From NCBI RefSeq assembly GCF_016864575.1, contig NZ_CP044126.1, positions 558,001-622,000 on the forward strand: 64,000 nucleotides of DNA, given 5' to 3'. Under the pieces are notes generated by a model that saw only the letters and a program-made list of their open reading frames with translations, searched no databases and was not told the DNA's origin. Source of the stretch: Rhizobium sp. BG4 (GTDB lineage: Bacteria > Pseudomonadota > Alphaproteobacteria > Rhizobiales > Rhizobiaceae). The translations under genes and the position numbers were made by a program. This document shows, in pieces, positions 1 through 64,000 of this stretch (position 1 is the stretch's first letter; the number at the start of each line of letters is the position of its first letter).

Positions 1-1
1 G

Positions 2-916
2 GTCGATGCCGTCGGCAATGTCCGCGCCCGCGTCCATCACGAGAAGCGCTACATCCTGCCGGCCGAATTCATGCAGCTGTCGGCCGACGCGATATCGCAT
101 TTCCAGCGCAGCCGCCTGATCGATGACGCACATCTGGCCGGCATCGGCCTGGCGATGCCCGACTGGCTCGGCGAAATCGCCTTCCCCGGCAGGCCTGCCA
201 ACTACTGGGAATGGATGGAATTCGATGTGCGCGCTGCCCTCGAGGATCTGACGCAGCATCCTGTTTTCATCGAAAACGAAACCAACGCTGCCGCATTGGC
301 CGAGCTCGATTACGGGCTCGGCGCCGAGAGCCGCAGCTTCCTCTATATCGCCGTCAACGCCTGCCCCGGCGGCGGTCTCGTTCTCGACGGTAACGGCCAT
401 CGCGGTGCGATGGGCCTCAGCGGTGAAATCGGCTGGGTGCCGATCGCCGACGGCAAGGATGAAAGCACACAGAAGGTGCGCCTGCTCGGCGAGATCTTCT
501 CGCTCTTCTGCCTTTATCAGTTCCTCGCGGAGCATGGCATCAAGGTCAGCGTGCCCCAGGATCTCCTGACGCTCGATGCCCGCGGCAAGCGGCTGGTCTC
601 GCAGTGGCTGAAGGAGATGAGCGCGCATCTTGCGGTCGCCGTCCGCCATGTCGGCATGATCGTCGATCCCGACGCCATCCTGGTCGGCGGCCGGCTGCCG
701 ATCCGCATGATCGACGAGCTGCTGCGCTATGTGCATGAGCATCTGGACGCCAGCGACGGCGCCCTGCCCTCGATCCACCGCGCCTCGCTCGGCGAGGATG
801 CCTCGGCGATCGGGGCGGCCGCCATGCCGATGGCCGCGGCGCTGATGCTGGCGTCATCGGATGAGGTTCAACGTACCCGTTCACCGCTGAAATACATGGA
901 TCGCCTGAACAATTAG
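2..916 (+). CDS. ROK-family sugar-responsive regulator, 5' end cut by the window
   Basis: The reading frame is open from the first bases, so the N-terminus (where ROK repressors carry a winged-helix domain) lies outside the window. The visible part is an actin-like ROK fold: a segment reading IENETNAAALAE matches the ROK nucleotide/catalytic region, but the catalytic Asp of ROK kinases (normally D-A-N-A-A-A) is Glu here, and a VGGRLP segment lies near the C-terminus. That favours a sugar-binding repressor over a kinase. A TIM-barrel isomerase and a sugar ABC ATPase follow on the same strand, so it probably regulates that uptake operon. The ligand cannot be read from the sequence. Confidence 0.85.
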   Translation, partial: VDAVGNVRARVHHEKRYILPAEFMQLSADAISHFQRSRLIDDAHLAGIGLAMPDWLGEIAFPGRPANYWEWMEFDVRAALEDLTQHPVFIENETNAAALAELDYGLGAESRSFLYIAVNACPGGGLVLDGNGHRGAMGLSGEIGWVPIADGKDESTQKVRLLGEIFSLFCLYQFLAEHGIKVSVPQDLLTLDARGKRLVSQWLKEMSAHLAVAVRHVGMIVDPDAILVGGRLPIRMIDELLRYVHEHLDASDGALPSIHRASLGEDASAIGAAAMPMAAALMLASSDEVQRTRSPLKYMDRLNN

Positions 917-950
917 CACGGCCGCTGCGGCGGCGCATGGGAGGATTTTG

Positions 951-1805
951 ATGAGGATCGGTTTCTATACGTCGACGTTCAACGACCGGCCGCTTGAAGA
1001 AGTGGTGGATTTCGCAGCTTCCGCTGGTTTCGATGCCATCGAGATCGATGTCGGCGGGCACATCAAGACCCCTGACAGGGTAAAGGCCGCCGTCTCGCTT
1101 GCCCGCGAGCGCAATCTCTTCGTCTCCTCGATCACCTATTTCGGCAACCAGCTCGACGCCGATAATGCCAAGCGCAAGGATCTGCGCTCGCGCACCGCCG
1201 AATTCGCCCAGGCGATCGGCGAAACCGGCGTGCCGGTTTTCGTCATCTTTCCCGGGCGCAACGACGATGCCAGCGACGACGTCAACTATGACGATTTTGC
1301 AACCTATGTGAACGGTTTGATCGCCGAGACCGCGTCCAGCGGCCTTACCTTTGCAATCGAGAACTGGCCGGGACCGAAGGACAATTTCGTCGGTACGACG
1401 CCAAAGGGTTACGAGGAGCTGTTCAAGCGCATTCCCGACCGGCGTTTCGCGCTCGAATTCGACCCCTCGCATTTTCTGCGGACGGGTATCGATCCCTATC
1501 TGGCGCTGGATGCCGTCAAGGATCGCATCGCCATCCTGCATGCCAAGGACACGGCGGTCGATGCGACCGCGCTGCAGGCCGTCGGTTATCACGGCAAGGG
1601 TTGGTGGCAGTACAAGCTGCCGGGCCTCGGCTTGCTCGACTGGTCGAGGTTCCTGAAGCAGGCGCGCAGCTACGGCTTCGACGGCACGATTTCCATCGAG
1701 CACGAGGACGCCGCCTATGGCTGGCCGGGCAAGGACCTGGAAACTCGCAAGGAGGGCGAACGCGTCGGCCTCGGCTATCTCAGAACCGTCTTGGACAAGC
1801 TTTGA
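951..1805 (+). CDS. Sugar phosphate isomerase/epimerase (xylose isomerase-like TIM barrel)
   Basis: About 284 residues of the AP-endonuclease-2/xylose-isomerase-like TIM-barrel family. The start [12 protein letters not shown], an internal FAIENWPG strand and a late SIEHED segment are typical; the last carries acidic/His metal ligands of this fold. The ATG at 951 is preceded by GGAGG about 6 nt upstream; a TTG three bases earlier is in frame but less likely. It sits between a ROK regulator and a MalK-type ATPase in one operon, so it likely acts on the imported sugar or its oxidised form inside the cell. The exact substrate is unknown. Confidence 0.88.
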
Positions 1806-1827
1806 TCGCAGCCTGGGGAGGACGATA

Positions 1828-2888
1828 ATGGCTCATGTTTCAGTCAATAATGCTCGCAAGGACTACGGCGCGTTCAAGGCCATCAAGGGTGTCTCGGTCG
1901 ATATCCGCGACGGCGAATTCGTCGTCCTCGTCGGACCGTCCGGCTGCGGAAAGTCGACGCTGCTCAGAATGATCGCCGGGCTTGAAGGCATCACGTCGGG
2001 CGAGATCCAGATCGGCAAGCATGTCGTCAACGAGCTAGCGCCGAAGGACCGGGACATCGCCATGGTGTTCCAGAACTACGCGCTCTATCCGCATATGACG
2101 GTCGCCAAGAACATGGGATTTTCGCTGCGGCTGAAGCGTATGCCGCGGGCGGAGATCGACAAGCGGGTCGGCAATGCCGCAAAGATCCTCGGCCTCGAAA
2201 GCCTGCTCGAACGCTATCCGAAGCAGCTCTCCGGCGGCCAGCGCCAGCGCGTTGCCATGGGCCGGGCGATCGTGCGCGATCCCGCCGTCTTCCTGTTCGA
2301 CGAGCCGCTCTCAAATCTCGACGCCAAGCTTCGCGTGCAGATGCGCTCCGAGATCAAGGAACTGCACCAGCGGCTGCAGACGACAACGATCTACGTCACC
2401 CACGACCAGATCGAAGCGATGACCATGGCCGACAAGATCGTCGTCATGAGGGATGGCCGCATCGAGCAGTCAGGCTCGCCGCTCGACCTCTATGACCGGC
2501 CGAACAATCTCTTCGTCGCCGGCTTCATCGGCTCGCCCGCGATGAACTTCATCAAGGGCAGCATGACGGATACGGGCTTCCGCACCGAGGATGGCATTAC
2601 CCTGCCGAGCGACCGTCGGCCTGCTGACGCGGTGACCTACGGGATCCGCCCGGAGCATTTGCAACTCGACCCAATGGCATCGAGATCACCACCGTCGTCG
2701 TCGAGCCCACCGGATCGGAAACACTGGTGATTGCGCGGCTCGGCGCGCAGACGATCAGCTGCGTCTTCCGCGAGCGGATCAGGGCTGCACCCGGCGATGT
2801 CCTGAAGGTGGCGCCCATTCACGATGCCGTACATCTCTTCGGCGCCGATGAGCAGCGCATCGCCAGTGGGGAAGCCCGGCTTAACTGA
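1828..2888 (+). pseudogene. MalK/UgpC-type sugar ABC transporter ATPase, frameshifted in the C-terminal domain
   Basis: The N-terminal 280 residues are an intact ABC ATPase: Walker [11 protein letters not shown]-loop [12 protein letters not shown], signature LSGGQRQR, Walker [12 protein letters not shown] and H-loop THDQ. The frame from 1828 stops at 2730 in nonsense after RPEHLQLDP. One base at the C-run near 2670-2672 would restore a TOBE-type tail ([16 protein letters not shown] and onward) ending at 2888, giving 353 residues, the normal length. So this is either a true 1-bp deletion or a homopolymer sequencing error. The truncated form keeps the ATPase domain but loses most of the regulatory/TOBE region. 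It probably powers a sugar transporter whose other subunits lie upstream of the window. Confidence 0.9.
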
Positions 2889-2935
2889 TAGGGCGTGACA
2901 AGCCGCCGATAATTTGCGATGACCGTGGTGTTGAG

Positions 2936-3012
2936 AGACAGGGGCGTTCGCCGAAAGGCGGGCTGAGAAGTACCCTTCGAACCTGAACCAGATAATGCTG
3001 GCGGAGGGAGTC
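2936..3012 (+). promoter_or_regulatory. TPP (THI-box) riboswitch
   Basis: The segment contains the conserved THI elements in order: GGGGC, CTGAGA, ACCCTTCGAACCTGA, CAGATAATGCTGG and CGGAGGGA. This is the canonical thiamine pyrophosphate aptamer of alphaproteobacteria. It precedes thiM by about 70 nt, so thiMED should be repressed when TPP is plentiful. Confidence 0.96.
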
Positions 3013-3052
3013 GCTCGAGGCCCTTCGCTTCCATGTGCCTGGCCTCCCGCGT

Positions 3053-3079
3053 CTTGCCCCGCCCCAAAAGGGACGCAAG
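3053..3079 (+). promoter_or_regulatory. Putative expression platform: hairpin covering the thiM ribosome-binding site
   Basis: CTTGC at 3053-3057 can pair with GCAAG at 3075-3079, and CCC at 3063-3065 with GGG at 3070-3072 across an AAAA loop. The paired GGG is part of the AAAAGGGA Shine-Dalgarno, 7 nt before the ATG at 3080. No U-run follows, so translational rather than transcriptional control is inferred. Confidence 0.5.
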
Positions 3080-3882
3080 ATGACGACTTCGAGATCACCC
3101 GGGCAATTGCTGACCGCGCTGCGCGCCGCGCCGCCACTCGTTCAATGCATTACCAACTATGTCGCGATGAATATCGCCGCCAATGTCGTGCTGGCCGCGG
3201 GCGCCTCGCCCGCCATGGTCCATGCCGAAGAGGAAGCCGGTGAATTCGCCGCATTCTCCGGTGCACTGACCATCAATATCGGCACGCTCTCGCCCGCCTG
3301 GGTCAGCGGCATGAAACAGGCGGCGAAGGCTGCCGCGCGCAACGGCAAGCCATGGGTTCTCGACCCCGTGGCGCATTACGCCACCGGCTTCCGCCGCGAA
3401 AGCGTCGCGGCACTTCTCCACCTCAACCGGCGATCATCCGCGGCAATGCATCCGAAATCATCGCGCTGGCCGGCAGCGAAAGCCGTGGCCAGGGCGTCGA
3501 CAGCCGCGATCCCGTCGAGCAGGCGGAAGGTGCTGCCCGCAGCATCGCGGCGCAATATGGCGCCGTTGTCGCGGTCACCGGCCCGGTCGACTTCGTCACC
3601 GACGGCACCCGCGCCGTTCGCATTTCCGGCGGTTCGCCGCTGATGCCGCAGATCACCGCGCTCGGCTGCTCGCTGACCTGCCTGACCGGCGCGTTTGCCG
3701 CGGTCGCCTCTGACGAGACCTTCGATGCGACGGTTGCCGCTCTCGCAATGTTTGCCGTCGCCGGCGAACAGGCGGCACAGGAAGCCAAGGGGCCCGGATC
3801 CTTCTCCTGGCGTTTCCTCGATGCGCTTGCCGCGCTCGATGGTCCGGCACTCGACGCCGCAGCAAGGATCAGCCAGGCGTGA
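3080..3882 (+). pseudogene. thiM: Hydroxyethylthiazole kinase ThiM, frameshifted
   Basis: ThiM phosphorylates 4-methyl-5-(2-hydroxyethyl)thiazole for thiamine salvage. The first half is recognisable (VQCITNYVAMNIAANVVLA, GALTINIGTLSPAW, KPWVLDPVAHYATGFRR). The frame breaks at 3425-3428, where CTCAACCGGCG should read CTCAACCCGGCG; after it the second half continues one frame over (IIRGNASEIIALAG, VAVTGPVDFVTDG, TALGCSLTCLTGAFAAV) to the stop at 3882. One extra C gives 267 residues, the family length. Like the ATPase 750 bp upstream, the defect is a one-base loss in a C-run, so a sequencing or assembly error is a real alternative to a dead gene. The TPP riboswitch, thiE and thiD around it are intact. 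Confidence 0.93.
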
Positions 3883-4514
3883 AGAGCTTCGACCTCTCCC
3901 TTTATCTCGTCCTCGACCCGGAGCTCTGCTCCGGGTACGGGCTTGCCGAAACAACCCGCGCAGCCGTTGCAGGTGGAGCGACCATCGTGCAGCTGCGCGA
4001 CAAGACGGCGACTACCCGGCAGATGATCGAGACGGGCCGGGCACTGCAGCGGGTCCTGTCAGGAAGCGGAGCACTGCTTGTCGTCAACGACGATGTGGAA
4101 GCGGCAATCGCGCTCAACGCCGATGGGCTGCATATCGGCCAGGAGGACCTCGGCGCCGCCGAGGCGCGCCGCCGCATCGGCCCTGATATGATCCTCGGCC
4201 TCTCGGTCGAGACGCATGCGCTTGCCGCAGCCGTCGATCCCGCCATCGTCGACTATGCGGGGATCGGCCCCGTTTTCGCGACGGCGACCAAGCCGGATCA
4301 CAAGCAACCGATCGGCATCGCAGGTCTGGCGGAGCTGGTTCGTGTCTGCCCGGTTCGCTCGGTGGCAATCGGCGGCCTGAAGGCGGAACATGTGGAGCCA
4401 GTGCTCGCAACGGGCACGGAAGGGCTTGCGGTCGTCTCGGCGATCTGTGGCCAGCCGGATCCGCAAGCGGCGACGGCTGCAATCGCCGAACGCATCAGAA
4501 AGGCAGGACAATGA
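3879..4514 (+). CDS. thiE: Thiamine-phosphate synthase ThiE
   Basis: ThiE joins HMP pyrophosphate and thiazole phosphate to give thiamine phosphate. The 211-residue protein is a TIM barrel with VQLRDK near residue 37, the [21 protein letters not shown] active-site strand, and phosphate-binding [11 protein letters not shown] and VAIGG segments. The GTG start at 3879 shares GTGA with the thiM stop, and the 3' end shares ATGA with thiD, so the three genes are translationally coupled behind one TPP riboswitch. Nothing looks damaged. Confidence 0.95.
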
Positions 4515-5323
4515 TCCGCAACGTTCTCTCGATCGCCGGCTCCGACCCATCGGGCGGCGCCGGCATCCAGGCCGACCTCAAGGCATTCTCGGCCCGCGGC
4601 ACATACGGCATGGCCGTGCTGACGGCCCTGACTGCGCAGAACACCACCGGCGTTTCCGCAGTGCAGACCGTCTCTCCGGATTTCGTCGCCGAGCAGATCC
4701 GCATGGTCTTCGCCGACGTGCGTGTCGATGCCGTCAAGATCGGTATGATCGCCAATGCCGGGATTGCCGAGGCGATTGCCGATGCGCTGCATCCGCATCG
4801 CGGCATCCCGCTGGTGCTCGACCCGGTGATGATCGCCAAGGGCGGCGCCGCCCTCCTCGATATCGCCGCGATCGGCGCGCTCACCGACCGCCTTCTGCCG
4901 CTGGCAACGATGCTGACGCCGAACCTGCCCGAAGCGGCGGCGCTGCTCGGCGAGGATCATGCCCAAGACCGCGATGCCATGCAGCAGCAGGCGCGCAAAC
5001 TGCTGGATCGCGGACCGCGCATGGTACTGTTGAAAGGCGGCCATCTCGGCGGCACTGACAGCCCCGATGTGCTGGCAAGCGCCGGCCATATTACCTGGTT
5101 CGAGGCTCCAAGGGTTCCGACGAAGAACACACACGGCACCGGCTGTACGCTGTCGAGCGCCTTGGCGGCCGAGCTTGCAAAGGGCAAGACGCCGGAGGCA
5201 GCGGTCGCGATCGCCAAGCGCTATCTCGCCGATGCCGTTGCGGCTGCAGAAACGCTCACCGTCGGTTCCGGCCATGGCCCGGTCCAGCATTTCCACGCGC
5301 TCTGGGACAAGGCCGATCTCTGA
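4511..5323 (+). CDS. thiD: Hydroxymethylpyrimidine kinase / HMP-phosphate kinase ThiD
   Basis: ThiD phosphorylates HMP twice to HMP pyrophosphate, the second substrate of ThiE. The 270-residue ribokinase-fold protein starts with [18 protein letters not shown] (HMP-binding) and carries the [15 protein letters not shown] anion hole with the catalytic Cys near the C-terminus. The ATG at 4511 overlaps the thiE stop by 4 nt. With thiM and thiE this makes a salvage-only route; no thiC, thiO or thiG is present in the window. Confidence 0.96.
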
Positions 5324-5326
5324 GGT

Positions 5327-5935
5327 TCAGACCTTCGGCTTCTTGTTCTGCGGATAGATCGTCTCGCCCTTCGCCAGCATCTCGACGAAGGCCGCGATCT
5401 TCCGCTCGCGGCCCGCGGGCGTCTTCATATTGTGCACGCGGAAGGCGAGCGCGAAGCGGTTTTGCGCGCTGAGCGCCGCAAGCATCGCCTTGGCCTTGGG
5501 ATCGGCGTCGATCGCCGTCTGCAGATCGTCGGGGATTTTCAGGTCCTTGCCGCTGCCATAGGCCCGGTCCCACCGGCCATCCGCTTTCGCGGCATCGACC
5601 TCGCGAAGGCCGTGCTCGGTCATCCTGCCCTCGTCGACGAGGCGGGCGACATTGTTGACGTTGATCTGGCTCCAGATGCTCTTCCTGCCGCGCGGCGTAT
5701 AGCGCTGGAGGTAGCTCTTTTCGTCCAGGCTTTTCTTCACCGCATCGATCCAGCCCCAGCAGAGCACAGCGTCGATCGCCTCGACCGGCGTGATCGACGG
5801 CAAGCCGGATGCGACCTTGAAGATGCGTATCCAGACCTCGCCTTCACGGTCGTGATGCGCGGCCAGCCAGTCGCAGAAATCCTGCTTCGTCTTGAATTCG
5901 CGAACCTTCTGCGGATCGACCTTTATCGGTGCCAA
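5327..5935 (-). CDS. YdeI/OmpD-associated family protein
   Basis: Recognised by the IDAVLCWGWIDAVKKSLD and YLQRYTPRGRKSIWSQINVNNVARL segments of the YdeI family, followed by a C-terminal region rich in Lys and Ala (AALSAQNRFALAFRV). Members are small cytosolic proteins linked to stress or peptide resistance in enterics; the biochemical role is not settled. I chose the TTG at 5935 (LAPIKVDPQ) because GGGAGAG lies about 8 nt upstream; the longer open frame to 5989 adds an Arg/Cys-rich stretch that does not look like protein. The gene converges on thiD with 3 nt between stops. Confidence 0.8.
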   Translation of the reverse strand: MAPIKVDPQKVREFKTKQDFCDWLAAHHDREGEVWIRIFKVASGLPSITPVEAIDAVLCWGWIDAVKKSLDEKSYLQRYTPRGRKSIWSQINVNNVARLVDEGRMTEHGLREVDAAKADGRWDRAYGSGKDLKIPDDLQTAIDADPKAKAMLAALSAQNRFALAFRVHNMKTPAGRERKIAAFVEMLAKGETIYPQNKKPKV

Positions 5936-5998
5936 CCGTCTGCTCTCCCATGATGCCCTGCAGCGGCCATGGTAACGGCCGCGGCACAAACGGCAACA

Positions 5999-6847
5999 TC
6001 AGGATTTGACCGCACCCGCCGTCAGCCCGGCGATAATGTGTCTCTGGGCCAGGAAAAAGACGATGACGGTCGGCATGATCGTCAGGGTGATGAAGGCGAG
6101 CACCAGTTGCCATTCGGTGCCGAATTCGCCGCGATAGACCATGATGCCGAGCGGCCAGGGATATTTCGATTCCGAATTCAGCATGATCAGCGGCAGGATA
6201 TAGCTGTTCCAGCTACCGACGAAGGAGATGATGCTGACGGTGGCGATGATCGGCCGCGACAACGGCAGCGAGATGTACCAGAAGAAGCGCATGTAGCCGC
6301 AGCCATCGACGAAAGCCGCCTGGAACAATTCTTCCGGAAGGTTGCGAAAATAGTTTCTAAAAAGCAGGATGCTCATGCCGAGGCCGAAGGCCACCTGCGG
6401 CAGCACCACGCCCCAATAGGTATCCAGCAGTCCTAGATCGCGGATGCGGATGAAGAGCGGCAGGATGGCGGTCGCCGCGGGAAACATCAGCCCGAGCAGA
6501 AAATAGTTCAACAGGAAGGACGAGCCGAAGAAGCGCACATGCGCAAAGGTGAAGGCCGCCATCGACGAGACGATCAGCGTCAGCGACACCGTGAGCACGG
6601 CGATGACCAGCGAATTGAAGATCTGCAGCCAGTAGCGCTCGCCGAACAGGATATCGGTATAGTTCGACCATTGCCACGTGGCGGGCAGTCCGAAGGGATT
6701 GACGCGCAGGTCGCCGAGCGTCTTGAAGCCGCCGAGCGCCGTCGTCAGCAGCGGGATCAGCACGAGGGCGGCGATGAGGGTCAGCGAGACGTAGAGATAG
6801 ACCTTCGTCGTCGCGGGCATGCGAATGGTGTCGGTCGTATCAGTCAT
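5999..6847 (-). CDS. Sugar ABC transporter permease, MalG type
   Basis: A 282-residue inner-membrane protein with about six hydrophobic helices (first at residues 16-35). The EAA loop in the last third reads EELFQAAFVDGCGYMRFFWYISLPLSRP, where the transporter ATPase docks. It overlaps the upstream permease by 8 nt and is the last gene of a binding protein-permease-permease operon. No ATPase gene follows, so the transporter must borrow one, perhaps the MalK-type protein at 1828. Confidence 0.93.
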   Translation of the reverse strand: MTDTTDTIRMPATTKVYLYVSLTLIAALVLIPLLTTALGGFKTLGDLRVNPFGLPATWQWSNYTDILFGERYWLQIFNSLVIAVLTVSLTLIVSSMAAFTFAHVRFFGSSFLLNYFLLGLMFPAATAILPLFIRIRDLGLLDTYWGVVLPQVAFGLGMSILLFRNYFRNLPEELFQAAFVDGCGYMRFFWYISLPLSRPIIATVSIISFVGSWNSYILPLIMLNSESKYPWPLGIMVYRGEFGTEWQLVLAFITLTIMPTVIVFFLAQRHIIAGLTAGAVKS

Positions 6848-7778
6848 TGCGCATGAATATCCTTTTGTAGCCGAAGGCGAGCGTGACGCAGATGATGAAC
6901 AGCACGACGCCGACGGCGCTGCCGAGGCCGACCTGCATGCGCATGACGCCGTAGGTGTAGAGGAAGGTCACCATCGTCTGCGTCGAGTTCGACGGACCGC
7001 CGCCGGTGAGCGGCATGATCATGTCGAAGAGCTGCAGGGAGCCGATGACGGCAAAGAAGATCGAAAGCCTGAGCGTCGAGCCGAGCAGCGGCAGGGTGAT
7101 ATAGCGGAACTTCTGCCAGCCGGAGGCGCCGTCGATATCGGCAGCCTCAAGGACGTTCTTGTCCACCGACTGGAGCCCGGCGATGAACAGCATCATGTGG
7201 AAGCCGAAATATTTCCAGACGACGACGCCGAGCACCGCATAGATCGCCACGTCCTTGTCGGCGAGCACATAGGGATTGGCCATGCCGAAAAAGCCAGCGA
7301 TCGCGGCAAACAGCCCGTAGTCGCCGTCATAGACGAAGCGCCAGATCAGGCCGGCGGCGACATCGGCGAGAACATAGGGCAGGAAGAAGATCAGACGGTA
7401 GGTGACGACGCCGGGAATGCGATGCGCCAGCATCGTCGACAGCCAGATCGCCAGCGGCACCTGAATGGCGATGGAAACGACGATGATCAGGCCGTTGTTG
7501 ATCAGCGCCTGGCTGAAGGCGGCATTGCGGAACAGGACCTGGAAATTCTTGAGCGCGATATATTCGGTCGGCGTGCCGTAGCCGTTCCACTTGTAGAGGC
7601 TGTACCAGGCGGCCTCGCCCATCGGCATGATGACGAAGAGCGTGAAGAGGATCAGCGCCGGCGGCAGGAAAAGCAGGAGCACGGCCCAGCGGTCGTGGGC
7701 GATCGAACTGCGGTTCTTTCGGGCGGCCTTGCTAGGCGGCGCGGTCCGAACGCCTGATGAAACGGAAATCTCAGCCAT
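6840..7778 (-). CDS. Sugar ABC transporter permease, MalF type
   Basis: A 312-residue permease with a cytoplasmic, basic N-terminus, a first helix at about residues 32-52, and the EAA loop DKNVLEAADIDGASGWQKFRYITLPLL near residues 205-230. It belongs to the carbohydrate (CUT1) group with the downstream MalG-type partner. The gene lies 69 nt after the binding-protein gene and is probably co-transcribed with it. Confidence 0.93.
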   Translation of the reverse strand: MAEISVSSGVRTAPPSKAARKNRSSIAHDRWAVLLLFLPPALILFTLFVIMPMGEAAWYSLYKWNGYGTPTEYIALKNFQVLFRNAAFSQALINNGLIIVVSIAIQVPLAIWLSTMLAHRIPGVVTYRLIFFLPYVLADVAAGLIWRFVYDGDYGLFAAIAGFFGMANPYVLADKDVAIYAVLGVVVWKYFGFHMMLFIAGLQSVDKNVLEAADIDGASGWQKFRYITLPLLGSTLRLSIFFAVIGSLQLFDMIMPLTGGGPSNSTQTMVTFLYTYGVMRMQVGLGSAVGVVLFIICVTLAFGYKRIFMRND

Positions 7779-7847
7779 ATGTCCTGCCTTCGCATGCGCG
7801 TGTCATATCCCGGCGCCACGCGGCGCCGGGAGTGCTTGCTGGGAGGC

Positions 7848-9155
7848 TTATTGCTCGAGTTCGAACGCGTCCTGAATCTGCTGGGCACCATCCTTGGAGC
7901 TCATCTGGCCCGAGACGATTTCGACCGAGACATCATTGACGACGCGGCCGACGGCAGCGCCAAGATCCTGGTCGAAGAAGTTCTGGTGCCAGGTGGAGCC
8001 GGCCAGCTGCTTGGCGGATTCAGCGAGTAGCGGGTTGACGACCCCGTCATCGGCGCCGACGGCGACCGGCAGCAACATGGCGTTCTTTGCCATCTCGCGT
8101 TCGTTGTCGGCGTTGGTCAGGTAAGCGAGGAAATCGAGCGCTTCCTTGGATGCCTTCTTGGTGACCGCCCAGCCGTTCAGGCCGCCGAGCGTATCGGTTG
8201 CCTTGCCGGCACCGCCTTCGACGGTCGGGAATGCGAAGCGGCCGATATTGTCGGGGGCCAGACCCTTGCCGTCACCGGCATTCTTGCGCTGGTTGGCTTC
8301 GGTGTTTTCAAAGCCAAGGATCATCGCCGCCTTGCCGTCGCCGAAGACGCCGAGCGCCTGCGGCCAGGTCACGCCGAGATAGCCGGGCTGGAAAGGCTCC
8401 AGCTTGCCAAGCTCGGCCAGATCGTCGCCGGCCTTGATGATAGCGGGATCGAGGAAGCCTTCGCCCTCGCCTTTCTTTGCGGCATCGAAGACCTTCTGGC
8501 CGCCTTCGCGCATGACGAGGTAGCTCCAGTAGAAGTGAATCGGCCATTTCTCACCGCCGCCACCGGCGATCGGCACGACGCCGGCATCCTTCAGCTTCTT
8601 CACGGCATCGAGGAAGTTCGCCCAGCTCTTGATATCCTCGGCCTTCACGCCTGCCTTGGCGAAAAGCTCCTTGTTATAGAAGAAGCTGACCAGACCGACC
8701 TTGTAGGGAACCGCCCAGACCTTGCCGTCAAAGGTCATGCCGTTGACGGAGGCCGGGGTGAACTGGTTGCGCAGCTTGCCACCGTCAGCGTCAAGCGCTG
8801 GGGTAACCTCCTGCAGCGCGCCGGTCTCCGACTGCTGCTTCAGGACGCCGCCGCCCCAGGTGTAGAAGAAATCGGGCACGTCGTCCGACTGCAGAAGCGT
8901 CGGCAGCTTGGCCTTGAAGGCCTCGTTTTCCAGGAACTGCATCTGGATATCGACATCGGGATGCAGTTCTTCGTATTTCTTGACGATCTCTTCCCACTTC
9001 GCCACGAATTTCGGATCGAGCTCCAGATGCAGCCACTTGACGACCGTTTTGGCCGAGGCGGCACCGGCGCCGAGCATCAGCGAGACCCCTGCGGCGGCGG
9101 CCAGAAATGCAATGCGCTTGCCGCGAAGGGCCAGGCCCTTGTGCATATACGTCAT
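7848..9155 (-). CDS. Sugar-binding periplasmic protein of an ABC transporter (CUT1)
   Basis: A 435-residue extracellular solute-binding protein, family 1. A signal peptide covers about residues 1-35 (basic start, hydrophobic LAAAAGVSLMLGAGAASA, likely cut before KTVVKW). LHPDVDIQMQFLENEAFKAKLPTLLQSDDVPDFFYTWGGG is typical of sugar binders in this group. GGGAGG lies 7 nt before the ATG. It is transcribed away from a ROK regulator (9362) that probably controls it. The sugar is not identifiable from sequence; the Gfo/Idh and ThuA-like genes nearby favour a disaccharide or polyol. Confidence 0.93.
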   Translation of the reverse strand: MTYMHKGLALRGKRIAFLAAAAGVSLMLGAGAASAKTVVKWLHLELDPKFVAKWEEIVKKYEELHPDVDIQMQFLENEAFKAKLPTLLQSDDVPDFFYTWGGGVLKQQSETGALQEVTPALDADGGKLRNQFTPASVNGMTFDGKVWAVPYKVGLVSFFYNKELFAKAGVKAEDIKSWANFLDAVKKLKDAGVVPIAGGGGEKWPIHFYWSYLVMREGGQKVFDAAKKGEGEGFLDPAIIKAGDDLAELGKLEPFQPGYLGVTWPQALGVFGDGKAAMILGFENTEANQRKNAGDGKGLAPDNIGRFAFPTVEGGAGKATDTLGGLNGWAVTKKASKEALDFLAYLTNADNEREMAKNAMLLPVAVGADDGVVNPLLAESAKQLAGSTWHQNFFDQDLGAAVGRVVNDVSVEIVSGQMSSKDGAQQIQDAFELEQ

Positions 9156-9361
9156 GATTTTCCTCCCAGGGGAACTGTCCTCACCAATTTTTCCCCAATG
9201 CGGAATAATTCAATGGAGCTTGGCCCGATTGTCAACCCGACCGCCTGATTTTTTGCCGATCGCGCTTGACAGTGGGCGGGATGTGCCTGTTATTTAATTC
9301 GTACCCCGACGAAATTATGTGGCTGTTTCGGCCAGAGATGCGATTGCCCGGCTAGTTTTTC

Positions 9362-10561
9362 ATGAAGACCGCAGATCCCGAATTGATGCGTGCAATCAAT
9401 CGCTTGAACGTGCTGGACACGATCCGGCGCCACGGGCCGATTTCGCGCGTGGAGATCAGCGAGCGCACGGAACTGTCGACGACAACCGTCTCGGCGATCA
9501 CCGCGTCGCTGCTCGACGACGGCCTGATCCTGCCGCGCCACGAAGGCGATATCCGCAACGAGGCGGCGCGAGGCAGACCGCGCGTGATGCTGGAACTGAA
9601 CCCGGACGCCGCCCGCGTCGTCGGTGCCAAGATCGCCGCCAACCGGATGATCTTCGTCGTCACCGATTTTCGCGGCGACGTGCTCTCGAAGCTGACGCTG
9701 CCAATCCGCATCGACCGCCAGCCGATCGCCGTGATCGCCGATCTGGTCGAGGATGGCGTGCGCCGCTGCGTCGTCGATGCCGGGCTCTCCCTTGAGGATG
9801 TCGATACCGTCTGCCTCGGCCTGCCCGGTGTCATCGAGCATCGCACCGGCCACGTGCGCAGCAGTCCGATCTTCCGCGATGTGAACGTGGATTTCGCAGC
9901 CGAGATGACGGCGCGGCTTGGCACGTCGACGATCGTCGAGAGCGACGCCCATGCGATCACGCTTGCCCATCACTGGTTCGGCAAGGCCCGCGATCTCGAA
10001 GACATGGTGTTGATTTCGCTCGAACAAACGCTCGGGCTCGGGGTGTTGCACGGCAACCAGCTGTTCCGTGGCGCCGGCGGCCTCAGCCACAATCTCGGCG
10101 ACCTCGTGCTCGGCATGGGACCGCAAGGAACGGTCCGGCTTTCGACGCAGGCGGGCGAGAGCGCCATCCTCGGCGACCAGCAGGCGGACGGCCGGTTTGC
10201 CGAAGCGATCCGTCTCGGCCGTGGCATGACGCATGCCCAGGCGCTGATCAAGGCCGAGGACAATGCGCTGATCGCCTCGGCGATCCGTGCCGGTGAGGCC
10301 GTGGGTCTGACGATCGCCAATATCGTCACCCTGTTCGCCCCACCGCGCGTCATTCTCGTCGGCTCCAGTCTGGCGCTCGGCGAGCCGTTCCTGAACAGCC
10401 TGCGCGATGCCTATGCAGTGGCGATCCCGCCGTCGCTGAAGGGTGTCACCGAGCTCGTCTTCGACGATTCCAGCGACGACTTCTGGGCGCAGGGTGCTGC
10501 CGCCGTCGCGCTCTACGAACTCTATGAATCGCCCTGGAGCACCACGGGGCCGGCGCTCTAG
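9362..10561 (+). CDS. ROK-family transcriptional repressor (NagC/XylR type)
   Basis: 399 residues: an N-terminal winged helix (about 10-70; VEISERTELSTTTVSAITASLLDDGLI with a following wing RGRPRVMLEL) joined to an actin-like ROK domain (VVGAKIAANRMIFVVTD, VCLGLPGVIE, and VESDAHAITLAHH at the ROK active-site position). The gene faces the sugar transporter across 206 bp and heads a rightward group with a dehydrogenase and a ThuA-like protein, so it is the likely local regulator of both. No good Shine-Dalgarno precedes the ATG; a short-leader start is possible. Confidence 0.92.
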   Translation: MKTADPELMRAINRLNVLDTIRRHGPISRVEISERTELSTTTVSAITASLLDDGLILPRHEGDIRNEAARGRPRVMLELNPDAARVVGAKIAANRMIFVVTDFRGDVLSKLTLPIRIDRQPIAVIADLVEDGVRRCVVDAGLSLEDVDTVCLGLPGVIEHRTGHVRSSPIFRDVNVDFAAEMTARLGTSTIVESDAHAITLAHHWFGKARDLEDMVLISLEQTLGLGVLHGNQLFRGAGGLSHNLGDLVLGMGPQGTVRLSTQAGESAILGDQQADGRFAEAIRLGRGMTHAQALIKAEDNALIASAIRAGEAVGLTIANIVTLFAPPRVILVGSSLALGEPFLNSLRDAYAVAIPPSLKGVTELVFDDSSDDFWAQGAAAVALYELYESPWSTTGPAL

Positions 10562-10596
10562 GGCGCTGACGACAGAATATCCATCGGGAGGAAAGC

Positions 10597-11697
10597 ATGG
10601 ACACGGTCGGTATCGGCATCATCGGATGCGGCAATATTTCGGGCGCCTATCTGAAGGCGATGGCGTCCTTCCCGATCCTTGAGATCAGGGGCGTGGCCGA
10701 CCTCAACCGCGAACTCGCCGACGCCAAGGCCGCCGATTTCAATGTTCCCGCCAGGAATATCGATGAGCTCTTTGCCGATCCCAAGATCGAGATCATCGTC
10801 AATCTGACGGTGCCGAAGGCCCATGTCGCCGTTGCCCTGCAGGCGCTTGGGGCAGGCAAGCATACCTATTCCGAAAAGCCGCTCGGCATTAATTTCGCGG
10901 AAGGGAAAAAATTGGCAGAGGCCGCCAAGGCCAAGGGGCTTCGCATCGGCGCCGCACCCGATACCTTCCTCGGCGGCGGTCACCAGACGGCGCGTGCGCT
11001 GATCGACAAGGGCGTGATTGGCCAGCCGGTCGGCGGCACCGCCACCTTCATGTGCCCCGGCCACGAGCGCTGGCATCCAAACCCGGCCTTCTACTATGAG
11101 GTCGGCGGCGGTCCGATGCTCGATATGGGCCCCTATTACATCACCGACCTCGTCAATCTCTTCGGCCCGGTGGCGCAGGTCGCGGGCTTTGCCGTCTCGC
11201 CGCGCAAGGAGCGCGTCATCACCAGCGAGCCGCACAACGGCGAGAAAATCCCGGTTCATGTGCCGACCCATGTCGCAGGCGTCATGGCGTTTGCGAACGG
11301 CGCGGTGGTCCAGATCGGCATGAGCTTCGATGTCGCCGGGCACAAGCATGTGCCGCTGGAAGTCTACGGCACCGAGGGGACGCTGATCGTCCCGGATCCC
11401 AACCATTTCGGCGGCGAAGTGCAGTTCCTCAAGAAGGGCGGCAGCTTCGAGCCGCAGGAACTGACCTCGCCTTACGCCGACGGCAATTACCGCTCGATCG
11501 GCGTCGCCGATCTTGCCCATGCCATCCGCTCGAACCGGCCGCACCGCGCCAATGGCAGCCTGGCGCTGCATGTGCTCGAGGTCATGGAAGCCTTCCATAC
11601 GGCATCCGAAAGTGGCCGCACGGTCACCATCACCACGGCAACCGAGCGGCCGGCGCCGCTCTCGGAATCGCTCGTCGACGGGCGGCTCGCCAAGTAA
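10597..11697 (+). CDS. Gfo/Idh/MocA-family NAD(P)-dependent sugar oxidoreductase
   Basis: 366 residues with an N-terminal Rossmann domain (GIGIIGCGNISGAYL, residues 4-18) and the family's EKP motif at SEKPLGI, whose Lys is the usual catalytic residue. The C-terminal alpha/beta domain begins around residue 125. The ATG at 10597 follows GGGAGG by 7 nt. It sits between a ROK regulator and a ThuA-like gene. In rhizobia ThuA and ThuB (a dehydrogenase of this family) convert imported trehalose-type disaccharides, so a similar oxidation of the transported sugar is inferred here. Confidence 0.92.
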   Translation: MDTVGIGIIGCGNISGAYLKAMASFPILEIRGVADLNRELADAKAADFNVPARNIDELFADPKIEIIVNLTVPKAHVAVALQALGAGKHTYSEKPLGINFAEGKKLAEAAKAKGLRIGAAPDTFLGGGHQTARALIDKGVIGQPVGGTATFMCPGHERWHPNPAFYYEVGGGPMLDMGPYYITDLVNLFGPVAQVAGFAVSPRKERVITSEPHNGEKIPVHVPTHVAGVMAFANGAVVQIGMSFDVAGHKHVPLEVYGTEGTLIVPDPNHFGGEVQFLKKGGSFEPQELTSPYADGNYRSIGVADLAHAIRSNRPHRANGSLALHVLEVMEAFHTASESGRTVTITTATERPAPLSESLVDGRLAK

Positions 11698-11714
11698 TTT
11701 CAGGAGGAATGGAA

Positions 11715-12356
11715 ATGCGTGAAGCACTGATCGTCTGGGGCGGATGGAGCGGCCACGAGCCGCAGGAATGCGCCGCTATCATCAAGGACATGCTGGAGGA
11801 GGACGGCTTCAAGGTCTATGTCGAGCACAGCACCGAGGCCTTCGCCGACCCGTCCGTGCATGACCTCAGCCTCGTCGTGCCGATCGTGACGATGTCGAAG
11901 ATCGAGAAGGAAGAGATCAAGAACCTCGCGGCCGCCGTCGAGAACGGCGTCGGCATCGCCGGCTATCATGGCGGCGCCGGCGACAGCTTTCGCGAATGCG
12001 TCGAGTACCAGTTCATGATCGGCGGTCAGTGGGTCGCGCACCCCGGCAATATCATCGACTACAAGGTCAATATCACCCGCCCGGATGATCCGGTCATGGA
12101 GGGGATCAATGATTTCCCCTACACGTCGGAGCAATATTACATGCATGTCGACCCCTCGAACGAGGTGCTGGCGACGACGACTTTTACCGGCGACCACGCC
12201 TACTGGATCGATGGAGTCGTCATGCCCGTCGTCTGGAAGCGCAAATATGGCAAGGGCCGGGTCTTCTATTCCTCGCTCGGCCACCAGGCCAAGGAATTCA
12301 GCGTGCCGCAGATGAAGACGATCTTCCGCCGCGGTGCCAACTGGGCAGCCAGGTAA
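11715..12356 (+). CDS. ThuA-like domain protein
   Basis: 213 residues with the class-I glutamine-amidotransferase-like ThuA fold: REALIVWGGWSGHEP at the start, the GVGIAGYHGGAGDSF turn in the middle, and the late VVWKRKYGKGRVFYSSLGH strand common to ThuA proteins. I chose ATG 11715 because AGGAGG lies 7 nt upstream; the ATG at 11709 sits too close to it. ThuA proteins act with ThuB-type dehydrogenases in disaccharide catabolism, matching the Gfo/Idh/MocA gene just upstream. A terminator follows. Confidence 0.9.
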   Translation: MREALIVWGGWSGHEPQECAAIIKDMLEEDGFKVYVEHSTEAFADPSVHDLSLVVPIVTMSKIEKEEIKNLAAAVENGVGIAGYHGGAGDSFRECVEYQFMIGGQWVAHPGNIIDYKVNITRPDDPVMEGINDFPYTSEQYYMHVDPSNEVLATTTFTGDHAYWIDGVVMPVVWKRKYGKGRVFYSSLGHQAKEFSVPQMKTIFRRGANWAAR

Positions 12357-12381
12357 ATATCTGATCTTTCGCGTTTCTTTG

Positions 12382-12410
12382 ATGGCCCGGCCCTGCGCCG
12401 GGCCATTTTC
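12382..12410 (+). terminator. Rho-independent terminator after the ThuA-like gene
   Basis: A 10-bp stem, ATGGCCCGGC pairing with GCCGGGCCAT around a four-base loop, followed by TTTTC. It ends the ROK-dehydrogenase-ThuA transcript. Confidence 0.8.
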
Positions 12411-12507
12411 ATTGGGCGCGGCACGGCGCGGCCTTCTGTCATCCGCCAGATTCCCTGTTGACAAGACTGATCGAAATCGCGAAGTCTATGTCATTAAAAG
12501 GGGATAC

Positions 12508-12525
12508 ATTCCGTAATAACGGAAT
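12508..12525. promoter_or_regulatory. Inverted repeat, candidate operator of the amino-sugar operon
   Basis: ATTCCGT-AATA-ACGGAAT is a perfect 7-bp inverted repeat ending 16 nt before the GTG start at 12542. Its AT-rich centre and position over the leader suit a repressor site for the following operon. No regulator gene lies beside it, so the protein would be encoded elsewhere. Confidence 0.5.
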
Positions 12526-12541
12526 ATGTGGAGGATCACAG

Positions 12542-13024
12542 GTGCCCGACCTGCTGGTGAGCTTATATTCCAAAAAGCTCGACGAACTCAAATCAAAGGC
12601 GGTTGAAACCGGTGTCAAAATCCGGCCTGCCTTGCCGCCGGAAATGCATGTCGTCACCTCCTGGGTCCGCGAACATTTCAGCGAGAACTGGGCAAGCGAA
12701 GTTACCGTCGCCTTCTCCCGCCAGCCGAATGCCTGCCTGATTGCCTTCGAGGACGGAAAGCTGCTCGGCTTCGCGTGCTACGACACGACTGCCCGCGGCT
12801 TCTTCGGCCCGACGGGCGTTGCCAGGGAAGCCCGCGGCAAGGGCATCGGCCTGGCGCTGTTTTCCGCCTCCCTGCAGACCATGAAGACCCTCGGTCACGC
12901 CTACGCCTTCATCGGCGATGCGGGTCCCGTCGATTTCTACGCCAAGACCGCCGGCGCCGTGCCGATCCCCGCGCCCGACAAGGGCGTTTACGAAGGCATG
13001 CTCAGAAGCGCGCCGAAGACCTGA
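12542..13024 (+). CDS. GNAT-family N-acetyltransferase
   Basis: About 160 residues with the acetyl-CoA motif A at GVAREARGKGIGLALFSASL (R-G-K-G-I-G pyrophosphate loop) and an earlier CLIAFEDGKLLGFACYD strand pair. The GTG at 12542 follows GGAGG by 7 nt; the frame is open further upstream but would run through the palindromic operator. It heads an operon with a GH3 hexosaminidase and a peptide-type ABC transporter, so it may acetylate an amino sugar or peptide produced in that pathway. The substrate is unknown. Confidence 0.85.
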   Translation: MPDLLVSLYSKKLDELKSKAVETGVKIRPALPPEMHVVTSWVREHFSENWASEVTVAFSRQPNACLIAFEDGKLLGFACYDTTARGFFGPTGVAREARGKGIGLALFSASLQTMKTLGHAYAFIGDAGPVDFYAKTAGAVPIPAPDKGVYEGMLRSAPKT

Positions 13025-13048
13025 CATTTCAAGACCGGAGCATAAAGA

Positions 13049-14071
13049 GTGTCCAAGACCCCCCTCGCCCTTTTCGTCGGCATGCCGAACCCCACCCTGT
13101 CGGACGACGAATTTGCGATGTTTCGCGAAACCAATCCGCTCGGCCTCTTCGTCGGCCGCCGCAACCAGAAGAACCCGGAACAGGTCCGTATCCTGATCGA
13201 GCGCTTCCGCGAGGCCGTCGGCCGCGATGACGCCCCTGTTTTCACCGACCAGGAAGGCGGCCGCGTTCAGCATCTCGACGCCGGCCCCTGGCCGCTGTTC
13301 CGCAGCTTCGGCGCCTTTGCCGAGCTCGCCGGACGTGATTTCGAACTCGGCAAGCGTGCCCTTCGTCTTTCCTCCCAGGCCATGGGGGCGATGATGACGG
13401 AACTTGGCCTTTCAAGCGGCTGCTCGCCGGTGCTCGATCTCGTCTTTTCGACGACGAGCGCCGTCATCGGCGCCCGCTCCTTCGGCCCGGATCCAGATTT
13501 CATCGCCGCCCTCGGCCGCGAGGTCGTCGATGGCCTGCTCGAAACCGGCAACATGCCCGTCATGAAGCATATCCCTGGCCACGGCCGCGCGACGCTCGAT
13601 TCCCACAAGGAACGCCCCGTTGTCGACGCTTCCCGCGAAACGCTCGAAGCGACCGATTTCAAGCCCTTCGTGGCGCTGAAGGATACGCCCTGGGCCATGG
13701 TCGCCCATGTCGTCTATTCGGCCTATGACAAGGAGCTGCCCGCTTCCATTTCGCCTGTCATGCATGACGTGATCCGCAAGGACATGGGCTATGAGGGCGT
13801 GCTGATCTCCGATTGCATCTTCATGGAATCGCTGCAGGGCACCATGCCGGAGCGCGTCGCTCAGGTTCTGGACGCCGGTTTCGACATCGCGCTCCATAGC
13901 CACGGCGACATCCCGGAAAGCGAAGCGGCCGCCAAGGCTGCCCGCCCGCTGACCACAGCGGCGATCGCCCGCATCGAGGCCGGCAAGGCCCGTCTCGGCA
14001 ATCTCAAGATCGACGTCCGCGCCGCGCATGCGGAAGTCGAGGACATGTTCAAGACCGTGCTGGCCGCCTGA
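13049..14071 (+). CDS. Cytosolic glycoside hydrolase family 3, beta-N-acetylhexosaminidase (NagZ-like)
   Basis: 340 residues with no signal peptide. The NagZ-type catalytic loop KHIPGHGRATLDSH carries the Asp/His dyad, and LISDCIFMES carries the Asp nucleophile. FTDQEGGRVQHLDAGPWPLF is the substrate-loop strand shared by NagZ enzymes. These release N-acetylglucosamine from chitooligosaccharides or from muropeptides. Sitting between a GNAT and an oligosaccharide-like binding protein, it probably cleaves what the transporter brings in. The GTG start has only a weak RBS. A housekeeping NagZ normally lies elsewhere in rhizobial genomes, so this looks like a dedicated catabolic copy. Confidence 0.9.
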   Translation: MSKTPLALFVGMPNPTLSDDEFAMFRETNPLGLFVGRRNQKNPEQVRILIERFREAVGRDDAPVFTDQEGGRVQHLDAGPWPLFRSFGAFAELAGRDFELGKRALRLSSQAMGAMMTELGLSSGCSPVLDLVFSTTSAVIGARSFGPDPDFIAALGREVVDGLLETGNMPVMKHIPGHGRATLDSHKERPVVDASRETLEATDFKPFVALKDTPWAMVAHVVYSAYDKELPASISPVMHDVIRKDMGYEGVLISDCIFMESLQGTMPERVAQVLDAGFDIALHSHGDIPESEAAAKAARPLTTAAIARIEAGKARLGNLKIDVRAAHAEVEDMFKTVLAA

Positions 14072-14110
14072 CCAGCACGTATCGCGAAGTAACCAAGCAA
14101 GGGGAATAAA

Positions 14111-15760
14111 GTGAAAAAATACATATTCGCCGCCGCGACAGCTCTGTCACTGCTGTCCGGCACCGCCATGGCGCAAACCGTTTTGACCGCGAACATCGAA
14201 CCGGCAACGACCTGGGTGCGCAACTTCAACCCGTTCAACCAGACGTCCTCGCGCCAGTCGACGCTCGACTTCATCTACGAGCCGCTGGTCATCTTCAACC
14301 GCTTCGACAGCAACAAGCCGGTCTACCGCCTCGCCGAAAGCTTCAAGCAGTCGGATGACCTGAAGACGATCGAATTCAAGCTGCGCGACGGCCTCAAGTG
14401 GTCGGACGGCAAGCCGCTGACCTCCGCAGACGTCAAGTTCACCTACGAATACCTGAAGAAGTTCCCGGCGCTCGATTTCGTCAGCATCTGGAGCTTCATC
14501 ACCGGCGTCGAGGCCGTCGACGGCCAGACCGTCCGCTTCACGCTGAAGGACCCGAGCTCGCTCGCTGCCGAGCAGCTGTCGCAGCTGCCGATCGTTCCCG
14601 AGCATGTCTGGAAGGACGTTGCCGATCCGGTCACCTTCGCCAACGAAAACCCCGTCGGCAGTGGCCCGCTCACCGAAGTTCCGCGCTTTACCGGCCAGAC
14701 CTACGACCAGTGCCGCAACCCCAACTACTGGGATGCCGAGCACCTGAAGGTCGACTGCATGCGCTTCCCGCAGCTCGCCGACAACAACCAGATCCTGACG
14801 GCGACCGCCGACGGCACGCTGGACTGGGGCGTCTCCTTCATCCCTGACATCGACAACGTCTATGTCTCGAAGGACCCTGATCACTATCACTACTGGTATT
14901 CGCCGAGCAGCATGGTTGCCTTCCTGTTCAACCAGGAAACGGCGAACGAAGCCAACAAGAAGGCCTTCAACGACGTGAAGTTCCGCCGAGCGGTCTCCAT
15001 GGCGCTCGACCGCAAGACGATGATCGACGTTGCCGGCTATGGCTACCCGACGCTGAACGAAGATCCGGGCCTGATGGGCGAGCTCTATAAGAGCTGGGCT
15101 GATCCGTCCGTGAAGGCCGACTTCGGCAAGTTCGCCGCCTATGACGCCGACGCCGCAAAGGCGCTGCTCGACGAGGCCGGCTACAAGGACAAGGACGGCG
15201 ACGGCTTCCGCGACAACCCGGATGGTTCGAAGATCTCGTTCACGATCATCGTTCCGAACTCCTGGACCGACTGGATCGACACCGTCAACATCGCCATCGA
15301 AGGCATGCAGGCCGTCGGCATCGACGCCAAGATCGAGACCCCGGAAGAAGCCGTCTGGACCTCCGACTTGATCGAAGGCAAGTTCGACGCGGCAATCAAC
15401 AGCCTGCCGGCGTCCTCTTCGCCTTACTATCCCTACAAGCGCGCCTTCAGCGCTTCGGACAAGGGCAAGACGCGCTTCACGGCGCAGCGCTGGTTCAGCC
15501 CTGAAGTCGAAGACCTCGTCACCCAGTTCACGCACACCGCCGATCTCGACAAGCAGAAGGAAGCGATGAACAAGGCGCAGCGCATCGTCGCCGAAAACCT
15601 GCCGATGATCCCGGTCTTCAACAATCCGAACTGGTACCAGTACAACACCAAGCGCTTCACCGGCTGGTCGACCAAGGAGAACCCCTTCGTCAATCCGTCC
15701 ATCTCGCGCACCAACCCCGCTCGCCTTCTGAACCTGCTCGCCCTCGAGCCGGTCAAGTAA
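14111..15760 (+). CDS. Periplasmic oligosaccharide/peptide-binding protein, family 5 (chitobiose/cellobiose-binding type)
   Basis: 549 residues with a 21-residue signal peptide (MKKYIFAAATALSLLSGTAMA, cut before QTVLTA). The mature start (WVRNFNPFNQTSSRQSTLDF then IYEPLVIFN) is the form seen in family-5 binders of beta-linked disaccharides such as chitobiose, rather than plain dipeptide binders. GLKWSDGKPLTSADVKFTYEY is the family signature. With the GH3 enzyme upstream, N-acetylglucosamine oligomers are the best guess; muropeptides are the alternative. The GTG start follows AGGGG by 6-7 nt. Confidence 0.92.
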   Translation: MKKYIFAAATALSLLSGTAMAQTVLTANIEPATTWVRNFNPFNQTSSRQSTLDFIYEPLVIFNRFDSNKPVYRLAESFKQSDDLKTIEFKLRDGLKWSDGKPLTSADVKFTYEYLKKFPALDFVSIWSFITGVEAVDGQTVRFTLKDPSSLAAEQLSQLPIVPEHVWKDVADPVTFANENPVGSGPLTEVPRFTGQTYDQCRNPNYWDAEHLKVDCMRFPQLADNNQILTATADGTLDWGVSFIPDIDNVYVSKDPDHYHYWYSPSSMVAFLFNQETANEANKKAFNDVKFRRAVSMALDRKTMIDVAGYGYPTLNEDPGLMGELYKSWADPSVKADFGKFAAYDADAAKALLDEAGYKDKDGDGFRDNPDGSKISFTIIVPNSWTDWIDTVNIAIEGMQAVGIDAKIETPEEAVWTSDLIEGKFDAAINSLPASSSPYYPYKRAFSASDKGKTRFTAQRWFSPEVEDLVTQFTHTADLDKQKEAMNKAQRIVAENLPMIPVFNNPNWYQYNTKRFTGWSTKENPFVNPSISRTNPARLLNLLALEPVK

Positions 15761-15772
15761 GCAACGGAGCTT

Positions 15773-15799
15773 CGGGAGCGGCCCCCTCTGCCGCTCCCG
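15773..15799 (+). other. Stable stem-loop between binding-protein and permease genes
   Basis: CGGGAGCGGC pairs with GCCGCTCCCG around a short CCCCTCT-like loop, 13 nt after the stop of the binding protein. No T-run follows. Such stems commonly protect the binding-protein mRNA and lower expression of the permeases, which suits the higher need for the binding protein. Confidence 0.6.
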
Positions 15800-15815
15800 A
15801 TTTCACGGAGTTTCC

Positions 15816-16793
15816 ATGGCTTTCCTGTTACGCCGCCTGGCCTTCTATCTGGCAGCCTTCATCGCGGCGGCGACGATCAATTTCTTCCTGCCGCGCCTGA
15901 TGCCGGGTGATCCGGTGCAGATCATGTTCTCCAGCGCCGGCGCCGAATTGCCGCCCGAGAGCCTGAACGCGCTGAAGCTCACCTTCGGCTTCGTCGATGG
16001 CCCGCTCTGGCAGCAATACCTGACCTATCTCGGCAGCATCTTCACCGGCGATCTCGGCCGGTCGATCAAGTATTTCCCGCTGCCGGTCACCTCGGTACTT
16101 GGTCACGCCCTCGTCTGGACCGTCGGCCTGATGGGCAGCGCCACGATCATCAGCTTCACCATCGGCAGCTTCCTCGGCATTCTCGCCGCATGGCGCCGTG
16201 GCAGCGCGTTCGACGTCATCGTCTCGGTCGTGGCGATCTTCGCCACTTCGGTTCCAGCCGTCGTCACCTCGCTGATCGTCGTCTTCATCTTCGGCTTCAC
16301 GCTCGGCTGGTTCCCGAATGGCTATGCCGCTGATCCGTCGCTCGATCCGGCCTTCACGCTGCAATATATCGGCAGCGTCCTCTATCACGCCTTCCTGCCG
16401 ATGATGACGCTCTGCGCCGTCATGACCGGCGGCTTTGCCGTGACCATGCGCAACAACATGATCAACCTGCTCGGCGAAGATTATATCGTGATGGCCCGCG
16501 CCAAGGGCCTCTCCGACCGGCATGTGATGATCTGGTATGCGGCCCGCAACGCACTGCTGCCGACCGTCTCGTCGCTGGCGATCGCCATCGGCACCATCCT
16601 TGGTGGCTCGCTGGTCACCGAGGTGGTCTACAACTACCCGGGCATGGGCAACATCCTCTATCAGGCGATCCTGGCGCGCGATTATCCCGTCATCCAGGGA
16701 CAGCTGCTGATCATGACCACGACCATGCTGGTTGCCAATTTCATCGTCGATGTCAGCTATGTGCTGCTCGATCCGCGGCTGAAGGGAGCGTGA
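15816..16793 (+). CDS. ABC transporter permease, DppB/OppB type
   Basis: 325 residues with six predicted membrane helices: a first helix at 8-28, the RLMPGDPVQIMFSSAGAEL periplasmic segment typical of DppB after it, and the EAA loop EDYIVMARAKGLSDRHVMIWYAARNALLP near residue 225. It forms the channel with the DppC-type partner one base after its stop. The long stem-loop upstream may tune its expression against the binding protein. Confidence 0.94.
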   Translation: MAFLLRRLAFYLAAFIAAATINFFLPRLMPGDPVQIMFSSAGAELPPESLNALKLTFGFVDGPLWQQYLTYLGSIFTGDLGRSIKYFPLPVTSVLGHALVWTVGLMGSATIISFTIGSFLGILAAWRRGSAFDVIVSVVAIFATSVPAVVTSLIVVFIFGFTLGWFPNGYAADPSLDPAFTLQYIGSVLYHAFLPMMTLCAVMTGGFAVTMRNNMINLLGEDYIVMARAKGLSDRHVMIWYAARNALLPTVSSLAIAIGTILGGSLVTEVVYNYPGMGNILYQAILARDYPVIQGQLLIMTTTMLVANFIVDVSYVLLDPRLKGA

Positions 16794-16794
16794 C

Positions 16795-17685
16795 ATGAAG
16801 ACCCTCATTTCCGGGCTCCTGCGCAATCGCAAGGCGCTCGTCGGCGTCGCCATCATCCTGTTCATCATCATCGTCGCCATCGCCGCGCCGCTGATCACGC
16901 AATATGACCCGACCGCCCGCACCGGCCGGCCGCACCAGGCGCCGTCGCTCGATCATCTGCTGGGAACGACGCGCATCGGTCAGGACGTGTTCTCGCGGCT
17001 GATCTACGGCGCGCGCACCTCGCTTGCCGTCGGCTTCGGCGCCGGCCTGCTGATCACCATCGTCGGCACCGCGCTCGGCATCATCGCCGGCTATCGCGGC
17101 GGCAAGACCGACGAAGTCATCAGCTTCTTCACCAACATGGTGCTCGTCGTTCCGAACCTGCCGCTGCTCCTCGTGCTCGCCGCCTTCATCGGCCAGGCCA
17201 GCCCGCTCGTCATCGCGCTGATCCTCGGCGGAACCTCCTGGGCCTGGGGGGCGCGCGTCACCCGCGCCGAGACGCTCTCGGTGAAGCAGAAGGATTACGT
17301 CAAATCGGCCGAAACGATGGGTGAGCCGCAATGGCGCATCATGCTGTTCGAAATCTTCCCGAACGTCATCTCGATCGTCGGCATCAATTTCATCGGCAGC
17401 GTCATCTTCGCGATCATCACCGAAGCGACGCTGGAATTCCTCGGCCTCGGTGATCCCAAGGTCGTTTCCTGGGGAACCATGCTCTACAACGCACAGAAGG
17501 CATCCGCCCTATCGGTCGGCGCCTGGTGGGATATCCTGACGCCCTGCTTTGCCCTGGCACTGCTCGGCATCGGTATGTCGCTCCTGAATTTCGCGGTCGA
17601 CGAAGTCGCCAATCCGCGGCTTCGCACCGGTGGCCAGCTTGGCCGCTGGAAATCGCTGATCCGTGCTGGGGAGGGCCGCCTGTGA
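16795..17685 (+). CDS. ABC transporter permease, DppC/OppC type
   Basis: 296 residues with an N-terminal helix (residues 13-34), the HLLGTTRIGQDVFSRLIYGARTSL segment diagnostic of DppC proteins, and the EAA loop KDYVKSAETMGEPQWRIMLFEIFPN. The stop overlaps the next gene's GTG (GTGA). It partners the DppB-type permease. Confidence 0.94.
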   Translation: MKTLISGLLRNRKALVGVAIILFIIIVAIAAPLITQYDPTARTGRPHQAPSLDHLLGTTRIGQDVFSRLIYGARTSLAVGFGAGLLITIVGTALGIIAGYRGGKTDEVISFFTNMVLVVPNLPLLLVLAAFIGQASPLVIALILGGTSWAWGARVTRAETLSVKQKDYVKSAETMGEPQWRIMLFEIFPNVISIVGINFIGSVIFAIITEATLEFLGLGDPKVVSWGTMLYNAQKASALSVGAWWDILTPCFALALLGIGMSLLNFAVDEVANPRLRTGGQLGRWKSLIRAGEGRL

Positions 17686-18485
17686 GCCAGCCGCTTCTCT
17701 CGGTCAAGAACCTGACCATCGACTATATCGGCGAGGAAAAGGATTTTCGCGCCGTCGACAATGTGAGCTTCGACGTCGCCCCCGGCGAGGTCTTTGGGCT
17801 CGCCGGCGAATCCGGCTGCGGCAAGAGCACCATCGCCTTCGCCATCAGCCGCCTGCACAAGCCGCCGGCGCTGATCCGCAAGGGCAGCGAAATCCTTCTC
17901 GCCGGCCGCGATGTGCTCGATCTCGACAAACAGGCGCTGGCCGATTTCCGCTGGCGCGAAGTCGCCATGGTATTCCAGAGCGCCATGAACTCGCTGAACC
18001 CGGTGCTGCGCATCGAGGATCAGTTCTACGACGTGCTGAAAACCCACAAGGGCATGACCAAGGCGCAGGCGCGCGAGCGTGCGGCCGAGATGCTCAAGCT
18101 CGTCGATATCGCCCCGGACCGGATGCGCAACTATCCGCATCAGTTTTCCGGCGGCATGCGCCAGCGTATCGTCATCGCCATCTGCATGGCGCTCGACCCC
18201 AAGCTTGTTGTCATGGACGAGCCGACAACGGCACTCGACGTCGTCGTTCAGCGCGAAATCCTGCAGCGCATCAACGAGCTTCGCCGCCAGTTCGGTTTCT
18301 CGGTGCTGTTCATCACCCATGATCTCGGGCTGATGGTGCAGTTCTGCGACCGCATCGGCATCATGCTCGCCGGCAAGCTGGTGGAGCAGAACACGGCCGA
18401 GGCGATCTACAAGACGCCGCAGCACGACTATACCAAGAAGCTCTGGGCCTCTTTCCCCTCATTGCATGGAGGCGTGCTCGCATGA
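17682..18485 (+). CDS. Peptide/oligosaccharide ABC transporter ATPase, DppD type
   Basis: 267 residues with Walker A GESGCGKST, signature FSGGMRQR, Walker B LVVMDEPTTALD and the H-loop His in LFITHDLGLM. The GTG at 17682 overlaps the permease stop; the frame is open upstream to 17526 but that part is shadow. The C-terminus is shorter than full DppD (no long Cys-rich tail), as is common in sugar-oligomer versions. It pairs with the DppF-type ATPase that follows with a 4-nt overlap. Confidence 0.93.
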   Translation: MSQPLLSVKNLTIDYIGEEKDFRAVDNVSFDVAPGEVFGLAGESGCGKSTIAFAISRLHKPPALIRKGSEILLAGRDVLDLDKQALADFRWREVAMVFQSAMNSLNPVLRIEDQFYDVLKTHKGMTKAQARERAAEMLKLVDIAPDRMRNYPHQFSGGMRQRIVIAICMALDPKLVVMDEPTTALDVVVQREILQRINELRRQFGFSVLFITHDLGLMVQFCDRIGIMLAGKLVEQNTAEAIYKTPQHDYTKKLWASFPSLHGGVLA

Positions 18486-19381
18486 GCGAAGCGATCCTCT
18501 CTCTCGACAAGGTCAACAAGACCTTCGGCCATGGCAGCTCGACGGTGCATGCCGCCCGCTCGATTTCCTTCTCGCTGCATCCCGGCCGCGCACTGGCGCT
18601 TGTCGGCGAATCCGGCAGCGGCAAGACCACCTGCGCCCGCATGGCGATGCGCGAATATGCGCCGACGACAGGCCAGATCCTCTACAAGGGAAAGCCGGTG
18701 GAAGCCGCCGGCCGCGCCGAACTCGCCGACTACCGGCGGTCGGTGCAGATGATCTTCCAGGATCCGTTCGCCTCGCTGAACCCTGCGCACACGATCGCCT
18801 ACCATCTGACACGGCCGCTGAAGCTGCATCGTCCCGACATCAAGGCATCGGCGATCGATGCGACCGTGCGCGAGCTTCTCCAGCGCGTGCGCCTCGACCC
18901 CGATCTCGTCGCCGCCAAATATCCGCACGAGCTTTCTGGCGGCCAGCGCCAGCGCGTCAACATCGCCCGTGCGCTTGCCGCTAAGCCGGAGATCATCGTC
19001 GCCGACGAGCCGACCTCGATGCTCGACGTTTCCGTGCGTCTCGGCGTTCTCAACCTGCTGAACGAGATGAAGCAGCAGATGAATCTCGGCCTTCTCTACA
19101 TCACCCACGATATCGCCACGGCACGCTATGTCGCCGAGGATATCGCCGTGATGTATTCCGGCCAGATCGTCGAATGGGGGCCGACGGCTGATGTCATCGA
19201 CAATCCGATCCATCCCTATACGCGGCTGCTGCTCTCGGCCGTGCCGGATCCGGATGTCCGTTTCGACGATCCGAAGACGCGGCTGAAACCCGAAGAGGTG
19301 GACGGCATCCGCAAAGCTGCCGCCGCGACGCAGGACACCATCGTCGAGGCATCGCCCGGACATTTTGCCCGCAGCCTGTGA
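18482..19381 (+). CDS. Peptide/oligosaccharide ABC transporter ATPase, DppF type
   Basis: 299 residues: Walker A GESGSGKTT (about 43-51), Q-loop MIFQDPFASLNP, signature LSGGQRQR, Walker B IIVADEPTSMLD, H-loop ITHDIATARY. It closes the GNAT-GH3-binding protein-permeases-ATPases operon. Its short C-terminal tail ends soon after NPIHPYTRLLLSAVPDPD. Confidence 0.93.
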   Translation: MSEAILSLDKVNKTFGHGSSTVHAARSISFSLHPGRALALVGESGSGKTTCARMAMREYAPTTGQILYKGKPVEAAGRAELADYRRSVQMIFQDPFASLNPAHTIAYHLTRPLKLHRPDIKASAIDATVRELLQRVRLDPDLVAAKYPHELSGGQRQRVNIARALAAKPEIIVADEPTSMLDVSVRLGVLNLLNEMKQQMNLGLLYITHDIATARYVAEDIAVMYSGQIVEWGPTADVIDNPIHPYTRLLLSAVPDPDVRFDDPKTRLKPEEVDGIRKAAAATQDTIVEASPGHFARSL

Positions 19382-19431
19382 CTTGCGCGCTGGCCTGTGC
19401 TAGGGGAGCGGCCGAATAGAAGGCAAACGGC

Positions 19432-20109
19432 ATGCTCCCCTGGATCGAACTCGACAAGGCAACCATTCCCGGCGACGGCGGCGAACTGCGGCTGAAGCAG
19501 CGCGGCTCGGAATTCTCCATCATGCTCGGTGCCAACGAGCTGATGAACAGCCGTCTCAGCGGTTCAGAAGAAGCACTTGCCACCCTCTCCTACGAGCGCA
19601 TCAAGAGCCGCAAGCGGCCGAAAGTGCTGATCGGCGGTCTCGGCATGGGCTTTACGCTCAGGGCAGCGCTCGCCGTCCTTCCCGATGATGCCGAAGTGGT
19701 GGTGGCCGAGCTTGTCCCGGCGGTTGTCGCCTGGGCGCGCGGCCCAATGGCCGAAGTCTTCAAGGGATGCCTCGACGATCCGCGCGTGACGATCTTCGAA
19801 GGGGATGTCGGCGAAGTAATCCGCGCCGCGAAAGCCGGTTTCGATGCGATCCTGCTCGATGTGGATAACGGCCCGGATGGCCTGACGCGCAAATCCAACG
19901 ACCGGCTCTACGATTACGGCGGCATCAACGCCGCCAAGGCCGCGCTGCGCGGCGGCGGCGTGCTCGCCGTCTGGTCGTCAGGACCGGATACGAGCTTTAC
20001 CAGACGCCTTAAAGATGGCGGCTTTGCCACCGAAGCGGTCAGCACGCGCGCCGGAAAGGGACGCGGCGCGCGCCATGTCATCTGGCTGGCGGTGAAGCCC
20101 GGCCGTTAG
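19432..20109 (+). CDS. Spermidine-synthase-like SAM-dependent methyltransferase
   Basis: 225 residues of Rossmann fold with the SAM/aminopropyl donor site at KVLIGGLGMGFTLRAAL (about 64-80), an acidic VVVAELVPAVVAWAR strand end, and FDAILLDVDNGPDGL. It resembles the SpeE superfamily but lacks the SpeE N-terminal beta domain. The role is not clear from context: it stands alone between the oligosaccharide operon and a convergent aldolase gene, whose stop it overlaps by 4 nt. Confidence 0.82.
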   Translation: MLPWIELDKATIPGDGGELRLKQRGSEFSIMLGANELMNSRLSGSEEALATLSYERIKSRKRPKVLIGGLGMGFTLRAALAVLPDDAEVVVAELVPAVVAWARGPMAEVFKGCLDDPRVTIFEGDVGEVIRAAKAGFDAILLDVDNGPDGLTRKSNDRLYDYGGINAAKAALRGGGVLAVWSSGPDTSFTRRLKDGGFATEAVSTRAGKGRGARHVIWLAVKPGR

Positions 20110-20903
20110 CGCTTGAAGCCGTTGCGGGCTGCCGCGATCTCGCGGGCGGCTCCGTTTCGGATCTGCGTGGAATCGCCTGCCGCAATCACCAGATCGCAGC
20201 CGAGCGTCAACATTTCGCCGGCGCGAGCGCCGTCGCTGCCGAAAGCGCAGACGAACTTCTTGTGCGCCCGGCAGCGGGCGATCACATGCGACAGCTCCTT
20301 GTCGACCTCAGGCGTATCCGGCGCCACCTTGGCTCCATTCGAGAGCGCGATCGACAGGTCCGAAGGACCGACGAAAATGCCGTCGATGCCCTCAACGCCG
20401 AGAATGTCGTCGACAGCCTCGAGCGCCGCGCGGGTCTCGACCATGGCGATCGTCACCGTCAGGTCGTTGGCCGTCTTCAGGTATTCGGAAGCCGGAATGC
20501 CAACATGGTTGAGCGCCAGGCTCGGGCCCCAGCTGCGCTCGCCGAGCGGCGGATATTTGGTGAAGCTGACGAGTGCTTCGGCATCCGCCTTGGAATTGAC
20601 CATCGGCGCGATGATGCCTGAGAAACCGGCATCGAGAAGCCGCGAGGCGGCCGAGAAGTCGCCGACCGGAATGCGCGCCAGCGCCGGTTTTCCGGCAACC
20701 CGCACCTGGGCGACGGTGGCCGCAGCAGTGCCGAGGTCCCACATGCCGTGCTGCATGTCGAGGACGAGGGAGTCGAAGTCCTCCTGCGCCAGATGATTGA
20801 CCATCAGCGGCGAGGGAATGCCGATCCAGGCCGAGACCAGGCCGCCATGGCCGCCCTTCCTGATCTTTGCTGCGAAGCCGTCGATTGGCGATGGGGCGCT
20901 CAT
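20106..20903 (-). CDS. HpcH/HpaI-family class II aldolase
   Basis: 265 residues of the 2-keto-3-deoxy-sugar-acid / 4-hydroxy-2-oxo-dioate aldolase family, which cleave to pyruvate plus an aldehyde. LVLDMQHGMWDLG carries the catalytic His, VETRAALE the metal-binding Glu and FVGPSDLSIALS the metal-binding Asp. It is the last gene of a leftward group with a TIM-barrel isomerase and an amidase. Substrate unknown; pyruvate formation is the common theme of the family. Confidence 0.9.
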   Translation of the reverse strand: MSAPSPIDGFAAKIRKGGHGGLVSAWIGIPSPLMVNHLAQEDFDSLVLDMQHGMWDLGTAAATVAQVRVAGKPALARIPVGDFSAASRLLDAGFSGIIAPMVNSKADAEALVSFTKYPPLGERSWGPSLALNHVGIPASEYLKTANDLTVTIAMVETRAALEAVDDILGVEGIDGIFVGPSDLSIALSNGAKVAPDTPEVDKELSHVIARCRAHKKFVCAFGSDGARAGEMLTLGCDLVIAAGDSTQIRNGAAREIAAARNGFKR

Positions 20904-20921
20904 GTCATGTCTCCTTGCATT

Positions 20922-21779
20922 TCAAGCGATTGCGCGTTGGCGCGTTTCCAAGAAGTCCTCGATAAAGGCCTTCTGCAAAAGGATGCCGTCCCACTCGTCG
21001 GCGAAGAAGGGCGAGTCGTAGATCAGCGTGAAGGGGCCGGCATAACCGGCGGCACGGCAGGCTTCCAGGCACTTGCCGTAGTCATCGGCATCGAGGCCCG
21101 ATGCGCTGTAATCGGCCTTGGCGTGGCAAAGCTCGGCGCGGCCCATGATATCGGCGAGACCGGCATATTTCGCAGGCGCCGACCAGTTGCCGAGATCGCC
21201 GTTGAGGCCGATCTTGCCTTCGAGGCCATCGAGCAGCCAGTTCATCTGCTCGGGTGCCGGCAGCAGGTCGAACCAGTTCTCGACGACGACGCGGATACCG
21301 CTGCCTTCGGCCTGCGTGGCCAGCCATGTCAGGTTCGTCAGCGCGCGCTGCAGGCTCTCTTGCGACGGCTTCTGCTTGCCGGCGATGACGCGCATGTTCT
21401 CCGCTCCGAGCGCCTTGGCGATCTCGATCCAGCCGGCGATCCAGCGGATATCGCGCTCGCCGGTTTCGGGATGGCTCGGGTCGCCGTCTTCGACGAGCAG
21501 CGTCTGGAACAAGACGCCCGATGCCTTCATCGCGGCGCGGAACTCGGCGAGATAGGTCGGATCGAGGCTCGGCAGGTGGAAGGAGCAGAGCTCCAGACGG
21601 TAGATACCGCGCTCGGCAAGCTGCTTCGGCAGCTCGATCAGCGAGGCGCCGCCAGCGCCGTATTGTTCTTGGCGGAAGGCACTCTTTGCCGGATCCGGAC
21701 TGTAGGGATAGGTCGGCCCGAGCAGGCGGTGTAGCGACCAGGTGGAGACCGCGAAGCGGCCGTTCGGCAATGACGTCAT
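20922..21779 (-). CDS. Sugar phosphate isomerase/epimerase family TIM-barrel protein
   Basis: 285 residues of the xylose-isomerase-like TIM-barrel family. FAVSTWSLHRLLGPTYPYSPD opens strand 1; IRVVVENWFDLLPAPEQMNWLLDGLEG and GLNGDLGNWSAP carry the usual acidic/polar metal site residues. It lies 18 nt before the aldolase gene, so the two probably act in sequence on one sugar-acid or polyol. It is not closely alike to the isomerase at 951. Confidence 0.88.
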   Translation of the reverse strand: MTSLPNGRFAVSTWSLHRLLGPTYPYSPDPAKSAFRQEQYGAGGASLIELPKQLAERGIYRLELCSFHLPSLDPTYLAEFRAAMKASGVLFQTLLVEDGDPSHPETGERDIRWIAGWIEIAKALGAENMRVIAGKQKPSQESLQRALTNLTWLATQAEGSGIRVVVENWFDLLPAPEQMNWLLDGLEGKIGLNGDLGNWSAPAKYAGLADIMGRAELCHAKADYSASGLDADDYGKCLEACRAAGYAGPFTLIYDSPFFADEWDGILLQKAFIEDFLETRQRAIA

Positions 21780-21818
21780 TATCTTACTCCTCCGATTTCA
21801 GATAACTTTCGGGCCGTC

Positions 21819-23186
21819 TCAGAACCCCTCCTGCACCACCGGCTCGATCGCCAGCGCCGCCGAAAGCAGCGCTTCGTCGCGGTTTGCAGGCGCCGAGAGC
21901 AGGAAGCCGACGGGCATATCGGCATCGCCGCGGCCACAGGGCATAGAGACGCCGCACCAGTCCAGGAAATTGCCGAGTAACGTGTTGCGAAGCGTCTTGC
22001 CGTTGGTCGCGATGAACAGATCGTCGTCCTGTTCCAGCGGCGCGATCGGCGGGGCAACGTGGGCGACGGCGGGAAAGGCCAGAAGACGATTGCCGATCAG
22101 GGATTCCGAGGCTGCGATCATCTTGGCTCGCGCTTCCAGGATCGCCACGTAGTCGGCCATGCTGGTGCGCTCGCCAAGCCGGGTGCGCAACACGACGCGA
22201 TGGTCCATGCCATCGGCCTCGGGGCCGGAAAGGCGCTCGCGATGAAGCGCAAAGGCTTCCGCCGAAGCCAGCGGACCATGTTTCGCCATCAGCGCGATGA
22301 TCTCGTCGAAGACCGGCATTGCGATCCTGGCGAATTTCACGCCGGCGCGCGAAAGCCGTTCGACGCTCGCCTCGAAGGCCGCAACCACGCCCTGTTCAGC
22401 ACCGTCGAAGACGATGTTTTCGGGAATGACGATCTCCAGGCTGTCAATGCCACGGCGGCGGACTTCGGAGGCCGTTCGCCCGCGCATTGCCGCGTCGATC
22501 CAGACGGCATCCTGAACGGTGCGGCAGAGAGGCCCCAGCGAATCCAGGCTCTTGGCCAGCGGAAACACGCCATCCATATCGTAGCGTCCGCGCGTCGCCT
22601 TGTAGCCGGTAATGCCGTTCAGCGCGGCGGGGATGCGGACGGAGCCGCCGGTATCCGTACCCATCGCCACCGGCACCAGACCGGCGGCAACGGCCGCGCC
22701 TGCGCCGGACGACGAACCGCCCGGTATGCGCGGCTGGTCCTTGCCGTGGGGATTGTGCGGCGTGCCGTAATGCGGATTGATGCCGAGGCCGGAGAAGGCG
22801 AACTCGCTCATGTTCGTGCGGCCGAGTGCAATCATCCCGGCCTGCTTCAGCGCAGTGACGATTGCCGCGTCGTTCTTTGCCGGCGGCGCATAGGCGAGAA
22901 CCGTCGAGCCTGCCGTCGTCGCCATGCCCTCGATGTCGAACAGATCCTTCCAGGCGATCGGAATGCCATCGAGCACGCCGAGCGAACGGCCCTGCTTAAG
23001 CCTCGCGGCCGACGCCTTGGCTTCGGCAAGCGCCCGATCCTCGGTCAGCGAGATGAAGATCGCCTGATCCGGATAGGATTTGATGCCTGAAAGGATCGAT
23101 TCCGTCACTTCGACGGGATCCGCTTCACCGCTTTGAATAAGGATAGAAAGCTGCGCAATGGACATTGCGCCATATGATTTGGTCAT
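21819..23186 (-). CDS. Amidase-signature family hydrolase
   Basis: About 455 residues with the Ser-cisSer-Lys triad of the amidase signature family: Lys in IAWKDLFDIEG, and the Gly/Ser-rich RIPGGSSSGAGAAVAAGL with TDTGGSVRIPA (cis-Ser and nucleophile). It may hydrolyse an amide such as an acyl amide or carbamoyl compound; GatA is excluded because gatB/gatC are not nearby. The ATG at 23186 (MTKSYGAMS) is my choice; a TTG 30 nt upstream is in frame and neither has a strong RBS. It is the first gene of the aldolase/isomerase group. Confidence 0.88.
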   Translation of the reverse strand: MTKSYGAMSIAQLSILIQSGEADPVEVTESILSGIKSYPDQAIFISLTEDRALAEAKASAARLKQGRSLGVLDGIPIAWKDLFDIEGMATTAGSTVLAYAPPAKNDAAIVTALKQAGMIALGRTNMSEFAFSGLGINPHYGTPHNPHGKDQPRIPGGSSSGAGAAVAAGLVPVAMGTDTGGSVRIPAALNGITGYKATRGRYDMDGVFPLAKSLDSLGPLCRTVQDAVWIDAAMRGRTASEVRRRGIDSLEIVIPENIVFDGAEQGVVAAFEASVERLSRAGVKFARIAMPVFDEIIALMAKHGPLASAEAFALHRERLSGPEADGMDHRVVLRTRLGERTSMADYVAILEARAKMIAASESLIGNRLLAFPAVAHVAPPIAPLEQDDDLFIATNGKTLRNTLLGNFLDWCGVSMPCGRGDADMPVGFLLSAPANRDEALLSAALAIEPVVQEGF

Positions 23187-23418
23187 GGAGAAAATCCGCA
23201 ATCTCTGCTGGCTCAAAGACCTACCGCGGATCGCCCGTCATCGCCAGTACCGGATCGGGCAATAACGTCTATTGATGTCATTTTCTGAACACTGCGTTTG
23301 CCAAGCGACGGCTTAAATTTGATGAGGCGGCTACATAAATGTGTGGCGCACGCGGGCTCCCACCTGCTGTGAGCGGTGGCTCATATCAGGTCTCGCGGCA
23401 ATATTCGGAGTTCATGCC

Positions 23419-23694
23419 ATGACCAATTTTGACAGTTTTAGCGCCGGCGACGGCGAGCAGGATTATGCCGAACATGTGAAGGCCCAGCGGCTTTCCGGCA
23501 TAGAACGGCTCGTTGTCGTCGCAGCGATCGCGCTCCTTGCGATCGTCGGCCTAACCGGCCACTTCACCACACCGGCCGCAACCGATCCGGTGACGACCTC
23601 GGCAATCGCCGCACCCGTCACTTCCGTTCCACATCCTCATCACCATCTCGATTCCTGCCGCGAATACAGCCCCTACGCGGAAAAAGGCTGCTGA
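23419..23694 (+). CDS. Small single-pass membrane protein, unknown function
   Basis: 91 residues: a charged N-terminal 30 (acidic then basic), one membrane helix (LVVVAAIALLAIVGLTGHF, about 34-52), then a Thr/Pro/Ala-rich periplasmic tail with HPHHHLDSCREYSPYAEKGC; the two Cys and the His cluster could bind metal or form a disulfide. CGGAG lies about 8 nt before the ATG. I do not recognise the family. The 230 bp upstream to the amidase start hold only its promoter region. Confidence 0.65.
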   Translation: MTNFDSFSAGDGEQDYAEHVKAQRLSGIERLVVVAAIALLAIVGLTGHFTTPAATDPVTTSAIAAPVTSVPHPHHHLDSCREYSPYAEKGC

Positions 23695-23755
23695 CGGCAG
23701 CGACATGGAAATCCACGCGGCCTCCCATATCTTCCCCGCATAAGGGAGGCGCCCC

Positions 23756-24193
23756 ATGTCCAGTGATCTCAATTTCGATCTCGACCGCTTCATCGACGCG
23801 CAGAACGGCATCTACGGCCAGGCGCTGTCGGAGCTGAAGGCCGGCCGCAAGCGATCGCACTGGATGTGGTTCATCTTCCCGCAAATCGCGGGCCTCGGAA
23901 CATCGTCGATGGCGGAGAGATACGCCATCCGTTCCGCCGAGGAAGCCGCCGCATATCTCGCCGATCCGATTCTCGGAACGCGGCTGCTTCGCTGTGTCGA
24001 TGCGATGCTCTCGGTCAATGATCGCAGCGCGCACGATATCCTGGGCTCGCCCGACGACCTGAAGTTCCGGTCGTCGATCACGCTCTTTGCCGCAATCAGC
24101 GACCACGGGTCTCCCTTTCACAGGGCGATCGACAAATATTATGCGGGGGAATTCGACAAACGCACCGTCGAGCTTCTGGACGCCGCCAACTAG
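23756..24193 (+). CDS. DUF1810 family protein
   Basis: 145 residues with the family signature YGQALSELKAGRKRSHWMWFIFPQIAGLG and a conserved C-terminus DHGSPFHRAIDKYYAGEFDKRT. Members are small soluble all-alpha proteins of unknown function, sometimes mislabelled calpastatin-like. GGAGG precedes the ATG by about 7 nt. It overlaps the convergent gene at 24190 by 4 nt. Confidence 0.9.
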   Translation: MSSDLNFDLDRFIDAQNGIYGQALSELKAGRKRSHWMWFIFPQIAGLGTSSMAERYAIRSAEEAAAYLADPILGTRLLRCVDAMLSVNDRSAHDILGSPDDLKFRSSITLFAAISDHGSPFHRAIDKYYAGEFDKRTVELLDAAN

Positions 24194-24378
24194 CGGCCAG
24201 GGGAATGTTCCAGATTGTCGATTTCCTGGGTGACTTCGCTGAGGCGCTGCCGCAGATCCGCTTCGGTTCCGTCTTCGACCTCTTCGTCGCCGAAACAGTC
24301 GCGCGCTTCATGAAGCTCGAGCTTGGCTTCCAGCTCGGCGCGCTTGGCATACAGGCGATGGAGGTAAGTGTAGTTCAT
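24190..24378 (-). CDS. Small coiled-coil protein, unknown function
   Basis: 62 residues, very charged, with heptad-like AKRAELEAKLELHEA and LRQRLSEVTQEIDNLEH stretches predicting two helices or a hairpin coiled coil. The RBS is weak. Codon bias matches real genes of the region, and no other frame on this stretch looks protein-like, so I keep it as probable. Family not recognised. Confidence 0.5.
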   Translation of the reverse strand: MNYTYLHRLYAKRAELEAKLELHEARDCFGDEEVEDGTEADLRQRLSEVTQEIDNLEHSPGR

Positions 24379-24453
24379 CTCACTGCCACGGGTTCTTCCT
24401 GACCAGGAAGGTAACGCGTCGCCGCCGCGGAGGTTCCACGGCGGCGCTGCGCT

Positions 24454-25077
24454 TTAGCAGTAGGACGCGATTGCGGCACCGGCCGCCTTGGCAAAATGGC
24501 TGCAGCAACCGCCGCTGCCCATTGCCTGGCGCGTCACGCGCGCACCTTCGAGAAGAAGCGTGAGCGTATCGGCCAGGAGCTGCGGCTCGCTGGCGCCGGC
24601 TGCAGCACAGAGTGCCACGAGGCGCTGACGCTGATCGGCCTTGTGGCGTTCTATGACGCCATAGGCCGGATGGCCCTCGCCCTTGAGCTCGATCGCCGCA
24701 TTGGCAAGATCGCAGCCGGCCGGCTCGCCGTTCAGACAGTGCGCGCGGCCTTCGACCCAGGCATCAAGCTGAGCGCGCGGATTGCCGGGATGAGCGGTCT
24801 CCAGATCACGCCAGATCTGCTCGGCCTTTTCCGATGCCCGCCGCAGGGTTTCACAGATCAGCTCGTCCTTGGAGCCGAAGTGCCTGTAGAGGGTCATCTT
24901 GTTGGTAAGCGCCGCATCGGCAATGGCATCGACACCGATGCCACGGATACCGTGCTCGCGGAAAAGCTCCGAAGCGGTCGAAACGATACGCTCCCGCGGG
25001 GGGATCTTTTCGTCTGTCATGCCCAGGGAGATTTCATTCGAAGTTTCTGATTTTTTTGAGGACGAAGTCCTTGACAT
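24454..25077 (-). CDS. TetR-family transcriptional regulator
   Basis: 207 residues. The helix-turn-helix IGVDAIADAALTNKMTLYRHFGSKDELICETL lies at about 46-77; the C-terminal ligand domain includes Cys-rich features (HCLNGEPAGCDLANAAIE, GGCCSHFAKAA, final Cys), suggesting a thiol- or metal-responsive ligand site as one possibility. The N-terminal 20 residues before MTDEKIPPRERI are Ser-rich; that Met (25020) is a possible alternative start. It faces a 72-residue protein gene across three palindromes, the likely autoregulatory operators. Confidence 0.92.
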   Translation of the reverse strand: MSRTSSSKKSETSNEISLGMTDEKIPPRERIVSTASELFREHGIRGIGVDAIADAALTNKMTLYRHFGSKDELICETLRRASEKAEQIWRDLETAHPGNPRAQLDAWVEGRAHCLNGEPAGCDLANAAIELKGEGHPAYGVIERHKADQRQRLVALCAAAGASEPQLLADTLTLLLEGARVTRQAMGSGGCCSHFAKAAGAAIASYC

Positions 25078-25084
25078 CGATGTG

Positions 25085-25121
25085 ACCGATCGGTAACAAA
25101 TGCATTGTTACTTACCGGTAA
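25085..25121. promoter_or_regulatory. Three adjacent palindromes, candidate TetR operators
   Basis: ACCGATCGGT (25085-25094), GTAACAA-N5-TTGTTAC (25093-25111) and TTACCGGTAA (25112-25121) lie in series directly upstream of the tetR start and face the rightward gene at 25206. The outer two share the half-site ACCG. This is a dense operator for a dimeric regulator, most simply the adjacent TetR protein. Confidence 0.65.
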
Positions 25122-25205
25122 CACCGCTGATCGCCAAAGTCAATGCCGAGAGGGCAGGCTGCGACAGCGGAACACGGGCAGCTGCCCACGAAAGGAGGAC
25201 TTACC

Positions 25206-25424
25206 ATGACACAGAACAGAGACCTGACCATTTCCGAAGCTCTTCGCGACCCGATGATCGCCATGGTGATGCGCGCCGATGGCGTCAAGCTTGAAGACTT
25301 CAAGCAACTCCTGGAGACGGCAGCCCGCAAACGCGAGGCCAGCACCTCGAAGGTAGGCAATTTCATCAACGCCATCGCCAACCGGGCAAAAAGCAACCCG
25401 CCCTCCGCTTGCTGCTTCGGTTGA
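25206..25424 (+). CDS. Small soluble protein, unknown function, divergent from tetR
   Basis: 72 residues beginning MTQNRDLTISEALRDPMIAMVMRADGVKLEDFKQLLETAAR and ending SNPPSACCFG with a Cys pair. A strong AAAGGAGG precedes the ATG by 6-7 nt and a good terminator follows, so this is a real, probably well-expressed gene. It has no recognisable domain; an amphipathic helix is likely at about 28-45. As the only gene behind the TetR palindromes it is the likely target of that regulator. Confidence 0.75.
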   Translation: MTQNRDLTISEALRDPMIAMVMRADGVKLEDFKQLLETAARKREASTSKVGNFINAIANRAKSNPPSACCFG

Positions 25425-25453
25425 CCTCCGGGGATGTTCCCTGCCCCGTGCGA

Positions 25454-25490
25454 AAGCCGCCGCAATCCCCCATGCGGCGGCTTTTGCTGT
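25454..25490 (+). terminator. Rho-independent terminator
   Basis: AAGCCGCCGCA pairs with TGCGGCGGCTT around an eight-base C-rich loop, followed by TTTTGCTGTTTTT. It ends the 72-residue gene before the toxin-antitoxin promoter. Confidence 0.88.
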
Positions 25491-25524
25491 TTTTGGCGGT
25501 TGCTTGCTGCTCCGATGCGACTGA

Positions 25525-25805
<281 letters not shown>

Positions 25806-26231
25806 ATGTTTTATCTCGATACGTCAGTCATCGTTGCCGCACTGGTCAATGAAGAGGCAAGCGAACGGGCCAGCGCCTTTCTATGGGAGGCGGTCAATAC
25901 GACCCGCGTGGTCGTCAGCGATTGGACACTGACTGAATTTTCGTCGGCCATAGCGCTGAAAATTCGCACGGGACAGCTGAACAGCGACTATCAAGCCGAG
26001 ATTCAAAACGTCTTCGACGGTTTGGTCACGGAAACGTTCGAGCTCATCCCGGTCGAGCGGCGCCATTTTCTGCTCGCCGCGAAGCTTGCCGCTCAGCGAA
26101 ACGTCAATCTCAGAGCCAGCGATGCCCTTCATCTGGCGATTTCCGAAGAGACGCGCACGGAACTTGTAACGCTTGACCGCCGCATGGCAGAAGCAGGCGC
26201 CGCGCTGGAGATCGCCGCGCGTCTGATCTAG
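25806..26231 (+). CDS. PIN-domain toxin, VapC family ribonuclease
   Basis: 141 residues with the acidic PIN active site: Asp in MFYLDTSVIVAAL, Glu in WTLTEFSSAIALK, Asp in NLRASDALHLAI and Asp in VTLDRRMAEA. VapC toxins cut tRNA or rRNA and stop growth until antitoxin returns. The ATG follows the antitoxin stop directly. The 3' end overlaps the convergent ABC ATPase gene by 4 nt. All four catalytic acids are present, so the toxin should be active. Confidence 0.92.
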   Translation: MFYLDTSVIVAALVNEEASERASAFLWEAVNTTRVVVSDWTLTEFSSAIALKIRTGQLNSDYQAEIQNVFDGLVTETFELIPVERRHFLLAAKLAAQRNVNLRASDALHLAISEETRTELVTLDRRMAEAGAALEIAARLI

Positions 26232-28063
26232 ACCGCCACCAGATGCCCCGGTGACACCTCCCTGTATTCAAGCGGCTTGATCGCATAATCGACCGGCCGG
26301 ATCGGGCTCTTGAGTTCGTCGTTAGCCGCCGCCCGCTTCTCGCGCCTGCGATCCGGGTCGGGAACCGGAACTGCCGACATCAACTTCTTCGTATAGTCGT
26401 GCTGCGGATTGCCGAAGACGGCGGCGCGGGGGCCGATCTCGACGATCTCGCCGAGATACATGACGGCGACGCGGTGGCTGACGCGCTCGACGACGGCCAT
26501 GTCGTGGGAGATGAACAGGAAGGCGAGGTTCAGGCTCTGCTGCAGGTCGAGCATCAGGTTGATCACCTGCGCCTTGATCGAGACGTCGAGCGCAGAAACG
26601 CTCTCATCGGCAACGATGACTTTCGGCTCCAGGGCAAGCGCGCGGGCGATGCAGATACGCTGCCGCTGGCCGCCGGAGAACTCGTGCGGGAAGCGGGAGG
26701 CCATGTCCGGCGTCAGGCCGACCTTGGTCAGAAGATCGGCGACGCGTTCCTTCGCCTGCTTCGCCGTTCCCATCCGGTGTTCGAGATAGGGCTCGGCAAT
26801 GGCGTCACCGACGCGGATGCGCGGGTTGAGGCTCGCAAAGGGATCCTGGAAGATCATCTGCACCGTCTTGCGCATCTCGCGCATGCCCGCCTTGTCGAGC
26901 GCCAGCACATCCTTGCCGTCGGCGATAACAGAACCGCTCTGCGCCTCGATCAGCCGCATGATGGCGCGGCCGGTCGTCGACTTGCCGCAGCCGGATTCGC
27001 CGACCAGCGACAGCGTCTCGCCGGCGTGGAGATCGAAGGAGACATTCTCGACGGCATGGACGCGGCCGGTCAGCTTGCCGAACAGGCCGGAATGGATGTC
27101 GAAGCGCTTGGTGAGGTTCCTGACCTCCAGAACCGGACGGGCGGTCGAAGCAACGGTATCGGCCGTTTCGACCGGCTTGTCGGATTCGCCGGTCGCGGTG
27201 TTGACGACGGGAAAGCGCAGCGGCCGCTCGTAGCCGGTCATCGATCCCAGAACCGGGACGGCCGAAAGCAGTGCACGCGTATAAGGGTGTTTGCCGCGAT
27301 GGAAGATATCGGCGGTCTCGCCGGTCTCCACCTGCTCGCCGCGATACATGACGACAGTGCGGTCGGCGATTTCGGCGACCACGCCCATGTCGTGGGTGAT
27401 GAAGAGAACCGAGGTGCCCTCCTCTTCCTGCAGCATCTTGATGAGGTCGAGGATCTGCCCCTGGATGGTCACGTCGAGCGCCGTCGTCGGCTCGTCGGCG
27501 ATCAGCAGCTTCGGGCGCGAGGCCAGCGCCATGGCGATCATCACACGCTGGCGCATGCCGCCGGAAAAGCGATGCGGGTATTCATCGAAACGCGAAGCGG
27601 CCGAGGGAATGCGGACCTTCTCCAGCAGGCGGATGGTCTCGGCGCGTGCCTCGGCTTTCGACATCGGCCTATGGCAGAGCAGCGCCTCGGAGATCTGGTC
27701 GCCGATCGTGAACAGCGGATTGAGCGAGGTCATCGGCTCCTGGAAGATCATCGCGACATCATTGCCGCGGACCTTGCGCATCTGCTCTTCGGGAAGAGCA
27801 AGCAGATCGCGGCCGCCGAGCATGATCTTGCCCTCGATGTGGCTGGAATCGGCCTGCAGCAGGCGCATGATCGACAGCGAGGTGACGCTCTTGCCCGAGC
27901 CACTCTCGCCGACGATCGCCACCGTCTCGCCCGGAGCGACATCGAAGGAGACATCGCGCACGACAGGCTTCCAGGTGCCATCGACGAGAAACGATGTCGT
28001 CAGATTCCGGACGGAGAGAACCGGTTCTGCCGCCGCGGTGGTTTGTGCCTGAATGCCTGCCAT
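26228..28063 (-). CDS. Dual-domain peptide-type ABC transporter ATPase (GsiA-like, DppD-DppF fusion)
   Basis: 611 residues carrying two complete ATPases. The first has Walker A GESGSGKSV at 52-60, FSGGMRQR and LLIADEPTTALD; the second has Walker [34 protein letters not shown] and an ISHDMAVVERV H-loop. The ATG at 28063 follows AAGGAGG by 7 nt; the open frame further upstream is shadow. It is the last gene of a locus whose binding protein and permeases lie at 31991-35404 with catabolic genes between, so it most likely powers that transporter. Confidence 0.94.
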   Translation of the reverse strand: MAGIQAQTTAAAEPVLSVRNLTTSFLVDGTWKPVVRDVSFDVAPGETVAIVGESGSGKSVTSLSIMRLLQADSSHIEGKIMLGGRDLLALPEEQMRKVRGNDVAMIFQEPMTSLNPLFTIGDQISEALLCHRPMSKAEARAETIRLLEKVRIPSAASRFDEYPHRFSGGMRQRVMIAMALASRPKLLIADEPTTALDVTIQGQILDLIKMLQEEEGTSVLFITHDMGVVAEIADRTVVMYRGEQVETGETADIFHRGKHPYTRALLSAVPVLGSMTGYERPLRFPVVNTATGESDKPVETADTVASTARPVLEVRNLTKRFDIHSGLFGKLTGRVHAVENVSFDLHAGETLSLVGESGCGKSTTGRAIMRLIEAQSGSVIADGKDVLALDKAGMREMRKTVQMIFQDPFASLNPRIRVGDAIAEPYLEHRMGTAKQAKERVADLLTKVGLTPDMASRFPHEFSGGQRQRICIARALALEPKVIVADESVSALDVSIKAQVINLMLDLQQSLNLAFLFISHDMAVVERVSHRVAVMYLGEIVEIGPRAAVFGNPQHDYTKKLMSAVPVPDPDRRREKRAAANDELKSPIRPVDYAIKPLEYREVSPGHLVAV

Positions 28064-28094
28064 GATCGCCTCCTTCAGAATTGCAGCTCTCGGA

Positions 28095-29291
28095 TCAATC
28101 CGGCCAGCGCAGGGCGCCGTCGAAGCGGTGCTTGCTGCGGTTTTCGATCGGTGTCGCGATGATCTCGTTGGAGGCGCGCGCCTTGTCGAGTTCCTCGCCA
28201 ATACGGCTGGCGACGATCTTTTCCTGGCCCGGATGCAGGTTGCAGGGGTCGAGGTAGAAATAGTGATGCTCGACTTCGTGATCGCGCACGATGATCGGCG
28301 GCGTGCCGCGCGCCAGCGCATCGGCGAGATCCCAGGCGGTGATGTGGGCCTCATCGGCCTTGACGATGACACGCATGCGGTCGAGCGGGTTGTTGGTCGG
28401 GTCAGGCTCGATCAGGGCGGTGACGCCGGGGCGGCCGTCGAGCGTCTGCTTCCAGAGATTGAGATAGCCCGTTTCCCGCTCGCGAATACCGGCGTGATCG
28501 CGCTTCTCCCAGGCTTCGAGCGCCGCCATGACGCCGAAGATGCTTTCCTTGCCGACCTTCATGCCGCGGCCGATGCCCATGTTCTGCAGGAAGGCGTTGC
28601 GCACCAGTTCCTTCTTGCCGGCGACGATGCCCGAGGTCGGGCCGCCCAGGAACTTGTGGCCGGAATAGAGCGCGATATCGGCCCCCTGCTCCAGGAAGAT
28701 CTTCAGATCATATTCCGAAGCCGCATCGACGATGACGGGCACGCCCTTGGCATGGGCGATCTCGACGAATTCCTTGAGGTTCAGCAGGCCGTAATCGACG
28801 ACGTGATGCGAGACGACATAGACGGCTGCGGCGGTCTTTTCGGTGATCGCATTTTCCATGTGGAAGCGATGCGTCGAAGTTGCCTGCCCGACGAGCACGA
28901 CCTTGCCACCGGCCAGACGGATCGCCTGATCGACAGGCGCGCCGTAGCTGACGACATGACCCATCTGCACGAGAACTTCGTTCTTGTCGGTGATGACTTC
29001 AGGCAGCTTTTCGATCGCCAGCAGATTGTTGCCGGTGATGGTGCCGGCGACCGCCAGCGAAATGCCAGCCGAGCAGGACGCGGTGACGAAACCGGCCTCG
29101 CCGCCCGTCAGCCGGGCAATGACGGCGCTCGCCTTGCGCTGCAGATCGTTGACCTCGACGAATTGCGGCAGGATCGACGACATGGCGGCGATCGCCTCGG
29201 GAACGACGATCGATGCGCCGAGGCTGGTCATGGTGCCGGAAACGTTGATGACCGGGCGAAGGCCGATCGACGGGCGGATGTCATCAGACAT
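28095..29291 (-). CDS. SelA-like PLP-dependent enzyme (ammonia-lyase/aldolase type)
   Basis: About 398 residues of the SelA-like fold-type-I PLP family. [15 protein letters not shown] and [20 protein letters not shown] form the cofactor-binding start; the PLP Lys is in [15 protein letters not shown]. No selenocysteine gene is nearby, and this subfamily includes D-glucosaminate-6-phosphate ammonia-lyase and aldolase-type enzymes rather than selenium transferase. The ATG 29291 has GGAGAC 5 nt upstream. Neighbouring RidA (removes reactive enamines made by PLP ammonia-lyases) and the amidohydrolase support a beta-elimination on an amino acid released by deacylation. Confidence 0.88.
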
Positions 29292-29396
29292 TGTTGTCTC
29301 CAATTTCGAGTGCTTGGTCACATGGGGTGTTGCGATTTGCCTCAGTGACAGCTATGCCATAGTAATGTAATAAACTCGCATCTGCATACGAGGGAC

Positions 29397-30239
29397 GTGG
29401 AATTGGACGGCAAGACATCATCTCCGGTTTACTCCGAAGACAACACCTCCGCCGAAGAGACCGGCAGCGAAAAGACCGCACGCCGCTCGCGCGTGAGCGG
29501 CATCGACCGTGCTCTGCAGGTGATTGATTACCTTTACGAAACCGGATCGCCCGCGGGTGTCTACGCGATCGCCAAGGCGGTCAAGGCGCCGCTTTCGACG
29601 GTCTATGTGATCGTCGACGACCTGGTCGAGAAGAACATGCTGACGCGCAATACGGATGGCTCCGTATGGCTTGGACCGCGGCTCTACCACTACGGCCTGG
29701 CCTATGCCCGCTCGCTGGATTTCATGAGCGTTGCCACCCATGAAATGCACGATCTCTGCCGCGAAGCCGGCGAGACCGTGCAGGTCTGCGGCCGCGACGG
29801 CGATTACATGCTGGTGCTCGCCATGGCCGACGGCCCGAGCCATTTCCAGGTGGCATCGCGCGTCGGAACGCGCGTGCCGCTGAACTGGACGGCGTCCGGC
29901 CGCCTGCTTGCCGGCCATCTGCCGGAGGCCGAGCGTGTCGAGCTCTTCAAGCGCTGCGCCAAGACCTCGCCGACGGGACGCGCCGAGATGGATGCCGAAG
30001 TGCTGTCGAGCTCGGCGGGCGCCGCTTTCGACGCGCGCCTGTCGATCCAGGCCGGTGAATCGGACTATGCGGTTGCCTGCATCGCCTCGCCGATCTGCGA
30101 CCGTGACGGCGAATGCGTTGCCACCATCTCCATCGTCCTTCCGGAACAGAAGGCCTTTTCGGACGAGAACCGCTACACGGCGCATGTGCGCGCGTCGGCG
30201 GAACGCATCGAAAAGATCATGGGCTGGCGCAACCACTGA
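29397..30239 (+). CDS. IclR-family transcriptional regulator
   Basis: About 280 residues. After a low-complexity Ser/Thr/Glu leader (1-35) comes the winged helix (SGIDRALQVIDYLYETGSPAGVYAIAKAVKAPLSTVYVIVDDLVEKNML), then the GAF-like ligand domain (WLGPRLYHYGLAYARS onward). The GTG at 29397 is the longest start; the TTG at 29403 has better spacing from GAGGGA. It is the only rightward gene inside a leftward transporter and catabolic locus, so it is its probable regulator. It converges on the RidA gene with 9 nt between stops. Confidence 0.93.
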   Translation: MELDGKTSSPVYSEDNTSAEETGSEKTARRSRVSGIDRALQVIDYLYETGSPAGVYAIAKAVKAPLSTVYVIVDDLVEKNMLTRNTDGSVWLGPRLYHYGLAYARSLDFMSVATHEMHDLCREAGETVQVCGRDGDYMLVLAMADGPSHFQVASRVGTRVPLNWTASGRLLAGHLPEAERVELFKRCAKTSPTGRAEMDAEVLSSSAGAAFDARLSIQAGESDYAVACIASPICDRDGECVATISIVLPEQKAFSDENRYTAHVRASAERIEKIMGWRNH

Positions 30240-30248
30240 CGTCTCCCT

Positions 30249-30761
30249 TCAGTCCCTGAGCGCGACGATCGCTTCGATCTCGACGGTGATATTGCCGGGA
30301 AGCGAGCCGAAGCCGACAGCCGAACGGGCATGCTGGCCGGCTTCCTCGCCGAAAACGTCGTTGAAGAGGTCGGAGCAGCCGTTGATGACGCTCGGATGAT
30401 CGAGGAAGTCAGGCACGGCATTGACCATGCCGAGCAGCTTGACGACGCGCTTGACGCGCGAGAGATCGCCCAGCGCATCCTGCATGACGGCGAGCAGGTT
30501 GATGCCCGTCAGCCGCGCATGCTTGTAGGCGTCCTCGACGCCGACAGTGCCGCCGACCTTGCCGGTGTGCAGAAAGCCATCGGCTTCCCGCGGCCCCTGG
30601 CCGGAGAGATAGAGAATATTGCCCTCGATGACATGCGTCACGAAGTTGGCGATCGGCGGCGGCGCCGGCGGCAGGGCGATGCCGAGCGCGGCCAGCCTTT
30701 CGGCAGGCGTGCCCGAGATCTTGGCGGTAGCTGGAGACGTGTTCACGTAGGCTCCTGTCAT
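30249..30761 (-). CDS. RidA/YjgF-family enamine/imine deaminase
   Basis: 170 residues: ILYLSGQGPREADGFLHTGKVGG, VEDAYKHARLTGINLLAVMQDALGDLSRVKRVVKLLGMVNAV and the late GEEAGQHARSAVGFGSLPGNITVEIEAIVAL are the YjgF/RidA core, with the ligand-binding Arg in ARSAVG. RidA proteins hydrolyse 2-aminoacrylate-type intermediates made by PLP lyases, matching the SelA-like gene. The N-terminal 35 residues are longer than in housekeeping RidA (about 130 residues). It lies 20 nt after the amidohydrolase gene. Confidence 0.92.
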   Translation of the reverse strand: MTGAYVNTSPATAKISGTPAERLAALGIALPPAPPPIANFVTHVIEGNILYLSGQGPREADGFLHTGKVGGTVGVEDAYKHARLTGINLLAVMQDALGDLSRVKRVVKLLGMVNAVPDFLDHPSVINGCSDLFNDVFGEEAGQHARSAVGFGSLPGNITVEIEAIVALRD

Positions 30762-30781
30762 GCGATTTCTGTTTTCTTCTC

Positions 30782-31990
30782 TTAGCGGTAGGAATAGCCG
30801 TGGCTGTGACGAACCAGCCTGCGGGCGCGGGGGATGTAACGGCTGGCGGTGATTGCCTCGCTGCCGATGACGGCGTAGCGCGGCTCGAACAGCTTGTTGA
30901 GCACCGAGACGTCACCGTTGGAATCGGTCGCCTCGATATCGGAGTCGATCAGATCGAAGATGGTGAAATCGGCACGCTGACCGACGGCCAGGCGGTTTTC
31001 CATCGACAGCTTGATGACCGATGCCGGGTGATGGGTGACGGCTTCGACGACCTTGTCGAAGGGCATGCCGACCGAGAGCAGCTTCGACATCGTCGTCGCC
31101 AGATCCCAGACAGGGAAGTTCATCGAGTGGCCGTGCAGGTCGGTCGAGATCGAGAACGGTAACAGGCCGCGATTGATCGCCGCTTCCGCCACCTTGAAGG
31201 AGAAGGACGCGCCGCCATGGCCGATATCGAGGCGGATGCCTTCACCGGCGCAGCGCTCGGCGAGATTGAAGAGATCCTCGTCTTCCATGATGCTCGAACC
31301 CGCCTTGCCGTTGAAGCAATGGGTGACGACGTCGCCGGGACCGAGAATTTCCAAGACCTCGTCATAGAGCGCCGGCGGCTCGCCGACATGCACCATCATC
31401 GGGATCTTCAGGATCTTCGAGATCTTCTTGCCGAGCTTGACCGGGGTGACGCCCCAGGAGCCGGTGATGACGTGGCTGGCGCGCACCTTCAGGCCGACGA
31501 TATGCTCGCTGTTTTCGGCATAGCATTCGAGGATGCGATCGAGATCGATATCCTTGATGTCACGCAGTTCGGTCACGCGGTTGCAGGCGACGAGGCCGAT
31601 GGACCCGAGGTTCAGGAATGCCTTGATGCGCTCCCTGGATGGCTCGATGATGTATTCGCGGAAGCCGTGAAAATTGGCTTCGCCGGCCGATCCCGCATCG
31701 ACGAGGGTGGTGACGCCGCGCTCGGCGCCGCATTCCGACGGGCGGATCGAGATATCGGTGCCGCCATGCCAGATATGGACGTGCAGATCGACCCAGCCGG
31801 GCGAAATCCAGGCGCCCTTGCCATCGACGCGCGTCACGTCATCGCCAACGGCGAGCTGCTGGCCGATCTTGGCGATCTTGCCCTCGCCATCGACAAGGAT
31901 ATCGACGGCGCCAGCGGGCGTATCGGCGCCGAATGCCATCGGCTTCACATTGGTGAGGAGGAGCGGCTTGGCCGCTTTATCACCGGTCAT
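30782..31990 (-). CDS. Amidohydrolase/deacetylase, cog3964 type
   Basis: 402 residues of the amidohydrolase superfamily: HxH metal site in DLHVHIWHG, a Lys in GLKVRASHV at the carboxylated-Lys position, metal His in MMVHVGEPP and THCFNGK, and the catalytic Asp in STDLHGHS. This is the binuclear cog3964 group; as far as I recall, Agrobacterium and Ochrobactrum members hydrolyse acetyl-(R)-mandelate in vitro and co-occur with SelA-like genes, but the true substrate is unsettled. Its ATG directly follows the DppC stop, so it is co-transcribed with the transporter. Deacylation of an imported N-acyl amino acid or O-acyl hydroxy acid is the inference. Confidence 0.92.
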   Translation of the reverse strand: MTGDKAAKPLLLTNVKPMAFGADTPAGAVDILVDGEGKIAKIGQQLAVGDDVTRVDGKGAWISPGWVDLHVHIWHGGTDISIRPSECGAERGVTTLVDAGSAGEANFHGFREYIIEPSRERIKAFLNLGSIGLVACNRVTELRDIKDIDLDRILECYAENSEHIVGLKVRASHVITGSWGVTPVKLGKKISKILKIPMMVHVGEPPALYDEVLEILGPGDVVTHCFNGKAGSSIMEDEDLFNLAERCAGEGIRLDIGHGGASFSFKVAEAAINRGLLPFSISTDLHGHSMNFPVWDLATTMSKLLSVGMPFDKVVEAVTHHPASVIKLSMENRLAVGQRADFTIFDLIDSDIEATDSNGDVSVLNKLFEPRYAVIGSEAITASRYIPRARRLVRHSHGYSYR

Positions 31991-32860
31991 TTACAAGTCC
32001 TTTCGAAGTTTGGGATCGAGCATGTCGCGCAGACCGTCACCGACCATCTGGAGCGAGAGCACGGAGAGAATGATGGCGACACCCGGAAACAGCGTCATCC
32101 AGTCGGCCTGGCCGATATATTGGCGGCCGGCCGCAATCATGGTTCCCCAGGTCGGGATTTCCGGGCTGACGCCGAGGCCGAGGAAGGAGAGCCCGGCCTC
32201 GGCGAGCATGGCGCTGGCAAACAGGAAGGTCGCCTGCACCAGGATCGGCGACAGGAGGTTCCTCAGCACATGGCGCGTCATGATGTGGAAGGTGGAAATG
32301 CCCAGCGCCTGGGCCGCCTCGACATAGGGCAGCTCGCGGATGACAAGCGTCGAGGCGCGGACGATGCGGGCGAGACGCGGCGCATAGACGATCGACAGCG
32401 CGACGATGACGGTCGTCAGCGATGGGCCGAGTGCCGCAACCAGCGCGATCGCGAGCAGAATGTCGGGGAAGGCCATCATCGCATCGATCAGGCGGGCGAT
32501 CGGCGTATCGAGCTTCTTGAAAAAGCCGGCGAGCAGACCGAGCGTCACGCCGATCACCGCCGACAGGGCGACAACGGCCGCACCGACCAGCAGCGACAAC
32601 CGTCCGGCAAAGATGGTGCGCGACAGCACATCACGACCGAACTCGTCGGTGCCGAAGAAATAGGTTCCGCTCGGCGGCTTCAGCCGGTTGACGATCGAGA
32701 GCTTCGACGGCGAATAGGGCGCAACCCATGGCGCGAAGATCGCCAGCAGCACGAAGACGACGAGGATCAGGACGCCGAAGGCGACCGTCTTGCGCTTCAG
32801 GAAGCGGCGGATGAACTTGCGGCCTTCGCTTTCGGCCGGCTTGATCGCGATATCGCTCAT
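31991..32860 (-). CDS. ABC transporter permease, DppC type
   Basis: 289 residues with a basic N-terminal RRFLKRKTVAFG, a first helix at about 28-48, the YFFGTDEFGRDVLSRTIFAGRLSL DppC segment and the EAA loop LPYVEAAQALGISTFHIMTRHVLRN. It overlaps the DppB start codon region by one base and is followed at once by the amidohydrolase, tying uptake to hydrolysis. Confidence 0.94.
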   Translation of the reverse strand: MSDIAIKPAESEGRKFIRRFLKRKTVAFGVLILVVFVLLAIFAPWVAPYSPSKLSIVNRLKPPSGTYFFGTDEFGRDVLSRTIFAGRLSLLVGAAVVALSAVIGVTLGLLAGFFKKLDTPIARLIDAMMAFPDILLAIALVAALGPSLTTVIVALSIVYAPRLARIVRASTLVIRELPYVEAAQALGISTFHIMTRHVLRNLLSPILVQATFLFASAMLAEAGLSFLGLGVSPEIPTWGTMIAAGRQYIGQADWMTLFPGVAIILSVLSLQMVGDGLRDMLDPKLRKDL

Positions 32861-33801
32861 CAGTAGCGCACCCTCGGATCGACCAGCAAATAGAGCATGT
32901 CGATTGCAAAATTGATCAGGACGTAGAGGGCGGCGATGACCAGCAGCGCGCCCTGGATGACCGGATAGTCGCGGCGAAGAACGGCCGAGACGACGAGATT
33001 GCCGACGCCTGGAAGACCGAAGACGGTCTCGGTCACCACTGCGCCGGAGATCAGGACGGCAGCCGTCAGGCCAAGCACGGTCAGGATCGGGATCAGGGCG
33101 TTCTTCAACGCGTGCTTGAGGATCACCTTGCGCTCGATCAGGCCCTTGGCACGGGCCGTGCGGATATAATCGTCGCCGAGCACGTCGAGCATCGAGGCGC
33201 GGGTAAAGCGCAGGATCAGCGCCGAGGAAACGATGCCGAGTGCGAAGGCAGGCAGCGTCAGGTGATACATCCGGTCGAGGAAGGTCGAGCCGGGACCGCC
33301 ATAGCCCGAGACCGGAAACATGCCGAAACGGACGGCGAAAATCTGCATCAGGATCAGGCCGAGCCAGAAGCTCGGGATGCTCGCCGCAAACATCGCAAGC
33401 GTCGTCGCCGCCTGATCGACGAAGGAGCCGCGCCGGTAGGCGGCGTAGATGCCGATCGGCAGGGCGATGATACTGGCAATGGCAAGCGAGAAGATCGTCA
33501 GGAAGAAGGTCGGTTCGGCACGATCGAGAAGTGCCGAAGTCACCGGCATGTTCAGGAAGATCGACTGGCCGAGATCGCCCCTCAGGAGCTGACCGACATA
33601 ATAGATGTATTGGACGCCGAGAGACCGGTCGAGGCCGAGGCTGGCGCGCAGATCGGCAATATCCTGCGACGTCGCATCAGGGCCGAGCATGACGGCAGCC
33701 GGATCGCCGGGCGTGACGCGCACGATGACGAAGACGATCGTGACGACGAGGAACATCACGACGATCATGCCTGCAAGGCGCTGGAGGATGTAGCGTATCA
33801 T
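32860..33801 (-). CDS. ABC transporter permease, DppB type
   Basis: 313 residues from the ATG at 33801 (MIRYILQRLAG). The RVTPGDPAAVMLGPDATSQD segment and the EAA loop DDYIRTARAKGLIERKVILKHALKNALIP are diagnostic. The frame is open 57 codons further upstream, but that part is Arg/Ser-rich and runs against the binding-protein end, so it is excluded. Confidence 0.94.
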   Translation of the reverse strand: MIRYILQRLAGMIVVMFLVVTIVFVIVRVTPGDPAAVMLGPDATSQDIADLRASLGLDRSLGVQYIYYVGQLLRGDLGQSIFLNMPVTSALLDRAEPTFFLTIFSLAIASIIALPIGIYAAYRRGSFVDQAATTLAMFAASIPSFWLGLILMQIFAVRFGMFPVSGYGGPGSTFLDRMYHLTLPAFALGIVSSALILRFTRASMLDVLGDDYIRTARAKGLIERKVILKHALKNALIPILTVLGLTAAVLISGAVVTETVFGLPGVGNLVVSAVLRRDYPVIQGALLVIAALYVLINFAIDMLYLLVDPRVRY

Positions 33802-33877
33802 GGATCCGTCTCTGTGCCGCCAGGCACGATGGAAGAAGGATACCGGCGCGAACGCACCGGTATCCTGCGATGGGTCG

Positions 33878-35404
33878 TTACTTCTTGATGGACGCGTTCC
33901 AGAAGTACGGCCACGGAGCCGGATCGACGCCTTCGAGCTTGTTCGACTTCGCCGAAACAGCGTTGAAATCACCGATCTTCATGTAGGGCAGCTCGTCATA
34001 CATCGCCTTCTGAACATCGGCCCAGAGCGCGATGCGCTTCTGCGGATCGACTTCCGAGGTGAAGGCATCGACGGTCGCCTTGCGTGCCGGCGTATCCCAC
34101 CAGCCGGGCGAGCTCGGCGAGAGCGAGCCGATCAGCGCCGGCTCGGGCAGGAACGGGCTGTGGGTGATGTAGATGTCCCAGAGCTTCGGATCGGTGCGGC
34201 GCTGTGTCAGCGTTGCCCAGTCGACGACCTGCAGGTCGACGGTGAAGCCCGCCATCTTCAGGTATTCGGCGGCAACCTGCGCCATCTTGTAATGGAACTC
34301 GTACTGGCGGCTCGTCAGGATGCGGATCGGCTCGCCGTTGTAGCCTGCCGCCTTGGCGGCCGTGGCAGCGCCTTCCGGATCGGCGACATTGTAATTGCCT
34401 TCAATGCCTGCATCGGTGTTCCAGGCGAAGGGCTTCGGATAGATATCGCCGTCGAGCGCGTAGAAATCCGTGCTGCCGAAGGCCGCTGCCAGCATGTCTT
34501 CCATGCTGAGCGCCTGGCGGATCGCCTTGCGGACCTCGACATTCTTGGCAATGCCTTCCTTGGTATTGAAGACGAAGACCGGATAGCCGAAGGGCTTCAG
34601 GATGACCGGCTGCGAGGCGCTCGATCCCTTCAGCTTGTCGAAGGATTCGACCGGGATGGAGTCGACATAATCATACTGGCCGGAGACCGCCGCCTCGACG
34701 CGGGTATTGGCATCCGGAACCGGCACGAAGCGGATTTCGTCGAGATACTGGTGACGGGCGCCGCCGTAACCAGTGCTCTCGCCATCACGCGACTTGTAGC
34801 CGTCGAAGCGCACCAGCTGGATATACTGGTCCGCCTTGCGTTCCTTGAGCATGTAGGGGCCGGTGCCGATGAATTCCTTCATCGGCTCGTCCTGCTTTTC
34901 GGACGGAATGATGATGGCGGCGGAATTGTTGAAGGCGAGCAGCGAGGTCAGCGGCGCATAGGGCTGCTTCAGCGTGATCTTGACGGTCGCCGGATCGACG
35001 GCGGCGATGGAATCGATGAAGCCCGCGACCTGCTTGCCGCGCGAAGCGATCTTCGTCCAGCGATTGAGCGAGGCGACGACGTCATCGGAGGTCATGTCCG
35101 TATTGTCGTGGAACTTGATGCCGGTGCGCAGCTTGATCGTATAGGTCTTACCGTCGGCGCTAATTTCCGGCAGGCTCTCGGCCAGCAGCGGCGTGACGTT
35201 CCAGCTCTTGTCGAACGTATAGAGCGTTTCGAAAATGTGCTGCGTGACGATGCCGACCAGATCGGCGGTCGAGGACATCGGGTCGAGCGTCGGCGGCTCG
35301 CCGATCGTCGCGACGTTGATGACGCCACCCTTTTCCTGAGCCATCATCGTTGTTGGCAGAGCGACCAGCGCAGTGCCAAGAAGGAAAGCGACAAGAGTCT
35401 TCAT
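33878..35404 (-). CDS. Periplasmic binding protein, family 5 (peptide/opine type)
   Basis: 508 residues with a 22-residue signal peptide (MKTLVAFLLGTALVALPTTMMA, cut before QEKGG). GEPPTLDPMSSTADLVGIVTQHIFETLYTFD and IKFHDNTDMTSDDVVASLNRW are the family-5 signature. The mature protein is of normal length. It is the first gene of the leftward transporter/catabolic operon; about 50 nt upstream is an AT-rich stretch likely to hold the promoter and an IclR site. Confidence 0.93.
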   Translation of the reverse strand: MKTLVAFLLGTALVALPTTMMAQEKGGVINVATIGEPPTLDPMSSTADLVGIVTQHIFETLYTFDKSWNVTPLLAESLPEISADGKTYTIKLRTGIKFHDNTDMTSDDVVASLNRWTKIASRGKQVAGFIDSIAAVDPATVKITLKQPYAPLTSLLAFNNSAAIIIPSEKQDEPMKEFIGTGPYMLKERKADQYIQLVRFDGYKSRDGESTGYGGARHQYLDEIRFVPVPDANTRVEAAVSGQYDYVDSIPVESFDKLKGSSASQPVILKPFGYPVFVFNTKEGIAKNVEVRKAIRQALSMEDMLAAAFGSTDFYALDGDIYPKPFAWNTDAGIEGNYNVADPEGAATAAKAAGYNGEPIRILTSRQYEFHYKMAQVAAEYLKMAGFTVDLQVVDWATLTQRRTDPKLWDIYITHSPFLPEPALIGSLSPSSPGWWDTPARKATVDAFTSEVDPQKRIALWADVQKAMYDELPYMKIGDFNAVSAKSNKLEGVDPAPWPYFWNASIKK

Positions 35405-35612
35405 TTCATGCTCCCGGTTTGTTGTTCCGCAATTATGTTATATCAGGTTTTATAATAGAATATCTGCGGAAGTGGTCCTGTCAACCGGGAAAGTGGCTCT
35501 ATGAGCAGAAATGAAAAGAGTCCGCTTATGGACGGAGATGCCGGGCATCGCCCCTCTTGCGCCGAGGGGAGCGCCATGCGATTGCGCGGCAGCATTTGGA
35601 GGCGGACGAGCT

Positions 35613-36104
35613 ATGACACCATCCCGATATTCCGATTTTGCCGAGGACATGAAGGCCCGTTTGGCCGATCTTCACGAGCGCGGAGACCGCTACCAGACCT
35701 TCGATCTGCATGTGGAACTCGCCATGGGCTCAAATCTGCTCGTCTATGAAATGCGCAAGCAGAAGGGGCAGATCGATACGATGGCCTATGCCCGCACGGC
35801 CGATGGCGACCGACCGGTTTCTCCCGCGGCCGCCTATGAGCGCGTCCTGTCGTTTCTGGCGATGCAGCACCATATCGCGCTGTCGGGCGAGCCGATGATC
35901 AAGCTGCACGAGGACTATCCGCATGCGGTGATCAATGTCGAACTGCGAGCGAAGGGCGCGCCGTCGAAGAGCTCTACCAGGATGATCCTCGTCGGCGTCG
36001 ACGATGCCGAAGATGCCGGGCGCTATGTGGCGGCGAGCGGAGAGCCTCGCGGGGTCGTCAGCAGCAGGCCCTATGCCTCGAAGCGGCTCTGGGAATGGAA
36101 ATGA
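35613..36104 (+). CDS. Hypothetical protein, unknown function
   Basis: 163 residues from the ATG at 35613 (MTPSRYSDFAEDMKARLADLHERG), with GGAGG about 10 nt upstream. Mixed alpha/beta composition, no signal peptide or membrane helix; a notable VELAMGSNLLVYEMRKQKGQIDTMAYARTADG strand-rich core and a basic C-terminus SRPYASKRLWEWK. I do not recognise it. The frame reaches 35511 upstream but that part looks untranslated. Confidence 0.65.
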   Translation: MTPSRYSDFAEDMKARLADLHERGDRYQTFDLHVELAMGSNLLVYEMRKQKGQIDTMAYARTADGDRPVSPAAAYERVLSFLAMQHHIALSGEPMIKLHEDYPHAVINVELRAKGAPSKSSTRMILVGVDDAEDAGRYVAASGEPRGVVSSRPYASKRLWEWK

Positions 36105-36141
36105 GACGCCCGCGCGCGATGGCTCGGCCACGCAGCGCATA

Positions 36142-36179
36142 GAAAAACCGAAGAGCGGATCTTGCCGATCGGCTCTTCG
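36142..36179 (-). terminator. Rho-independent terminator of the autotransporter gene
   Basis: CGAAGAGC (36149-36156) pairs with GCTCTTCG (36172-36179), with an inner GATC/GATC pair; on the minus strand a GTTTTTC run follows. It ends the autotransporter transcript and may also act on the rightward gene that stops at 36104. Confidence 0.78.
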
Positions 36180-36206
36180 AGAACATGCAGATGCTTCAGG
36201 CCGATC

Positions 36207-39041
36207 TCAGAATTCGACCTTCACGCCCGCATTCGCCGACCAGGAGTTGACCTCGCTGGTATAGGTCCCGAGCGTTACGCCGCTGTAGAGCGTCGTCTGC
36301 GGGTTGACCTGCAATTCGCCCGACAGCCCGAAGCGGCCGCCGACAAGATTGCGGTCGGTGATCGCAGAGACCGTGAAATCCGTGCCGCTCAGGCTGGCGT
36401 TGAGGCCCGAGGCCCCGAGGTTCAGCGTATCGACGAGGGCAGCGCTCAGCGAGACATTCGCCACCATGCCGTTCGTCAGCTTCGTCTGGTTGGTCAGCTT
36501 GCCTTCCAGAATGCCTTCGAGCGTGTGTGAAGTACGGTCGTCGTAGGAGATGTTCTGCGTCGAGCCGGTTTCGGAATAACCCTGATAGAAGCCTGCCGTG
36601 TAGCGCAGCCGTGCCGCCGGGGTGAAGGTCCAGCCCGGAGCGACCTCATGCTTCTGCGAGATGGCGATCTCCGGCGAGACGTACCAGCCGGCGAACGAGC
36701 CGCGGGCCGGATCGGAACCGAAGATCTCGCGGCGGCTGTCATTCTCGATGCCACCAGCCACCAGCGAGCTATCGAGCGTCACGCCGCTGAAATCGTTGCG
36801 CATGTAGACGCCGCCGAAGCCGGTATTGCCGGCCGTCTGGCCGGAGCCGTCGTCGGCGCGGTTGATGATGCGGCCGTAACCGGCGAGCACGCCGAAGCGG
36901 CCGTCGTCGAACTGGCGGTCGACACCAGCGGCAACGCCGTAGTTGCTGGAGCGCGTGTCGTTATCGTTGTCGAAGGTCTGGCCGCCGAAGGCGCGCATCC
37001 AGAACAGGTTGCCGAAGCGGTCGACAGCCGTGCCCTCGCCAAGCTTCTGAACGGCGGCTGCCGAACCCGTCGGCTTCCTTTCCTCGGCATAGCCGAGAGC
37101 GCTGGTGCCCGACGATTCGCTACCCCCGCCTGCAGAAGAACCGACATCGATATTGAGGATCGAGCCAATGACATTGCCGACGGAATTCGTATAGCCGCGA
37201 ACTGCCGCATCCATCGATGAAGCGCCGGGATCGACGACCTCGAGCCTGCCGTTATTGCTATTCGAATCCACGGAGACGATCAGCGATTGGCGAGAGTTGT
37301 TCAGGCTGATCTGGTTGAGCGCCGTCTCGTAATTGTCAACGGCGAGAGAATAGCTGCCGGAACCGAAGTTCGTAGCGTTGTTCTCGGTGGAGTCATAATC
37401 CACCGCGCCCTTGATGACCGAGCCCGGCAGAAGGTTAAGCGTGTTTCCGTCAGAGAGAAACCGGATGGAGTTCACGCCGCCGGAGATCGTGCCGCTATTG
37501 GTGATGGTTGCGGAACTGGAGGCGAGAATACCGTACGTGCCGCCGGAAATCGTGCCGCTATTGTCAATGGTCATAGCGCCACCGTTAGCGGAAATGATCG
37601 CGTTCAGGTCTGCCGAAATTGTGCCGCTGTTGCTGATCGAGGCGGAAGTATTGGATGTTGAGATCACCCCCGTCTGTCCAGTGATCGTGCCGCTGTTCAC
37701 CAGCGAAAACTCCCCGGTAGAGGCCGCATATACGCCTTGGAAGTCGCCCGCGATCCGACCGCTATTGTTTACGCTGATTTCATCGGAGTAACCTATAGCC
37801 AGGGCCTGCACGCCGGCAATCGAACCGCTATTGGCAATCCTTAGAGTTTCTCCGTCATAAGCCTGAACACCACCATTGATCACACCGGAGTTTACGAGAT
37901 CAAGGCTGGTGTTGCTGGACCAGATGCCATAGCTGTAGCCGGAAATCGTCCCGGTATTGGTCACCCTCGCAACAGACTCGTCGCCATTCAGGAAGAGACC
38001 GTAATAGTCGCCGGAAATCTTGCCGCTGTTGACGATCGTGGCGTTGTCGACACGTTGAAGGCTTACGCCGTAAAGATAGCTGATGCCGCCGGCTGCGTAG
38101 ATATTGCCGCTGTTCTCGAGCGAAAATTCTGCTTGTACGTCTTCGGCATAGATCCCGGCCTGGGCACCGGAGATCGTTCCGCTGTTCTGAATGGAAATGC
38201 TTTGCCCGTTGATGTCCGCAAGATTGATTCCGGAATTCGTCTCGCCCGAAATCGTGCCGCTATTGGTGATGGCGATCGTTGAATCATCCCATCCGCCCGA
38301 GTCGATATTCAGGCCGTTGTAAGCGCCCGAGATCGTACCGCTGTTGGAAATGACCCCGCCTTCGATGCGATAGAGATCGATGCCTGTGCCGGCGACGCTC
38401 GAAATCGTGCCGCTATTGTCGATGGCGATATCGAAGGCGCTATAGGCATAGATACCTGCGCTGCTGCCGGCGAAATGGCTGGCGAAATTGTCAGCCCCCG
38501 TACTGGCAATCGTGCCGCTATTGCTGATCGAGAAATCGAAGACATATCCAAAACCGACACCGAAATCATGGCCGCTGATCGTACCGGCATTGTTGATCAC
38601 CGTCCCATCAGGCTCCGAACCGTCGCCCGGAATGCTCGTGACGGAGATGCCTGCCGAGCCGGATACGCCATCAGTGCCGGAAATCGTGGCACCGGCAGCA
38701 TTGGTGATAGTGTTGTTGCTAGACCGGTCGATCATCACGCCAGACCAGTTACCGGAGATCTCGCCGCCAGCCAGGTTGCTAATCGAGATACCGTCGGAAG
38801 AGGGAGCGACGTGGACCGCAGCCTCAGGCGAAGAGATCGTACCCGAATTCTCGACGGTACAGTCAGTCTGGTCGGCAATGACATTGCCGGATACAACGCA
38901 ATCCGCCGCCATCGCTTTATTCACCGGCATCGTCGCGAAAAGCGCGACCGACGAAACGCCTGCGAGGAAGACCGCCGTCAAAGCGTGATTTCGTCCGCCG
39001 CGAATTACCTGGCCGCCTTCGGTCAGAGTAGAGTTGCTCAT
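36207..39041 (-). CDS. Autotransporter with NSGTIS-repeat passenger and C-terminal beta-barrel
   Basis: 944 residues from ATG 39041 (MSNSTLTEGGQV; AGGGGA 9 nt upstream). An extended signal peptide covers about 1-47 (ALTAVFLAGVSSVALFATMPVNKAMA). The passenger holds roughly 17 degenerate repeats of the form I-x-N-S-G-T-I-S-G at 15-30 residue spacing, the usual start of beta-helix rungs, over about residues 55-545. A spacer with a Gly/Ser run (GSSAGGGSESSGTSA) follows. The last 260 or so residues form the barrel (GNLFWMRAFGGQTFDND to the final aromatic-ended VKVEF). It should export its passenger to the surface as an adhesin-like protein. A regulator gene lies just upstream on the same strand. 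Confidence 0.93.
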   Translation of the reverse strand: MSNSTLTEGGQVIRGGRNHALTAVFLAGVSSVALFATMPVNKAMAADCVVSGNVIADQTDCTVENSGTISSPEAAVHVAPSSDGISISNLAGGEISGNWSGVMIDRSSNNTITNAAGATISGTDGVSGSAGISVTSIPGDGSEPDGTVINNAGTISGHDFGVGFGYVFDFSISNSGTIASTGADNFASHFAGSSAGIYAYSAFDIAIDNSGTISSVAGTGIDLYRIEGGVISNSGTISGAYNGLNIDSGGWDDSTIAITNSGTISGETNSGINLADINGQSISIQNSGTISGAQAGIYAEDVQAEFSLENSGNIYAAGGISYLYGVSLQRVDNATIVNSGKISGDYYGLFLNGDESVARVTNTGTISGYSYGIWSSNTSLDLVNSGVINGGVQAYDGETLRIANSGSIAGVQALAIGYSDEISVNNSGRIAGDFQGVYAASTGEFSLVNSGTITGQTGVISTSNTSASISNSGTISADLNAIISANGGAMTIDNSGTISGGTYGILASSSATITNSGTISGGVNSIRFLSDGNTLNLLPGSVIKGAVDYDSTENNATNFGSGSYSLAVDNYETALNQISLNNSRQSLIVSVDSNSNNGRLEVVDPGASSMDAAVRGYTNSVGNVIGSILNIDVGSSAGGGSESSGTSALGYAEERKPTGSAAAVQKLGEGTAVDRFGNLFWMRAFGGQTFDNDNDTRSSNYGVAAGVDRQFDDGRFGVLAGYGRIINRADDGSGQTAGNTGFGGVYMRNDFSGVTLDSSLVAGGIENDSRREIFGSDPARGSFAGWYVSPEIAISQKHEVAPGWTFTPAARLRYTAGFYQGYSETGSTQNISYDDRTSHTLEGILEGKLTNQTKLTNGMVANVSLSAALVDTLNLGASGLNASLSGTDFTVSAITDRNLVGGRFGLSGELQVNPQTTLYSGVTLGTYTSEVNSWSANAGVKVEF
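37480..38870 (-). repeat. Degenerate repeats encoding NSGTIS rungs
   Basis: On the plus strand the words CCGCTATTG and ATCGTGCCGCTATT recur many times as the reverse complement of codons for N-S-G-T-I. The spacing varies, so these are protein-level repeats of a beta-helix and not a DNA array. The repeats make this stretch prone to recombination and assembly error. Confidence 0.8.
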
Positions 39042-39188
39042 TTTCAAAATCCCCTGTTGCGAGCGAAATTCAAGGCCCGCAGTCCTGTCCAATCGAGTCG
39101 GCGCTCCGGTGAACGCCTTGTGTGAAATCGGAAATCTCATGACGGCCCGATTTCGACAACGGATGCGTCAAAAATGGACGGTGGCGCC

Positions 39189-40124
39189 TCATGACGCCTC
39201 CGTCCGGGCCGCCAAAGCCCTGGAAAAGGCGTCGTCCAGAATGGATAGTTTGGTCGCCTGCGCTTGCGCATACTGCCTGCGGAAATCGTGCGAGATCCAG
39301 AGCGGCGAGCGCCCGCGCAAACCGCTCCAGCCGGCGCCGCCCGCAGCCTCGGCCGCCGAAAGCTTGCGGCTGACATGCGCGCGCGACAGGCCGGCGAAGC
39401 TCGCGAGAGAGGAGATGGAGGTGATATCCGTCTCGTATCGATCGAATGTCGCAGGGATCGTCAGGTCGATGCCGCCGAAGAGCCGGTCCATGATCAGGCC
39501 ACCGGCATCGACACGCGAAAACGTGGCATAGAGCAGGCCCGAGTTGCGTATCCCGGGAGCCGCCAGCAGGCCGTCGGCCACATCCGGCTGCATCTGCAAG
39601 AGCAGATTGTCGGCATCGGCGCGGAACAGGCTGGCGCGACTGCCCCCGTCGATGACATCGAGCGCTTCGAAATGCAGGCCATACCAATGGGCGAGCATGC
39701 CGATGACTTTCGGCGACGGTACGAACCGGTGATGGCCGCCGGGCCGGCGCAGCGTCACCAGCCGGACGAAATCGTATTTCAGCGCCTCATCGATGAAGGC
39801 ATGCACGGTGTTGCGGCTGGCGATCGCGTAGCGGTCCGACATCTCCACCAGAACGGGCCGCGTCAGACCGCGGCCGATGCCACCCGTCCTGAAATGCGCC
39901 CCGAGCGCCGCGTGGCAGAGCAGCCAGCGCTGTTCGGTCGCAAACAGCGCGGCAATGCGCGGCTCCGCCTGATGTGTCGCGACGAAAGCCTGCGCCAGGC
40001 GCTGCAGCGCCTCGGAAAAGACCGGATCGAAGGGATCGAGGGCCGCCATTGCTAGGCGATCATGCCGGACGACGTCCGGCTCAAGCGCCCGCGCTGCAGA
40101 AGAATTGTAATGCAGGCCCATCAT
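39189..40124 (-). CDS. Winged-helix transcriptional regulator (MarR/Crp-like HTH), next to autotransporter
   Basis: About 311 residues from ATG 40124 (MMGLHYNSSAARALEPD). A helix-turn-helix is visible near the C-terminus (ITSISSLASFAGLSRAHVSRKLSAAEAAG), and a possible second one at RYAIASRNTVHAFIDEALKYDFVRLV. The family is not certain. It is followed by the autotransporter gene on the same strand after 147 bp and faces the OmpR-type regulator at 40406, so control of the surface protein is inferred. The start is uncertain: GAAGGG abuts the first ATG. Confidence 0.7.
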   Translation of the reverse strand: MMGLHYNSSAARALEPDVVRHDRLAMAALDPFDPVFSEALQRLAQAFVATHQAEPRIAALFATEQRWLLCHAALGAHFRTGGIGRGLTRPVLVEMSDRYAIASRNTVHAFIDEALKYDFVRLVTLRRPGGHHRFVPSPKVIGMLAHWYGLHFEALDVIDGGSRASLFRADADNLLLQMQPDVADGLLAAPGIRNSGLLYATFSRVDAGGLIMDRLFGGIDLTIPATFDRYETDITSISSLASFAGLSRAHVSRKLSAAEAAGGAGWSGLRGRSPLWISHDFRRQYAQAQATKLSILDDAFSRALAARTEAS

Positions 40125-40265
40125 CCCTTCGCGTCTTCGTTTGAGACCGCCAGGCGATTTGCGCGAGCGGCGACCCGCCGCTCCGTTCAAGGCGTTCGCT
40201 GCCGGCGAGGTCGATGCAGTTGATAGGCGAGCCGCTGCGGGACGTCCTGAATAGGACTGGCGGTG

Positions 40266-40293
40266 TTCTGAAAAACTTCTGAATTTTTCTGAA
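40266..40293. promoter_or_regulatory. Three phased direct repeats TTCTGAA in a divergent promoter
   Basis: TTCTGAA occurs at 40266-40272, 40277-40283 and 40287-40293, spaced 11 and 10 bp, one helical turn apart. This is the layout bound by OmpR/ToxR-type winged helices, which is the domain at the N-terminus of the gene at 40406. They lie in the 281-bp gap between the two divergent regulators. Confidence 0.6.
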
Positions 40294-40405
40294 TGCACCG
40301 CAGGAGCGGAACTCTCCCGATGATGGCCGCCGGTACGAGTTGACGGCTGAGCTCCACCTTTCCTATGTAGGGGCTCATGTCGCGGCCGCTTCACGGTAGG
40401 ATCGG

Positions 40406-42056
40406 GTGTTTCGTTTTACTGAATTTGCTTTCGATCCGCATCGCGCCGAGCTCCTGCGCCCCGACGGACAGACGATACGCCTACGGCCGCAGGCGAGCGC
40501 GCTGCTGCAGTTTTTCATCGACAACAACAAGCGCATCCTCAGCAAACATGACCTGATGGAAGCGGGCTGGCCCGGCATTCACGTCGCCGAAGACAGCTTG
40601 TTTCAATGCATCCGGGAAATCCGCAAGGCACTCGGAGACGAGGCGCGGCAGACGCTGAGGGTCGTCTCGCGCCGCGGCTATATTCTCTCGGCGACCGCGA
40701 TCTCCGATGGGCCGGAAGCAGCACCCGATGGCGGCGATGCGGATCGGCTCCCCTCCCCGCGTAGAGCAGCCTCCAGGCCTTTCGTCTCGCGGGCAAAGCT
40801 TCTATCGGGCGCCTTCATCGTCATCGCCGCGCTGGCAGGACTGACCTATCGCTTCATCGCAAGCGACCAGACGCAGCCGTCGTCCCCGCCCGTGATCGAC
40901 ATCTTGCCGATCGCCGATCTGACCGACGATCCGCAGAGCGGAGCGATGATCCGCGGCATCACCAACCAACTGCTGGACGGGCTCGCCCGCACCGGCGGCG
41001 TGCAGGTGAGACCGCCGGAACCCGCGTCCTCCGGCGGTGACAATCCTCACCCCGGCTTCCAGCTACAGCAAGAGCTTGAACGCAGCGCTCAGGCATGGAC
41101 CCTCAGAACCCGGATCATCGATGCCTCGACCCGCGAAATTCGCTTCTCCAGCGAAGCTGCGCTTGACGCTGATGTTACCGATGAGGCACTCGGCCAGACC
41201 CGGCTTGCGGCGAGCGCCGGTTACGCCATCGCCACCTGGCTCGATCAGCAGAGGGAAGTTCCTTTCAGAAGGAACCCTGACGCCGCCAACGCGGCGATCG
41301 AGCAGGCGATCAGCTCGATCAATCAGACGACCAAGGAGCGGTTCGCGACTGCGCGATCGATCCTCGAAACCTATCTCGCCCAGCAGCCCGACAATGTAGA
41401 TCTGCAGGTCGCGCTTGCCGCCCTGCATCTGCGCGGCATCCAGCTCTCATGGTACGGCGAGGCAGAGAAGACAAAAAAAAGAGGATGCCCGCGCGCTGAT
41501 CGAGAACGCGCTGAAGAGCCGCCCGATGTCGGCCAATGTGCTCGGCACCTATTGCCGGTTTCTCGCGGCGACGAACGCGTTTTCCGAGGCATTGGTCGCT
41601 TGCGCGCGTGACCTGGACCTCAATCCGTGGGACGGCGGAGCGCTCTTCAATCTGGGGCTGACGCAGATCCAGCTCGGCCGCTTCGAGGATGCGCTCTCGA
41701 CATTCCAGCGGGCCGACCGATTCAATACGCCCGATGTCTCCCGCTGGACCTGGCTGCTTGGCGCCGGCTGGGCAAACGTGATGCTTGGGCGCGACGAGGA
41801 AGCCCTGACCTGGCTGCAGCGCGCCATCGCCATTACCCCGGGCACCGGGCGGGCGCATATGCTGCTAGCCGTCGCCTATCAAAGGCTCGGCCGGACGGCG
41901 GATGCGAAGAATGCGCTTGCCCAGGCTCTCAAGCTCCGCCCGGGCTCAACCGCCAGCAACATCTCGCTTCCCGCGGAAAATGTCAGCCAGATCTATCTCG
42001 ACAAGCGCCAGGAGATCAGCAACATCCTCATAGAACTCGGGCTGCCGCCTGGCTGA
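40406..42056 (+). pseudogene. CadC/ToxR-type membrane regulator with TPR domain, frameshifted at an A8 run
   Basis: Residues 1-95 form an OmpR-type DNA-binding domain (FRFTEFAFDPHRAELLRPDG, HVAEDSLFQCIREIRKALGDE, LRVVSRRGYIL). A membrane helix follows at about 133-150 (LLSGAFIVIAALAGLTYRF), then a periplasmic sensor and TPR helices. The first frame fails at 41472-41480, where eight A's follow AC. With seven A's the reading continues as KKEDARALIENALKSRPM through TPR repeats (GGALFNLGLTQIQLGRFEDALSTFQRA) to 42056, giving 549 residues. The cause could be a mutation, a sequencing error, or programmed slippage on the A-run. It probably regulates the neighbouring surface-protein locus. Confidence 0.85.
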
Positions 42057-42068
42057 AATTGCGGGATT

Positions 42069-42082
42069 TTGATCTCGATCAA
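42069..42082 (+). promoter_or_regulatory. FixK box in a gene-free interval
   Basis: TTGATCTCGATCAA is a perfect TTGAT-N4-ATCAA FixK/Fnr site. It lies between two convergent genes, so it serves no annotated ORF. Class II spacing puts a rightward start near 42117, just where a run of hairpins begins. Confidence 0.85.
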
Positions 42083-42116
42083 GGAAGCCGGTGCCTGAGC
42101 AGCTAGGTTTGTCTCG

Positions 42117-42262
42117 CGGGCCGGGAGCGCCCGCGTCAAGTAGGGCAACTTGACAGAGGCTTGGCCGGTCCAGGGGCATGGCGCCGGGCAAGCCTCCGCG
42201 TCCCCGCTCTCCTTCCCTGCACAACGCGGAAACGATGAAGCGGCGCAATCGCCTGCTTCATC
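42117..42262 (+). ncRNA. Candidate FixK-controlled small RNA
   Basis: No open frame of note, but four consecutive stem-loops: CGCGGGC/GCCCGCG (42115-42135), GTCAAGT/ACTTGAC (42135-42154), AGGCTTG/CAAGCCT extended by CCGG/CCGG (42157-42195), and GATGAAGC with GGCG pairing CGCC and GCTTCATC (42234-42262). The first begins at the start predicted from the FixK box at 42069. The last lacks a T-run on the plus strand and may double as the terminator of the leftward CBS-BON gene. Ends are estimates. This is an inference from structure and promoter, with no expression evidence. Confidence 0.45.
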
Positions 42263-42265
42263 GCC

Positions 42266-42955
42266 CTACATGACCGCAAGCTCGGCTTCCGCCTTCGGCA
42301 TTTCCACGCGCAGCTGATCCCGGTAGCCGCCAAGCCCGAGGGCTTCGACGAGGGTGCGGACGGCTTTGCGTTTCAGGTCGGATTCCACCTGTCCCTCCAG
42401 CGTCACCTGGCCGTTACGCACGGAGACCTGCACCTTCTGAGGCGTCAGGCCGAGATCGGAACGCAGCCGCGTGCGCACCGCGAGACGGATCGCCTCGTCC
42501 TCGCGCGGCAGCGCCGTTGTCGAGGCGTCGAGGATCATGCCGAGGATATCGCTGCGGCTGACGATGCCGACCAACCTGCCGTCTTCGACGATCGGCAGCC
42601 GCTTGATACGATGCGCCTGCAGGCTTTCGGCGATATCGGCCACCTCGCTGTCGGGACGGGCAACGATGACATCCTCAGACATCACATCCCTGACCGACCA
42701 GCCGTGGCTGGCGATATAGCGTTCTAGATCGGTCTCGGACATCACTTCGGCAGTCCGCGCCATGCGCGGCGAAACGCGGATCTCCCGGCGCAGCAGCAGA
42801 TCGCCCTCGGTCAGCATACCGCAAACCCGGCCCTCGTCATCGACGACAGGAAGACCGCTGACCCGCTTCTGCATCATGACGGCCACGGCATGGCGGATGC
42901 CGACTGCCGGGCTGATCGACACCACGTCTGTGGTCATAATGTCCTTCGCCTGCAT
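42266..42955 (-). CDS. CBS-domain pair plus BON domain protein
   Basis: 229 residues. Two CBS motifs cover about 1-150 (MQAKDIMTTDVVSISPAVGIRHAVAVM, WSVRDVMSEDVIVARPDSEVADIAESLQ with GIVSRSDIL), the adenosyl-nucleotide-sensing module. A BON domain (EAIRLAVRTRLRSDLGLTPQKVQVSVRNGQVTLEGQV) fills the C-terminus. CBS-BON proteins are common in rhizobia and poorly known. A FixK box at 43021 gives a leader of about 31 nt, so microoxic induction is predicted. Confidence 0.93.
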   Translation of the reverse strand: MQAKDIMTTDVVSISPAVGIRHAVAVMMQKRVSGLPVVDDEGRVCGMLTEGDLLLRREIRVSPRMARTAEVMSETDLERYIASHGWSVRDVMSEDVIVARPDSEVADIAESLQAHRIKRLPIVEDGRLVGIVSRSDILGMILDASTTALPREDEAIRLAVRTRLRSDLGLTPQKVQVSVRNGQVTLEGQVESDLKRKAVRTLVEALGLGGYRDQLRVEMPKAEAELAVM

Positions 42956-43020
42956 GCCGGTGCCTCACTCGCCCTGAATATCGATGGCGTCGAGGTTAGC
43001 GGGCGTCGGAAGGCACCGCT

Positions 43021-43034
43021 TTGATCTCTGTCAA
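43021..43034 (-). promoter_or_regulatory. FixK box upstream of the CBS-BON gene
   Basis: TTGATCTCTGTCAA fits TTGAY-N4-RTCAA. Centred 72 bp before the ATG at 42955, it predicts a start near 42986. Confidence 0.82.
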
Positions 43035-43054
43035 ATGCGCGCATTGGCCGCGCG

Positions 43055-43798
43055 CTATTGCGGCCTGCCGGTGAAGACATAGCCGACGCCGCGCACCGAT
43101 TGGATCAGCGCCGGTTCCTTGGGGTCGGTTTCGATCTTCTTGCGCAGCCGGACGATCTGGGCGTCGATTGCCCGGTCGAAGGCTTCGAGATTGCGGTTTC
43201 TGGTCTGATCCATCAGCGTTTCGCGCGACAGAACCCGGCCGCGATTGCGCACAAAGACGAGCAGCATGTCGAATTCGCCCGTCGTCAGCGCCACGTCGTC
43301 CCCACCGGGAGAGGTCAGCCGCCGCCGGGCGACATCGAGCCGCCAGCCATCGAACTGCAGCACTTCCTCTTCGCCACCCGCCGGCCGAACGGTCTGATCG
43401 GCAGGCACGCGGCGCCGGAGCACGGTGCGCAGCCGCGCCAGCAGTTCGCGCAGGTGGAAGGGCTTGGCGATATAATCGTCGGCACCGATCTCAAGGCCGA
43501 CCACCTTGTCGGTGACGTCGTCCTGACCGGTCAGCATCAGCACGGGCACATCGGATGTGGCGCGCAGCTCCTTCAGCAGCTCCAGCCCGTTCTCGCCATT
43601 GGGCAGGACGAGATCAAGGAAGATCGCGGCATAGCTGCCCTTGGCAAGCTCGGAGCGCATCGCGGCACCGTTGCCGACGGCGCTGACCCTGTATCCGTTA
43701 TCCTCGAAATACCGAACGAGCATCTGCCTGATCCGGGCGTCGTCATCGACTACCAGAATGCGATCTGCTTCCATGTCACCCGTTCGTCCCGCTTCCAT
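43055..43798 (-). CDS. fxkR: OmpR/PhoB-family response regulator, FxkR-like
   Basis: About 247 residues: receiver domain with the acidic pair in ILVVDDDARIRQ, phospho-Asp in IFLDLVLPNG, switch Thr in PVLMLTGQDD and Lys in DDYIAKPFHLREL; then an OmpR winged helix (ALTTGEFDMLLVFVRNRGRVLSRETLMD, RNLEAFDRAIDAQIVRLRKKIE). The start is unsure (43807, 43798 or 43774). R. etli uses an OmpR-type regulator named FxkR between hybrid FixL and fixK. This gene fits that role by family and location, and there is no FixJ or partner kinase beside it. The symbol rests on context. Confidence 0.9.
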   Translation of the reverse strand: MEAGRTGDMEADRILVVDDDARIRQMLVRYFEDNGYRVSAVGNGAAMRSELAKGSYAAIFLDLVLPNGENGLELLKELRATSDVPVLMLTGQDDVTDKVVGLEIGADDYIAKPFHLRELLARLRTVLRRRVPADQTVRPAGGEEEVLQFDGWRLDVARRRLTSPGGDDVALTTGEFDMLLVFVRNRGRVLSRETLMDQTRNRNLEAFDRAIDAQIVRLRKKIETDPKEPALIQSVRGVGYVFTGRPQ

Positions 43799-43882
43799 GC
43801 TTTCCATCAGAGATAACGCAGGTTTAGCGGCGGCGCTACCATGCGCGCGACAGCGATTGCGACCATGGACAGAAAAGGTTGC

Positions 43883-44038
43883 TTAGGCCGGCGGATTGGC
43901 ATCGTCATCGGCAATCGCCCGCCAGGCGGCCCCTTCGAGATCCTCATACTGGCCGCTTTTCAGCGACCAGAGAAAAGCGGCAAGTCCGATGCCGCCCATG
44001 AAGAGCGCGATCGGGATCAGATAGATCAGCATGTTCAT
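43883..44038 (-). CDS. fixS: FixS (CcoS), cbb3 oxidase maturation protein
   Basis: 51 residues, MNMLIYLIPIALFMGGIGLAA at the start, one membrane helix (3-23) with the FLWSLKSGQYEDLEG segment shared by CcoS proteins and an acidic tail. The ATG at 44038 overlaps the fixI stop (ATGA). FixS is needed to insert cofactors into cbb3 oxidase together with the copper pump FixI. Confidence 0.93.
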   Translation of the reverse strand: MNMLIYLIPIALFMGGIGLAAFLWSLKSGQYEDLEGAAWRAIADDDANPPA

Positions 44039-46323
44039 GCGGCTCGGGCCTCCGCCTGGGTAGCGGTAGGCGCGGGTCGCTCGTTTGCGGCAGCGCCCTT
44101 TCCGAAAGCGTTGAGCCGCAGCGCGTTGGAGACCACGATGATCGACGAGGTCGACATCGCCACCGCGGCGATCAGCGGTGTCGCCAGACCCGCAAGCGCG
44201 ATCGGCACGGCCAGCACGTTATAGCCGATCGCCAGAGCGAAATTCTGGCGGATCAGCGCCGCCGACCGGCGGGCGACGGCGATCGCCACCGGCACGGCAT
44301 CCAGCCGGTCGTTGAAGAACACCAGATCCGCCGCCTGCCGGCCGATATCGGAGGCGGTGGCCGGGGCCATCGAGACATGCGCAGCAGCAAGCGCCGGCGC
44401 GTCATTGATGCCATCACCGACCATGAAGACGCGGTGGCTGTTGCCATTCAGCGCCTGGCATTCCCCGACCTTTTCTCCCGGCGTCAGCCCTCCAAGCGCG
44501 CGTCCGATACCGAGCGCACGCGCCGTATTGTCGACGACGCTCTGCCGGTCGCCGGAGAGGATTGCCGTCGCGAACCCCGCCTCGCGGAGCTCAGCGACGG
44601 CTTCGGCTGCGCCCGGCCGCAGCGTGTCGTCGAAGAAGAAGCGGGCAATGGCCTGGCCATCCCTGGAGAAGACCACCTCGGAATAGGGACCTTCGTTTGA
44701 GAGCGATGCCTCGGCGCCGCCGCAGGCGAAGGCCTCGCTGCCAAGCCGGTAGAGCACACCCGCCTGGCGCGCTTCGAGGCCCCCGCCCGGGATTTCCATG
44801 ATCTGCTCGAAGGCCGCGGCATCTGAAGTGCCGGTGCGTGCCAGGGCCTGCGACAGCGGGTGGCGTGAATGGCTCGCCAAGGCCGCCGCCCTAGCGATAT
44901 CGGCCGGATCAGCGGCGTTGGCGGCAACGAGCCGCGGCCTGCCGATCGTCAGCGTACCCGTCTTGTCGAAAGCGATGGTGTCGATCTCGGCCAGACGCTC
45001 AAGCGCCGATCCATCCTTGACCATGATGCCGCGGCGGAAGAGTTCGCCGGCAGCCACGACCTGGACGACGGGAACGGCGAGACCGAGCGCGCAGGGGCAG
45101 GTGATGATCAGCACCGCGACGGCAACCAGCATCGCCTGTTTCCAGTCGCCGCCGATGAGGCCCCAACCAAGGAAGGACGCGAGCGCCAGGAGGTGGACGA
45201 CCGGCGAATAGAGCGCGGCCGCGCGGTCGGCGATCCGCCGGTAGCGGGCGCGGCCGCCTTCGGCCGCTTCCATCAAGCCGATGATTTCGGCGAGCAGTGA
45301 ATCCCGCGCAAGGCGCGTGGCGCGGACCGCCAGCGAGCCGGTGAGGTTCATCGAGCCGGAACTGACCGGCTGGCCGGTCCGAACCGCGACCGGGCTGCTC
45401 TCGCCCGTCACGATCGACAGGTCGAGATCGCTTTGACCGGACACGACAACACCGTCGACAGGGATACGGTCGCCTGCCGCAACGGCGATTTCGTCACCAA
45501 CAGAAATTTCCTCGACCGCCACATAGCGGTGCGATCCATCCGGCTGGATCAGCAATGCGCCGCGCGGCGCGATCCGCGCCAGACCGTTGATCGCAGCCCG
45601 CGCCTTCTCGCGCATGACGTGATCCAGCGTCCGGCCGATCAGCAGGAAGAACAGCAGCGAAACCGTGGCGTCGAACCAGGCATGTTCGCCATGATGCATG
45701 GTCTCCCAGAGCGAGACGAAATAGGAGAGCGTGACCGCCAACGAGATCGGCACATCCATATTGGTGCGGCCATGCTTCAAAGCATTCCAGGCCGACTGGA
45801 AGAAGAAGCGGCCCGAATAGATCAGCGCCGGGGCGGCGATCATCGCCGAAATCCAGTGGAACATGTCGCGTGTTGCCGCGTCGGCGCCCGACCAGACGGA
45901 TACCGAGAGCAGCATGATATTGGTTGCCGCAAAGCCCGCGACGCCGACGGCAAGCAGCAGCTGGTTGCGGGTCTTGTCACTCTCGGCCGCAAGCGGCGCG
46001 TAGAGATGCGCGCGGTATCCCGCGCCTGCGACCGCCGCGATGATCTGCGTGGGGTCGACAGCCCTGCCCCCGGCCTTTTCGGCATAGACGCAGGTGACGC
46101 GGCGCGCCGTCAGGTTGACGCGCGCCTTGCTGACGAAGGGCAGCGCCGTCAGCGCTTTCTCGATCGTCGAAATGCAGGCGCCGCAATGGACATCGGGCAC
46201 GCTGAGATCGAGCTGGTGCAGCCCGCCGCCGAGCGGATGGCTGGCGAGCGCGATCTCCTCGGCACTGAAGGCCGTGGTGCTCATCGCCATCACCCCGTCG
46301 GCATCGATCGCGCAGCAGGTCAT
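44035..46323 (-). CDS. fixI: FixI (CcoI), copper-exporting P1B-type ATPase for cbb3 oxidase
   Basis: 762 residues: an N-terminal Cys motif MTCCA, an HMA metal domain with DVHCGACISTIEKAL at about 40-54, eight membrane helices, the metal-transport CPC in ITCPCALGLAVP, phosphorylation DKTGTLT and the GDGINDAPALAAA hinge. It moves copper across the inner membrane for assembly of the FixN binuclear centre. Overlaps fixH and fixS by 4 nt each, so the set is translationally coupled. Confidence 0.97.
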   Translation of the reverse strand: MTCCAIDADGVMAMSTTAFSAEEIALASHPLGGGLHQLDLSVPDVHCGACISTIEKALTALPFVSKARVNLTARRVTCVYAEKAGGRAVDPTQIIAAVAGAGYRAHLYAPLAAESDKTRNQLLLAVGVAGFAATNIMLLSVSVWSGADAATRDMFHWISAMIAAPALIYSGRFFFQSAWNALKHGRTNMDVPISLAVTLSYFVSLWETMHHGEHAWFDATVSLLFFLLIGRTLDHVMREKARAAINGLARIAPRGALLIQPDGSHRYVAVEEISVGDEIAVAAGDRIPVDGVVVSGQSDLDLSIVTGESSPVAVRTGQPVSSGSMNLTGSLAVRATRLARDSLLAEIIGLMEAAEGGRARYRRIADRAAALYSPVVHLLALASFLGWGLIGGDWKQAMLVAVAVLIITCPCALGLAVPVVQVVAAGELFRRGIMVKDGSALERLAEIDTIAFDKTGTLTIGRPRLVAANAADPADIARAAALASHSRHPLSQALARTGTSDAAAFEQIMEIPGGGLEARQAGVLYRLGSEAFACGGAEASLSNEGPYSEVVFSRDGQAIARFFFDDTLRPGAAEAVAELREAGFATAILSGDRQSVVDNTARALGIGRALGGLTPGEKVGECQALNGNSHRVFMVGDGINDAPALAAAHVSMAPATASDIGRQAADLVFFNDRLDAVPVAIAVARRSAALIRQNFALAIGYNVLAVPIALAGLATPLIAAVAMSTSSIIVVSNALRLNAFGKGAAANERPAPTATQAEARAA

Positions 46324-46805
46324 CGCACGAACTCCGCTGTGTCGAAGCGGATCGCCTCATGCATGACGAGGCTGCCGCCCTTCTTCGAAATGAACTCGAC
46401 GATCCAATCCCCCGCCGGGACATGGCGATCGGTCTCGAAGGCGCCCTCGCCGCGATTGTCCAGCGCAACTGAAAAGTCCTCGTGGTCGCCGACCGGCCGC
46501 TTGAAATTGGCCGTGACGGTATCGACGGCGGCCGGCGATCCATCCGGATTGGCGATCCGGTAGATGAAGCGGTCATCCCTGAGCGAGATATGCCCTGCAA
46601 TGCCCGAGGCGGTCATCGCCTTCATCTCTGCGGCGCGCTGATTGAACTCCTGGCTGGCAACATAGGTGTTCTCGACCACGAGCCCGCTCCAGCTCGACGA
46701 CGCGAACCAGGCCATGGTGACATTGACACTGATGACCACTGCGAAGAACGAGGTGATGACGAGCAGCATGTGGCGGCCGGTGAAGCCTTGGACACGGGTG
46801 GTCAT
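46320..46805 (-). CDS. fixH: FixH, cbb3 oxidase assembly protein
   Basis: 161 residues with one N-terminal helix (HMLLVITSFFAVVISVNVTMAWFA, about 12-35) and a periplasmic domain containing VENTYVASQEFNQRAAE, the FixH signature. It is needed for cbb3 assembly with FixG, FixI and FixS. ATG overlaps the fixG stop by 4 nt. Confidence 0.96.
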   Translation of the reverse strand: MTTRVQGFTGRHMLLVITSFFAVVISVNVTMAWFASSSWSGLVVENTYVASQEFNQRAAEMKAMTASGIAGHISLRDDRFIYRIANPDGSPAAVDTVTANFKRPVGDHEDFSVALDNRGEGAFETDRHVPAGDWIVEFISKKGGSLVMHEAIRFDTAEFVR

Positions 46806-48370
46806 TGCGGATCTCCAGGGGCGTTGAATGCGGCGCGATAGGTTGCCCGGTCGGTGCCGCCGGGCTCCTCGATGGTGAAGAGGAACTCATCGACGGCAGC
46901 CGCCGTCGGCCTGCGGGTGATGAAGACCTTGACCGTCGTCGCCGCGTCCGGTGCCGCGTCGAGCGTGAAGCTGCGGGCGTCGTCCCTGCTGATTTCGGGG
47001 ATGCGCATCGTGGCGCCGTCGAGACCCGACAGCGTCAGCGCGATCCGCCGCGGCTGCGGCACCATGTTGAGGATGCGGATCGTGTAGCCGTTGCGGATCG
47101 AGCCGTCGCTTTCCATGACGAATTGCGGATTGCGGTCGTGAACGACGTTGAGCTCCAGACGCCCGCGCATCGACAGGTGGACCAGCATGCCGATGCCGAT
47201 CGCCGCCCAGACGGCGGCGTAGAAGACGACGCGGGGGCGGAAGATGATGCGCCAGTCGAAATGCCGGATGCCATCGATGAAGGAGCCGTCGGCATTGCGC
47301 ACCTTGGCCGGCTGCACCGCGGTGCGGCCACTATCGGTGGCGATCGCCATATTGGCGGAATATTCGCTGAGCGTCGCATAGGCGATCAGGCCGCGCGGCT
47401 TTCCGATCTTGTCCATCACGCCATCGCAGGCGTCGATGCAGAGGGCGCAGGTGATGCACTCCATCTGCTGGCCATCGCGGATGTCGATGCCCATGGGACA
47501 GACAGCGACGCAGGCATTGCAATCGACGCAATCTCCGACCGCCAGACCATCCGCCTGCGCCTTCTTGCTGTGGCGCGAGCGCTGCTCGCCGCGCCAGTCG
47601 TTATAGGTCACGACCAGCGAATTCTCGTCCAGCATGGCGCCCTGGATGCGCGGCCAGGGGCACATGTAGGTACAGACCTGCTCGCGCAGCAGACCGCCAA
47701 AGACATAGGTGGTTGAGGCAAGGATGGCGACTGTCGCATAGGCGACAGCGGGCGCGGCACCGGTTGCCAGCGCGACAGCAAGAGACGGCGCATCGGCGAA
47801 ATAGAAGATCCAGGCGCCGCCGGTAGCGACGCCGATCACCAGCCAGATCGAGTGTTTCAAGACACGCTTGCGGAGCTTGCCTAGGCTCCAGGGAGCGGCA
47901 TCGAGCCTGATCCGGGCGTTGCGGTCGCCTTCGATGGCTCGCTCGACGACAAGGAAGAGATCGACCCAGACCGTCTGCGGACAGGCATAACCGCACCAGG
48001 CGCGGCCAACCGCCGACGTCACCAGGAACAGCCCGAACCCTGCCATGACGAGAAGGCCGGCGACGTAATAGAATTCCTGCGGCCAGATCTCGATGAAGAA
48101 GAAATAGAAGCGGCGCGAAGCGAGATCGACAAGGATTGCCTGATCGGGGGCATAAGGTCCGCGATCCCAGCGGATCCAGGGTGCCAGATAATAGATGCCG
48201 AGGGTGATCAGCATCACGATCCATTTGAAACGGCGGAACAGCCCCTCGGCGCGCTTCGGGAAAATCTTCTTGCGCGCCGCATAGAGCGGCTGACGGTTGC
48301 GCCGCGCATTCACGGGCTCGACATCGAGCCGCTCCACGCTCTTGGGATCGGGTGCGGTGAAAAGGTTCAT
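46802..48370 (-). CDS. fixG: FixG (CcoG), membrane-bound ferredoxin-type protein
   Basis: 522 residues from ATG 48370 (MNLFTAPDPKS). It has five or so membrane helices and two 4Fe-4S motifs in CVDCNACVAVCPMGIDIRDG and CITCALCIDACDGVMDK; WCGYACPQTVW is a further Cys motif. CcoG proteins reduce copper for delivery to cbb3 oxidase. A longer frame to 48421 would run over the FixK box region, so it is excluded. It is the first gene of fixGHIS. Confidence 0.96.
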   Translation of the reverse strand: MNLFTAPDPKSVERLDVEPVNARRNRQPLYAARKKIFPKRAEGLFRRFKWIVMLITLGIYYLAPWIRWDRGPYAPDQAILVDLASRRFYFFFIEIWPQEFYYVAGLLVMAGFGLFLVTSAVGRAWCGYACPQTVWVDLFLVVERAIEGDRNARIRLDAAPWSLGKLRKRVLKHSIWLVIGVATGGAWIFYFADAPSLAVALATGAAPAVAYATVAILASTTYVFGGLLREQVCTYMCPWPRIQGAMLDENSLVVTYNDWRGEQRSRHSKKAQADGLAVGDCVDCNACVAVCPMGIDIRDGQQMECITCALCIDACDGVMDKIGKPRGLIAYATLSEYSANMAIATDSGRTAVQPAKVRNADGSFIDGIRHFDWRIIFRPRVVFYAAVWAAIGIGMLVHLSMRGRLELNVVHDRNPQFVMESDGSIRNGYTIRILNMVPQPRRIALTLSGLDGATMRIPEISRDDARSFTLDAAPDAATTVKVFITRRPTAAAVDEFLFTIEEPGGTDRATYRAAFNAPGDPQ

Positions 48371-48427
48371 AAGTAATGTCTTTCGCGTTCGATACGCCTG
48401 TTCTCCTCCTCGAACCACCAAGCGTCC

Positions 48428-48441
48428 TTGATAAAGATCAA
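48428..48441 (-). promoter_or_regulatory. FixK box upstream of fixG
   Basis: TTGATAAAGATCAA, a perfect TTGAT-N4-ATCAA site centred 64 bp before the fixG ATG. It predicts a start near 48393 and a 23-nt leader. Confidence 0.95.
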
Positions 48442-48553
48442 CAAGCTCGAGCGGTCGGCAGCCGCAAAAGGACGGGCCGCGCTTCGAGGCGAAGGCGCGG
48501 CCCGGAGGAACTGCGGGGGAGAAAACGCCGCTTGGGGTGTCCTCTCCTTTTTT

Positions 48554-48739
48554 CTAGCGGCTCGACGGCTCGTCATCCTTGAGGGAGGTCAAACTGACGA
48601 TCGCGCTGCCGATCTTTTCCGGCTCGTCGCCCTTGCAGCCGGGCGGCAGGGATTTGGCGCGCACGGAAACACGGGAATGCACGACCGAGCGCGGCATGCC
48701 GTAAAGCCCGAGAAGCGGATTGTGCCCGTGCGCCGTCAT
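48554..48739 (-). CDS. Small protein between fixP and fixG, unknown function
   Basis: 61 residues (MTAHGHNPLLGLYGMPRSV to KDDEPSSR). AGGAG precedes the ATG by 6 nt and the gene starts 10 nt after the fixP stop, so it is probably the last gene of the fixNOQP operon. It has a single Cys, a basic N-terminal half and an acidic tail, and no membrane helix. I do not recognise the family. Confidence 0.65.
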   Translation of the reverse strand: MTAHGHNPLLGLYGMPRSVVHSRVSVRAKSLPPGCKGDEPEKIGSAIVSLTSLKDDEPSSR

Positions 48740-48748
48740 GTCGCTCTC

Positions 48749-49612
48749 CTACTGACCGCCGCCGAGTGCGTGGACGAAGACCGTCAGTTCCTTGACCGTG
48801 GTATCGCCGAGACGCGCCGACCATGCCGGCATGACGCCGTGTTTCGGTGCGGTGACCTGCCGGATGATCGCCTCCTCGCCGCGGCCCTTCAGCCAGATCG
48901 CATCGGCGAGATCGGGTGCTCCCATCTCGGCCTTGCCCTTGGCATCTTCGCCATGGCAAGCGGCGCAATTGTCGAGGAAGATCTGCTTGCCGGCCTGAGC
49001 CAGCGACGGATCCGAAGGCGTATTCGTCAGACCCCAGACATAGGCCGCAACCTCCTTCGTCTGGTCCTTGTTGAGGATATCGCCGAAGGCCGGCATTTCC
49101 GAAACATGCGTGTCGGGATCTTCCTCGAAGCGGATCCCGTGGGCGATCGTCGTCTGGATCGATTGCAGATCACCGCCCCAGAGCCAGTCGTCGTCGTTCA
49201 GGTTCGGAAAGCCCGGACCGCCGCTGGCGCCCGATCCGTGACAGGGGGCGCAATTGACCTTGAAGGCCGAGGCGCCGCCGGCGATCGCGAATTCGCGCAG
49301 CGCCGGATCGGCATCGATCTCCTCGACGCTCTTTGCCGCGATCATCTCGTGGAACTTCGCCTGGCCGGCCTTGGCCTGATCGAGATCCTGCTGCAGTTCG
49401 GCGCGGCTGGAATAACCAAAGTAACCCTTCGTCGCCGAGGTGATCATCGGGATCGCCGGATAGACGACGACGTAACCGATCGCCCAGAGGATCGTCACGT
49501 AGAAGGTCAAGACCCACCATCGCGGCATCGGATTGTTCAGTTCGCGGATGCCGTCCCATTCGTGTCCTGTGGTTTCGACGCCGCTGATTTCATCAATATG
49601 TTTTTCCGACAT
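48749..49612 (-). CDS. fixP: FixP (CcoP), dihaem cytochrome c subunit of cbb3 oxidase
   Basis: 287 residues from ATG 49612 (MSEKHIDEISGVETTGHEWDG), which matches rhizobial FixP starts; the ATG at 49621 is less likely because AAGGA would abut it. One or two N-terminal helices (34-60), then two haem-c sites, CAPCHG and CAACHG, each with a downstream Met ligand. It takes electrons from the bc1/cytochrome c pool. Confidence 0.96.
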   Translation of the reverse strand: MSEKHIDEISGVETTGHEWDGIRELNNPMPRWWVLTFYVTILWAIGYVVVYPAIPMITSATKGYFGYSSRAELQQDLDQAKAGQAKFHEMIAAKSVEEIDADPALREFAIAGGASAFKVNCAPCHGSGASGGPGFPNLNDDDWLWGGDLQSIQTTIAHGIRFEEDPDTHVSEMPAFGDILNKDQTKEVAAYVWGLTNTPSDPSLAQAGKQIFLDNCAACHGEDAKGKAEMGAPDLADAIWLKGRGEEAIIRQVTAPKHGVMPAWSARLGDTTVKELTVFVHALGGGQ

Positions 49613-49613
49613 C

Positions 49614-49766
49614 TCAATCATCCTTCAGGGGAATGTCAGCGGCCTCCCTGGCCGTCTTTTTGCTGCCGGGGCGGAGCGTGTAGACGACGGCGCCAATGAA
49701 GAACGCCGCCATCGCCAGAAGCCCCCAACTGTCGGCGAAGTGCCGCATTGCCGTGTATGTTTCCAT
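49614..49766 (-). CDS. fixQ: FixQ (CcoQ), small subunit of cbb3 oxidase
   Basis: 50 residues, METYTAMRHFADSWGLLAMAA at the start, one helix (about 12-31) and a charged tail GSKKTAREAADIPLKDD. Size, place between fixO and fixP, and the RHFADSWGL segment identify it. It stabilises the FixP-core interaction. Confidence 0.94.
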   Translation of the reverse strand: METYTAMRHFADSWGLLAMAAFFIGAVVYTLRPGSKKTAREAADIPLKDD

Positions 49767-49775
49767 GGGATCACC

Positions 49776-50510
49776 TCACCGGTAGCCGGTCGCATCGTCG
49801 TAGGTCGAGAAATCGACCAGCGTACCGAGCATCTGCAGATAGGCGACGAGAGCGTCCATTTCGGAGAGCTTCTGCGGGTCGCCGTCGAAATCGCCGACCT
49901 TGGCCTTCGGATAGCGCTGCAGCAGCGCCGAGGTGTCAGCGTTCGGATCGGCCTGCGCCTTCATGTCGGCTTCGGCATTGGCGATCATGTCGTCGCTATA
50001 GGGAACGCCGACATCCTCGTTGGCCTTGAGGTCCATGCCGATATCCTTGACCGTCACCGGCTCCTCTTTGAGGAAGGCGTATTTCGGCATGATCGATTCC
50101 GGCACCACGGCTCTCGGATCGGAGAGGTGCTGGACGTGCCACTCGTTCGAATAGCGGCCGCCGACGCGCGCCAGGTCCGGCCCGGTGCGCTTCGAGCCCC
50201 ACTGGAACGGATGGTCGTACATGGATTCCGCCGCCAGCGAGTAGTGGCCGTAGCGCTCCACCTCGTCGCGGAACGGCCGGATCATCTGGCTGTGACAGAG
50301 ATAGCAGCCCTCGCGGATATAGATGTTGCGTCCCGCAAGCTCGAGCGGCGTGTAGGGGCGCATGCCCTCCACCTTCTCGATGGTGTTCTGAAGGTAGAAG
50401 AGCGGCGCGATCTCCACGATGCCGCCGATCGAGACGACGAGCAGCGAGCCGACGAGAAGCAGGGTCGCGTTCTTTTCGAGGATCTTATGTTTGTCCAGTA
50501 TCGATGCCAT
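49776..50510 (-). CDS. fixO: FixO (CcoO), monohaem cytochrome c subunit of cbb3 oxidase
   Basis: 244 residues with an N-terminal helix (17-37), one haem-c site CYLCHS and the following [20 protein letters not shown], a strongly conserved CcoO segment. It passes electrons to FixN. Fourth-gene spacing and orientation match the standard fixNOQP order. Confidence 0.97.
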
Positions 50511-50518
50511 GTCTCACC

Positions 50519-52141
50519 TCACTCGGCAGGCTGTGCCTGGGGCACGTAAGCGGTCGGAATTGCGGCTTCGTCGCGCAGGCGTCCGCGGATGGTCATGAAG
50601 ACGTTCCAGGCCATCACCAGGCCACCGGCCAGGTAGAGCACGCCACCCAGCGTGCGCAGCACGTAGTAGGGGAACATCGCCGAGACGGTTTCTGCGAAGG
50701 AGTAAACGAGGAAGCCCTGCGAATTGTATTCGCGCCACATCAGACCCTGCTGGATGCCGGCGACCCACAGAACGGCGGCGTAGACGACGATGCCGAGCGT
50801 GGCGAGCCAGAAGTGCCAGTTGACCATTCTGAGGCTGTAGAGACGTTCGCGGCCCCAGAGCTTCGGCGTCAGGTAATAGATGGCACCGAAGGTGATCATG
50901 CCGACCCAGCCGAGCGCACCCGAATGCACGTGGCCGATGGTCCATTCCGTATAGTGGCTGAGCGAATTGACCGTCTTGACCGACATCATCGGTCCCTCGA
51001 AGGTCGACATGCCGTAAAAGGCGATGGCGACGATCATCATGCGGATGATCGGATCAGTGCGGATCTTGTCCCAGGCGCCCGAAAGCGTCATCAGGCCGTT
51101 GATCATGCCACCCCAGGACGGCATCCAGAGCATGATCGAGAAGACCATGCCGAGCGTCTGCGCCCAGTCGGGCAGCGCCGTATAATGAAGGTGATGCGGA
51201 CCGGCCCAGATATACATGAAGATCAGGGCCCAGAAGTGAATGATCGACAGGCGGTAGGAATAGACCGGGCGGTTGGCCTGCTTCGGAACGAAGTAATACA
51301 TCATGCCCAGGAAGCCGGCCGTCAGGAAGAAACCGACGGCATTATGCCCGTACCACCACTGCGTCAGCGCGTCCTGAACGCCCGAGAAGACCGAATAGCT
51401 CTTCGAACCCAGAAACGAGACCGGCATCGCCAGATTGTTGACGACATGCAGCATGGCGATGGTTACGATGAAGCCGAGATAGAACCAGTTCGCCACATAG
51501 ATGTGCGGCTCCTTGCGCCTGAGGATCGTGCCCAGGAAGACGGCGAGATAGGCGACCCAGACGATCGTCAGCCAGACATCGACATACCATTCCGGCTCCG
51601 CATATTCGCGCGCCTGGGTAATGCCGAGAACGTAGCCTGTCGCCGCCATGACGATGAAGAGCTGGTAACCCCAGAACACGAACCAGGCGAGACTGCCGCC
51701 GAAGAGACGGGCATGGCAGGTGCGCTGCACGACATAGAAGGAGGTCATGATCAGCGCATTGCCGCCGAAGGCGAAGACGACGGCCGAGGTGTGAACCGGG
51801 CGCAGCCGGCCGAAATTCAGGTAGGGTGCCAGATTGAGATCGGGACAGGCGAGCTGCGCGGCGATGATGACGCCGACGAGAAAGCCGACGACACCCCAGA
51901 AGACGGTGGCGATCAGGCCGTAGCGGATGACCTCGTCGAAATAGCCTGAAGGCTCGACCTTGGGCACCCGGCCCGCCGGCGAGAAATCGACGCGCCGCAG
52001 CAGGATGACGGTCCCGGCAAAGAGGCAGAGACACAGGATGCCCATATGGACGGCGAAGAGGTGGTCGTGGGCGAAGGCGGCTCCCAGCAAGGCCAGGAAG
52101 GCTGCCACCGCGACCAGCACGGTCTCGGTTGAATAGTTCAT
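50519..52141 (-). CDS. fixN: FixN (CcoN), catalytic subunit of cbb3 cytochrome oxidase
   Basis: 540 residues with about 12 membrane helices. Six His ligands of the low-spin haem and haem b3-CuB site are present in segments such as [20 protein letters not shown] (with RPVHTSAVV), [29 protein letters not shown] and [10 protein letters not shown]. It reduces O2 to water with high affinity, the respiratory end of microoxic or symbiotic nitrogen-fixing growth. First gene of the operon behind a FixK box. Confidence 0.97.
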
Positions 52142-52230
52142 GATGTCGTCCCCAGTGCGCAGCCGGCCGCATCAGGGCCGACTCTCTCGTACTTTCAGGG
52201 AAGGACTGTCACGGCGACGTGAGCGGCTCC

Positions 52231-52244
52231 TTGATCTACGTCAA
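52231..52244 (-). promoter_or_regulatory. FixK box upstream of fixNOQP
   Basis: TTGATCTACGTCAA fits TTGAT-N4-GTCAA. Centred 96 bp before the fixN ATG, it predicts a start near 52196 and a 55-nt leader. Confidence 0.93.
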
Positions 52245-52278
52245 TGAGCCCAGGCAGCGGCGATCCGGCGGATCGGCT

Positions 52279-52294
52279 GTTACCAACTGTTACA
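52279..52294 (+). promoter_or_regulatory. Direct repeat GTTACC-N4-GTTACA upstream of fixK (FxkR K-box-like)
   Basis: GTTACC at 52279-52284 and GTTACA at 52289-52294 are repeated 10 bp apart, one helical turn, 88 nt before the fixK ATG. OmpR-type regulators bind such direct repeats. I recall the R. etli fixK control element (K-box) as having this form, so it is the likely site for the FxkR-like protein. Confidence 0.7.
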
Positions 52295-52381
52295 CAGTCT
52301 CACCATTTGAAACGCTGCGCTCATCGCTGTGTGACTGAGCGCCTTTCTATTGTCCCCATTGCAGAACGAGGGGACTTCGCA

Positions 52382-53113
52382 ATGCTGATGCAGAACCAAC
52401 AGGCCTTTGAGCATGCCGAGACGGCAACCAACGCGGCGAAGCTCGGACATTCGCTCGCTTCGCTCTTCGATCTCTCGCCGATCGAGACCGTGCCGGCCGG
52501 CAAGGCTCTCTGCTGGGAAGGCGATGCGGCAAAGCATCTCTTTCAGGTGGTCGAAGGTGTGGTCCGCCTGCAGCGCATCATCGGCGAAGGCCGCCGCGTC
52601 ATCACCGCCTTCCACTTTGCCGCCGACCTGATCGGTGCCTTCCTGCAGGGCGATTTCCTGTTCACGGCGGAAGCCGTCACCGATTGCCGGATCCGCCGCG
52701 TCGCCCGCAAGACCTTCCAGGAGAATGTTGCGAAATGTGATGCGCTGCGCCCGGAATATATCGCGCTTCTCTGTCATGAGACGGCGGCCGCCCACGAGCA
52801 GATGGTGCTCCTGTCGAAGAAGAATGCCGAGGAGCGGCTCTGCAGCTTCATCGTCGAGCTGGCGCGCCGGCCCGGCGGCCAGCCGCGCCAGGGACTGCTG
52901 CGCGTGCCGATGAACCGCCAGGATATCGCCGACTATCTCGGCCTGACGATCGAGACCGTATCGCGCACCATCACCAAGCTTTCCTCGCGCGGTGTCATCG
53001 CCCCGGAGGGGCGCCACGACCTGCGGATCGTCAGCATGGGCAAGCTTGTTCAGCTTTCGGGTAATGCTGATGATTTTACGGAGAAAAGCTGCCATAGGGT
53101 CAGTGTTCACTGA
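52382..53113 (+). CDS. fixK: FixK, Crp/Fnr-family microoxic activator
   Basis: 243 residues from ATG 52382 (MLMQNQQAFEHAET). A cyclic-nucleotide-like beta domain (SLASLFDLSPIETVPAGKALCWEGD onward) and a C-terminal helix-turn-helix MNRQDIADYLGLTIETVSRTITKLSSRGVI; the E-x-V-S-R recognition helix suits TTGAT half-sites. The N-terminal Cys cluster of Fnr/FnrN is absent, so it does not sense O2 directly. It should activate fixNOQP, fixGHIS and the other boxes in this window. Confidence 0.95.
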   Translation: MLMQNQQAFEHAETATNAAKLGHSLASLFDLSPIETVPAGKALCWEGDAAKHLFQVVEGVVRLQRIIGEGRRVITAFHFAADLIGAFLQGDFLFTAEAVTDCRIRRVARKTFQENVAKCDALRPEYIALLCHETAAAHEQMVLLSKKNAEERLCSFIVELARRPGGQPRQGLLRVPMNRQDIADYLGLTIETVSRTITKLSSRGVIAPEGRHDLRIVSMGKLVQLSGNADDFTEKSCHRVSVH

Positions 53114-53129
53114 TCGCGCAGGAGCGCCC

Positions 53130-55055
53130 ATGCCTCACCGGCTCATTTCGCCCAGAACCGCATCGCCACAGGAGCTGGACGCGCTTGTGCATGTGCTCGA
53201 TGGAGCCGATATCATCGTTCACCGGCTCGAGGGCACGATCACCCATTGGTCGATCGGCTGCGAGAACATGTATGGCTGGGCGCGCGAGGAAGCCGTCGGC
53301 GAGATGGTCGATGCGCTGCTCGCGACGCAATATCCCGAACCGGTCGAGACCATCCGCGCCCATCTCAAATCCCGCGGTTTCTGGCAGGGCGAGATCATCC
53401 ACCGCCACAAGAGCGGCCACGATATTCACGTCGCGACGCGCTGCGTTCTCGTCAACCTCTCGGACGGCGACCCGGCCGTCATTCAGGCCAATAGCGACAT
53501 CAGCGCGCTGAAGAAGGCCGAGGAGGCCGTGCGTTCGCGCGAGGCACATCTGAGCTCGATCCTCGACACCGTGCCCGATGCTATGGTCGTCATCGACCAG
53601 AAGGGCAGCGTGCTCTCCTTCAGCAAGGCAGCCGAGCAGCTGTTCGGCATGACCTCCGACAAGATCTGCGGCAGAAATGTCAGCGATCTCATGCCCTCGC
53701 CCTATCGCAGCGCCCATGACGGCTATATCGGCCGCTATCTGGAAACCGGCGAGAAGCGCATCATCGGCTACGGCCGCGTCGTCACCGGCCAGCGCGCCGA
53801 CGGCTCGCAATTTCCGATGGAGCTGCATGTCGGCGAAGCCACAGCCAATGGCGAGCGCATCTTCACCGGTTTCGTGCGTGATCTGACGAGCCGCTTCCGC
53901 ATCGAAGAAGACCTTCGCCAGGCCCAGAAGATGGAAGCCGTGGGCCAGCTCACCGGCGGCCTCGCCCATGATTTCAACAATCTCCTGACCGTTATCAGCG
54001 GCAATCTCGAAATGATCGAGGACAAGCTGCAGCCGGGTCCGCTGCGCGACATGCTGCGCGAGGCCCAGGATGCGGCGACTGATGGCGCCAAGCTCACCGG
54101 CCAGCTGCTCGCCTTCGGACGGCGCCAGCCGCTGAACCCGAAACATGCCGATCTCGGCCAGCTGCTCTCAGGCTTTTCGGATCTGCTGCGCCGTACGCTC
54201 GGCGAGGACATCAAGCTCTCGACCGTGCTCTCGGGCTCGGACTTCAATGTGCTGGTCGATAGTTCACAGCTGCAGAATGCGGTCCTCAACATCGCGCTCA
54301 ATGCCCGCGACGCCATGCCGAAGGGCGGCAGCCTGACGACCGAGATCTCGCGCGTGCATCTCGATGCCGATTACGCCAAGATGTTTCCCGAGGTCCGAAG
54401 CGGCAATTTCGTGCTGATCACGATGACCGATACCGGGTCGGGCATGACCGACGAGGTGAAGAAGCGAGCGATCGAACCGTTCTTCACCACCAAGGAAGTT
54501 GGCTCCGGGACCGGCCTCGGCCTCAGCATGGTTTATGGCTTCGTCAAGCAATCGGGCGGCCACCTGCAGATCTACAGCGAGGCAGACCGCGGCACGACGA
54601 TCCGCATCTATCTCCCGGCGCTCACCGGCCCGAAGCCGAGCGCTCTGGAGCAGGAAGGCGCGGCCAGCGAAAGCCCGCTTCCCGGCGGCGACGAGCAGAT
54701 CCTCGTCGTCGAGGACGATATCCGCGTCCGCCGCGTCGCCGTCGCGCGACTGGCCACCATGGGATACCGCGTGCTTGAAGCCGACAACGGCAGGCAGGCT
54801 CTGGAAATCCTGAGGGAAAGCCCGGAAGTCGCCCTGCTCTTCACCGACATCGTCATGCCGGGCGGCATGACCGGCGACGAAGTGGCGCGTGAGGCGCGGG
54901 AACTGCGCCCCGATATCGCGGTACTATTCACGTCGGGCTATTCCGAACCGGCGCTTGCCGCCAACGACACGATTTCCGGTGCCCGGTGGCTGCGCAAGCC
55001 CTACACGGCGCGCGAACTCGCGGCCCAGATTCGTGAGCTGCTCGACGCCGATTAA
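53130..55055 (+). CDS. fixL: Hybrid FixL, haem-PAS histidine kinase with C-terminal receiver
   Basis: 641 residues: PAS-A (about 15-140), haem PAS-B (about 150-265), HisKA with phospho-His 280 in [11 protein letters not shown], HATPase ([35 protein letters not shown]) and a receiver with phospho-Asp 573 in [13 protein letters not shown] matches FixL: haem ligand His196 in [11 protein letters not shown], the Arg six residues later, and Arg in [12 protein letters not shown]. It has no transmembrane helix, so it is a soluble O2 sensor. No fixJ follows; phosphate likely goes to an OmpR-type partner. ATG 53130 has GGAG 5 nt upstream and lies 16 nt after fixK. Confidence 0.95.
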
Positions 55056-55076
55056 ACGGCGAGCGATCCCTCCAGT

Positions 55077-55090
55077 TTGACCGGCATCAA
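55077..55090 (+). promoter_or_regulatory. FixK box upstream of pseudoazurin
   Basis: TTGACCGGCATCAA fits TTGAY-N4-ATCAA. Centred 76 bp before the ATG at 55160, it predicts a start near 55125. Confidence 0.88.
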
Positions 55091-55159
55091 AGAGCATCGC
55101 CCTCCCTCGTCCTAGAACTGTTTCCGCGGCCGGATGGCCGCGCAAACAGGAGACGTCAG

Positions 55160-55603
55160 ATGAATTTGAAATACGGTCTGATCGCGGCAACATGCGCCAT
55201 GCTCGCATCGGCTGCGCCGCTGATGGCGGCCGATCACCAGGTCCAGATGCTCAACAAGGGCACCGACGGCGCAATGGTCTTCGAGCCCGATTTCATCAAG
55301 ATCGCGCCCGGCGACACCGTGACCTTCGTTCCGACCGACAAGAGCCACAACGTCGAGACCTTCAAGGGCCTGATCCCGGATGGCGCGGCGGAATTCAAGT
55401 CGAAGCCGAGCGAGCAGTTCCAGGTAAAGTTCGACATCCCCGGCGCCTATGTCGTCAAATGCACGCCACACTTTGCGATGGGCATGGTGGCGCTGATTCA
55501 GGTCGGCGACAACCCGGCCAATCTCGACACCATCAAGGCCGCCAAGGTTCCGAACCTCGCGCGCAAGCGTCTCGATGGCGAGCTGGCCAGATTGGCTCAA
55601 TAA
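55160..55603 (+). CDS. Pseudoazurin, periplasmic blue copper protein
   Basis: 147 residues with a 23-residue signal peptide (cut after MAA in [11 protein letters not shown]). The type-1 copper ligands are His in KSHNVETF, and Cys, His and Met in [12 protein letters not shown]. The [19 protein letters not shown] strands are cupredoxin. Pseudoazurins shuttle electrons in the periplasm, for example to nitrite or nitrous-oxide reductase or a cbb3 oxidase. The FixK box makes it part of the microoxic set. Confidence 0.96.
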
Positions 55604-55758
55604 CACTGACGATTTGAGGTATGCGGGCTGCAATCTTTGGATGCAGCTCGCCGCCGGCTCCCGGCGATATATGTTGCCTAGCTAATATTTTGTGACATGC
55701 TCGATGGAAGTCCCGTTCGATGTTGGGTTCCATGGGTGGAAGAGCGGCCGAGGACACC

Positions 55759-56196
55759 ATGACGGTGTCCGTTCATCGCAAGTCTGCAGCCTGTTACACG
55801 CCACCCATGCCTGTCGGCAGCGGTCTTGGCGCGGCAAAAACCAATGGCGAACTTCCTGGCAGGCATCTGATCGCCGACTTCAGCGGCGCCAGACGGCTCG
55901 GCGACGTCGCGCATATCGAAGCGGCTTTCCGGGCGGCCGTAAAGGCCGCGGGTGCGACCCTGCTCGGCATGAACTTTCACGTCTTCGATTCTGGCGGCGG
56001 CGTGACAGGAACCGTCTCGCTCGCCGAAAGCCACATGTCCATCCACACCTGGCCCGAACATGCCTATGCGGCACTCGATATCTTCATGTGCGGTGCCTGT
56101 GATCCGCTGAATGCCTTGCCGACGCTGGTCGAGGCGCTCTCCCCCGCCCTGGTGGAATTGCGCCAGATCATTCGCGCGGAGGCGGCGGATCTCTGA
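55759..56196 (+). CDS. speD: S-adenosylmethionine decarboxylase proenzyme (class 1B)
   Basis: 145 residues from ATG 55759 (GAGG 5 nt upstream). The self-cleavage site lies in LAESHMSIHTWPEHAYAALD, where the Ser before the Met-Ser-Ile-His run becomes the pyruvoyl cofactor; VTGTVSLAE and FMCGACDP complete the family pattern. It makes decarboxylated SAM for aminopropyl transfer. The stop overlaps the speE-like start by one base, so the two are coupled. Confidence 0.93.
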   Translation: MTVSVHRKSAACYTPPMPVGSGLGAAKTNGELPGRHLIADFSGARRLGDVAHIEAAFRAAVKAAGATLLGMNFHVFDSGGGVTGTVSLAESHMSIHTWPEHAYAALDIFMCGACDPLNALPTLVEALSPALVELRQIIRAEAADL

Positions 56197-57299
56197 TGGC
56201 GATGGTCATAGCCGACGATCCGGAAAAGAGCGCGATTGAGGCACTGCCGTCGGTATCGCGTCCCTATCCCCTGCCGGAATTGCCGCCGGACCGTGTCTTC
56301 GTGGAAGGGCTGGATACGAGCGTGCCGCCGAGGAGCGGCAGTGTCTTCGTTCTTGAGGACGCCGATATCTTCGACGAGTACCATTACCGCGCCCAATCCA
56401 TCGTCTGCTCCTTTAGAACGCCGTTTCAGAACGTGACGATCGCCGATACCTACAGTTTCGGCCGCGCCCTGTTCCTCGACGGCGCCATCCAGAGTGCCGA
56501 GGACGATGAGGCGCTCTATCATGAAATGCTCGTGCATCCGGCCATGCTGATGCATGACAATCCGAGCCACGTCCTGATCATCGGCGGCGGTGAGGGCGCG
56601 ACATTGCGCGAGGTGCTTGCCTATCGCGATGTCACGCGCGCCGTGATGGTCGATATCGACCGCGACGTCGTCGATTGCTGTCGCGAACATCTCGGCACCT
56701 GGAACTACGGCGCCTTCACCGATCCACGCGCCGAGCTGCACTACCGCGACGGCCGTGAATACGTGGAAACCACCGACGAGCTCTTCGACGTCATCATCAT
56801 CGACGTCGTGGACATGCTGGACAATGGCCCGGCCCAGCACCTCTATACCAAGGAATTCTACCGGTCCCTGCGCGGCTGTCTGCGCGATGGCGGTATCCTG
56901 GTGGTGCAGGCGCTCGAATTCTCGTCCTGCAATTACAAGGGCCATACGGCGCTGCGCCGAACCCTTGAAACGGCCTTTACGAAGGTCAGCAGCTATCAGG
57001 TGCCGATTCCTTCCTTCCTGGCCATGTGGGGCTTCCTTCTCGCCTCCGACTGGCTTGATGCCGAAGAGGAGAGTGCTACCCGCCTCGATCAGCTGATCGA
57101 CACGAGGCTCGGCGATGATTGGCTCGATCACGCGACGGGCGCCTTCATCATGTCCCGCTTCTGCTTCGACAAGGAGACCGATTTTCTGCTCGGCATCGGT
57201 GGACCCGTGCTTGAGGACGGCATCGCTTTCATACCGCCTCCCGACGTCCACATGGTCGATGACGGGATGCGCCAGCTTCCCGCGCTGACGGACGAATAG
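56196..57299 (+). CDS. Spermidine synthase-like aminopropyltransferase
   Basis: 367 residues, about 75 longer than typical SpeE, with extensions at both ends. The core has an N-terminal beta domain, the HPAMLMHDNPSHVLIIGGGEGATLREVL donor site, VDIDRDVVDCCREHL, and the catalytic Asp in IIIDVVDMLDNGPAQHLYTKEFY (family: DSTDP-GPA). The family Asp-Ser-Thr/Ser-Asp-Pro is replaced by D-V-V-D-M-L-D-N, so the amine acceptor may differ from putrescine. The adjacent speD supports a polyamine role. Confidence 0.88.
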   Translation: MAMVIADDPEKSAIEALPSVSRPYPLPELPPDRVFVEGLDTSVPPRSGSVFVLEDADIFDEYHYRAQSIVCSFRTPFQNVTIADTYSFGRALFLDGAIQSAEDDEALYHEMLVHPAMLMHDNPSHVLIIGGGEGATLREVLAYRDVTRAVMVDIDRDVVDCCREHLGTWNYGAFTDPRAELHYRDGREYVETTDELFDVIIIDVVDMLDNGPAQHLYTKEFYRSLRGCLRDGGILVVQALEFSSCNYKGHTALRRTLETAFTKVSSYQVPIPSFLAMWGFLLASDWLDAEEESATRLDQLIDTRLGDDWLDHATGAFIMSRFCFDKETDFLLGIGGPVLEDGIAFIPPPDVHMVDDGMRQLPALTDE

Positions 57300-57302
57300 C
57301 CG

Positions 57303-58130
57303 ATGACGGCAAACGGCGCCCAGCATTGCCGGCTTTTCCTGCTTCCAGCCGGCGAAGCCGGCCGCGCCGGCGCGGCCCTCCTCTGCAGCCTCTCCTATCC
57401 GCGTGCGGTATCGCTGCATGCGCTGATCGCGCCGCTGGAAGGCGAAGCCGTCCCCGTCTTTCAGCCCGCCGATGCCGAACAGCTTGATGTCGTCTTGCTG
57501 CCGAGCGGCTCGCAAACGTCCTTCGCTTTGCAGGAGTCGGCAGCGGACTGGCTTCGGAACGCCGTTGTGCAGGGGCGCTTCGAAAACCTGTCCGCCGACC
57601 TGAAGCTCCGCCAGGGGCAGATCAGCATCCGCGGCCAGCAGGTCGTCATCCAGTCTGCACCGGAGCTCTTCAGGGATATGCTTGCAGGCGTCGGCGCATT
57701 CGGCTGGCTGTGGCTGAACATCGAAGATACCGAGCGTGCGGTCGAGACGGCCTGGGATCAGCAACACGATGATGCCGAACTCCTCGAGCGCTCCTCGTAC
57801 AGCCGCAGGATCAGCCGCAGCCTGGCCGCCAAGGTGGCCGAAACGGCACGCCTGCGGCAGTGGTTCCTGAAGAGCACGCTGCTTCTGGAGCGCGGCGATC
57901 GCGGCCTGCCGCCAGCCTCGCGCCGCAGCTTCTTCGAGCTTTGCCAGCAGATGGATTTCGGGCGGCGGCTCCAGCTGATCGGCGAGGTGATCGAGGCGCG
58001 AGAGACACTCTACGGGACTGCGGCCGAGCGCAGTTTCGAATACCGGCTGTTCTTCGTATCATGCATCATCGAGGCGGCCATCCTGGCCGGCATCCTGATC
58101 GAAATCGCAATCATGCTCTACGATCTCTGA
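57303..58130 (+). CDS. Unknown protein with C-terminal membrane helix, speD/speE operon
   Basis: 275 residues. The N-terminal 130 residues are mixed alpha/beta with hydrophobic strands (VVLLPSGSQTSFALQESAADW), the middle is a charged helical region (AETARLRQWFLKSTLLLERG), and the end carries one helix (CIIEAAILAGILIEIAIMLYDL, about 252-273). It starts 3 nt after speE-like, so it is co-transcribed. I do not recognise the family; a tail-anchored protein is implied. Confidence 0.7.
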   Translation: MTANGAQHCRLFLLPAGEAGRAGAALLCSLSYPRAVSLHALIAPLEGEAVPVFQPADAEQLDVVLLPSGSQTSFALQESAADWLRNAVVQGRFENLSADLKLRQGQISIRGQQVVIQSAPELFRDMLAGVGAFGWLWLNIEDTERAVETAWDQQHDDAELLERSSYSRRISRSLAAKVAETARLRQWFLKSTLLLERGDRGLPPASRRSFFELCQQMDFGRRLQLIGEVIEARETLYGTAAERSFEYRLFFVSCIIEAAILAGILIEIAIMLYDL

Positions 58131-58140
58131 GGAGGGAAAG

Positions 58141-58497
58141 ATGAGGTTTGGATTGTTCCTGGCCGCGATGGCGGCCACAGCAGCATCGGCACTGGCCCAG
58201 GACGCATTTCTCACCGGGGCGCAGATCAAGGCCGCCTTCGCCGGCAAGACGGTATCGGGAACGGAAGATGGCTCGGCCTATCAGGAAAAGCTCCTTGCCA
58301 ACGGCTCCATTCAGGGGCGATCCAATCTCGACGGAAGCTATACCGGCGAATGGGAAGTCGATGGCAATGAGATCTGCTTCTATTACGACGATGATGATGA
58401 CGACGAAGACGATGATTGCTCTCGGGTCGTGCTGAAGGGCGCCAGCGTCATATTCGTCGACGATGACGGCTCCCGTTCAAGGGCGACCCTGCGCTAG
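58141..58497 (+). CDS. Small secreted Asp-rich protein, unknown function
   Basis: 118 residues with a signal peptide (about 1-19, FLAAMAATAASALAQ) and a run of eleven acidic residues (DDDDDDEDDD) after ICFYY, near residue 82. It has a single remote Cys after the acid run. The acidic cluster could bind Ca2+ or polyamines; the latter is an idea from its place behind speD/speE-like genes only. GGAGG lies about 6 nt before the ATG. Confidence 0.75.
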   Translation: MRFGLFLAAMAATAASALAQDAFLTGAQIKAAFAGKTVSGTEDGSAYQEKLLANGSIQGRSNLDGSYTGEWEVDGNEICFYYDDDDDDEDDDCSRVVLKGASVIFVDDDGSRSRATLR

Positions 58498-58593
58498 AGG
58501 CCCGCAATTATCCACTGCCGGGTCCATGTCACGCCGATGTCACGCGACGGCTGCGGGGCGTTGTGGTTAGCTTCTTTTCGAGGGGCTGGGGGC

Positions 58594-58671
58594 CGCTCAT
58601 TTCAAGGGCTTCGCCGGTGTTCCAGTAGCGAAGTCCCTGTTCAAGAGACCCGCCGGATACGGCGGGTCTTT
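58594..58671 (+). ncRNA. Candidate small RNA with terminator, possibly suhB/mmgR-like
   Basis: Two hairpins in series: AGGGCTTCGC pairing with GCGAAGTCCCT (58605-58638, one bulge) and AGACCCGCC pairing with GGCGGGTCT (58646-58669) followed by TTTC. No ORF accounts for them. About 75 nt with two stems, the last a terminator, recalls the suhB/mmgR sRNA class of alphaproteobacteria, but I could not align it. It might otherwise be only the terminator of the speD-like operon with a preceding stem. The 5' end is a guess. Confidence 0.5.
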
Positions 58672-58692
58672 CAGCATATGGAGGGGCCAGAC

Positions 58693-58785
58693 GTGACCAA
58701 GCTGCACATTTCGTTCGGCATAGCTTTCCTCGTGGCGCTGACATCGATGATCATCTCGCTGACAAGCTCGCCTTTGCCGTTCTAA
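58693..58785 (+). CDS. 30-residue single-pass membrane protein candidate
   Basis: MTKLHISFGIAFLVALTSMI then ISLTSSPLPF, one helix at about 7-23. GGAGGGG lies 6 nt before the GTG at 58693; an in-frame ATG at 58678 would overlap that RBS. The ribosome site and helix make it credible, but no homology is available to support it and it converges on the dehydratase gene. Function unknown. Confidence 0.4.
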   Translation: MTKLHISFGIAFLVALTSMIISLTSSPLPF

Positions 58786-58851
58786 GCACCACCGAAAACG
58801 AAAATGGCACGGATCTCTCCGTGCCATCCAGATCTGCGAAACGGTTGCCGC

Positions 58852-60678
58852 TCAGTGGTTGTCGCGCGGCACGCCCTTGGTCTGGGCGATGCGCTGATAC
58901 TTGACCGCGGGTTCGAGAACGGCACCGGTTTCCAGCTGGCCGACGACGGCGCGCTGGATTTCCTGCCACGGCGTCTGGTGGTCCGGATAGCGGTAGCCGC
59001 CATCCGCCTTCAGCGCGGCGTGGCGCTCGGCCAGTTCGCTCTCGGAAATCAGGATATCGGCGCGTCCGCGGCCGACGTCGATGCGCACCTTGTCGCCGGT
59101 CTTCAGAACTGCGAGACCGCCGCCGGCGGCCGCTTCCGGCGAAGCGTTGAGGATCGACGGGCTGCCCGATGTGCCGGACTGGCGACCATCACCGATGCAG
59201 GGCAGCGACGACACGCCCTGCTTCAGAAGATAATCCGGCGCACGCATGTTGACGACCTCAGCCGCGCCCGGATAGCCGATAGGACCGGCGCCACGCATGA
59301 AGAGGATCGTGTGCGCATCGATCGAAAGCGACGGATCGTCGATGCGCTTGTGATAATCCTCCGGACCATCGAAGACCACGGCGCGGCCTTCGAAGGCTTC
59401 CGGATCGCTCGGGTTCGAGAGGTAGCGGTCGCGGAACTCCGGCGAGATGACGCTGGTCTTCATGATCGCCGAGGAGAACAGGTTGCCGCGCAGCACGCGG
59501 AAACCGGCGCGCGGCTTCAGCGGTGCGTCGAAGCGGCGGATGACCTTCTCGTCCTGAATCGACTGCCCGCGACAGTTCTCGCCGATCGACTTGCCGTTGA
59601 CCGTCAGCGCCTCTTCCTGGATGAGGCCCTGCCCCATCAGCTCGTTGACCACGGCAGGCACGCCACCCGCATGATAATAGTCTTCGCCGAGATATTCGCC
59701 GGCCGGCTGCAGGTTGACAAGCAGCGGCACCTCTTCGCCATAGGTCTGCCAGTCATCGACGGTCAGCTCGACGCCGATGTGGCGGGCCAGGGCGTTGAGA
59801 TGGATCGGCGCATTGGTCGAGCCGCCGATTGCCGAGTTGACGCGGATGGCGTTGATAAAGGCATCCTTGGTGAGAATATCCGACGGCTTCAGGTCTTCGC
59901 GGACCATGTCGACGATGCGCAGGCCGGTGCGATAGGAAATTTCCTGGCGGTCGCGATAGGGCGCCGGAATGGCGGCCGAGCCCGGCAGCTGCATGCCGAG
60001 CGCCTCGGCAAGCGAGTTCATCGTCGTCGCCGTGCCCATCGTGTTGCAATAACCGGTGGACGGCGCCGAGGACGCGACGAGTTTCACGAAGCCCTGGTAG
60101 TCGATCTCGCCCTTGGCGAGCAGCTCGCGGGCCTTCCAGACGATGGTGCCCGAGCCGGTGCGCTCGCCGCGGAACCAGCCATTCAACATCGGGCCGACCG
60201 AAAGCGCGATCGCCGGAATGTTGACGGTGGCCGCCGCCATCAGACAGGCCGGCGTGGTCTTGTCGCAGCCGATCGTCAGCACCACGCCATCGAGCGGATA
60301 GCCGTAGAGCACTTCGACGAGGCCGAGATAGGCAAGGTTGCGGTCGAGACCGGCGGTCGGGCGCTTCCCAGTTTCCTGGATCGGATGAACCGGGAATTCG
60401 ATGGCGATGCCGCCGGCTTCGCGGATGCCCTCGCGCAGGCGGTTGGCGAGCTCCAGATGGTGGCGGTTGCAGGGCGAGAGATCCGATCCCGTCTGGGCAA
60501 TGCCGATGATCGGCTTGTCGGACTGCAGCTCTTCCTGGCTGAGGCCGAAATTCATGTAGCGCTCGAGATAGAGCGCCGTCATGTCGGCATTGTCAGGATT
60601 GTCGAACCAGGCGCGGGAACGAAGGCGGGGCTTGCTGTCGTGTTGGGTCATCGCACTATCCACGTTGTTTATTGACAT
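58852..60678 (-). CDS. IlvD/Edd-family sugar-acid dehydratase, D-xylonate dehydratase type
   Basis: 608 residues. It matches the pentonate branch of the family: [21 protein letters not shown] near the start, Cys in [24 protein letters not shown] and [14 protein letters not shown] (iron-sulfur ligands), and [27 protein letters not shown] near the end. The closest I recall are Caulobacter D-xylonate dehydratase and rhizobial L-arabinonate dehydratase; both form a 2-keto-3-deoxy-pentonate. It faces a LysR gene. The ATG at 60678 has AGGA 7 nt upstream; 60651 is an alternative. Confidence 0.93.
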
Positions 60679-60685
60679 GCAAATA

Positions 60686-60735
60686 TCCTAAGGCAGAGAG
60701 ATTGTATAATACCGTTCTCCTATTCTGACTTAGGA
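60686..60735. promoter_or_regulatory. Divergent promoter region with inverted repeat
   Basis: TCCTAAG at 60686-60692 and CTTAGGA at 60729-60735 form a 7-bp inverted repeat separated by 36 bp, and TATAAT at 60705-60710 lies between. This 76-bp gap divides the dehydratase from its LysR regulator. Two LysR tetramer half-sites are a possible reading. Confidence 0.45.
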
Positions 60736-60754
60736 AAAGCGAATATCAGAGGCC

Positions 60755-61684
60755 ATGATGACACGTCTCGATGCCTTCAAGTTAAAGCATTTGCGCATGC
60801 TCGTCGCGCTGGAAGAGCATGGGAAGGTGGGCAGGGTCGCGGCGATGTTCGGCCTGTCGCAGCCATCGCTGTCGCGCACACTGTTCGAGCTCGAATCGCT
60901 TGCCGGATACCGGCTGTTCGACCGGCATAATCGCGGCACGACGCTGACCGCCGAGGGCAAGGTGCTGGCGCGCTATGCCCGGACGCTGCTGTCGGAAGCG
61001 GCGCGCGCCGAATATGACATGAAGGTCATCGCGTCGGGCAAGCGCGGCAGCGTCAGCATCGGCACGGTTATGACCCCGGCCTCGGATGTCATCGTCCCGG
61101 CGCTGAACGATGCGCAAGCGGAGTATCAGGATCTCGACATCAACATCTCGCATGGCAGCAGCGATGCGCTGCTGGCGCAGCTCAATGCCGGAAGCCTCGA
61201 CTTCGCGATCTGCCGCCTGCCCGAAAACGCCAACCGGGCGATGTTCGATTATGAGCCGATCGGCGAGGAAACCTTTCGCATCGTCGTGGCGGCGAACCAT
61301 CCGCTGGCGAAGAAATCGGCGGTCGAGGAAACAGATCTCGAAGGCCTCGACTGGGTGCTGCAGCCTGAGGGTTCCTACCTCCGGGATGTGATCGACGATT
61401 ACCACCGCACGCATGTCATCGTGCCCCGCAGCGTGATTTCCACCTCATCGGTGCTGATGACCATCCTGCTCGTCAGAAGCGGCGGCCGCGTCGGCATGTT
61501 CGCGACGACGGTGGCGGAAATGCTCGATCAGCATCACCTGCTGAAGGCTCTGCCGCTGAATGCCCGGATCGACATACCGGGCTTCGGTCTGGTGCAGCTG
61601 AAGGGCAAGGAGTTGTCGCCTCAGGCCAAAGGTGTGCTGGAGGCGTTGCGGCAGAAGGCGAGTGAGCGGAAGACGTGGGTTTGA
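60755..61684 (+). CDS. LysR-family transcriptional regulator
   Basis: 309 residues with the N-terminal winged helix (LKHLRMLVALEEHGKVGRVAAMFGLSQPSLSRTLFELESLAGYRLFDR, 10-57) and a periplasmic-binding-like effector domain (GSVSIGTVMTPASDVIVPAL onward). It begins 77 bp from the sugar-acid dehydratase start on the opposite strand, so it probably responds to the sugar acid or its product. It is of the group with GbpR-type sugar regulators. Confidence 0.93.
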   Translation: MMTRLDAFKLKHLRMLVALEEHGKVGRVAAMFGLSQPSLSRTLFELESLAGYRLFDRHNRGTTLTAEGKVLARYARTLLSEAARAEYDMKVIASGKRGSVSIGTVMTPASDVIVPALNDAQAEYQDLDINISHGSSDALLAQLNAGSLDFAICRLPENANRAMFDYEPIGEETFRIVVAANHPLAKKSAVEETDLEGLDWVLQPEGSYLRDVIDDYHRTHVIVPRSVISTSSVLMTILLVRSGGRVGMFATTVAEMLDQHHLLKALPLNARIDIPGFGLVQLKGKELSPQAKGVLEALRQKASERKTWV

Positions 61685-61710
61685 GAGGGAGTGTCTTCGC
61701 CCGGAGCCTC

Positions 61711-61965
61711 CTAGAAAAACCGCCCCAAAGTACGCGCCGTCGAGATATCGTTGACCACCCGGCGAACGCCGCGGACGCTGGCCACAGTCGCACCCGCCGC
61801 CTCCCGCGTGCCGGAACTGCCCAACCGGCCCTTGAGCGTGACGACGCCGCTCGCGACGGTCGCCCTCACTGCCTCGTGGCTCAGGCCGAGTTCCAGCTGC
61901 AGTCGGTTGCGGACGGCGACTGAGAGGGCGTCGTCACCGATCGGGATGATATCATTGACGAACAT
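61711..61965 (-). CDS. BON-domain protein
   Basis: 84 residues. DDALSVAVRNRLQLELGLSHEAVRATVASGVVTLKGRL is a BON domain, followed by the VASVRGVRRVVND second half. There is no signal peptide. BON domains bind lipid or protein surfaces. Shares the FixK box at 62023 with cytochrome b561; its predicted start (about 61988) leaves a 23-nt leader. It resembles the BON end of the protein at 42266. Confidence 0.9.
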   Translation of the reverse strand: MFVNDIIPIGDDALSVAVRNRLQLELGLSHEAVRATVASGVVTLKGRLGSSGTREAAGATVASVRGVRRVVNDISTARTLGRFF

Positions 61966-62022
61966 CGCAGCAGCCTCCGGTTCTCACTGACGGCATCCTC
62001 TGCCCGGCTGCCGTCACTTGCC

Positions 62023-62036
62023 TTGACCTAGATCAA
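62023..62036. promoter_or_regulatory. Bidirectional FixK box (BON / cytochrome b561)
   Basis: TTGACCTAGATCAA fits TTGAY-N4-ATCAA. Its centre lies 41 bp from plausible starts on both sides, giving leaders of about 37 nt to the b561 gene and 23 nt to the BON gene. Confidence 0.85.
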
Positions 62037-62107
62037 CCGATGCGCGGCATTCACGTTCGTGTCAGTTTCGTCAGGCACGGAGAGGAGCCAACAGCCGGGA
62101 GCCGTTC

Positions 62108-62599
62108 ATGCCGAAGACAAGCTATTCCCTCACCCAGCGCATCCTTCATTGGAGCATGGCGCTGCTGATCTTCTTCAATCTGCTGTTCCCTGACGGCATG
62201 AACCGCTGGCACCACCTGCATAGGAGCGGCCAGCCGATATCACCCGACGATATCGCCGGCGCCAATATCCACGCCTATATCGGCATCCTGATCCTGGTGC
62301 TCGCGGCACTTCGCCTGATCGTGCGGGCGCTCTCCGGCGCCCCGGCCGAAGCCGAGGGATCACCGGCCGTGCTGCATCTCGTGGCGCGGGCAACCCACGC
62401 CGCGCTCTATCTGCTGCTCTTCGCCATGCCGCTGTCCGGCATTGCCGCCTATTACTTCGGGATCGACAGCCTCGGCTCGCTGCATGGCGGCCCGGTCAAG
62501 ATGCTGCTCTGGGTGCTGATCTCGCTGCATGTGCTCGGCGCCTTCGCCCAGCACTTTTATTGGCGGACGAACGCGCTGCGCCGCATGACGATCGGCTGA
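62108..62599 (+). CDS. Cytochrome b561, four-helix membrane dihaem protein
   Basis: 163 residues, four helices. Haem-ligand His are likely in QRILHWSMALL, GANIHAYIGILIL, RATHAALYLLLF and ISLHVLGAFAQ. PMSGIAAYYFGIDS-like loops and an HGGPVKMLLW segment fit the bacterial b561 family, which moves electrons between membrane quinol and periplasmic acceptors. The FixK box gives it a microoxic role. Confidence 0.92.
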   Translation: MPKTSYSLTQRILHWSMALLIFFNLLFPDGMNRWHHLHRSGQPISPDDIAGANIHAYIGILILVLAALRLIVRALSGAPAEAEGSPAVLHLVARATHAALYLLLFAMPLSGIAAYYFGIDSLGSLHGGPVKMLLWVLISLHVLGAFAQHFYWRTNALRRMTIG

Positions 62600-62605
62600 A
62601 ACAGG

Positions 62606-63100
62606 TCAGACGCCGTCGGCCTCGAGTTCCCGGTGCCGGACCGGCCGTTGCTCCGCCTTCGCCGCAGCCATACGGATATCGCAGAGCATCTGCCGTTCCA
62701 GCTTGATCTGCCGGCGCATCGGGCCGGAAAACAGCCGCAGTGCCTGACCGACGGCACCGGGCGAAAGCTGGCTGCGTCCCGCCGCAAGTCCCGTCAACGC
62801 CGCGATTGCCTGCTGTGCCGCATCGAGCTCGGCCGCGCGGCAGGCGGCGCGCAATTCCCGGAGGTTTGCGATTTCGGCTGCCTTGGCGATCAAGGGCAGC
62901 GCGGAGCAGATCAGCCGCTCTTCCAGCCGATGGGTTTCTGCCAGCAGCGGCCCGAGTTCGCGGGCCATCGTCGCGCAGAGCGCATTGTCGACATGGCACG
63001 GCAGGAAGTCGGCGATCGCCTCCAGAAAATCGCACCAGGAGAGGAGTTTCGTATGACACGCCTCCAGTTCCTCAAGCCCGCCCGGCATCACATCAGTCAT
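62606..63100 (-). CDS. Hemerythrin-like helical protein
   Basis: 164 residues, almost all helical. His/Glu residues at hemerythrin-like places are seen in LEACHTKLLSWCDFLEAIADFLPCHVDN and ETHRLEERLICSALPL; the match to HHE domains is partial and some ligands are missing, so O2/di-iron binding is a guess. It carries four Cys in the first 65 residues. A FixK box lies 41 nt upstream of the predicted leader. Confidence 0.7.
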   Translation of the reverse strand: MTDVMPGGLEELEACHTKLLSWCDFLEAIADFLPCHVDNALCATMARELGPLLAETHRLEERLICSALPLIAKAAEIANLRELRAACRAAELDAAQQAIAALTGLAAGRSQLSPGAVGQALRLFSGPMRRQIKLERQMLCDIRMAAAKAEQRPVRHRELEADGV

Positions 63101-63175
63101 CGCTACCCCCGATCAGAACGGCCGGGCAATGCCACGGCCTCCCGTCGGCGATAGACGCAGATGCGAGACCTTTCC

Positions 63176-63189
63176 TTGAGAGAGATCAA
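63176..63189 (-). promoter_or_regulatory. FixK-type box upstream of the hemerythrin-like gene
   Basis: TTGAGAGAGATCAA keeps the ATCAA half but has TTGAG in the other. It predicts a start near 63141 and a 41-nt leader to the ATG at 63100, the usual geometry. Weaker than the other six. Confidence 0.65.
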
Positions 63190-63213
63190 CAAGCAAGGAT
63201 TTGTTGGGCGGGA

Positions 63214-63774
63214 TTACTTCGCCTTGAAGTCGACGAGCAGCGACTTGAGCTCGATTTCGCGCACGCGGCGCGCGGCCTCTTCGGGCTCGACCCAGGCAAG
63301 CACGCGCTGGCCACGCTCCTTGAAATCATCGACCTGTTCGAGAACCTCGACCGGATAGATATCGACGATGCAGGGGGCGACGTCGCCGTTGTCGAGCCAT
63401 TTCAAATAGGTGTAGCGGCCGATCGGTTTCTTGCCGACAGTGCCGCGAACGCCCGCCTCTTCCCACGCTTCCGTGGCGGCGGCCTCGTAGGGCTTCTTTT
63501 TCTTCATCGGCCAGCCCTTGGGGATAACCCAGCGGCCGCTCGCGCGCGAAGTCAGGATCAGCACTTCGATGCCGTTAGGCCCGCGACGGAAACAGAGCGC
63601 GCCATATTGCTGCTTGAAGGCGCCGGTAAACAGCTTGTCGGGCTTGGCGGCCAACTGCTGCAGCAGCGTCTTCGGCCTTTCCGGTGGCGGCTTGCGCTCT
63701 TTCTTCTTGGGCACCATCAGCAGCGGCTGGTTCAGCCATTCGCCGCGATGCGCATATGAAGAGATAAAGTTCAT
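63214..63774 (-). CDS. NUDIX hydrolase (diphosphoinositol polyphosphate phosphohydrolase-like)
   Basis: 186 residues from ATG 63774 (MNFISSYAHRG; GGAG 5 nt upstream). The NUDIX box reads GWPMKKKKPYEAAATEAWEEAG; the E-A-W-E-E-A-G-V core is intact but the usual Arg before the first Glu is Thr. A Lys-rich KKKERKPPPERPKTLLQQL N-terminus precedes the fold. Such enzymes cleave nucleoside or inositol diphosphates. Longer frame to 63984 looks untranslated; the remaining 225 bp to the window end hold its promoter region and nothing else I can identify. Confidence 0.9.
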   Translation of the reverse strand: MNFISSYAHRGEWLNQPLLMVPKKKERKPPPERPKTLLQQLAAKPDKLFTGAFKQQYGALCFRRGPNGIEVLILTSRASGRWVIPKGWPMKKKKPYEAAATEAWEEAGVRGTVGKKPIGRYTYLKWLDNGDVAPCIVDIYPVEVLEQVDDFKERGQRVLAWVEPEEAARRVREIELKSLLVDFKAK

Positions 63775-64000
63775 GCCTGCTCCGCCGGAACGACTCAGCC
63801 GCCCGCTTCTCCGCCGCCTATGCGGCACCGGGACAAATTGCAGCCCAAGAGCAAAAGGGCAAGTGCGACCTGCAGACACTATGAGATTTTGATACCGGAG
63901 CCTCCCACCACGAATGGAATGCTTAGGCGCTTGGGTCCATCTCTGGCGCAGCATGTCCGGCGGCGCCAATCGGCACGCCTGCACCCGATCACAAGACTGA

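Follow-up and report, generated by a model that had tools for sequence, protein, structure and literature searches.

The stretch of DNA analysed here, called the window throughout, comprises 64,000 nt of Rhizobium sp. BG4 (assembly GCF_016864575.1, contig NZ_CP044126.1, positions 558,001-622,000 of the forward strand), in which low-oxygen respiration genes of Rhizobium adjoin a putative RNA gene (Table 1). The sequence taken to be the promoter of that gene, TTGATCTCGATCAA, is an exact FixK/FnrN box (anaerobox) and so satisfies the regulon pattern TTGAT-N4-ATCAA or a close variant of it. A plus-strand open reading frame (ORF) ends at 42056, to the left of the box, and the gene to its right, encoding a CBS-BON protein, is convergent, so that the box has no protein gene to serve. 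The 6.42 Mb genome holds eight perfect boxes, this one included, and no instance of the reversed control pattern; the window itself holds two where 0.04 would be expected, and seven sites with at most one mismatch against an expectation of 1.22. Solely the box at 42069 among those seven faces no ORF start. Judged by position, the remaining six near-perfect boxes lie roughly 7-90 bases upstream of ORFs, which encode CBS-BON, fixG, fixN, pseudoazurin, cytochrome b and hemerythrin-like products (names assigned by eye, CBS-BON excepted). The CBS-BON gene thus stands behind a box of its own, TTGATCTCTGTCAA, and most homologous loci inspected have a TTGA-N6-TCAA sequence at roughly the corresponding position.

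Table 1. Features of the putative RNA locus and of two named carriers; positions are those of the window unless a replicon is given.
Feature	Position	Strand	Basis
FixK/FnrN box TTGATCTCGATCAA, taken as the RNA promoter	42069-42082	+	Exact match
Probable -10 element, TAGGTT	42104-42109	+	TA (T36 A37) invariant in alignment A1
Predicted transcription start	42114-42116	+	Box-end-to-start distances of fixNOQP9 and fixGHIS9
Structured RNA, about 90 nt (3' end uncertain)	42115-42205	+	Covariance model match, covariation
P0 closing stem, 5' arm (partner 42197-42201)	42116-42120	+	A3 columns 4-8 with 105-109
P1 hairpin, CGGG-AGCG-CCCG	42122-42133	+	A3 consensus; single-sequence fold gives a longer stem, 42116-42134
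P2 hairpin	42135-42154	+	A3 consensus, minimum-energy fold
P3 long hairpin	42156-42196	+	A3 consensus, minimum-energy fold
Unconserved stem immediately after the CBS-BON stop, excluded from the RNA	42234-42262		By eye, comparison with relatives
Convergent gene for a CBS-BON protein with two CBS stretches and one BON	42266-42955	-	ORF and domain search
Second box TTGATCTCTGTCAA, upstream of the leftward-reading CBS-BON gene	43021-43034	+	Scan allowing at most one mismatch
Element in R. johnstonii 3841	pRL9 (NC_008379.1) 8787-8880
Element in R. etli CFN 42	p42f 554459-554546

Three further genes of the window were recorded in passing. The ORF to the left of the box belongs to a winged-helix plus TPR gene (40406-42056, plus strand) that falls into two frames, the break lying close to an A8 run around 41472, whereas homologues in genomes G019 and G020 (loci L006 and L003) match both halves in one frame; a sequencing slip, a pseudogene and a real frameshift are each possible. 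An autotransporter gene (36207-39140, minus strand; Pfam PF03797) carries many NSGTISG-like repeats. Between the CBS-BON gene and fixI lies a gene for an OmpR-type response regulator (43055-43807, minus strand), which we take to be a candidate FxkR; in its place pRL9 has a hypothetical gene, ccmE, a Crp/Fnr gene and ccoS.

Homologues were sought in 148 genomes of the genus, that of strain BG4 included. A DNA search with positions 42060-42266 as query (E up to 0.01) gave any match in 26 genomes, and 13 core-spanning sequences, the window among them, were aligned after L019, L022-L034, L036 and L037 had been dropped as short matches. Between clades, near gap-free agreement opens with the box, lasts through the third hairpin and hardly goes further, and the flanking DNA is mostly unalignable. 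R1, a covariance model restricted to the RNA, reported 32 of the 148 genomes at E up to 0.1; once weak matches in G006 (L067), G129 and G135 and all antisense matches had been dropped from the counts, 31 homologous places in 29 genomes were left, and a second, better model, R2, recovers exactly those 31 together with one antisense echo. The window is matched at 42113-42205 with 90.7 bits, which holds by construction because it is in the model's training set. BG4 has one copy, so that a dispersed repeat or mobile element was rejected for its genome; G066 and G087 have two copies each, every copy beside its own copy of the CBS-BON gene.

Beyond the genus the RNA was not recovered. Among 394 family genomes drawn, R2 gave two matches at E≤0.01, both within Rhizobium and none outside it; these scans scored ten first-look candidates per genome, and diverged relatives could be missed by so shallow a first look. 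R1 had returned weak matches in eight genomes outside the genus (E 0.0016-0.095), which were rejected, as no box lies upstream of them and none passes 0.01 with R2. A pattern scan of one genome per species across 84,980 species found 16 stretches, of which 15 are from Rhizobium, all with a model match; the count is a lower bound because the pattern misses the window's own variant. The sixteenth stretch, from Aliiroseovarius (L079), has no model match and was taken as chance.

The box accompanies the RNA at a near-constant distance: at 26 of the 31 places a TTG-N8-CAA sequence starts 64-69 bases before the P2 anchor. Fifteen of these have the form TTGA-N6-TCAA (three of them perfect), nine TTGC- or TTGT-N6-TCAA and two TTGA-N6-GCAA. 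The FixK2 box of Bradyrhizobium has the form TTG(A/C)-N6-(T/G)CAA, which would cover the TTGC boxes. The box region lies outside the RNA model; of the 18 places that the model found and the DNA search missed, 13 nonetheless carry TTG-N8-CAA at the same spacing, three of these being TTGA-N6-TCAA. The promoter is damaged or displaced at the other five places, all inside the R. etli-type clade, through an extra base (L051), a lost base (L066), a spacing about 20 shorter (L065), a left half that is not recognisable (L062) or an altered right half (L090). The TA of the probable -10 element is invariant in the 12 sequences of alignment A1, but not in every homologue found later (for example L052).

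The start of transcription is predicted here by calibration on two published starts, no transcript of the RNA having been seen. Anaerobox promoters of R. leguminosarum have been reported to start 32-34 bp after the end of the box (PMC7888657), and when the published starts of strain 3841 are placed on the sequence, the distances are 33 bases for fixNOQP9 and 32 for fixGHIS9. Applied to the box at 42069, these put the predicted start at the very edge of the fold, whose stem P0 begins at 42116. The transcript, as inferred from this predicted start, would open at the fold's first base pair.

The conserved unit, approximately 42114-42205, consists of hairpins P1-P3 and the weaker closing stem P0. 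Folding of 42115-42205 gives a minimum energy of -52.0 kcal/mol (z -2.74, with one shuffle in 200 reaching as low) with stems at 42116-42134, 42135-42154 and 42156-42196. The element of strain 3841 folds with z -5.56 and that of R. etli CFN 42 with z -3.43, the single-sequence fold of the latter being mainly P3 together with other pairings. In all 30 rows of alignment A3 (see below) the minimum-energy fold is more stable than one made of the consensus pairs alone, and by eye an alternative pairing of the 3' arm of P1 with the P2 loop is conceivable.

Support for the pairings among relatives rests on two alignments. A2, made with MAFFT and not fitted to any structure, has 13 rows (11 distinct), in which 95.6% of cells pair, against 29-47% when partners are shifted by 1-3 columns; cells altered on both sides yet still paired (double-sided changes) number 13 against 4.8 in shuffles, and none of 500 shuffles reached as many. 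A3 has 30 rows (28 distinct) and was fitted to R1, L066, the weakest of the 31, being left out. Over its distinct rows, P0 included, 95.7% of cells pair (35-47% with shifted partners) and there are 33 double-sided changes against 11.0, again with 0 of 500 shuffles as high, although the shift by +3 alone reaches 13 double-sided cells. P3 holds six of the ten pairs that are altered on both sides. Further pair types are no more numerous than in shuffles in either alignment (9 against 10.3 in A2, 19 against 18.7 in A3), and related sequences can beat shuffles of this kind without any structure. A3 moreover leans toward P1-P3 because it was fitted to R1. P0 is not in R1 and was selected only after the alignment had been inspected; it pairs in 92.9% of A3 cells, its first pair occurring as G-C, G-U and A-U types across rows, while in the window four of its five pairs form and the stem is absent from the minimum-energy fold. 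In P1-P3, G-U cells outnumber A-C cells in A3 by 28 to 5, which indicates the plus strand, albeit with a lean that comes from fitting A3 to a plus-strand model. All 28 distinct rows retain GG(C)A(A/G) in the apical loop of P2; the loops of P1 and P3 differ in both length and letters.

An initial annotation, which had been made from sequence alone, can be judged against these results. It had described a perfect box at 42069 with convergent flanking genes and none to serve, which held, and a start near 42117, which is 1-3 bases from the calibrated prediction. Of the four stems it had proposed the first three held; the fourth (42234-42262) is present in the sequence, and was rejected as part of the RNA since nothing equivalent could be seen by eye in L048, the nearest relative, or in the other relatives. 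P0 had been missed. Half of the test set for the proposal concerned relatives (conservation and covariation) and the other half a plus-strand transcript; the first half was satisfied, since diverged species share the box, its spacing and the stems, with compensatory changes.

The convergent CBS-BON gene lies beside the RNA at all 31 places (L060 contains part of the gene only), with a gap that varies from 36 bp in CFN 42 through 60 in the window to 267 in strain 3841. On the upstream side, hemA reading away is the neighbour at 17 of the 31 places and the TPR gene is the neighbour in the window. Upstream ORFs were scanned at nine other loci, six of which have a same-strand redoxin-type (ccmG-like) gene; the rest have IS21 (L045), a TnpB-like gene (L063) and, at L042, an ORF for which no known match was found when it was tested. 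The gene at L063 (2017-3096, minus strand; Pfam PF07282), upstream of the RNA in G141, is TnpB/Cas12f-like. In L049-L052, L057 and L090, part of the R. etli-type clade, a further inverted repeat of the GGCGCGATGACGGCGCGCC type is kept between the RNA and the CBS-BON gene.

CBS-BON orthologues (E up to 1e-60) number 49 in 47 of the 148 genomes, and the RNA stands beside 31 of them and is absent at 18. With filters off, the best model match at those 18 loci has an E of 1.1, and at 16 of them the 420 bases next to the CBS-BON end contain no box; two annotated examples have ccm genes in the RNA's place. On a tree of the CBS-BON proteins (48 of 49 rows, L060 being too short) presence of the RNA changes 5 times, against 14.7 with shuffled labels, and the RNA is therefore mostly inherited and probably lost in places. 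Its distribution is patchy, and it has likely been lost at least once. By eye, the last 100 bases before the CBS-BON end in L128 (G028) and L127 (G123) contain a degenerate box-like sequence and no RNA, followed by the context CAAAGA(A/C)GCGG found in some RNA promoters; this looks like a possible remnant after loss of the RNA. A stretch between hemA and the RNA in L093 (3520-3720, pRL9 8519-8719) looks, again by eye, like the last part of a ccmG/dsbE-like gene, and might be a relic of the ccmG-CBS-BON order of genomes without the RNA.

The RNA's 3' end is uncertain. T-runs of at least four starting within 20 bases of the model end occur in 7 of 30 copies: L060, L061, L063 and L064 end in CTCGC-TTTT right after P0, and L054-L056 have a T-run 8-14 bases past the model end. 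The other 23 copies, the window's included, have none within that distance, and a simple scan of 41500-43000 found no promoter-like or terminator-like site. An intrinsic terminator with a U-tract is typical of Hfq-dependent sRNAs, and the window's copy does not have one. Ending by Rho, by processing or by read-through toward the CBS-BON gene all remain conceivable.

Comparison with known RNAs gave no family to which the element could be assigned. Rfam 15 has no match near its gathering cut-off for window positions 40000-44500 or for loci L040, L045, L052 and L063, the matches reported (snoZ248, mir-Ro6-3) being far below it. Enterobacteria have FnrS, an Fnr-activated sRNA that a regulator of the Crp/Fnr family directly switches on when oxygen is low. 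The Rhizobium RNA would share that control, which for it is merely predicted; it differs in having no credible Rfam match and few copies with a U-tract, and it was found in Rhizobium alone among the genomes scanned. The RFMSmelA075/SmelA099 sRNAs of Rhizobiales have CCUCCUCCC (anti-Shine-Dalgarno) loops and several copies per genome (PMC3927594). They have a rhizobial origin and several hairpins in a row in common with the present RNA, whose kept loop is instead G-rich, whose CCUCC lies in the P3/P0 stems, and which is single-copy in BG4. In promoter layout the fixNOQP and fixGHIS anaerobox operons of strain 3841 (PMC7888657) are comparable: they have the same box, and their distance from box to start, applied here, places the predicted start at the fold; those are protein operons, whereas the RNA promoter faces no protein gene. 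In the titles and abstract openings of the open-access literature searched, no FixK- or FnrN-dependent rhizobial sRNA is described, and PMC6515984 has no passage on the box terms. The RNA may possibly be among the 89 expressed candidate regions in Table S1 of a tiling-array study of R. etli (PMC2881028), and a public start-site data set for strain 3841 is named in PMC7888657 (BioProject PRJNA667846).

The sequences give good support for a conserved structured RNA tied to a FixK/FnrN box: the box, its spacing, the fold, the covariation, the plus-strand bias and the CBS-BON linkage are all shown at that level. The best explanation, which we regard as likely, is a previously unrecorded FixK/FnrN-activated small RNA gene; its transcription, its control by FixK/FnrN and the RNA as its product are inferred. 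The initial annotation had read the locus as a candidate FixK-induced sRNA, undescribed so far, and this is mostly supported, with neither an Rfam 15 family nor a report in the literature searched to set against it. As to the activator, FnrN is conceivable as well as FixK. When oxygen falls, FixK and/or FnrN would bind the box at 42069 and RNA polymerase would start at 42114-42116; the RNA, compact and roughly 90 nt long, would fold as hairpins P1-P3, with P0 able to close a four-way junction. The element is, as far as its sequence goes, the stand-alone non-coding unit with conserved structure that a trans-acting sRNA should be, and lone transcription has not been shown. Action in trans, by base-pairing with mRNAs or by protein binding through the exposed P2 loop, is inferred; that loop is kept in every distinct row while those of P1 and P3 vary. 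Action in trans is our first choice among modes of action, though at somewhat less than even odds, and its main rival is action in cis on the CBS-BON gene.

The cis reading remains possible. A FixK-driven RNA without a terminator would run antisense into the 3' part of the CBS-BON gene, the fold protecting its 5' end, and the CBS-BON gene, itself behind a box, would be tuned by interference or duplex formation. In its favour are the head-on arrangement at every one of the homologous places despite varied upstream neighbours (hemA, redoxin/ccmG-like, IS21, TnpB-like and TPR genes), the few T-runs past the fold, and the boxes at both promoters in most loci inspected. Against it, the gap between RNA and CBS-BON gene is variable and unconserved, the part that is kept is the 5' fold, and the linkage could be plain vertical inheritance. 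A bolder version, which we consider unlikely, would see here a four-way-junction RNA of a class not described before, controlled by oxygen, whose first base pair coincides with its start and which mostly has no U-tail; acting in cis with the CBS-BON gene, it would set the micro-oxic respiration programme of Rhizobium.

It is also unlikely that the RNA is a relic, decaying and useless in the R. etli-type clade and active elsewhere, the window included. All five damaged promoters and the RNA-less G084 (L135) do fall inside that clade of the CBS-BON tree; however, P2 and P3 are well kept there, L065 excepted, and the window box is perfect. A terminator or 3' processing signal of the ccmG-like gene (plus strand) or the CBS-BON gene (minus strand), with the box incidental, would suit hairpins between converging genes and the same-strand redoxin-type gene upstream at six of nine scanned loci. 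This is very unlikely: the scanned region of the window has no terminator-like site on either strand and plus-strand T-runs are few elsewhere (the minus strand of other copies lay outside the scan), 18 of 49 CBS-BON loci have no model match alongside, gene and fold are separated by a box whose spacing is nearly constant, and the G-U bias speaks against a minus-strand role. A small protein gene under FixK control is all but excluded: the P2 loop does resemble a ribosome site before TTG in many rows, but the distance between two fixed points takes every value modulo 3 (13, 8 and 7 of 28), ORF lengths are very unequal and one clade has an extra base after CAGA, so that coding was rejected.

Overall, the small RNA gene remains the preferred reading, and what it would mean concerns the reach of two familiar regulators. 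The established role of FixK and FnrN is to activate protein operons of the nitrogen-fixing symbiosis. If the reading is true, a conserved RNA under their direct control in the same cluster would constitute a riboregulatory arm, through which these activators could also repress, with a logic comparable to that of FnrS in enterobacteria; two strains in standard laboratory use, 3841 and R. etli CFN 42, carry the element.
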